From a virus, in the IMG/VR virus record IMGVR_UViG_3300027969_003455, positions 1 through 29,857 of that record: a stretch of 29,857 bases of DNA. One strand, 5' to 3'. This document shows positions 1 through 29,857 of the stretch, one piece after another. Both the position numbers and the translations under genes were made by a program. Under the pieces are notes generated by a model, which was not told the origin of the DNA, made no database searches, and saw nothing but the letters and a program-made list of their open reading frames with translations. Positions within the stretch are counted from its first letter, which is position 1; each line of letters starts with the position of its first letter.

Positions 1-1284
1 GAATAAGGTATTGGCTGCATTGGTGCCAGCTGGTGTGGTGACTAAAACACTCGCAGAACCACTTGCAGAACCATTAGCTCTAACAGGTGTAACTCCAGTA
101 ATAGTGGTCGAATTAACCACAACAACACTCGTTAAAGAAGCCCCCATTATTTTAACAGCGGTTGCTCCAGTAAAGTTGGTACCTGTTATGGTGATGTTTG
201 TGCCACCTTCTGTACGGCCACTAGAAGGGGAGACACTGGTTACGGTGGGGATTGGTGCTATATATGTGCATGATAAAATAGCAACTTCGGGAAATGTTTG
301 ATTAGAAATAGTCCAATTATATTTTATTTCTTTTACATAGTAGGTTCCTTGCTCACTCCACGGGCTTGGTAAAGTTACAGTATTCCCAACTTGTAATCCA
401 CGAACATTCCAATTAGTAGCACCTATACCCGGTCCTTGGTATGCAGCAAATAATATAGCGTACTCATTTGATGATGCCTTATACACCAACCCTACAAACC
501 CTGGTTGAGTCCAACCAGCAAGATTTGAAGTAATAGTTCCAATATATGGGGAATACCCTAGTAGTGCAAATACACCATCCTCGTTCCAATTAAGGAAACA
601 AGGGTCAGGTGTTGTTCTAACAATTAAACCATTATAAGTTGAGTAATCTGCCCCATACCCTGTCAAGCTAGCGTACCTATATGCAATTGCACCGCTTGCT
701 GTATTAGCAAATACATCGGACCCTCCCATTGTGGGGGCGTTATTCCTGAAATAAACTTTTTTCAAACTAGTGCAGTTTTGAAACGCATTATCACCTATAT
801 TTGTAAGTGGAGTAGTTAAAGTAATTTTAGCTAAACTTGTGCAGTTAATAAACGCTGCAAGATTAATAGTGGTGAGATTATTAGGAAGTACAATTGACTT
901 TAATCCAGTGCAATGACTAAAAGCCCCATTTGGGATCACAGAAATATTATTTGGTAGTACGATGTTATCTAAAAGCGGGCTATAAGAAAACGCACCTATT
1001 CCAAGGGTAAATGATGAGGAGGTGTTGTTTGGAAAAGTAATTCCAAGTAAATTGGGGCAATTTGCAAATGCTGCTGATCCAATACTAGTGACAGCATATG
1101 GAATTATAACCGAAGCCATTGTTGCATATTTAAAGGCGTTATCTCCAATGGCTACAACCGTATAACCACCAATTGTTGTTGGAATATTTGCAGTAGTATC
1201 CGAACCCGTGTACCCTGTTATTTGGCAAGTATTACCAGGCCCATTCACAATAAGTTCGTAACTATAATTTCCTACACTAGGCAT
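1..1284 (-). CDS. BspA-type leucine-rich-repeat and IPT/TIG tail/adhesion protein (3' end outside window)
   Basis: Open minus-strand frame of 428 codons from an ATG at 1284 to the window edge with no stop, so the gene is truncated by the window. AAGGA lies 8 bases before the ATG. After an N-terminal cap (about residues 20-46), roughly six BspA/LRR_5 repeats follow (about 46-190). Their recurring pattern is G-x-x-AF-x-x-C-x-x-L-x-x-I-x-LP-x-N-x-x-x-I, for example 'GAFSHCTGLKSIVLPNN'. An unassigned segment spans about 200-340. An IPT/TIG Ig-like domain begins near 346 ('PTVTSVSPSSGRTEGGTNI'). BspA repeats and TIG domains are typical of surface adhesion and phage tip or fibre proteins. The position at the end of a fibre cluster suggests receptor binding, which is inference. 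It could equally be a virion decoration. Confidence 0.8.
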   Translation of the reverse strand, partial: MPSVGNYSYELIVNGPGNTCQITGYTGSDTTANIPTTIGGYTVVAIGDNAFKYATMASVIIPYAVTSIGSAAFANCPNLLGITFPNNTSSSFTLGIGAFSYSPLLDNIVLPNNISVIPNGAFSHCTGLKSIVLPNNLTTINLAAFINCTSLAKITLTTPLTNIGDNAFQNCTSLKKVYFRNNAPTMGGSDVFANTASGAIAYRYASLTGYGADYSTYNGLIVRTTPDPCFLNWNEDGVFALLGYSPYIGTITSNLAGWTQPGFVGLVYKASSNEYAILFAAYQGPGIGATNWNVRGLQVGNTVTLPSPWSEQGTYYVKEIKYNWTISNQTFPEVAILSCTYIAPIPTVTSVSPSSGRTEGGTNITITGTNFTGATAVKIMGASLTSVVVVNSTTITGVTPVRANGSASGSASVLVTTPAGTNAANTLF

Positions 1285-1295
1285 ATTATATATCC

Positions 1296-2243
1296 TTAAT
1301 TATTAAACTGCACCCAGGCTGTTTGGTAGTATGTATATTGAACCGCATCCGTAGTGTTTACCCATCTGTCACCCTGTGCAGGTGAAGTAGGTGCTGTTGC
1401 ACCTGAGGTAAAGGTGTTTCCACTACCTCCACCACCACTAGAGCTTATAAGTAAAACTGGTGTACCTGTTTCGTCCGCAACATATAGCTTTTTATCAGGT
1501 ATGTTTATGCAGATCTCAAATGGTACAAGATCCGTGGAAAGTGGAACCTTACCTGCAACAATACTGCGCCTAGGTTTTATGATATCGGTGTAGGATAGAT
1601 CTAAATCTAGCACGGCTGGTGTGAGTCCAGGTGCACCGAATGAGATTTGCACATGTGACCCTGACGAGAATGTCAGGCCACTGAATATCACATAACCACT
1701 TGCATTGGTAGATAGTGTGGTTGTACCGCTTACATTAGCACCAGATGCGGTTACTACTACGCTAACACCTGCTAGTGCTATGTCATTATTAGTGGAGTCT
1801 TTTAGCTGCAACCTAATAGGTATCTGTAGTGGCCTATTAATGTTCGCAGTGGTTGGTATGGGGAATGATGTGATGACTAGCTTAGACGCATTACTAATAC
1901 TAAATGAGTTAGAGGTGATCTCATTAAGGTTAGTGGTTACAAAGCTTATTGTAGCTGGTCGGATGTCTAGACTGGAGTTAGATGCATCTGGTGCAAACCC
2001 AATATTGGTGAAGGTTGCAACACCTGCAACAAATGCCACAGAGAGTGTGCCAGTAAGGTCATATCCTGAGTTACCCGCACCTTCAATAACTAGAACCGTA
2101 CCCACATACGAAGGGTCAAGAGTGAACGCATTAGTAACCGTGTCTAAGTTACCCACCTGAATAACAGGCTGGGTACTCAGTGTAGCGTTGTAGCGTGCAC
2201 CTTGTGGTTGAGTCAGTATTTTTAGTGCTTTAATAATAGCCAT
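1296..2243 (-). CDS. Tail fibre-like protein with Ig-like segments and shared fibre modules
   Basis: A 315-aa product. The open frame extends 24 codons upstream to 2315, but I chose the ATG at 2243. It overlaps the stop of the preceding gene as TAATG, begins 'MAIIKALKILTQPQG', and has GGAG about 10 bases upstream. The upstream extension lies inside the neighbour's coding sequence and reads as out-of-frame noise. The body has repetitive Ser/Thr/Gly beta-type sequence resembling bacterial Ig-like or filamin-like domains. Near residues 223-265 is a module seen in phage fibres ('AGKVPLSTDLVPFEICIN' followed by 'KKLYVADETGTPV'). The C-terminus ends in 'APTSPAQGDRWVNTTDAVQ', a short beta module related to those in the 1033-aa fibre. 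Probable virion surface or tail-tip protein; the exact role is unknown. Confidence 0.6.
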   Translation of the reverse strand: MAIIKALKILTQPQGARYNATLSTQPVIQVGNLDTVTNAFTLDPSYVGTVLVIEGAGNSGYDLTGTLSVAFVAGVATFTNIGFAPDASNSSLDIRPATISFVTTNLNEITSNSFSISNASKLVITSFPIPTTANINRPLQIPIRLQLKDSTNNDIALAGVSVVVTASGANVSGTTTLSTNASGYVIFSGLTFSSGSHVQISFGAPGLTPAVLDLDLSYTDIIKPRRSIVAGKVPLSTDLVPFEICINIPDKKLYVADETGTPVLLISSSGGGGSGNTFTSGATAPTSPAQGDRWVNTTDAVQYTYYQTAWVQFNN

Positions 2244-3430
2244 TAGTAGGAGTCTCCATCTATGACTAGGCCTGTGGAACCTGCTGAAGGTGCTCCAATG
2301 GTACCGGGTTGCCACCTGTTATTCACCGCACTCCATACTAGGCCTTGACCATCAACAGCCCCATTTTTACCTATTAGGAGTTTTAATGTAGACATATTGT
2401 ACTCTAGGGGGTAGGTCGGTGTCAACACTTCTAGGTTGTCTTGTGGCCTCCACTCAAGTGCTGTGGCATCCCAACCTAGAACCTGTCCGTTTGTAGCACC
2501 GGATTGTGCAATTCTTAAGGAGTTCCCAGATGCACTATAGGCTAATGGACTAATAGGGTTTACTGTACCAGCACCAACAGAACCAACGGATGCAGCGATG
2601 TAATCCTCTATTTTCTGATAGGTGCTTCCATCACTCCACCAACTCTGATTCGGTGCAAGGTTCCCATCAAACACATACCCTTGTAGGTCGGTTGATGTAG
2701 CTGGCCCAAAACCTAGTTTTATGTGTACTGTTTTTGCACTAGAGTTATAAACACAGATTTGTTTAATTACGGTGGCTATGAAACTAGCTGAGGTAGGTAG
2801 CTTATAGATTGAGAGTACGCCAGTACCGTTAGTTATCTTCTGGGTTATCTGCTCATCAATTCCCCAGGTTGTTTGTCCTGTCACACCGTGCGACATGGTC
2901 ACATGCACATGGTCATCCGCCGTGAGTGTTTGTCCAGATACGGGTGCGGTGACTATAGAGATCTCACCAATATTCCCATTGTCTAGAACTATTACAGACG
3001 GGTAGCTCAGTAGAAAAGCCTCTGAGAGTCTCCACACCTTAAGTGCAGAAATACTTACATCAATTAAACAGGTGTCGATGTAGTTGGCAGGGTCATCTAG
3101 TTTACCTGCGTCCGTACCTGCTAATAGGGTGATGTTGGTGTAGGTCCTTATGTGTAGGCTATAGATCTGTGCAGAGTTTGCGTTGTTGTATAAATATATT
3201 TCCTTAACCACACGCCTACCTTCGGTGGCGTACTCGACTAAGGTGTTCACACTGTTCAATTGTGGGGTACTGTAGAAAATACGCTCGTAGTTTTCTTCAC
3301 CCCCACCGTCTGGATAGTTGTTGGAATCCGTTACAAATTCCATGAGGTGCGTTGTTGCGGTAACATTACACGCAACACCTTGGGATTTTACATATAGCCG
3401 TGTTTTAGGTCCTAGTATTAGAGTTTTCAT
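2243..3430 (-). CDS. Tail protein sharing C-terminal modules with the large fibre
   Basis: A 395-aa product starting in an ATGA overlap with the stop of the large fibre gene. GAAGGAG lies about 13 bases upstream, so translation is probably coupled. Residues 1-270 are unrecognised, beta-rich and start 'MKTLILGPKTRLYVKSQG'. The last about 120 residues hold two copies of a fibre module with the pattern G-Q-x-L-x-W-x-x-x-x-x-x-W-x-P ('NGQVLGWDATALEWRP', 'DGQGLVWSAVNNRWQP'). This pattern also occurs repeatedly in the 1033-aa fibre. Shared modules and adjacency suggest both proteins sit in the same fibre or tip assembly, which is inference. No enzyme motif was seen. Confidence 0.6.
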   Translation of the reverse strand: MKTLILGPKTRLYVKSQGVACNVTATTHLMEFVTDSNNYPDGGGEENYERIFYSTPQLNSVNTLVEYATEGRRVVKEIYLYNNANSAQIYSLHIRTYTNITLLAGTDAGKLDDPANYIDTCLIDVSISALKVWRLSEAFLLSYPSVIVLDNGNIGEISIVTAPVSGQTLTADDHVHVTMSHGVTGQTTWGIDEQITQKITNGTGVLSIYKLPTSASFIATVIKQICVYNSSAKTVHIKLGFGPATSTDLQGYVFDGNLAPNQSWWSDGSTYQKIEDYIAASVGSVGAGTVNPISPLAYSASGNSLRIAQSGATNGQVLGWDATALEWRPQDNLEVLTPTYPLEYNMSTLKLLIGKNGAVDGQGLVWSAVNNRWQPGTIGAPSAGSTGLVIDGDSY

Positions 3431-6400
3431 ATTCCAAAAAAGCTCCTTCGTTGAGCCGAGTTATTAGCTCTTGGTTTTAGTGTTAGTGTGTTACCGTTCA
3501 TATAAAAGAGTCCGTTTGTACCTATATCAACTGCTAGGTAGGGGTTGGTGGAACCTGCAATACTCTTGAGTACTAGGCCTGTTCCGGTAATTGTTTTTAT
3601 ACCCAAGCTTGGATTCTGAGTAGTTCCAGAGTTAAATAGTCCGTAATCTGTAGATGCTACCGTTGGATTAGGTGATATTCCAGCGGGGCCTACTGCCCCG
3701 GCAGCCCCATTTGGACCTGTTGCACCCCTAAGATTTACGGGTGTTCCCCAAGGGTCTGTGGAGGATGTGGTTTTTGGCCCAAACAAATAACTACCAACAT
3801 ACTCACCTGTGGAGGTATTAAATCTGGTGATGTGGAAATCCCCAACCACACCTAGGGAGGAGGAGGGATCTGCTGGAATAGCTGTATCTGCGTTGATTGT
3901 GCCAAAGTGGATAATTTGACCCGATTGTGGACCAGCTACACCCTGAACACCTTGTGCTCCTTGTACTCCCTGTGAACCACTCGAACCCTTTAACTCAATG
4001 TAGGTGGATGTAGGCCATGCGTTGTTAGCCTTTGGACCATACCATCTTACGGAGTAGCTAGAGTTTAGAAGTAGGAAATCTCCGTTGTTTCCAATGTAGT
4101 TATAATTGGTGTTTGGTGGCATTGTGGTGACATCACCAATATGATCTACTCTGCGAATTAGGTTAGATGTGGATAAGCCCTGTGCGCCCGTATTTCCCAT
4201 TACACCTTGTACACCTTGTACCCCTTGTATTCCAGCCGGACCCGTACTTCCAGCAGGCCCAACTAAATTTACAGGTGCTTGTATACTCGTCCATTTGTTG
4301 TTCAAACAACCACTGCATTTAGGACCGTACATGTAGTGTCCGATTGTGTCGATGTAAAAGTCACCAGAGTGTCCTAGCCCTTGTGGTGGTGCACCCTCAC
4401 CCCATAGGATGGTCGGCCTAGAGTGGTCGTAGGGAACACCTGCAACCCAGTTAACACCGTCATAGGTTAGAACCTCACCTGCGTTTGCATCCACACCAAA
4501 GGCTAGAACCTGTGCGACAGAATCCCAGTATAAAGGTGTGTTTGCAGTGATTTTTGCACTGGGTAAATCGGACACATTCCAAACCTTGGTGGTGTTATCC
4601 CATAAGATTGTCTGGTTAGTTTTTGAACCGTCACCTATTTTCAAGGTGGATGTACTACTGTTCCAATTAAGGGGTGATGTTGCGTTTAGCTCTTTTACCG
4701 TGTTGGAGTTAGCCCAGTTTACACCGTTGAATACTAGTGCTTGTCCGTTGACAGGTGCGGTGATTACCACATCAGATAAGGAGTCGATAGTGATCTCACC
4801 ATTAAGCCACTTTGCGCCGTTATAAGTCAAAACCTCTCCGGCTTTAACACTAGTTATAGCAACATCACTTAAACCAGATAAAAGTATATTTGGTGCAACT
4901 GATGACCATGATTTAGCAGTACTATTCCAAGTTAAAACATCACCTGTCTTACTTCCTGCGGATAGAGCCACAGTAAGTGTTGTTACCGTGTTTGGTGCAG
5001 TACCTGTTGTGTTTGAGGTAATAACAACAGGGGCTGTGCCAACCACATTAGCAGGGTCGCCCTGTGCACCCTTAGCAACTAGTAGATCCCAATTAGCAGT
5101 GGTGTTTGGTGTGATGTTTAATGTGTTGTTTATCTGACATATATACACACTGCCTAAGTAGGAAACTACCGCGCCTTTTGAGTAATTTACGGTAGAATCC
5201 CATGCGTGATTCCACTCCATGCCAGCGGTGCCCGGAGCACCCGCTGGCCCAGCTACACCATTCTGTCCGCTAGCCCCTAAAAGTGATACACCAGAACCCC
5301 ACCCAAGTGCTGTTTTAGGCCCAAATAGTATTGGAGCACCTGTACCTGCCATTTGCATGTAAAAGTCGCCAATTACCCCTATTGTGGAGGTTGGAGCACC
5401 TATTCCAGAGTTAATTGATTTAGCTGCATCACTAGTTCCGGCTACCCATGCTGTTCCGTTGTATTTTAGAACATTTCCTGAGGTTGCATTTGGCACATTG
5501 AAGGTTATTGTGCCTGTGGTTGAATCCCATACTAAGGGAGAATCTGCAATGATATTTGCAACCCCCCCTGAGCTACCTGTGCCTTTAGATGCTACTAGAT
5601 CCCAATCTGATGCATTGGTTGGTATGTTAGTTGTTGATTTTATGCTCACATAGCTAGAACCTGAGTATTGTACGACAGAATGTTCAGGGTAGGTTGTTCC
5701 TGATGACCATGTTCCTCGCCATTCTAAACCAGCACTACCTGCATTACCTTGTGGGCCTGCTACACCTTGTGGCCCTAAGAGAGATACACCTGCACCCCAA
5801 CCTTGTGAATTTGTGTAACCACCGTACAGCCTGCCTGTGACTAGATTTATAAAAAAGTCACCTTCCCTACGATCTGTAGGGCTAGGAAAGTTTGTAGTTG
5901 GTACTTCGTTTCCGTAGAAAATTTTAGATCCTGCTGGACCAGTTGCACCAACAGCACCAGCCACACCTTGAATACCCTGTGCTCCGGTTTCCCCTTTAAG
6001 ATCTATTGCACTACCCCAACTGACAACACCGCTTGTAGTGACCCTGGGGCCGTATAATAAGCGAGTTGTCGTATTAAGGTAATAATCCCCGTCTATCGCA
6101 GTAGTTGTTGAAATAGGGGCTGCTGTGCCTGTTAGAAAAGTAGCTCCACGGACTCCCTGAATTCCCTGAATTCCTTGTGCTCCTATAGAACCTATTGCGC
6201 CAGCTGGACCCGCTGGTCCTGCTGAACCAGATGCTAAAACACGAGTCCAAGAACCTACACCACCTGCGTATTTCCAAATGTATAAGAAGCTATCGGATGT
6301 GGCGTACCAGAAGGCTTTTGCTGTAGTTGGATTAGCTGGTGCAGGTGGTTCTGCATCTTGAATTATATAAGTGGCCGATCCTCCTAGTGAAGAGATGTTA

Positions 6401-6528
6401 ATACCACCTAAGGTAAAACCATCACCTACAAAAAGCTCTTTTGTGTCGTTTGCAAATGCTGGCTCACCTGTCAGGAAAGACTGTGTCTGAATTGCTGCCT
6501 TAGGCCCGTTCTTAAATTGAATTAGCAT
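3427..6528 (-). CDS. Collagen-like modular tail fibre protein
   Basis: A 1033-aa protein. The N-terminus ('FLTGEPAFANDTKELFVGDG', about residues 18-37) matches the attachment-type domain found at the start of many phage fibres and hyaluronidases. Seven Gly-X-Y collagen-like stretches lie at about 101-128, 179-200, 252-267, 418-436, 757-784, 848-870 and 935-950. They are separated by about six copies of a 45-residue module with the core GDFY-x(5-12)-LYGPK-x-x-x-x-W. Residues 269-315 and 437-490 resemble carbohydrate-binding modules of the CBM5/12 type (W, Y, G-x-x-V-x-Y-x-G-x-x-Y and a closing W). Residues 520-700 repeat G-x-VLTYNG-x-x-W. Likely a trimeric host-binding fibre. It sits 1 base from the preceding gene's stop. 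Confidence 0.85.
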   Translation of the reverse strand: MLIQFKNGPKAAIQTQSFLTGEPAFANDTKELFVGDGFTLGGINISSLGGSATYIIQDAEPPAPANPTTAKAFWYATSDSFLYIWKYAGGVGSWTRVLASGSAGPAGPAGAIGSIGAQGIQGIQGVRGATFLTGTAAPISTTTAIDGDYYLNTTTRLLYGPRVTTSGVVSWGSAIDLKGETGAQGIQGVAGAVGATGPAGSKIFYGNEVPTTNFPSPTDRREGDFFINLVTGRLYGGYTNSQGWGAGVSLLGPQGVAGPQGNAGSAGLEWRGTWSSGTTYPEHSVVQYSGSSYVSIKSTTNIPTNASDWDLVASKGTGSSGGVANIIADSPLVWDSTTGTITFNVPNATSGNVLKYNGTAWVAGTSDAAKSINSGIGAPTSTIGVIGDFYMQMAGTGAPILFGPKTALGWGSGVSLLGASGQNGVAGPAGAPGTAGMEWNHAWDSTVNYSKGAVVSYLGSVYICQINNTLNITPNTTANWDLLVAKGAQGDPANVVGTAPVVITSNTTGTAPNTVTTLTVALSAGSKTGDVLTWNSTAKSWSSVAPNILLSGLSDVAITSVKAGEVLTYNGAKWLNGEITIDSLSDVVITAPVNGQALVFNGVNWANSNTVKELNATSPLNWNSSTSTLKIGDGSKTNQTILWDNTTKVWNVSDLPSAKITANTPLYWDSVAQVLAFGVDANAGEVLTYDGVNWVAGVPYDHSRPTILWGEGAPPQGLGHSGDFYIDTIGHYMYGPKCSGCLNNKWTSIQAPVNLVGPAGSTGPAGIQGVQGVQGVMGNTGAQGLSTSNLIRRVDHIGDVTTMPPNTNYNYIGNNGDFLLLNSSYSVRWYGPKANNAWPTSTYIELKGSSGSQGVQGAQGVQGVAGPQSGQIIHFGTINADTAIPADPSSSLGVVGDFHITRFNTSTGEYVGSYLFGPKTTSSTDPWGTPVNLRGATGPNGAAGAVGPAGISPNPTVASTDYGLFNSGTTQNPSLGIKTITGTGLVLKSIAGSTNPYLAVDIGTNGLFYMNGNTLTLKPRANNSAQRRSFFGI
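5221..5248. repeat. GC-rich hairpin in the collagen-like coding region
   Basis: GCCAGC/GCTGGC and GGTGC/GCACC pair around the loop CCGGA with a single bulged C (5242), 11 pairs in all. It encodes a Gly-Pro-Ala collagen stretch, where GC-rich repetitive codons easily create symmetry, so chance is more likely here than for the other hairpins. Confidence 0.6.
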
Positions 6529-6529
6529 A

Positions 6530-9208
6530 TTACGCCTCTTTAATTATTATTTTTGTGGTTGTTCCTACGCAAGAGAGTAAGTCTAGGTTTCCGTTTAGGT
6601 ATTGAATTTTAAATGGTGCAGATGTAACACAAATTGGAGCACTTACTGATACAAGTTCTTTGTTTCCATCTAAAAGGTCTAAAATACGAAGTGTTGCCCC
6701 ACCATCAGTTCCACTAAGTCTTAAATTAGCAATAATTAGTTTTTTTAGAGGGCCTACTCCGTCAAGTACGCCGCTCCAGCCTCCACCTGTTGCACTTTTT
6801 TGTAAGTCTATTACTACATCCTTTAAATATGAGCAAGACGCAGGGGGTGTTTCAAAAGTCAAAACTAGATTGTCAGGTATGTACGCATCTGTACCGTTGC
6901 ATTTAAAATTGTAGTCTGGCGAGGAACCGTCACACACGGTTGTTGTCGTGTAAGAACCATAAGATTGACCTGGGACATATGACTGAGGAGGTGTAAACAT
7001 ACCTAGAAGAATTACAGAAGGAACCTCATTAAGTTTGGCAGAATCTGCACAGTATATATCTAGTGGTGCAGGGAATGGCTGAGAATCTACACAACGCATA
7101 TTAACTGCCCAATTTTGTTTTTTAAATGTGTTGCTGTCTGTAGCTGAAGATGTGTTATCGGTTGTATCTACAACTACTATAGCGTAAGTAGGTGTTTTTG
7201 TAGTTTTAGCAAATGATATTCTTCCCTTATAATCACTACAATTATTAACTCTAGGTCTAGTACCATTCACCTTCCTAGATGCAACTTTTTGACCATCCCA
7301 ATACACGCTTATCTCACCTGCAACTCTAAATTGATAATCTAAAGCCACCGTTCCTGTCGCACTACCTAGACAGAATTTAGCCACATACGGTGGCTTGTGA
7401 TACCAAGGGTAGTCGTCAAGTAGGCTTTGTGGTGTAACTACATAACTGTCAGATATCGTTTGGCCTGCTACCTTGATTGGGCTAAATGGTAGAAAGTTTT
7501 CAGGAATACCTCTTCCAATTAAAGGACTATACGCATATTCATCTCCTTGCATACCTCTGCAACTTCCGCACGGGTAGGTATCAGCGTCACATCCTGTCGC
7601 ATCGCCCAAATAGGACTCAATGTAGATATCTTGAATAGGCTCGTTATACGGTGCCCTTACAACCTTAGTCGAAATTGTATCCGCAACTTGATAAATTACA
7701 TAATCGTGCATACCGCTAGGTGGTATTTCTTCCACACCGTTTAAAATTAAATTTGCATCCCCCATTTGAAGTTTAACCCAATCGTCCCTAAATAACTCCA
7801 TGTATTCAGTTAGCTGCCTTTTGCTAAAAACTGCTTCAGTTTCTGTAAGTGGTAGTTGTGCGTACACCGGGCAAGATTTAGCAGATGCTTTGTAGCTTGA
7901 TATATTTAACATGAAGTACTTACTTAAAACACCAAAGCCTGCTGATGGTTCAGACCATGTGGCAACACCTTCTCCAGTAACTGATGTAGCTGAGTATATT
8001 AAGTTTTTTCTTAGGTCGTAGGCCTTATCACCTGCTTTAACAGGCACATTTATTCCCTTGTCAGGGTTTATACTGACTTTGCGAGTAAACGCCACAGGCG
8101 GCATTAAATCTTCTTCTGTGGATGTGTAGTAGTGCACAGAACTGCTAGGCAGTGACGCAGAATTAGTAGTGTCATCACCAAACGCACCTATGGGATTAAA
8201 ATTGCTTCTGGTGTTTAATTTGTAAGGTGTGTTGCTCACCATGAATGTAATTGTGGATGGTATAACACCTGCCGTGTCTCTAGATCTTAAAGTAACATCT
8301 TCAAGTCCTGTTTCACTCGTTTGTATTTCAGACTCTATGTCATATGCCCTAGACAAGTTGCTTTTAGGGAATGACGCTAAACTTCCAAACCCGCCAGAGG
8401 AATTTGTAGACTTAAGTGTAGTTCGAGTTGTCATATTTGCAAAGCTATTTGAAGCATTCATAACATGCACAGACGCATCGTGTTTTAATATTAGCTTAGT
8501 GTTTGTAGATCTTCCTATAGCTTCTAAAAGAATAGGTAATCGAGTTTCTTGATTAGAAGATAAAAACAATTTATTTGGGAAAAGGTATTTTTGGTCAATG
8601 CTATCTACAGTAATAGCTTGAGTAGAGTAACCTAATCCCTTTAGTATGTTTTTATAAAGATCTTCCCATGTAGTGCAGCTTTTAAGCTTAAATGTTTCGG
8701 TAGTGTGGTACCACCACCAGTACCTATCGTCTACCAAAGGTAGAACCCACAAACTTTTTTTCTTGTAAGAGTTAAAAAGCGGTCTTGGTGGAAGCATCCA
8801 CATTTTAAATTTTGCTTCGTTTTGGTTTGTTCGTATGTACAAATATTTTGAACTGTACCCGTTCTGAGGGTGGTTAACATTAGCACGAATTCCGCCAAAT
8901 TCATCACCGCTGTCTGAATTACCTGACACATCAAATTTAGGCATTTTTTCTAAATTTTCTGAAGTGACTAAGAAGAAACCAGCGGCGTATCTTCTGGCAC
9001 CAACAGGCCAGTATAGCTGCCCAAGTTCTAATTCAGAATATTTGCTATATTCAGGGTTTGAAGAAACATCACTGTAGTTTAAAGACGATATATAGTTAGC
9101 TGAAAAATAATCTGTTGGGGAAAATAAATGAACATTGCGTGCGTACTCTTTTAACTCCTTGTTAGGTAGTATAAGTGGCATATTGTCGTAAGTCATTAAT
9201 ATTGACAT
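6530..9208 (-). CDS. Large unrecognised virion or tail-tip protein, Cys-containing
   Basis: An 892-aa product I do not recognise with certainty. Its start overlaps the preceding stop by one base. The N-terminal 200 residues are aromatic-rich ('DDRYWWWYHTTETFKL' near 160). A Cys cluster lies near 541-551 (C-D-A-D-T-Y-P-C-G-S-C), with further Cys spread through the C-terminal 200 residues. That is unusual for a phage structural protein and suggests disulfides or a metal site. The C-terminal third looks beta-rich, with Leu/Ile ladders near 815-860 ('LKKLIIANLRLSGTDGGAT'). No catalytic motif was found. Position directly before the collagen-like fibre suggests a tail hub, tip or fibre connector, which is inference. 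Confidence 0.5.
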   Translation of the reverse strand: MSILMTYDNMPLILPNKELKEYARNVHLFSPTDYFSANYISSLNYSDVSSNPEYSKYSELELGQLYWPVGARRYAAGFFLVTSENLEKMPKFDVSGNSDSGDEFGGIRANVNHPQNGYSSKYLYIRTNQNEAKFKMWMLPPRPLFNSYKKKSLWVLPLVDDRYWWWYHTTETFKLKSCTTWEDLYKNILKGLGYSTQAITVDSIDQKYLFPNKLFLSSNQETRLPILLEAIGRSTNTKLILKHDASVHVMNASNSFANMTTRTTLKSTNSSGGFGSLASFPKSNLSRAYDIESEIQTSETGLEDVTLRSRDTAGVIPSTITFMVSNTPYKLNTRSNFNPIGAFGDDTTNSASLPSSSVHYYTSTEEDLMPPVAFTRKVSINPDKGINVPVKAGDKAYDLRKNLIYSATSVTGEGVATWSEPSAGFGVLSKYFMLNISSYKASAKSCPVYAQLPLTETEAVFSKRQLTEYMELFRDDWVKLQMGDANLILNGVEEIPPSGMHDYVIYQVADTISTKVVRAPYNEPIQDIYIESYLGDATGCDADTYPCGSCRGMQGDEYAYSPLIGRGIPENFLPFSPIKVAGQTISDSYVVTPQSLLDDYPWYHKPPYVAKFCLGSATGTVALDYQFRVAGEISVYWDGQKVASRKVNGTRPRVNNCSDYKGRISFAKTTKTPTYAIVVVDTTDNTSSATDSNTFKKQNWAVNMRCVDSQPFPAPLDIYCADSAKLNEVPSVILLGMFTPPQSYVPGQSYGSYTTTTVCDGSSPDYNFKCNGTDAYIPDNLVLTFETPPASCSYLKDVVIDLQKSATGGGWSGVLDGVGPLKKLIIANLRLSGTDGGATLRILDLLDGNKELVSVSAPICVTSAPFKIQYLNGNLDLLSCVGTTTKIIIKEA

Positions 9209-10563
9209 TATTGTATTAAGCTGTCTGGTATGTTAGGGGTTGTTGAATTAGGCAGTGTGAATCCCGAAGGGCTTGTTCCAAAAAGCCTATCAAAAAGAAT
9301 CTGGAATGTGGCGTTAGTGTATGTTGCCCCATTTGTTGTTCCATCGTCTTTTACTTTAGTAATTACATTATCTATTCTATCGCCCTTGTATAATGGCGCG
9401 GTTGGTAACCCTAGAACAGACACGAACGGACCACCTGGGTAAACTTCGTGCATTTCGGAAAGAACCATGTCCTTGACATATAGCGTCTTTGTACTTTGTA
9501 AGGTGGATCTAATCCTAAGGTGGACAATTGGTGATTTCTTTGAACCCATAACAAAAGATCCGGTAAATACAGAGTCTGTGCTTGTTAGAGTTGATAACGG
9601 TACGCTAAAACTTAGCATAGAGTTAACATCTGATGTTAGTATAGTACCATAATCGTCTACTAAATCTATCTGAAAATCCCCAGTTGTTAAAGCCACAGGT
9701 GCGTTTAATTTAAAGTAAAAACTGTACAGTGCGTTTGTGTTTATATAGGTTGTTACATTTTGCTGAAGTCTTACATCTTGAGTTGCATTCCCTGTGATAA
9801 GCAACCCGCTTGTTGTCGTTGTCCAGTTAGTTCCTTTAGTTCCTTTCGATGAGGATGAATCCCAAGAAAGTGGTGCTGTTATTACTGTCGTGTCAGGCTC
9901 TGTAAATGTGCCGTTTAGAAGTATATTGCCTTCTGAGCCAGATCCTCGTATATTTACCCTACTAAATGTGTCTGAAGCGCCCGAACCTGCTGGGTAGTCG
10001 TAGCTGTACGCACCGTCCACGCTATCCTTAGTTATAATAGAAAATGTCTCATTACCTGAGGATGCACCACCCGTGTAAGAGTCTGAAGAAACCTCAAACC
10101 TAATAGATTCGGCTAGTGTGAATTGATTAGGACCGCCTTGTCTGTTTTTGTTTTCCCACACCACTACATTTTTAGCACTAGGGTCTGACACAGTGATTGT
10201 GTTTTTTAACTTCGCCACTGTTTTGTTATCCTTTAGCATCTGAGACACTAGCTCATTCATGCACGCCGTTACATTTTTAGGTATTAGCGGGTCGTGTGTT
10301 GTAACCGTGTCTATAAGTGCGTTTGCCGCTACATCTAAAAACAAATTAGGCATAAGGTCACTTATTAAGCTAATTTGACTCTCTATTGTAGGAATATAGT
10401 TTATGACAAGTTTTGTCTTACCATTCAAAGTAAACTTTTCCACAAATGTTGGAGATTTAGCATAATACAGTGATTTCTGGAAAGCGTTAATGCTTTCCAG
10501 AAAACCCCCAATTAGACCAATTTTTGTAAATATTCCGTAGGTTCCATCGTATACAATTGCCAT
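9208..10563 (-). CDS. Virion protein with carbohydrate-binding-like jelly-roll domain
   Basis: A 451-aa product. Residues 1-150 are helical and unassigned ('MAIVYDGTYGIFTKIGLIGG'). Residues about 212-372 look like a CBM4/9/22-type galactose-binding jelly roll: an 'NILLNGTF' opening, a central W, and a closing strand 'LYVKDMVLSEMHEVYPGG' preceded by 'HLRIRSTLQS'. The remainder is Ser/Thr/Gly-rich. Such jelly rolls in phage virions usually bind cell-surface glycans, so a host-adhesion or baseplate role is likely but inferred. It lies 12 bases after the 209-aa gene and its stop overlaps the next start. A perfect 12-bp inverted repeat lies within its first 90 coding bases (10474-10503). Confidence 0.55.
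   Translation of the reverse strand: MAIVYDGTYGIFTKIGLIGGFLESINAFQKSLYYAKSPTFVEKFTLNGKTKLVINYIPTIESQISLISDLMPNLFLDVAANALIDTVTTHDPLIPKNVTACMNELVSQMLKDNKTVAKLKNTITVSDPSAKNVVVWENKNRQGGPNQFTLAESIRFEVSSDSYTGGASSGNETFSIITKDSVDGAYSYDYPAGSGASDTFSRVNIRGSGSEGNILLNGTFTEPDTTVITAPLSWDSSSSKGTKGTNWTTTTSGLLITGNATQDVRLQQNVTTYINTNALYSFYFKLNAPVALTTGDFQIDLVDDYGTILTSDVNSMLSFSVPLSTLTSTDSVFTGSFVMGSKKSPIVHLRIRSTLQSTKTLYVKDMVLSEMHEVYPGGPFVSVLGLPTAPLYKGDRIDNVITKVKDDGTTNGATYTNATFQILFDRLFGTSPSGFTLPNSTTPNIPDSLIQ
10474..10503. repeat. Perfect 12-bp inverted repeat inside a coding sequence
   Basis: TTTCTGGAAAGC (10474-10485) and GCTTTCCAGAAA (10492-10503) are exact reverse complements around the six-base loop GTTAAT. The repeat lies 61-90 bases downstream of the start of the 451-aa gene. 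There is no T-run on either side, so it is not a standard terminator. Confidence 0.9.
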
Positions 10564-10575
10564 GTTTTTTCCTTT

Positions 10576-11205
10576 TTATGCTTGTGTTATGTCGTTACTA
10601 GTTGGACCAGTTGAGTCTACCGTTCCTGTGCTTGTTATGTCTTCATAGAAGTCGTCTTTAATCACAGGAGATTCTAATCCGCCTAACCATTCGTAGAATA
10701 TAGATGTCCAATTATCTACCGAGCTTCCGTTTGCAGTGGATGTTGTAGCGTACACATTGGAACCGTCTATAGGACTTTTTGGATAGTAGAATGTTCTAGT
10801 CTGTACCGCCTCAGGGCTTGACAAAGACATCATGTACACAGCACTACCGTTGCAGTGGTATGTGGTTGATCCTGTCTGTGGGTCTACTTGAGGGGCTTGC
10901 ATTGTTATTTCATGCCTAACAAGTGTTCTTTTGTTAATTCCTGTGAACGCAGTTAGCAACGCTGGTACATCCGGTGGCTTATTCATTCTAGAAAAAGAGA
11001 ATACCATAATCTCTTTAGATGTTCCACCAAAATCAAAGATCTCTTTACTATTAGTAGCATCTAGAATAGGAGATGTTATTAAAGATGCCTCGTAAACATA
11101 ACTAATGGAAACCTGAGCACTTGTGTACGGAAACATACCGTGTGCAAGCGTGTAAACAACAGGCCTGCTGTGCAATCTCTCTAGTGCGTTTATACTAATT
11201 GGCAT
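10576..11205 (-). CDS. Putative virion structural protein, family unknown
   Basis: A 209-aa product starting 'MPISINALERLHSRPVVYTL'. Its ATG lies 11 bases inside the 3' end of the preceding 181-aa gene, and AGGAG five bases upstream marks the start. I do not recognise the family. The first 120 residues are mixed alpha/beta with 'EIMVFSFSRMNKPPDVPALL'. The last 60 are Ser/Thr/Gly/Asp-rich and probably flexible. No signal peptide, membrane segment or catalytic motif was seen. Its place in the array between putative tail-completion genes and adhesion genes suggests a tail or baseplate component. Confidence 0.5.
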   Translation of the reverse strand: MPISINALERLHSRPVVYTLAHGMFPYTSAQVSISYVYEASLITSPILDATNSKEIFDFGGTSKEIMVFSFSRMNKPPDVPALLTAFTGINKRTLVRHEITMQAPQVDPQTGSTTYHCNGSAVYMMSLSSPEAVQTRTFYYPKSPIDGSNVYATTSTANGSSVDNWTSIFYEWLGGLESPVIKDDFYEDITSTGTVDSTGPTSNDITQA

Positions 11206-11740
11206 AAAGCTCCTGAATTCTTTGAAGTAGTGCGGCTATAGCAGCATTATTAACAGCGGTGCCGTTCTCTGATGCGTAACCACCAGACACAAGTTTGTCT
11301 GTAACACCCTTCCAAAAAGCAGCTGGCCTTAGCTTGTCTTTGTACGCCGCCGAGTACAAGTTAAACCATGTGGCAAATGCAGCTTTTGCTGTTCCAGCCC
11401 TTAGCTCTGAAACCTCCACAGGCACTAGCATTGTGTAATGTTGCCTTACTGTGACAATTGATTTTTCCCAAGGAAAGTTGTTGTATATGTATGTGTCTAC
11501 CTGTGCGTTAACTAGCTTGTCAAACCTAGCTAGCTGCTTGGCGTTCATCTTAACCCTAGGGTTCCCAACTATTTTAGCAGGTTTTAAATCAAGCACTGTT
11601 GCCTGAAAGTTGTTCTTTTTAATGACATATCCACCGGGCACCTCTCTGTAGTACTTTAGCCTTTTTCTAGTTACACGATCTCCGTACAAATTAAATATTT
11701 GTCTGTTTGGAAAAAACAAAAGTCCATTGTTGTAGCTCAT
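11195..11740 (-). CDS. Putative virion structural protein, basic, family unknown
   Basis: A 181-aa basic protein starting 'MSYNNGLLFFPNRQIFNLYG' with AGGAG upstream, 8 bases after the 512-aa gene. Aromatic residues and Lys/Arg are frequent, and the C-terminal 70 residues look helical ('TAKAAFATWFNLYSAAYKDK'). No known motif was identified. Its stop overlaps the next gene's start by 11 bases, implying translational coupling. By position it is likely part of the tail or baseplate, which is inference only. Confidence 0.5.
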   Translation of the reverse strand: MSYNNGLLFFPNRQIFNLYGDRVTRKRLKYYREVPGGYVIKKNNFQATVLDLKPAKIVGNPRVKMNAKQLARFDKLVNAQVDTYIYNNFPWEKSIVTVRQHYTMLVPVEVSELRAGTAKAAFATWFNLYSAAYKDKLRPAAFWKGVTDKLVSGGYASENGTAVNNAAIAALLQRIQELYAN

Positions 11741-11748
11741 ACTTTCTC

Positions 11749-13287
11749 CTATACATCAAAATGTATTTCTTTAGTGTTTCCAGGGAGGTATTTTTCTTTA
11801 GCTGTATCGTGAGGATCAACAGGGAATTCGGCTGGGGATTGTCGTATAGCCTCAACAAATATCTGCTCTAGGTAAGAACCTCTCATCTGATCTTTTCCAG
11901 ACCTAGCACTTACAATTGTAACATCATTCAGCTTGTCGTTGTATTGACCACCCTTATAGGTCTTAACTGCCACACCATCAATGTCTTCATCGTTAGACAT
12001 GAATCCTTTAAAGTGCAGGTAGTTTAAATTAAACTTCTTACCCGTGAACACGGTGAACGGGTCTAATGTCGTTTGTGTTAGTGTTGAGTTATTAACAGTC
12101 CAAAATTTTTGGGCTACTTTAACAGCACTAGAATATCTTTTAACTTGAATCCGAATAAAGCTACCTACCAAGTCTTCCTCTAAGTGGAAACCGTACCTGC
12201 CTGCACTAATGTCAAAAGGCATTCTCTTCTCAATTATAAAAAACGCAAGGTATTCAAGATCCCTTTTGTCTGATAAATTGTTACCGTATATTGTTATATC
12301 TAGTGTTTCTTCGTTTAGTGGTACAAATTGTGATACCGCAGCACCACCAGCCTTAATCATCTTTAAAAGTGTACCACCTGTGAATGCGTCTAGTAATTCT
12401 TTTCCGCCAGCAGATATAGCAGATGCAATAGAGTCTGTAGTGTTTGTTATTCCTTGTTTTATCTCTATTCGTGTTATATTCTTCGTATTTGGCCAAGGTG
12501 CCAAATACGGAGCATCTATACCGTTATCTATAAGTGCACCAGCACCCTTACCAGCGTTATTCCGTGTGTCTATGTGAAAGTGTGTCTCACGGTCTAGAAA
12601 GCTATACTCCATCTTCATTGAGCCTGGGTGAAGCCTGCACTTTACTAAGTCTCTCTTAAACCCAACTGGCGTAGGTATATTTATTATCTCTCTAAAGTCG
12701 TCAGGAGATAAATTGTTGTTGAATAACACATCTGACCTGAAGTGCAAAACCCCAACAACCTTTATGGTTGTATAGAAGTCTTGGTCAATGATGTGCTCCA
12801 TAGCGTAGTTGTTGCTTAGTATCGGGTACCTAGGTGCACCGTACAAGTGTGCCTCGTTTAAGTCTGTCTGGATGACAAACTCAACATGAGCACTGTTCAT
12901 CCCATTTATTCTTTTTAAAGAGCAACCTAGTGGCCTAGGCCCGTTGTTGCAATCTACAGACTCTTCCGCATTTGTTGAAGGATCTCTCATAGGCGATTCT
13001 AAAAGTATCTGCCCACCTACAGAGTATATAAGCTTAAGCCTTGGAGTTGTAAGGAAGTGCTGAATAACATTATCGACATCTATAACATTAGTAGAGTTAG
13101 GTCCTAGAACCATCTGGTCTATGTCGTTGTCAGGCGAAACAACACCCTTGACTAACAAAGTGTGCCTTGTGTAGATGTAGTGCGTCTTTTCCTTATCTGC
13201 GTAGACAGGTTCTCTCTTGTAATCCTCAACACGAACCATACCTATTCGTATTGGCCCGTATTGCAGAAAATTTGCAGATATTCCCAT
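11749..13287 (-). CDS. Putative tail or baseplate structural protein
   Basis: A 512-aa product beginning 'MGISANFLQYGPIRIGMVRV' in a TAATG overlap with the preceding stop. The N-terminal half resembles a family I recall from phages with Mu-like heads, with the order 'YTRHTLLVKGVV', 'FLTTPRLKLIYSVGGQILLESP', 'LSNNYAMEHIIDQDFYTTIK' and 'PVGFKRDLVKCRLHPGSMKM'. That family has no assigned function that I know. Hydrophobic content in the middle ('LLDAFTGGTLLKMIKAGGAA') could be a short helical hairpin. The position just after a putative tail terminator argues for a tail or baseplate component. It is too unlike sheath proteins for me to call it one. Confidence 0.5.
   Translation of the reverse strand: MGISANFLQYGPIRIGMVRVEDYKREPVYADKEKTHYIYTRHTLLVKGVVSPDNDIDQMVLGPNSTNVIDVDNVIQHFLTTPRLKLIYSVGGQILLESPMRDPSTNAEESVDCNNGPRPLGCSLKRINGMNSAHVEFVIQTDLNEAHLYGAPRYPILSNNYAMEHIIDQDFYTTIKVVGVLHFRSDVLFNNNLSPDDFREIINIPTPVGFKRDLVKCRLHPGSMKMEYSFLDRETHFHIDTRNNAGKGAGALIDNGIDAPYLAPWPNTKNITRIEIKQGITNTTDSIASAISAGGKELLDAFTGGTLLKMIKAGGAAVSQFVPLNEETLDITIYGNNLSDKRDLEYLAFFIIEKRMPFDISAGRYGFHLEEDLVGSFIRIQVKRYSSAVKVAQKFWTVNNSTLTQTTLDPFTVFTGKKFNLNYLHFKGFMSNDEDIDGVAVKTYKGGQYNDKLNDVTIVSARSGKDQMRGSYLEQIFVEAIRQSPAEFPVDPHDTAKEKYLPGNTKEIHFDV
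12484..12509. repeat. Perfect 10-bp inverted repeat inside a coding sequence
   Basis: CGTATTTGGC (12484-12493) and GCCAAATACG (12500-12509) flank the loop CAAGGT in the middle of the 512-aa gene. On the plus-strand sense, three more outer pairs (12481-12483 with 12510-12512, one of them G.T) extend the stem. No T-run follows. Confidence 0.85.
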
Positions 13288-13817
13288 TATGTGACATCCA
13301 TTATGTATTTTACTTCAAAGTTTAAAAATGACCTAGATACTTGCCTTTGTGAGGACTTCTCTGCGTCTTCCTTGTTGTAGTGTGCTATCTCACCCCAACC
13401 AGCGTTAGGCTCTGCGAGTCGGACAGGCTCTGCACTTATCATATCACCGTTTGTGTTGTAAAGGAATTTTAAATGTAGGCAATTTAAAATTTGTTCTTCT
13501 CTCCTTAGGTGACCGTACACAGGGTCCATAAGTGACCTCTCGTCTGTGTCGCTCCTATCAACACCTAGCCTTGTCCTAATTACAATAGTTATAGTTCTGA
13601 GAAGAACGCTAGCGGTTCTTCCAGCCCCACTCACAAATTCCTCAACAGGGAATGGTAAGTTAGCTTTTACAAGTATATCAAAGTCTCCTCCGTATATTGG
13701 GATGTCATCCCTAGCGACAATCTTAACAATAGTGTCGTTAGTTATACCTAGGCTTGTTTTAATAGCTGTCTTTATAGATTTCAATATGTCAGCTATAGGT
13801 GATTTTATTTGAGCCAT
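13287..13817 (-). CDS. Putative tail terminator / tail completion protein
   Basis: A 176-aa product starting in TAATG overlap with the 620-aa gene. It begins with an amphipathic helix ('PIADILKSIKTAIKTSLGI'). It continues with 'IVARDDIPIYGGDFDILVKA' and 'RTITIVIRTRLGVDRSDTDE', and ends in a beta strand ('FLNFEVKYIMDVT'). Size, helix-then-beta layout and position recall tail terminator or Mu gp37-type minor tail proteins, which cap the tail tube. This is a structural analogy rather than a motif match. A simple alternative is another head-tail joining protein. Confidence 0.45.
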   Translation of the reverse strand: MAQIKSPIADILKSIKTAIKTSLGITNDTIVKIVARDDIPIYGGDFDILVKANLPFPVEEFVSGAGRTASVLLRTITIVIRTRLGVDRSDTDERSLMDPVYGHLRREEQILNCLHLKFLYNTNGDMISAEPVRLAEPNAGWGEIAHYNKEDAEKSSQRQVSRSFLNFEVKYIMDVT

Positions 13818-15679
13818 TAAAGACCTGCTTCGGTGTAATATAGAATATCTAATTGTGTCTTTTCAAAGCTTGGTGCACTTGCTGTAGGTATACCAGAAAC
13901 CATAGTAGGAAAAGCCATAGACTCTTTTTGAATTGCAGCTAAACCCAACCAAGGTATTATATCTTTTAGTATGCTTTCCTTTGGTGGTTGTGGGTTTGGG
14001 TTTTCTACTTTGGTAGGTGGTTCAACAACAGGAGCAGGCGGATCTTTCTTACCTAGTTTTTCTTTTGCTTTTACTGCTTCTGCTATGTCTTTTTCTTCTT
14101 GTATTTTTCTGGCGTTTTCTTTCGCTACGGCGGCAAGTCTTACTCTTTCTTCTTCTTCCCTTTTTGCTTTTTCCGCTGCTTTCTGTGCTTCTACTTTTGC
14201 AGCTTCTTCCGCTGCTATTCTTGCTTCTTCTTTTGCTTTTTTTTCTGCCTCTTCTTTTTCTTTTAAAAGCGCCTTCTCCTTTTCTGCTGCTTTTTCATTT
14301 TCTATTCTTGTTTTTTCTTTAAGAGCTTCTTGCCTTTCGTTTTCTATATCTGCTAATATTTTTGCTCGTTTTGCATCGTCTTCTTTAGGGTCAGTTAGCC
14401 CAACAGCGTCCATAAAGTTTGCAGGTATTCTCAACATTGACCCAACAGAACGCGCACCGCCTTGTATAACTCTTCCAAATCCTGTGTTAGTTTTTGTTGG
14501 CGGAGGTTTAGTTCCTGTTGCCCCAAATCCTGCAATCATTGGGGAATTTTGTGGATTTTCTGCTGACTCAGGCGTTGGGCTAGGGCTAGGGGATGGGCTT
14601 GGACTAGGTGTTGGTGGGGGCGTGGGTGGTGCATCTTTACCGGGTTTTCCAAGAAAATACGATAGCCCAGCTTCTATCTTTTTAATTAAACCATCAAAAG
14701 GTAGCTTTTTTGGTGCTGGTTTTCGTGATGGCCAGTTTATATTTGTACCACGAAGATCAAACCCAGGGTTTATTTCCCTATATGGTGTTTTAGAATTTAA
14801 ACCTATGCCCATACCAGAAGCTAAAAAGCCTGCTGTCTTGTAGTTTCCTTCCGAAGCTGCCCAAGCAGACCCTATTCCAAAACCTGCTTGAATAGGCTTC
14901 TGTAAGTACCTTAACGGCGATAAGCCCATTATTGGGTTTGTTAAAGGTGATATAAGATTACCCATGAACATACCTTCAGCAAAACCTTCAGGTGCCCTAG
15001 CTAAGTCTTGATCCTTTAGGCCAAGTGCGTCACCCCCAGTTTTTAATGCTTGGCTCCCTGCACCAAACATCGCAGTTGTGGCCGCCCAACCTTGTGCCCC
15101 TCTTGCAAGAAAACTTGGTAGCATTGCAGGTACACCAAAGAATCCAGCGGCTAAAGCAGCAGGTGCTCCTACTGCGAACAGTAAATCACGACTGCCTTGC
15201 GTGGTTTCTCTATAGTTTTCTTTATCTATTGAACTACTGCCCTCAGTAGCAAGTGATGATCTAAGGTGTAAATTTGTTAATACTTTAAAAGTTTTTTCAT
15301 CCATACCTTTAGAGTTTTTAGGATCATTTAAATACTTAATCCCCTCAGTAGTGTTTGTTCTTACACGATCACTATTTGGAGTAAGTTCATTTAACCTAGT
15401 TCCCATGCTTATTAATTTTTTTTGAATTTGTGTTCTGACTTCTTGTGCGTGCTCAGGGTCTTTGTGCATTGCACCAGCTTGAGTCATACCCTTAAGTATG
15501 TTCTCAGGGTGCATACTTTTGGAAAGTCTTTCTATTTCTTCATTGTTTGTTTCAACCCTGTCGGGTTCACCAAACCTATTATATTTAACTTTTGAAGGTA
15601 TCTCAAAATCACGCAAGCCTGGGAGTGTTCTCCTAGGCTTGTTGTGATCTATAGGGATCATATTTAGTTTTTCTGGCAT
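13817..15679 (-). CDS. Coiled-coil, proline-linker virion protein; possible short tape measure or internal protein
   Basis: A 620-aa product with distinct regions. A charged N-terminus (1-160) is followed by two hydrophobic Gly/Ala-rich stretches (about 165-207, 'LLFAVGAPAALAAGFFGVPA', and about 250-295). A Pro-Ser repeat linker lies near 350-366, with a long uninterrupted Ala/Lys/Glu coiled coil at about 430-545. A Pro-rich tail follows. Hydrophobic segments plus a long helix, and a position right after the putative tube proteins, fit a short tape-measure protein. However, there is no chaperone pair with a frameshift before it, and it is short for that role. The alternative is an internal or ejected virion protein. 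AAGGGG precedes the start at 15679. Confidence 0.5.
   Translation of the reverse strand: MPEKLNMIPIDHNKPRRTLPGLRDFEIPSKVKYNRFGEPDRVETNNEEIERLSKSMHPENILKGMTQAGAMHKDPEHAQEVRTQIQKKLISMGTRLNELTPNSDRVRTNTTEGIKYLNDPKNSKGMDEKTFKVLTNLHLRSSLATEGSSSIDKENYRETTQGSRDLLFAVGAPAALAAGFFGVPAMLPSFLARGAQGWAATTAMFGAGSQALKTGGDALGLKDQDLARAPEGFAEGMFMGNLISPLTNPIMGLSPLRYLQKPIQAGFGIGSAWAASEGNYKTAGFLASGMGIGLNSKTPYREINPGFDLRGTNINWPSRKPAPKKLPFDGLIKKIEAGLSYFLGKPGKDAPPTPPPTPSPSPSPSPSPTPESAENPQNSPMIAGFGATGTKPPPTKTNTGFGRVIQGGARSVGSMLRIPANFMDAVGLTDPKEDDAKRAKILADIENERQEALKEKTRIENEKAAEKEKALLKEKEEAEKKAKEEARIAAEEAAKVEAQKAAEKAKREEEERVRLAAVAKENARKIQEEKDIAEAVKAKEKLGKKDPPAPVVEPPTKVENPNPQPPKESILKDIIPWLGLAAIQKESMAFPTMVSGIPTASAPSFEKTQLDILYYTEAGL
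15614..15641. repeat. 12-bp inverted repeat (one G.U) near the start of the 620-aa gene
   Basis: CAAGCCTGGGAG (15614-15625) and CTCCTAGGCTTG (15630-15641) flank the loop TGTT, with one G.T wobble when read as plus-strand RNA. On the minus-strand mRNA that pair becomes an A-C mismatch. TCAC (15609-15612) and GTGA (15644-15647) can extend it. It lies 39-66 bases after the start codon at 15679. Confidence 0.7.
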
Positions 15680-15689
15680 AACCTACCCC

Positions 15690-16352
15690 TTAGTCGATGT
15701 TAGGGAGTGTAGCAAAATCAAATATTGCTGTGTCAGTGGTGTAAAGACGCAAGATGTAGTTTCCAGCGGTCATACCTGCATTTGCACCAGCTAACCCGTA
15801 AACCCCAGGTTTAACTACAGATGCGTGTGCTTCAACACCTAGCTGGAGTTTCTTAGCGTTTGTGCCTAAGCTGCCCTCCTCGTAACCAAATTGGGATGGA
15901 GTTACGGATGGGAAGAAGTAACCTCTGGGTATAGAACTATCTACTTGAGTTAGAGTAGAAAATTCAAACTTAACAGCTAGCCAATATCCCGAACTAAATA
16001 CACTCGAACTTGAGTACTCAGATAGAGAACCAATCTGGCCGCCATCTGTAATACCGGGTTGGTGAGTTTTACCGTGTCGTATATCCCTAGAGTTAACATT
16101 GCCTACAAAGTTTTGAACATTTGCATCATTAAACCTTGTCATTAAGAATTGCAGCTTGCTAGACATACCCTTAAAAATAAGATCTATAGGTGCTCCGCCT
16201 GCAATGTCGTTTTGAATATCCCCCCACTTGAATTCAGTTTCAAATTCAGGAGATTTTTCACAAGTTCCTAAGTACAGTGCTGCCGCAGGTAAGCTAGACT
16301 TGTGGCCTACATAAACATGTGCTGGACCCGTTACATGAATTTTAGCTGGCAT
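15690..16352 (-). CDS. Putative tail tube-type protein, paralogue A
   Basis: A 220-aa product with TGPAHVYVG at residues 8-16, YLGTCEKSP around 27-35, NDIAGGAPI around 48-56 and GTNAKKLQLGV around 163-173. The neighbouring 218-aa gene carries the same landmarks in the same order, so the two are paralogues from a tandem duplication. The pattern is a short N-terminal strand, 'LGT...SP', a conserved 'NDIxGG' and a beta-rich body of about 200 residues. This resembles phage tail tube proteins, and the location after the adaptor gene fits. The function is inferred; no specific family signature was confirmed. Confidence 0.5.
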   Translation of the reverse strand: MPAKIHVTGPAHVYVGHKSSLPAAALYLGTCEKSPEFETEFKWGDIQNDIAGGAPIDLIFKGMSSKLQFLMTRFNDANVQNFVGNVNSRDIRHGKTHQPGITDGGQIGSLSEYSSSSVFSSGYWLAVKFEFSTLTQVDSSIPRGYFFPSVTPSQFGYEEGSLGTNAKKLQLGVEAHASVVKPGVYGLAGANAGMTAGNYILRLYTTDTAIFDFATLPNID

Positions 16353-16354
16353 AG

Positions 16355-17011
16355 TTAGTTCACCTTTGCTTTAATGGTTGAGGATAAGGCCTTAATGTGT
16401 CTGTAGAGAATAAATTCACGGATGTTTGGACTTATTGGACCCACCGCTGTGCCGTTGCTATCCACATTAGTGTTAGTAAAGTACATTTTAGGGATGCACT
16501 TAAGTTCTAATGAAACACTCTTTGCACGGGTTCCCATCTCAGATATCTTTTCCTTTGTAGGTACCACAGAGGTAAAGTGCAAACCTTCAGGGTGTGAGGT
16601 TAAGTGGTCGTTTTCGGTGCTACCCGCTAAGAACCCTTGATGGAATGGGAAGTAAAACAACAAATCAAAATCGAACCCCATACCTTGTGAAAGTGCGCCC
16701 ATCTGTGCTCTTGTAATTTCTCCTCGATTAAGGCCATCACTAAACAACCCTGTTGCAATTTTTGCAAATACAGACTCATCGTATCTGTTTAGTGTTAATT
16801 TAATTGTGCCTACTTGCCCTTGATTAGCATATGATATCGGGGTTTCGCCACCGATATCATTCGTCACTTCTTCCTTAAGGCTTTGAATAGTGATACCTGG
16901 GCTTTTCTGACATGTTCCTAGGTATTCTAAGCTTTCAAGTTGTGCCGTTGTGTCCGCTAGACATTGCCCAATAAAAATGTGGGCTGGCCCAGTTGTAATA
17001 ATTTGTGCCAT
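16355..17011 (-). CDS. Putative tail tube-type protein, paralogue B
   Basis: A 218-aa product. The start at 17011 has AAGGAG upstream and a one-base gap after the adaptor stop. It shares TGPAHIFIG, YLGTCQKSP, NDIGGETPI and GTRAKSVSLEL with the next gene. The middle and C-terminal parts have diverged; here the C-terminus is more basic and helical ('REFILYRHIKALSSTIKAKV'). One copy may build the tube and the other act as an alternative or end subunit. Either could also be a head-tail connector component. The conserved NDIGGETPI segment is encoded exactly where a perfect 10-bp inverted repeat lies (16831-16860). Confidence 0.5.
   Translation of the reverse strand: MAQIITTGPAHIFIGQCLADTTAQLESLEYLGTCQKSPGITIQSLKEEVTNDIGGETPISYANQGQVGTIKLTLNRYDESVFAKIATGLFSDGLNRGEITRAQMGALSQGMGFDFDLLFYFPFHQGFLAGSTENDHLTSHPEGLHFTSVVPTKEKISEMGTRAKSVSLELKCIPKMYFTNTNVDSNGTAVGPISPNIREFILYRHIKALSSTIKAKVN
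16831..16860. repeat. Perfect 10-bp inverted repeat inside a putative tube gene
   Basis: ATGATATCGG (16831-16840) and CCGATATCAT (16851-16860) flank a 10-base loop whose ends (GG/CC) can add two pairs. The repeat encodes the conserved NDIGGETPIS segment of the 218-aa protein, so part of the symmetry may come from codon choice at conserved residues. Confidence 0.85.
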
Positions 17012-17012
17012 A

Positions 17013-17537
17013 TTAACTCCTTGGGTTGAAGAATTCGTTTGCTGAGGATTGTCTCATACCAAAGTAACGATCCATCTCACTAGAGAACAAGCTTACAGTT
17101 CTGCTTACTTGTGCTTGTTGTGGTGTTGAGGCTTGTTCGTTTTTTTCAATTTCAAATACACGCTCGCCTGTGCGTAACAACTCTAATATTTCTTCTGATT
17201 CCTTAGATCGTGATGTCATTGCATCTAAGTCAGCACCACCGTAACCACGCCTAGAGATTAGAAGTCCGTAAGCTATATCACAACAAATTCTTTTAAGGTG
17301 CCCCTTAGAATCTTGTGTCATAGCTACTAAATCTACAAGCTCGTACCTGCCACCTGCAAGTATTGCACTGTTGATCATACCTGAAGCATCAGACAGGGCG
17401 GTCTGTACGACTAGCCCTGCTGTGCTGTTTCCAGCTAGTTCCGCCTCCGTAGCTCGCTGGTCTGTGTCTAACACAAGATCAGCGATTCTACGAGAGTCGT
17501 AACGCATCAGAAGATCAGATACTGTTGCGTGTGCCAT
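17013..17537 (-). CDS. Head-tail adaptor, Mu gp36-like (DUF1320)
   Basis: A 174-aa product starting in TAATG overlap with the capsid stop. It matches the Mu gp36-like/DUF1320 pattern. An N-terminal 'TVSDLLMRYDSRRIADLVLD' is followed by an acidic turn, then 'ALSDASGMINSAILAGGRYE' and 'LKRICCDIAYGLLISRRGYG'. The usual family length is about 130-170 residues. Members sit just after the major capsid gene and are thought to join portal and tail. The position here is identical to that order, which supports the call. The C-terminal 40 residues are Ser/Gln-rich and likely flexible. Confidence 0.75.
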   Translation of the reverse strand: MAHATVSDLLMRYDSRRIADLVLDTDQRATEAELAGNSTAGLVVQTALSDASGMINSAILAGGRYELVDLVAMTQDSKGHLKRICCDIAYGLLISRRGYGGADLDAMTSRSKESEEILELLRTGERVFEIEKNEQASTPQQAQVSRTVSLFSSEMDRYFGMRQSSANEFFNPRS

Positions 17538-18703
17538 TACGCACTCGTAATGCCAGTTACGACATTTTTGAGTTTGAATGCAGTGATAGGAGCAACAATT
17601 TCAACGCCGTAATCTTCTACAATACGAGCATTGATACGGCGGTTATCTGGATCGTCTTTTTGTTCTACAGTCATTTCTTCGTATGCGAAGAGGTGCACAG
17701 TGGAGAACGAAGGCGAACCCTCAAAACCAACTAAGTCACCTGGGCGTGCAAGAATCCACATGTCGCCTGAAGGAACAACATAGTCGCTTACTCTGGTTGC
17801 ACCCTTCTTGTTGGATACTTTTACAACATCTTCGATGATGATGTCGTAACCGTACAACTTGTCAGGCAAACCATATTTACCATTCATGGATTCTGAATCT
17901 CCACGAATTTGAGCAAGTGCAACTGGCGACTCTTTAAGGTAGGTGTGGAGTTCCTTAGATCGTGCAATAGCATCAGCCGTTTCAGGGTTGATGATAACAC
18001 ACATCTCTTTAGGACCACAAGCACCCAAGGTTGCCTTGTTGATTCTTCGGGAGATTGCATTGAATGCTTTTTTCAATACAGGTCCATTAGATGTTCCTTG
18101 TGCAATGTCACCGGAGTCACCTGCATCAAGTCGATTACCACCTGTGATCACATTAGATGCTAAGGAGCAATCTACTGAGTCGATAGTGTCAGTACCACCC
18201 AATTGAATACCCCTGTCAGGACTACCGCTAGTAGTAACCGCAGTTGTAGTAGATGCGGACTCGTACAGCTTTTTCCAAACTTTGACAACACGGGCGGTCA
18301 TCGCTTGTTGTGCGTTAATCGCACTATAGCTAGCTACAATCTTCCAATCTGCTTGGTCAACTGCTTTATAGCCTAGCCTGAATGGGAATACATAGCGTTG
18401 AGTGTTAAAGTTTAACCACTCAAACTTTTCATTATTCCATTCGCCGTGTGGAGCATCATTACCATCGTGCCACACATGATCGTCAAGCTTATCGTAGGTA
18501 ACCCTAGCAGCTTGCTCTGCATTAAGTTTCAAGTAATAACCTGAAGACTTTTTGACAGGGGTGATTGTAATATATTTGTTCAAACCAAAATCTTTAGGAT
18601 TTCGGCTGAACGATACTACAAGTTGTCCCGTAGCGTCAAAGCTAGGGATGTATGTGTTTGTTCCACTTGGAAACTGAGCATTTTGCGATACAAAATCTGC
18701 CAT
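17537..18703 (-). CDS. Major capsid protein
   Basis: A 388-aa product placed between the decoration gene and the DUF1320 adaptor, the usual slot for the major head protein in Mu-like head modules. AAGGA lies upstream of the ATG at 18703. The N-terminus is polar and extended ('MADFVSQNAQFPSGTNTYIP'). The mid-region contains a helix with 'RVVKVWKKLYESA' and 'FNAISRRINKATLG', and 'EMCVIINPETADAIARSKEL', which fits the spine helix and P-domain part of HK97-fold capsids. It ends with 'VEDYGVEIVAPITAFKLKNV'. Length and layout fit the fold, but I cannot confirm it by motif. The product is expected to be the most abundant virion protein. Confidence 0.8.
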   Translation of the reverse strand: MADFVSQNAQFPSGTNTYIPSFDATGQLVVSFSRNPKDFGLNKYITITPVKKSSGYYLKLNAEQAARVTYDKLDDHVWHDGNDAPHGEWNNEKFEWLNFNTQRYVFPFRLGYKAVDQADWKIVASYSAINAQQAMTARVVKVWKKLYESASTTTAVTTSGSPDRGIQLGGTDTIDSVDCSLASNVITGGNRLDAGDSGDIAQGTSNGPVLKKAFNAISRRINKATLGACGPKEMCVIINPETADAIARSKELHTYLKESPVALAQIRGDSESMNGKYGLPDKLYGYDIIIEDVVKVSNKKGATRVSDYVVPSGDMWILARPGDLVGFEGSPSFSTVHLFAYEEMTVEQKDDPDNRRINARIVEDYGVEIVAPITAFKLKNVVTGITSA

Positions 18704-18730
18704 GATATTTATCCTTAATTAGTTATATTG

Positions 18731-19183
18731 TTATACTGGTATGACCACAACATGTGGGTTTACCTGAATCAACACCTTTTCTCCAGCAACAACCGAGTTA
18801 AGTGCGGTTCCAGCTACTTGGTAAGTACCGGGGGTAGTTCCAATAGTAATTGCACCACCGTTAAGAGTGGCGTTCCCTGCTGTTCCACCTGTGTAGGCTT
18901 TAACTTTAGAACCAGCGGTAATGTTGCCACTTGAGCGAACCATGCACACATCGCCTAGGCCAAACACCTTTAGTGTTCTCCCTGCCTTAGCTGCAAGCTT
19001 GCTCTCAGTGCCACCTAAAAGGGTAGCAAGGTTTGGTGGATCAAATGTACCTTCTTGTGCTACACCGATAATTGGTTCGGTGCTGGCACTAACTTGGGAT
19101 ACTGTAAATTCCCCAGTCACTGTTACGAAACTTGCTGGAAAGATATCTCCACCAGCTACAAAAGACGGATTGTACAAAGGCAT
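18731..19183 (-). CDS. Head decoration / capsid cement-like protein
   Basis: A 150-aa beta-rich, Gly/Val/Thr-rich product with AGGAG before the ATG at 19183. It resembles small capsid-stabilising proteins of the DUF2190/cement kind. It has 'GGDIFPASFVTV' near the N-terminus, 'EPIIGVAQEGTF' in the middle, 'LKVFGLGDVCMVRSSGNITAGS' later, and a closing strand 'VLIQVNPHVVVIPV'. It lies between the protease/scaffold and the major capsid gene, the normal site of decoration genes. It probably binds the outside of the expanded head. A head fibre base is an alternative. Confidence 0.65.
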   Translation of the reverse strand: MPLYNPSFVAGGDIFPASFVTVTGEFTVSQVSASTEPIIGVAQEGTFDPPNLATLLGGTESKLAAKAGRTLKVFGLGDVCMVRSSGNITAGSKVKAYTGGTAGNATLNGGAITIGTTPGTYQVAGTALNSVVAGEKVLIQVNPHVVVIPV

Positions 19184-19198
19184 GAATTATTCTCCTAG

Positions 19199-20347
19199 TT
19201 AAAGTACTTTTTCAGCATTAATTTTACCAAGAGCTTCTTGGTAGGTAATGCCGTTTTGGGTTGCAAAATTAATAGCTTCGTTCACTTCGTCCTTAGTGCG
19301 GCCACGCACCCCACCAGAACGAGATTCTTGGTAGTAAGAGGCTCGTGCACCAATAGGTGCTTTTTGGTACCTTTTACGGATGATCTGAAGATGTGCCCTA
19401 TAGGTCTTCTCAGGTAGAGATTGGACCAAGGTTAGCTCTTCACCACGGTCTAACATGAAACCTTCTGCTTCCAATTCAATAAGATCTTTCTCACGCTCTG
19501 CACGCTGGAATTTAATCTTGATGTTTTGAATCTCCTTGTGGAGAAGTTGGTTTTCTTGCTCTACCCTGGATAGTTTAATACGGTCATATCGCTTACCCCT
19601 AGACTGTTGGATAGGTTGCTCTTCTTCTGTGGATTCTTCTGGCATAGGTTCTTCGCCACTGCCATCATCATCCATAGGAGGTCCACCCATGCTAGGGTCT
19701 TCCATGCCTTGTTCTGGCATAGGGGCTTCTTCACCGGGCATTCCCTCAGGCGGCATACCACCTTCCTCAGGTGGTGCCTCACCACCTTGTTGTGAGAGTT
19801 GTGTAAGGAATTGCCAAACATCCGTTTGTTGGAGTCCAGCTAACACACCGTCAATAATACCTTGTTGATCATTCATTCCTATAGTCCTTTGATATTTTTT
19901 AACCCCGCCTTTAGAAAGTCGGAGTAGGCCTAAGTCTCGTTCAGGAGTAGTTGCACCGAGCAAACTAATCGGGTCAATCTTATAGTCACTTAACCAAAGT
20001 TCTATTGATCTCCTTGGGAAACCACGAACCTTGTCAGCAGCGTGTTTGAAGAACTTGAAGGTTGCTGTGATACACTTCCTACCTGTCTTGAAGAACGGCT
20101 CAACCTTTAGGTTAGTAGCGTATCCAACAATCTCAGGTTGCTCACCTTCAGGTGCATCATCCTTGGTATGCCCTATGACAAGTGGTATCTCGTCACCAGT
20201 ACTACCCATGCGCTTATTGTTTACTCTAACTATCTCAGATAGCTTTTTCTGGTCGAGCCGAATCACCACATTCCCTTTGCCATCCTTAAGCTCATGCTCG
20301 TCCAGAATAGGAACATGGTGTTTAACAATCATGTCGTTATCGTCCAT
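19199..20347 (-). CDS. Prohead protease / scaffold, Mu gpI-like
   Basis: A 382-aa product starting in TAATG overlap with the 1416-aa gene, with GAGGAG upstream. Residues 1-140 match the Mu-like gpI protease pattern: 'IPLVIGHTKDD' with His60, 'IVGYATNLKVEPFF', 'FPRRSIELW' with Ser114, then 'DPISLLGATTPERDLG'. His60 and Ser114 are the likely catalytic pair of a herpes-assemblin-type serine protease (inferred from spacing). Residues about 190-250 are a Pro/Glu/Met/Gly acidic stretch, and about 260-305 a coiled coil ('RVEQENQLLHKEIQNIK'). The C-terminal half is therefore the scaffold, removed by self-cleavage during maturation in this family. Confidence 0.8.
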   Translation of the reverse strand: MDDNDMIVKHHVPILDEHELKDGKGNVVIRLDQKKLSEIVRVNNKRMGSTGDEIPLVIGHTKDDAPEGEQPEIVGYATNLKVEPFFKTGRKCITATFKFFKHAADKVRGFPRRSIELWLSDYKIDPISLLGATTPERDLGLLRLSKGGVKKYQRTIGMNDQQGIIDGVLAGLQQTDVWQFLTQLSQQGGEAPPEEGGMPPEGMPGEEAPMPEQGMEDPSMGGPPMDDDGSGEEPMPEESTEEEQPIQQSRGKRYDRIKLSRVEQENQLLHKEIQNIKIKFQRAEREKDLIELEAEGFMLDRGEELTLVQSLPEKTYRAHLQIIRKRYQKAPIGARASYYQESRSGGVRGRTKDEVNEAINFATQNGITYQEALGKINAEKVL

Positions 20348-23300
20348 TAAGCTCCTCGCAGTTTTTTAATTGCGTCCGTTACAACGCTATCTTTGTGAAA
20401 TCTTTTTACACCGTCATTCTGTGGTGCAAATTGTCCGCCGTTGTAGTTCCTACCACGGAATGTAATACCGTGTGCACCTGCTCGATATTGATCTTTAGCG
20501 TGTGCTGATTTTTTAGCAAACTTTTGTGGTTGTGGGGTTGTTCTCATTTTATCCCATACCTTTCCAGCTTTGTTATATTCCTTCTCTGCGGCTTTTGCAA
20601 AAGCCCGCAGTGAAGGTACACTGTGTTCTAACTCTGAACTAATAGCCTCTAAGGAAAAGTAATCTCCATCCTTAGCGTCTTGAATCAAGTGTTGTGCGTG
20701 TTCAGGTATCACACTTTGCACTTGAAGACTATCAATTAGCTTTTTTAAACCACTGCTTTGAAGTACTGTCCTTGCGTGCTCTTTGCAGTACATCTCTCTT
20801 CTGTTAGATTCACTCGTCATGTCGTCATACAGACTAGGGTCATTTTGCAGTGAGCTAACTGCACCTTCTATGTCTGACCAGCTAGCATCGGGAATCAACT
20901 GTTGGTATTTTGATAGATGCTCTGGCTTTATATTTTGAAAATCCTGACTTAGTAAATCCCCAACAGCTGGTAGTTCTTTATTAGGTGTGTTGTGTTGTCT
21001 CAGGAAACCTTCTAACACCCTACGACTACGATCAAATTTTATTTTGGCCTTGGTTTTGCGGGATAGTTGCTGGGCTTGCCCTGTGCTGGTGCTTGTGCCA
21101 TTGGTGGGTGCCCCACTAGTATTGTTGGTAGCCCCGGCCTTGTTATTATTCTGCTCATACTCACCTATGATGTTTGTGTAAGCTTGTCTGGATTTCGGTA
21201 GAGCACCAGCGCTGTTCCAATCACCATTATGCCCTACAATTTCACCTTGTCCAATGTTTTCTACTACATTTAAGTTATTATTTGTAGCATATTGGTCTAT
21301 GTTGTTTCTCATTGTTCTGTTTGGATCGTACACTAATACTTTAGTGTTTGTCTTTCCAGGTAGTAATGTCTTGTAGTTTATACCTGCTGCTACTAGTGAA
21401 TCTCGCACTTCACCCATATCTGTTGAAGGGTGCGTAATGTGATATAAACTATCTGGACCTTGTGAGTTTGGATGGAACACAAGTACAGATTTCTTCTGTC
21501 CTGAGATACCGTGCCAAGCTGCTAGATATTTTAATCTAGCTGGGTCGGTGCCTTGTGGTGCCGTGTGCACGATTGACTCTTCAGAACCATTAGGCCAATC
21601 ACCAACCGCATTCTGTGCGGTGGTTTCTACACCACCCTTGGCATTGATCTGGTTACCAAGTGCACCTTGTGCTAGGTTCTTACCGCCTGGGGATTTAGCC
21701 ACGGCGTTGGAGAACGGCTGGTTGGTTCTAGTCGCAACAGGTGCTCCTGTCATACCACCGGCTGCCTGTGTGAACTGTGCGAATTTTATTGGTCGTTCGG
21801 TTCTTTTAGTTCCATCCCCATCATCTCCGGTGGAAATTGATCTTCTCTTGAGCTTGAGGCGTGGTAAAATTCTCTGTAGTGTTTCTTGAGAGATTTTATA
21901 AGCTCCACCTCTAAATCCCTCTGCGGCGGCCCTTTGGCTTGCTCTTTTTTCCAAAACCTCTTTGGTTTCATGCATATCTCCTTCTTGAATATGTTTATAG
22001 TTTTTAGCCCAATCCTCTAACTCTTTTGCGTGTGTTGTGTCGTGAGGCATCTCATCTTGATCATTTTGACCTAGTAAAGATGAACTTCTATGAAGAGCAC
22101 TCTTTACAGCTTTATCTGCAAATGATATTACACCATGTGACAAGTAAGAGCTAGGGTTAGTTCCACCAAATGACCTAACTGTTCCTTGATGATTAGACCA
22201 CAAGTGCCCTTGCAACATATCTACTCTAGGTATCTCTATTGGGGCACCACCATGCTTATTATCCCTTACTTCTATATATCCGAGTTCTTTTGTGGCTTGT
22301 ATTAGGGAATGTGCAAATGCTGCTCTCTGTCTATCGTTTTCAGGTGCACCACCAAAAACAGTATTCATCCAGCGTCCAAAATATTCTGTCATAACCCTAT
22401 CTGCAACAAATGGTGCGTTCATTGCACCATCCCCGAAGTGATGTAGGTATTCTGCCATCATAGAAAGAACATACGGACCAAACTTTTTACCTAGACCAAA
22501 CACACCGGGTAAAGCTTTTGCTTCCTCAAATGTAATATTTTGATTAGGGTCAAGTTGCTTTGCTTCGTAGAATTCTTTATCTGCTATTTCTTTTCTTTGA
22601 CCTTCTGCATTTATTTCATGAACTTTATTTAGGTAGTGATCTATCATAGATCTGTCATCAGTCATCCCACTAGATTCGTTTTGTACAAAAGATAAGAAAT
22701 CTTCTGTTGACCCAGGTCTAAGCATCCATTTAGAATTTTTTGGAACTACCTCTCCACTGGCATTCCTAACATAAATAGGATATTTTTGTGCTTTAACTGC
22801 TGGGGATGCTTCAATATTTTTTGTAGGATCTGCCTTAACTGCTTTAATACCCGGTCTAGCTGGGGCACCTGCAAGAGAATTTCCTTCTGCATCTAGAAAA
22901 TGTTTTTTGTCTTCACCTACATCTGTAAGCTCCATCTGAGCGCCTATATTACCTTTATCCAAACTTGCGTTTTTTAGTATGGCCGTCATACTTGGCTTAG
23001 GTATAGGCTTGCCCGGATTCTCTGCTTTGTATCTACTTACATAATTATAATAACCGTCTTGAAAGATCTTTAATGCTGTTTCTGAATTTGCTATAGGTGT
23101 TAGGTTGCTTGATGTAGGCCCAAGCAATAACTTAAATATCATAGATGCGTTCATCTGCTCTTCTGTTTGATCTAATCTTTTCTTACCATCACCGTCAGGC
23201 TCCGAAATAGTTCCTAACATACCACGCATTAATTTAAATTCAGGGTGCGTGTTAACTAAGTTAACTAAATTTATATCGTGCTTTCTTCCATCTTTAGAAT

Positions 23301-24597
23301 ACCAATTTAAAAAGTCTAAGTTTGTTTGTATGTTAGATCCATAACCAACAGCACCAGACATTGCTAATTTTGACCTAGCTGCTTCTAGTGTTAGTATGTG
23401 TGATAAGTTATCGTTATAAGTTTTTCTTTCGGCTTCCGCTTGGTCGTATTTAATTTTCTTTTCATTGTAAGCTTGTTGCGCTTTAGGTGTACCGTTTGGA
23501 TTTTTACTAGATGTTTTAATAGCTTGAACTTCATTTGATAGCCTAGGTTTTTTACCTTTTACTAATTGTGTTCTTAATGCTTGATATGCCTCTGTCATCT
23601 CAGGTGCAAAAGCAGCGGATAAAGAAAAAAGTAAACTCTTTACTTCTTGTGTTCTTGGATCTTCTTTGTCATCTTCTTCTTCTTCTTCACCTTCTTCTTT
23701 TTCTTTAGCTTTAGGTGCTTTATTTCCAGAAGTGGATTTTCCATTTCTGCATACAGGGTTTCCAATCCCTGTGTTAGTCCCAGGATAAAATTGCTCTTGT
23801 CTACCAATCCCAGTTTTTTCAAGAAGCATACCCGCTTGTATTCTTTTGCTATCAACAAATTGGTTTGCACCTGTCCATATACTATTTAGGCTATTTTCTA
23901 TCTCTAGTTTTTTTGCTGGGTCTTTTTCTTTAGAATGCATGTCTTGCAAAGTTTGCATAATGACAGCTATTCGTTCAGTAGGGTCGTCAGATATATGCTC
24001 TTCTTTAAGATTTGCAAAGGCTGGTATATTTGGATTAGTTGCTTGTGCTCTTTTAAAAGCGCCCCATAGTTCTTTTTTGTGCTCTTGAAAAACAGAATCG
24101 TCCGCTGTTACTGTTCTATGATCTTCCCATATTTTATGAATTATACCTGTGTGGTCACCTGCTATTGTTAGAGGTTTGTGTGATGGTGTGTAAGGTACAT
24201 TTATATCAAGAGCGTCTTTCTCTTCGGGTGTTCTTCCTTTTACCGCAGCTTTACTATTGGTAGTTCCCAATATAGAGGGTTCCACTCGAATAGGTTTTCC
24301 TTGTTCATCATTTGCATCCACAGGTGGTGCAGCTTTTGAATTAGGTGTGTACTTATTTTTTTGACGCTTATTCTCAGCTTTTTTTGCTTGGTCTTCTAAC
24401 TGCTTTGGTGTTGGTGGTTTTTTTACTTTAGCTGTGGTATTTTTAGGCGTACTTTCCGTGGAAACTTTTTTTGGTTTTTTTTCCTTAACCGGAGTATCCG
24501 TAGGTGTACCAACAGTAGCCTTAGGCTTACCAAACTTAATTCGTGCGACATCACGGGCTAATCGAGCAAACCTAATAAATGGGTTGTAATTATCCAT
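20347..24597 (-). CDS. Giant 1416-aa head-region protein of unknown family
   Basis: Not recognised. It starts at 24597, one base after the preceding stop. Residues 1-130 are Lys/Pro/Thr-rich and disordered, apart from an N-terminal basic helix ('FIRFARLARDVARIKFG'). An acidic Glu/Asp run lies near 298-315. A helical region follows. The segment near 700-800 looks globular ('FGPYVLSMMAEYLHHFGDGA', 'RVMTEYFGRWMNTVFGGAPE'). A compact alpha/beta unit lies near 1030-1110 ('KKSVLVFHPNSQGPDSLYHI'). The C-terminus has 'ITFRGRNYNGGQFAPQND' near 1380, a 'GGQFAP' signature I recall from the ends of phage head-morphogenesis proteins. It sits where Mu-like phages encode gpF, so an internal or ejected head protein is plausible. 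Confidence 0.5.
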   Translation of the reverse strand: MDNYNPFIRFARLARDVARIKFGKPKATVGTPTDTPVKEKKPKKVSTESTPKNTTAKVKKPPTPKQLEDQAKKAENKRQKNKYTPNSKAAPPVDANDEQGKPIRVEPSILGTTNSKAAVKGRTPEEKDALDINVPYTPSHKPLTIAGDHTGIIHKIWEDHRTVTADDSVFQEHKKELWGAFKRAQATNPNIPAFANLKEEHISDDPTERIAVIMQTLQDMHSKEKDPAKKLEIENSLNSIWTGANQFVDSKRIQAGMLLEKTGIGRQEQFYPGTNTGIGNPVCRNGKSTSGNKAPKAKEKEEGEEEEEDDKEDPRTQEVKSLLFSLSAAFAPEMTEAYQALRTQLVKGKKPRLSNEVQAIKTSSKNPNGTPKAQQAYNEKKIKYDQAEAERKTYNDNLSHILTLEAARSKLAMSGAVGYGSNIQTNLDFLNWYSKDGRKHDINLVNLVNTHPEFKLMRGMLGTISEPDGDGKKRLDQTEEQMNASMIFKLLLGPTSSNLTPIANSETALKIFQDGYYNYVSRYKAENPGKPIPKPSMTAILKNASLDKGNIGAQMELTDVGEDKKHFLDAEGNSLAGAPARPGIKAVKADPTKNIEASPAVKAQKYPIYVRNASGEVVPKNSKWMLRPGSTEDFLSFVQNESSGMTDDRSMIDHYLNKVHEINAEGQRKEIADKEFYEAKQLDPNQNITFEEAKALPGVFGLGKKFGPYVLSMMAEYLHHFGDGAMNAPFVADRVMTEYFGRWMNTVFGGAPENDRQRAAFAHSLIQATKELGYIEVRDNKHGGAPIEIPRVDMLQGHLWSNHQGTVRSFGGTNPSSYLSHGVISFADKAVKSALHRSSSLLGQNDQDEMPHDTTHAKELEDWAKNYKHIQEGDMHETKEVLEKRASQRAAAEGFRGGAYKISQETLQRILPRLKLKRRSISTGDDGDGTKRTERPIKFAQFTQAAGGMTGAPVATRTNQPFSNAVAKSPGGKNLAQGALGNQINAKGGVETTAQNAVGDWPNGSEESIVHTAPQGTDPARLKYLAAWHGISGQKKSVLVFHPNSQGPDSLYHITHPSTDMGEVRDSLVAAGINYKTLLPGKTNTKVLVYDPNRTMRNNIDQYATNNNLNVVENIGQGEIVGHNGDWNSAGALPKSRQAYTNIIGEYEQNNNKAGATNNTSGAPTNGTSTSTGQAQQLSRKTKAKIKFDRSRRVLEGFLRQHNTPNKELPAVGDLLSQDFQNIKPEHLSKYQQLIPDASWSDIEGAVSSLQNDPSLYDDMTSESNRREMYCKEHARTVLQSSGLKKLIDSLQVQSVIPEHAQHLIQDAKDGDYFSLEAISSELEHSVPSLRAFAKAAEKEYNKAGKVWDKMRTTPQPQKFAKKSAHAKDQYRAGAHGITFRGRNYNGGQFAPQNDGVKRFHKDSVVTDAIKKLRGA
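20580..20616. repeat. Long quasi-palindrome inside the 1416-aa gene
   Basis: CCTTC (20580-20584) pairs with GAAGG (20612-20616), CTGCGG (20586-20591) with CCGCAG (20605-20610), and CTTT (20592-20595) with AAAG (20600-20603), around the tetraloop TGCA. Only one T.T mismatch and one bulged C interrupt the 15 pairs. Confidence 0.8.
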
Positions 24598-24598
24598 A

Positions 24599-26101
24599 TT
24601 ACCTGCCTCTTAGTCTTTGACCCAACCTTGGGAATAATTTTGGCTGTTGGGCTACTGGTGCAGGCGTATTAGCCGCCTTAATAGTAGTTGTAATAGGGCT
24701 AGGGGCTGGCTTTGTAAATATAGGATCTTTATTAGGTCTAATTAAATTATGTGCTCTTGGGAATCGTGCAGTCCTACCATTCCCTTGGTTTGCATAATTA
24801 CCACCAACAGGTGCCTCTTCTGTCTCTGGCTCTGGTTTAGCTACCTGCGGTGTCATTAAACTTTTAGGTGGACCTTGTTGCGTTTTATTTACTTTAATGT
24901 TACCTGGATTAGGTCCACCCTTAGTGTTCCCTATAGGTTTAGGAGATGGCGCTGCTTTTGGTGGTGCTGGCTTAGGCTCTGGTTTAGGTGCCATTGCCCC
25001 TTCATTTTTATCCTTATCTACATCTAGCTCTTCTCGCTTAGTGGGTGGTCGATTATCAACAGGTGGTTTGTATTGTGAATATTTAGGTGGCGTATATGGG
25101 CGTTCTGGTTCTTCCATTGGTTTTTCCTGAATTGGCTGTTGTGCAGGTATTGGGGCAGGTGTAGGTGACGCAATTGGTTGTGTAGATTCAGGCTTTATGA
25201 TAGGCCTGTCGTTAACATCTTTGTTAGGGTTTACTTGACTAGGTACTTGGCCTTGTGGTGGTCTGGCTTGCCTAGGGAAGTTGCCTCTCTCATGGTTAAA
25301 TCTCCAAACCTCTAGCTGTTGTTGTGGGCTAAGTTTGGTGTAGTCGTCAGGAGGCCTTGTGGAACCCTCTGCCGCCATTCTAGCATTATTTCTATCTTGA
25401 AACTCTTTTAATTGTGCGTGCTGTTGCGGGGTTAAGACATCAGATGGCTGTGAGGTGTTTGGAACACCTACTTGTCCACCAGCTTGATTTGCAGCTTGTA
25501 CTTCCTGACGAGTTGGAATCCTTTTACCTGTGTTTTGACCTTCTGCAACCATAGCCTCGTAGTTGAAACTTCCGTCTGGGCGTATCATCCCTTTACCCCT
25601 AGCATCTTTTAGCACAGGGTCAGGTTTATAATTTCCCATTGGGTTAGGAGGAAGAAACCCAGGGTGTTTTTTACGCATCTCCTCGTAGTGTTTTTGTTGT
25701 GCCCGAACTGCTTCTGCGTGTATGTCATCTGGATTTGTAGAACGGTTTTGTTCCCACGCTTGATTAGGGTTTTGTGGTGGTGGTGCAGGTGGTACATTAC
25801 CTGCGTTTCCGTGTTGGTTCCCAAAGCTATTGCCGTGCTTAGTCACATTAGCCGCAGCTTGAGGGCCTGATATGTGATAGTGTGAACCACCTTGTGCAAG
25901 GTTTGCTGCTGTAATTGGTGCCTGACCTTTGTTAGCTTCATTATAAGCAGTTGCTCTATCTTGTCTGTCTTTATTAATATTTATAGGTTTGGCAGGAATA
26001 GTGTTAACCCTAGATGGCCCGCCATTACCACTTTTAATAGCTTGCATAGCTGCTTCATGTTCTGCGTGTTGTACCGCTTCACTGCGTGGATCTATTGCCA
26101 T
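24599..26101 (-). CDS. Proline/glutamine-rich disordered virion-associated protein
   Basis: A 500-aa product with AAGGA before the ATG at 26101. It is dominated by Pro, Gln, Asn, Ala and Lys, with almost no hydrophobic core, so it is predicted to be disordered. Patches include 'NVPPAPPPQNPNQAWEQNRS' near 100, 'EMRKKHPGFLPPNPMGNYKP' near 140 and a Lys/Pro/Glu repeat region near 360-440. It ends in a basic tail ('PKLFPRLGQRLRGR'). The phrase 'PDGSF' recurs at the end of the neighbouring 158-aa protein. No enzyme motif was seen. Its setting suggests a DNA-binding or packaged internal protein, or a scaffold partner, which is inference. Confidence 0.5.
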   Translation of the reverse strand: MAIDPRSEAVQHAEHEAAMQAIKSGNGGPSRVNTIPAKPININKDRQDRATAYNEANKGQAPITAANLAQGGSHYHISGPQAAANVTKHGNSFGNQHGNAGNVPPAPPPQNPNQAWEQNRSTNPDDIHAEAVRAQQKHYEEMRKKHPGFLPPNPMGNYKPDPVLKDARGKGMIRPDGSFNYEAMVAEGQNTGKRIPTRQEVQAANQAGGQVGVPNTSQPSDVLTPQQHAQLKEFQDRNNARMAAEGSTRPPDDYTKLSPQQQLEVWRFNHERGNFPRQARPPQGQVPSQVNPNKDVNDRPIIKPESTQPIASPTPAPIPAQQPIQEKPMEEPERPYTPPKYSQYKPPVDNRPPTKREELDVDKDKNEGAMAPKPEPKPAPPKAAPSPKPIGNTKGGPNPGNIKVNKTQQGPPKSLMTPQVAKPEPETEEAPVGGNYANQGNGRTARFPRAHNLIRPNKDPIFTKPAPSPITTTIKAANTPAPVAQQPKLFPRLGQRLRGR

Positions 26102-26118
26102 TGTGTTTTCCTTAGTTG

Positions 26119-26595
26119 TTAATAACCAAAAGAACCATCGGGTTTTTTTCTTCTACCCTCCATTGGGTCACAGCCTGCCTGTGCTTTATATTTTGGTATA
26201 TTTGTGTTTGTGCCTGAAGGGATTGAACCACTACCCGCCTCTGCTTTATATTTTGGTGCAGTGGATTTAGAGTTTTTAGTACCATCATCAAAAGCTCTCT
26301 TACCTTGATCCCATTTTCTAACACCTTCTGTAGATGCAAAGTAATCGTTTGCACCTCTAGTTCTTGTGTTTTGGTCTTTTACTTTTTTTACTTGTGCTTT
26401 AACAGTTTTTCCAGGTGTTGCACCGGATTTCTTTACATGTTTCGTATCTTTATCAGTCTTCATAGCATTCTCCATAGGGTAGTCTTTATGCATCCAACTA
26501 TTCCACGCAGTTTTACCATACTCATTTACACCTTTTCTAACTTCATTTCCATGTTGGGCTTTTTTAATAGCTTTTCTAATATTGTCGCCGTGCAT
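26119..26595 (-). CDS. Small basic protein with a 20-codon internal repeat
   Basis: A 158-aa, very Lys-rich product with AAGGAG before the ATG at 26595. The N-terminus ('MHGDNIRKAIKKAQHGNEVR') may be helical and the rest is probably disordered. Near the C-terminus, 'PKYKAEAGS' and 'PKYKAQAGC' form two copies of a unit exactly 60 bases apart. The DNA is nearly identical over about 18 bases (26181-26198 and 26241-26258). It ends 'KKPDGSFGY'. Family unknown. High charge and position after the portal suggest a packaged DNA-binding protein or a portal partner. Confidence 0.5.
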   Translation of the reverse strand: MHGDNIRKAIKKAQHGNEVRKGVNEYGKTAWNSWMHKDYPMENAMKTDKDTKHVKKSGATPGKTVKAQVKKVKDQNTRTRGANDYFASTEGVRKWDQGKRAFDDGTKNSKSTAPKYKAEAGSGSIPSGTNTNIPKYKAQAGCDPMEGRRKKPDGSFGY

Positions 26596-26628
26596 ATCTA
26601 AACTCCTTTGTTAAAATTACACACAAGG

Positions 26629-26650
26629 GCGGGGGGCTTTATGCCCCCGC
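26629..26650. other. GC-rich hairpin across the portal stop codon
   Basis: GCGGGGGGC (26629-26637) and GCCCCCGC (26643-26650) pair with one bulge around a five-base loop. On the minus strand the stem includes the last codons and stop of the portal gene. No U-run follows, so it is not a classical terminator. It may mark a processing or attenuation site before the AAGGAG of the next gene. Confidence 0.7.
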
Positions 26651-28111
26651 ACCTTGTGCCCCGTCCGGTGTAGGTTGAGCCGCTTCTGCACCTTGTTCAG
26701 GTATAGGCCCTGGTTGCCCTTGTTGAGGCACACCTGTTGGCTGGCTACCCATTGTGGACGGGTTTAGCGGCATGTTTTGGGCTAGTATCGCATGACCGGG
26801 TTGTGGTCGGCTCAAGCCTAAAATAGCCCTAAGTTCATCTTCATCTAAAGTACCACCCATCTGATAAAACGCTTGTGCCGCTGTGAGTGTTTCAGCAGCA
26901 TTAGGTTTATCAATATCGAATTTCCACCGTATCTGTGGTAGTCCGGGGAAGTTGTATTTCTGAAGAGTCGCAACAAGTTCTTCCGTCAGTGTATCTTGTA
27001 GGTTCATCGCATCGTATCGCACCATCCTAGAGTGCGTATCGCCGATCTCCTCTGCCTCTCCTGAGGTCATTTCGTTATCATCGGCACCCTTTATGAACCT
27101 TCTGATCTGTTGATCAAAATAGGCCGTAATAAGGTCGTACAATAGCTGTGCACCAGCGGGGGATGGATCTATTCTTTCTATTCCCGGACCCGCAGTTGAG
27201 TTGTCACGGTATCTTGGGAATAGGATTGTGTTGTTCCGCATTTGCTCCTCAGCACACTGTTTAACTTCTGCTAAGGATTGTGGGTTACCAGCCTCGAAGT
27301 AGTACACTGTCAAACCACCTGCACCAATGCGTTCAAGGTAGTCCATCAGAAAGGTCAAAACTTGTGACCTTAGATACCACAGCCAGTAGATCTTACTTCG
27401 GATACCCACGCCATGAATACCACCAGCTAGCTCACCTTCATAGAAGTCAGCGTCTTCTGGTTCATGCTTGTGTATAATTATTTGCTCTCGTTCGGCAGGG
27501 TCAAAAAAATGTGCCCTTCCACGATCCGTAATAGCCCATGAACCGTCAAAAGTTGCGTGCACTAGTATTCCAGCCTGTCCTGAATACCTGAACACAAGTT
27601 TGTCACCGTTGATAGGTTTAAAATCCTTAACCAGCATACGGCGTTTCTTTGTTGAGAAATCCCACTCGTAGTTTAGCTGGACGGCGTACCTACCATAAAA
27701 CATTGCTTCTAATAGGTGCATCAAAAGTTGCTGGAGCCTTGGAGTCTGTTTAATGATATCCGTTAACTCTTTAGCTGCTTCTGTCTGTGCTGTGTCTTCT
27801 GGGTTCTGTGGCTCTAGGTGCCACCCCAATTGTGCGGTTGGCATTTGTCTAGACCGTATGCACTCCATGATCACAGGGTCACGCCGCATCGCAAGTGTGT
27901 TTTTTGCACTGTGTCTTAGTGCTTCATCGAATGTGTAACGGTATGTGCGTGATGCCCAATTCACAACTTGACTGAATGTCATGAAGTGTGGTAGTGGTTG
28001 ACCGCCATCCCCAGGCACACGACCTTCTTTCATCTCTGCTTCTGGAAAGTCGTACCCACGCTCTTGTGGTATCTGTGCGAACGGGTCTGGTATTACATCA
28101 TCATTAGCCAT
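26639..28111 (-). CDS. Portal protein, DUF935 / Mu gp29-like
   Basis: A 490-aa product, within the usual length of DUF935 portals (about 480-520). Typical landmarks run in order: 'HSAKNTLAMRRDPVIMECIR' near 65-85, 'QMPTAQLGWHLEP', 'LLMHLLEAMFYGRYAVQLNY', 'QIIIHKHEPEDADFYEGELA', and 'VLTFLMDYLERIGAGGLTVY' in the stem/wing region. Later come 'YDLITAYFDQQIRRFIKG' and 'DDNEMTSGEAEEIGDTHSRM'. The C-terminal 45 residues are Pro/Gln/Gly-rich. The portal forms the ring at the head vertex through which DNA is packaged. It is the first gene of the leftward structural operon. Unlike the other genes it lacks a clear purine-rich ribosome site; the only candidate is GGGGG inside a hairpin. Confidence 0.88.
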   Translation of the reverse strand: MANDDVIPDPFAQIPQERGYDFPEAEMKEGRVPGDGGQPLPHFMTFSQVVNWASRTYRYTFDEALRHSAKNTLAMRRDPVIMECIRSRQMPTAQLGWHLEPQNPEDTAQTEAAKELTDIIKQTPRLQQLLMHLLEAMFYGRYAVQLNYEWDFSTKKRRMLVKDFKPINGDKLVFRYSGQAGILVHATFDGSWAITDRGRAHFFDPAEREQIIIHKHEPEDADFYEGELAGGIHGVGIRSKIYWLWYLRSQVLTFLMDYLERIGAGGLTVYYFEAGNPQSLAEVKQCAEEQMRNNTILFPRYRDNSTAGPGIERIDPSPAGAQLLYDLITAYFDQQIRRFIKGADDNEMTSGEAEEIGDTHSRMVRYDAMNLQDTLTEELVATLQKYNFPGLPQIRWKFDIDKPNAAETLTAAQAFYQMGGTLDEDELRAILGLSRPQPGHAILAQNMPLNPSTMGSQPTGVPQQGQPGPIPEQGAEAAQPTPDGAQGAGA

Positions 28112-28119
28112 GTATATTT

Positions 28120-28179
28120 GGACCCCCGCTTTTCAGCGAGGGCCTCTTTTGGGTGCACCCAGTCTATGGGGAAATAGAC
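28120..28179 (-). promoter_or_regulatory. Structured RNA leader of the portal operon (three stem-loops)
   Basis: Three adjacent inverted repeats lie between the candidate promoter and the portal ATG. GTCTAT/ATAGAC with a six-base loop is at 28162-28179. The perfect palindrome GGGTGCACCC is at 28151-28160. A 9-bp stem with a UGAAAA loop is at 28120-28144. The 3' arm of the last stem contains GGGGG, the only Shine-Dalgarno-like run before the start codon, 11 bases from it. The CCCC in the first loop could pair with the same GGGGG. The arrangement suggests control of translation or transcription, which is inference. Confidence 0.5.
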
Positions 28180-28193
28180 ATCAAGGTAGTTAT

Positions 28194-28221
28194 AAGATAC
28201 CATTGGTAGACTATTAGTCAA
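28194..28221 (-). promoter_or_regulatory. Candidate sigma70-type promoter for the structural operon
   Basis: On the minus strand, TTGACT (28221-28216) is followed after 16 bases by TATCTT (28199-28194). That is 5/6 and 4/6 matches to the consensus, with acceptable spacing. Transcription would begin near 28187, giving a leader of about 75 bases. The imperfect dyad GACTA-T-TAGTC (28209-28219) overlaps the -35 box and could be an operator. Confidence 0.45.
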
Positions 28222-28256
28222 TACTAATTTAGGCTATACACTTTATTGAAATGTCA

Positions 28257-28262
28257 TATAAT
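28257..28262 (+). promoter_or_regulatory. Possible -10 box upstream of the methyltransferase
   Basis: An exact TATAAT lies 50 bases before the methyltransferase start, but no convincing -35 hexamer is found at 16-18 bases. It may need an activator or a phage-encoded factor, or be a chance match in AT-rich DNA. Confidence 0.3.
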
Positions 28263-28311
28263 AACCAAGTGTTGATTTTTAGCCTCATTTATATTAGAAA
28301 AGAGGGTCAAA

Positions 28312-29781
28312 ATGCGGTATTTATCGGTATGTTCAGGTATAGAAGCAGCGTCTGTTGCTTGGAAAAACCTAGGGTGGAAACCCGCAGGTTTTTCTGAAAT
28401 AGAACCTTTTCCTTGTGAAGTTTTAAAACACCATTACCCTAAAGTTAAGAATTATGGAGACATCAATGAGCACAAAAAATGGAAACTCCCAACAATTGAC
28501 CTTTTGGTCGGAGGAACACCTTGCCAATCTTTCAGCATTGCAGGCTTGCGAGGTGGATTGGACGATCCCAGGGGAAACATCATGCTTACCTACCTTAGAG
28601 TCGTTGAAAGTAGACGGCCTAAGTGGGTTGTGTGGGAAAATGTCCCCGGTGTATTGTCATCTAACGGAGGAAAAGATTTTTCTACCTTCATCACATCGTT
28701 GGGGAACATGGGGTATGGGTGGGCCTACCGAGTGCTTGACGCTCAATGGTTCGGACTCGCCCAAAGACGCAAGCGTGTGTTTGTTGTCGGATGTCTTGGA
28801 GACACAACAAGTGCTTCCAAGGTATTATTTGAGTGCGAAAGCGTGCGCAGGGATTCTACGCCGAGCAGAGAAAAGAGGAAAGAAATTACCGGAACTATTA
28901 CACGAGGCTTTGGCGACCGTGGTGTTGACCACTCACAAATAGTTGATGGTGCTTACAAGATAGAATACTCATCGCCTATCACAGGTGCACTAGCTGCTGC
29001 TGATGGGCCTAAGGGTGTTAGTGATCAGTACGCACATGAAGGTAAGCTTGTGAGTGTGATTTGTAGAAGTTCAGGACAGGGTGATGCGGAGGTGTGCTAC
29101 GACCTGTGCCCAACCCTAAACTGTCTTCATGAAGCACCGCACATTACCACCTACGACATGAAGCAACACCACAACCCACAACCTAGCGACACAGCACAAC
29201 TCACAACAAAGAATTGTGCGAATGTTCGTGGTGACACACCGCTAGCGTCTATCTCGTTTGAACCCGGAATCGCAGCTAGGGAAGGTAGCCCTAGCAGGTT
29301 TATACCGGAGATGACAGGTACACTAAGGGGTGATATGGGAGACAACCAAGTTGCTGCTGCCTACAACATCACATTCTGTGATTCTAATGGAACTAGGAAA
29401 GACAGACCCAATGGTGGTTTGTATGTGAATGAGACTGATGCGAGCAACGCCTTGACTTCGTCAGGCGTTGGCTCGTCCGCACATATTGTTCATGGAACAC
29501 AAGATCCTTGTGTTTCTGATATTGCCTATGCACAAGGTAGGAACAATGGCGGCGAAAATGTACTTATTAAAAGTACGGCTGTTAGAAGACTTACACCCCG
29601 TGAATGTGAAAGGTTACAAGGATTTCCTGACGACTACACATCTATTGCGTGGAAGAATAAACCTGCCGAATTGTGTCCAGATGGCCCTAGATATAAAGCT
29701 CTAGGGAATTCTATGGCTGTGCCTGTTATGCGTTGGATTGGTGAACGAATTAACAAAGTAAACAAGGAGCTAAAGTCATGA
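28312..29781 (+). CDS. dcm: Phage C5-cytosine DNA methyltransferase
   Basis: A 489-aa enzyme that transfers a methyl group from S-adenosylmethionine to carbon 5 of cytosine in DNA. GAGGG lies five bases before the ATG. The motifs are complete: I 'SVCSGIEAAS' (5-14), IV 'GGTPCQSFS' with catalytic Cys71, VI 'ENV' (109-111), VIII 'QRRKR' (151-155), IX 'RLTPRECERLQGFP' (426-439) and X 'YKALGNSMAVPV' (461-472). The target-recognition region (about 190-420) is long and contains repeated short motifs around 'TGxL' or 'LTxx', as in many phage-borne enzymes. It probably protects phage DNA from host restriction. It is translationally coupled by ATGA to the next gene. Another open frame overlaps codons 52-210. 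Confidence 0.93.
   Translation: MRYLSVCSGIEAASVAWKNLGWKPAGFSEIEPFPCEVLKHHYPKVKNYGDINEHKKWKLPTIDLLVGGTPCQSFSIAGLRGGLDDPRGNIMLTYLRVVESRRPKWVVWENVPGVLSSNGGKDFSTFITSLGNMGYGWAYRVLDAQWFGLAQRRKRVFVVGCLGDTTSASKVLFECESVRRDSTPSREKRKEITGTITRGFGDRGVDHSQIVDGAYKIEYSSPITGALAAADGPKGVSDQYAHEGKLVSVICRSSGQGDAEVCYDLCPTLNCLHEAPHITTYDMKQHHNPQPSDTAQLTTKNCANVRGDTPLASISFEPGIAAREGSPSRFIPEMTGTLRGDMGDNQVAAAYNITFCDSNGTRKDRPNGGLYVNETDASNALTSSGVGSSAHIVHGTQDPCVSDIAYAQGRNNGGENVLIKSTAVRRLTPRECERLQGFPDDYTSIAWKNKPAELCPDGPRYKALGNSMAVPVMRWIGERINKVNKELKS
28456..28460 (+). promoter_or_regulatory. Internal ribosome binding site for the overlapping gene
   Basis: GGAGA lies five bases before the ATG at 28466, in the +1 frame of the methyltransferase. 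It favours that ATG over the one at 28454. The same bases encode the conserved Gly-Asp of the enzyme's 'YGDI' motif, so part of the match may be imposed by that protein. Confidence 0.5.
28466..28942 (+). CDS. Candidate overlapping gene in the +1 frame of the methyltransferase
   Basis: A 158-aa product starting 'MSTKNGNSQQLTFWSEEHLA', preceded by GGAGA. It lies wholly inside the methyltransferase gene, from motif III through the start of the recognition region. The frame could extend four codons upstream to 28454. The product looks like a real protein. 'GKMSPVYCH' sits in the middle, followed by 'HRWGTWGMGGPTECLTLN' and then 'RYYLSAKACAGILRRAEKRG' (119-138), which forms a basic helix. I recall very similar hypothetical proteins with 'RYYLS.KACAGILRRAEKRGK.LP' in many prophages, also next to or within cytosine methyltransferase genes. 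Function unknown. The alternative is that the frame stays open only because the enzyme sequence is conserved. Confidence 0.55.
   Translation: MSTKNGNSQQLTFWSEEHLANLSALQACEVDWTIPGETSCLPTLESLKVDGLSGLCGKMSPVYCHLTEEKIFLPSSHRWGTWGMGGPTECLTLNGSDSPKDASVCLLSDVLETQQVLPRYYLSAKACAGILRRAEKRGKKLPELLHEALATVVLTTHK
29441..29475. repeat. Quasi-palindrome inside the methyltransferase recognition region
   Basis: CGAGC/GCTCG, AACGCCT/AGGCGTT and GAC/GTC pair in register around a TTC loop, with one bulged T (29453) and one bulged G (29470). That gives 15 pairs within 35 bases. The region codes for about residues 377-388 of the enzyme. Confidence 0.8.
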
Positions 29782-29857
29782 AGTTACTAACACAGAATTC
29801 TGAACTGCGTAAGGATGGAATTTGGAATTGGACTATACCTGCATGGAATGTAAAAAT
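29778..29857 (+). CDS. Probable GP88-family protein (5' end only)
   Basis: The ATG overlaps the methyltransferase stop as ATGA, with AAGGAG eight bases upstream; the gene runs off the right edge after 26 codons. The N-terminus 'MKLLTQNSELRKDGIWNWTI' followed by 'PAW' matches the start I know for the phage 'gene product 88' family ('LLTQNSK...F..PA'). Full-length members continue into Cys-containing motifs that are not visible here. Function in the family is unknown. Coupling to a cytosine methyltransferase suggests a shared role in DNA modification or anti-restriction, which is inference. Confidence 0.6.
   Translation, partial: MKLLTQNSELRKDGIWNWTIPAWNVK

Follow-up and report, generated by a model that had tools for sequence, protein, structure and literature searches.

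The cytosine-5 methyltransferase gene (dcm) of an uncultivated virus contig almost certainly contains, as judged from its evolutionary signatures, a genuine second gene on the same strand, hereafter alt, nested in its +1 frame. As the best reading of its role, to which we give a probability of about one half, alt would encode a small protein that is tethered to the clamp and acts as a partner of Dcm. The window, that is, the whole 29,857-nt stretch of DNA analysed, encodes dcm at positions 28312..29781 of the + strand (489 aa; PF00145, E=3e-60; TIGR00675, E=3e-58) and carries portal and tail-fibre genes on the opposite strand, where none of six large ORFs examined in the structural cluster (382-1416 aa; 11749..26101, - strand) had a PHROG match at 1e-5. 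All dcm motifs I-X lie within one frame, and the catalytic motifs are intact, with PCQ at codons 70-72, ENV at 109-111, QRRKR at 151-155 and motif IX/X at 425-476, invariant residues being judged in a 46-sequence alignment. As stated in a preliminary description of this DNA, a 158-aa +1 ORF runs from ATG28466 to 28942 (+ strand), is preceded at five bases by a Shine-Dalgarno-like GGAGA (28456..28460, +) and includes the distinctive segment RYYLSAKACAGILRRAEKRG; another in-frame ATG upstream (28454..28456, +) has no Shine-Dalgarno match. The overlap had been assigned to the catalytic half of the enzyme, which holds for motifs III/IV to just beyond VIII (dcm codons 52-211) but not for the whole half. 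In total, the open +1 stretch spans 171 codons; in controls in which the synonymous codons of dcm were shuffled while keeping the dcm protein, the longest run averaged 72 (p=0.0008). Combining this open-frame p over 116 non-redundant homologues yielded 5e-53 for +1 and 0.95 for +2, values that are not true probabilities because the homologues are related.

Since homologues must not be picked by the frame under test, dcm relatives were fetched with its last 74 and its first 48 codons as queries, both outside the overlap, and the homologue sets comprised the best matches among those listed in the scans. Among the matches listed, alt was lost in none of the 146 genes with a full-length dcm match, and a strict rule scored both frames as intact in one piece in 136 of them. 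The other ten included four genes scored as broken in dcm with alt intact (two by a nearby second dcm-like gene, two by a dcm frameshift), three short forms starting later, two whose C-terminus extends beyond the profile limit, and one frameshifted in both frames; looser cases in the unbiased homologue set were four short or truncated forms and one frameshift in both frames. Codon alignment of the 116 non-redundant genes revealed the sharp drop in synonymous change that had been proposed as a check, with fourfold-site identity in dcm of 0.26-0.35 almost everywhere outside the overlap versus 0.38-0.90 at codons 61-210. Synonymous constraint in dcm is thus confined to the overlap. The +1 stops also to be looked for in close dcm homologues were absent over dcm codons 106-195 (0 of about 9,200 codon cells in 116 homologues). 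At codons 181-195, amino acid identity was 0.30 for dcm versus 0.70 for alt, and base identity by dcm codon position (0.40/0.66/0.76) reversed the pattern found outside the overlap, a switch in the phase of codon periodicity that is expected if alt is the coding frame there. In 96 independent pairs, dN/dS of alt given a dcm change, obtained by simple counting and not with a published program, was 0.67, 0.44 and 0.39 for three segments within the overlap, compared with 0.92 before and 0.99 after it. Whole-overlap values were 0.50 [0.46-0.53] for alt and 0.24 for dcm, indicative of purifying selection on both frames, and the +2 control yielded 1.61 inside and 1.18 outside the overlap. Similarly, a repeat with 11 Firmicutes phage and plasmid genes gave fourfold identities of 0.51-0.88 inside versus about 0.3 outside, and zero +1 stops across dcm codons 61-180. 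Together, synonymous sites, absence of stops, phase switch and +1 dN/dS bear out the earlier proposal that two proteins are conserved in one DNA stretch.

Starts of alt were likewise assessed in the homologues. Those preceded by a Shine-Dalgarno match were enriched (50/116 vs 17.1 expected), the opposite of the loss in relatives that would have spoken against the gene, although the exact positions of the ATG and GGAGA shift. The alternative proteins fall into two length classes, the long forms starting near dcm codons 48-60 and the short ones, found in P1, Vibrio and Enterobacter phages, near codon 99. The enrichment of Shine-Dalgarno-preceded starts is an indirect hint that ribosomes may initiate alt internally on the dcm mRNA.

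By tblastn, the alt protein was found, among the matches listed, in 165 records of phages that infect many different hosts, in >590 IMG/VR stretches, in prophage-like loci of Proteobacteria, Acidobacteria, Treponema, Planctomycetes and others, and in P1-like (539 records) and Gram-positive (65 records) plasmids; isolates carrying it include P1, MM1, SpSL1, and Vibrio and Omegavirus phages. As to whether these matches always overlap dcm, 27/27 strong ones in 21 whole genomes do, and no stand-alone copy was found in these 21 genomes plus 80 genome loci, every strong match being the +1 frame of a dcm. Twenty classical dcm genes gave zero matches to the alt profile. This strict tie may reflect shared DNA only. 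In the tree, 37 alt-bearing dcm rows form one group and a Streptococcus phage pair adjoins the classical dcm genes, a topology that needs two changes and is compatible with one gain plus one loss or with two gains.

What is new here, as read from sequence patterns, is a putative clamp-binding pentapeptide right behind the alt start, wherever this start lies, in many members. The bacterial clamp-binding consensus is QL(S/D)LF, with Gln at position 1 and hydrophobic or aromatic residues at positions 4 and 5 (PMC9690074, PMC4549789). Members starting at different dcm places display it close behind their start codon, as in MQLTMF, MQLSMF, MQMSMF, MQQLSLF, MTFDQLDLF, MTSQQYQMTLF, MEGLQLSLF and MPSIQLGLF, and SpSL1 alt has QMSLF. 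Tag peptides of alt also include MTLQQYQMNLFEESD and MTFDQLDLFPSAE, the window's own being NSQQLTFWSEEH. The corresponding pentapeptide in the window, QLTFW (28493..28507, +), retains Q1 and the hydrophobic/aromatic positions 4 and 5 and is non-canonical, canonical versions being found in relatives. Across 243 non-redundant alt frames, the strict pattern Q[LMI]x[LM]F occurred 23 times within the initial 70 codons, versus 0.28 expected upon permutation of dcm codons (maximum, 3 of 200), but neither elsewhere in +1 nor in the dcm and +2 frames (117,032 codons); chance level is illustrated by one strict match in the +1 frame of the 20 classical dcm genes (8,833 codons). Although starts vary in their dcm place, the nearest upstream Met was 1-6 residues from the motif in 21/23 strict matches, which involve at least six places along dcm, the 10/23 that read QLTMF possibly representing one clade. 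Q..LF was present at the same place in 11/11 Firmicutes alt proteins (0.51 expected), over varying dcm residues. At the commonest tag place, that of the window included, the encodable residues are limited by dcm IDLLVGG and the pattern is partly forced; despite this limit, Q at position 1 (140/179, 35 expected) and F at position 4 (157/179, 47 expected) are under strong selection. No motif was found in 111/243 non-redundant members within the narrow interval searched, P1 and CobraSix-type short forms among them. At the sequence level, the alt family thus carries the sliding-clamp pentapeptide, QL(S/D)LF or a close variant, and we consider it likely that this N-terminal motif binds the clamp.

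The most conserved part of alt is a predicted C-terminal helical mini-domain (residues 107-157; 28784..28936, +) that contains RYYLSAKACAGILRRAEKRG and includes the highly identical stretch at dcm codons 181-195. AlphaFold2 modelled residues 1-100 with low confidence and residues 120-157 as three helices with pLDDT about 95, predicting a disordered N-terminal part and a confident helical mini-domain. These C-terminal helices are basic. Confidence in the predicted dcm model is high for most of residues 1-178 and again from ~425, while residues 179-412 are devoid of confident structure; the coding sequence of the alt mini-domain thus coincides with a dcm region that can tolerate change. The terminal ACxGILRRAxxRGK part is missing from the Firmicutes alt proteins. 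Profile search, Foldseek and VIA-align retrieved no solved-structure relative of alt, nor was there a Pfam match.

These features would be reconciled by a model in which alt arose by overprinting within cytosine-5 methyltransferase genes of a mobile-element lineage, in their +1 frame, and encodes a small adaptor whose basic helical mini-domain is joined through a flexible, Ser-rich linker to an N-terminal tag for the sliding clamp (DnaN). Riding on the clamp, alt would contact Dcm or DNA and bring the enzyme to newly replicated DNA, phage or plasmid DNA thereby being methylated while it is made. The model draws on the tie of alt to dcm, on the location of dcm among replication/recombination gene clusters, and on the precedent of DNMT1, which is brought to newly replicated DNA by a PCNA-binding motif (PMC9690074). 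Whereas DNMT1 has this motif built in, alt would provide it in trans, as a distinct nested protein that is encoded by the DNA stretch of the enzyme and whose function we infer. Dcm of SpSL1 methylates RCGRC (PMC6755750) and its alt bears QMSLF, so that the presence of both genes is consistent with enzyme activity. A role of alt in replication-coupled methylation is nonetheless put forward tentatively, at somewhat under even odds. Comparably provisional is the broader notion that, in mobile elements of many phyla, two frames of one DNA stretch may specify a methyltransferase and a clamp adaptor guiding this enzyme to the fork. Of the two roles suggested in the preliminary description, accessory factor fits alt better than anti-restriction protein, the latter being still a guess.

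The strict tie to dcm would also be accounted for if alt acted independently of the clamp as a Dcm-binding subunit required for activity or specificity, a role comparable to that of the small M.EcoHK31I polypeptide. The EcoHK31I genes overlap, and in both M.EcoHK31I and M.AquI one C5 methyltransferase locus gives rise to two polypeptides, as with dcm/alt. The two-polypeptide nature of the former (PMC3404938) and the annotation of MM1 orf14 as a beta subunit are in line with this explanation. However, the small polypeptide supplies motif IX in M.EcoHK31I and contains IX-X in M.AquI, whereas alt has no such motif and dcm here holds all of them in one frame, with IX and X at residues 425-476. The clamp-like tag would also be left unexplained, and we regard such a subunit as unlikely.

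The same N-terminal motif evidence could instead mark alt as an inhibitor of the host sliding clamp serving host takeover or replication control, much as SocB blocks replication through a clamp motif (PMC9690074). Yet some carriers of alt, namely plasmids and prophages, are maintained in their host cells, and inhibition gives no reason for its strict tie to dcm; we hold this function to be distinctly improbable. Very doubtful is an anti-restriction function by which alt would keep McrBC and other modification-dependent nucleases from attacking phage DNA that bears the 5mC mark. Both the link of alt to the enzyme making the mark and its basic C-terminal helices would suit this activity, and the alt-bearing SpSL1 methylates RCGRC and is subject to abortive infection that was McrBC-independent (PMC6755750). 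Nevertheless, the abortive infection in that study is due to SpnIII and so says little on McrBC inhibition, and the clamp-like tag again lacks an explanation. Finally, passive conservation of +1 as a by-product of dcm conservation or of an RNA/DNA element, to which we assign a negligible probability even though a conserved overlapping protein can itself yield +1 tblastn matches, is rejected by four kinds of test (synonymous sites, stops, phase and dN/dS), by the 20 classical dcm genes as negative control, and by the higher conservation of the +1 protein than of dcm at codons 181-195.

To our knowledge, overlapping genes of such depth have rarely been shown outside small viruses. Lambda Rz1 is also a phage gene nested in +1, within Rz, but it has a lysis function and encodes an unrelated protein. 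Although alt sits in one of the commonest phage enzymes, those of P1 and MM1 included, it is almost never annotated, dcm alone being nearly always called, and past knock-out or cloning of such dcm genes would also have removed or expressed a second protein. Should alt indeed bind the clamp, this would account for how methylation of phage and plasmid DNA keeps pace with replication, and DNMT1-PCNA coupling would have a bacterial counterpart. In the open-licence full-text literature we found neither a description nor an evolutionary test of this overlap.

The statement in the preliminary description that many prophages have close relatives annotated as proteins in their own right proved mostly wrong, MM1 orf14 and Thibault gp104 being the only annotated copies found. 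In Streptococcus phage MM1 1998, orf14 is annotated as "C5 methyltransferase beta subunit" and is the +1 frame of orf13. The PHROG_16143 profile ("DNA methyltransferase", 139 aa) matches window alt at 8e-15 and 81/115 relatives, and this PHROG and orf14 belong to the same protein family as window alt. Both are labelled methyltransferase, yet alt is a different frame devoid of any methyltransferase motif, so the label of PHROG_16143, matched by most members, is probably a mis-annotation; PHROG_1008, likewise described as "DNA methyltransferase", also matches the +1-frame protein. In Mycobacterium phage Thibault (L333, 820-2621), the HNH endonuclease gene gp103 lies within dcm and also splits the +1 frame, gp104 being the 81-aa annotated piece of this frame left by the interruption. 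The PLSDB table lists zero genes over the matched dcm region of Bifidobacterium breve pMP7017 (L408, 1326-2995), where the gene may therefore be unannotated. In the Omegavirus phages L338 and L327, dcm ends after about 280 codons and its C-terminal motifs are encoded by another ORF further downstream; the +1 frame is intact in these phages and carries a perfect QLDLF tag.
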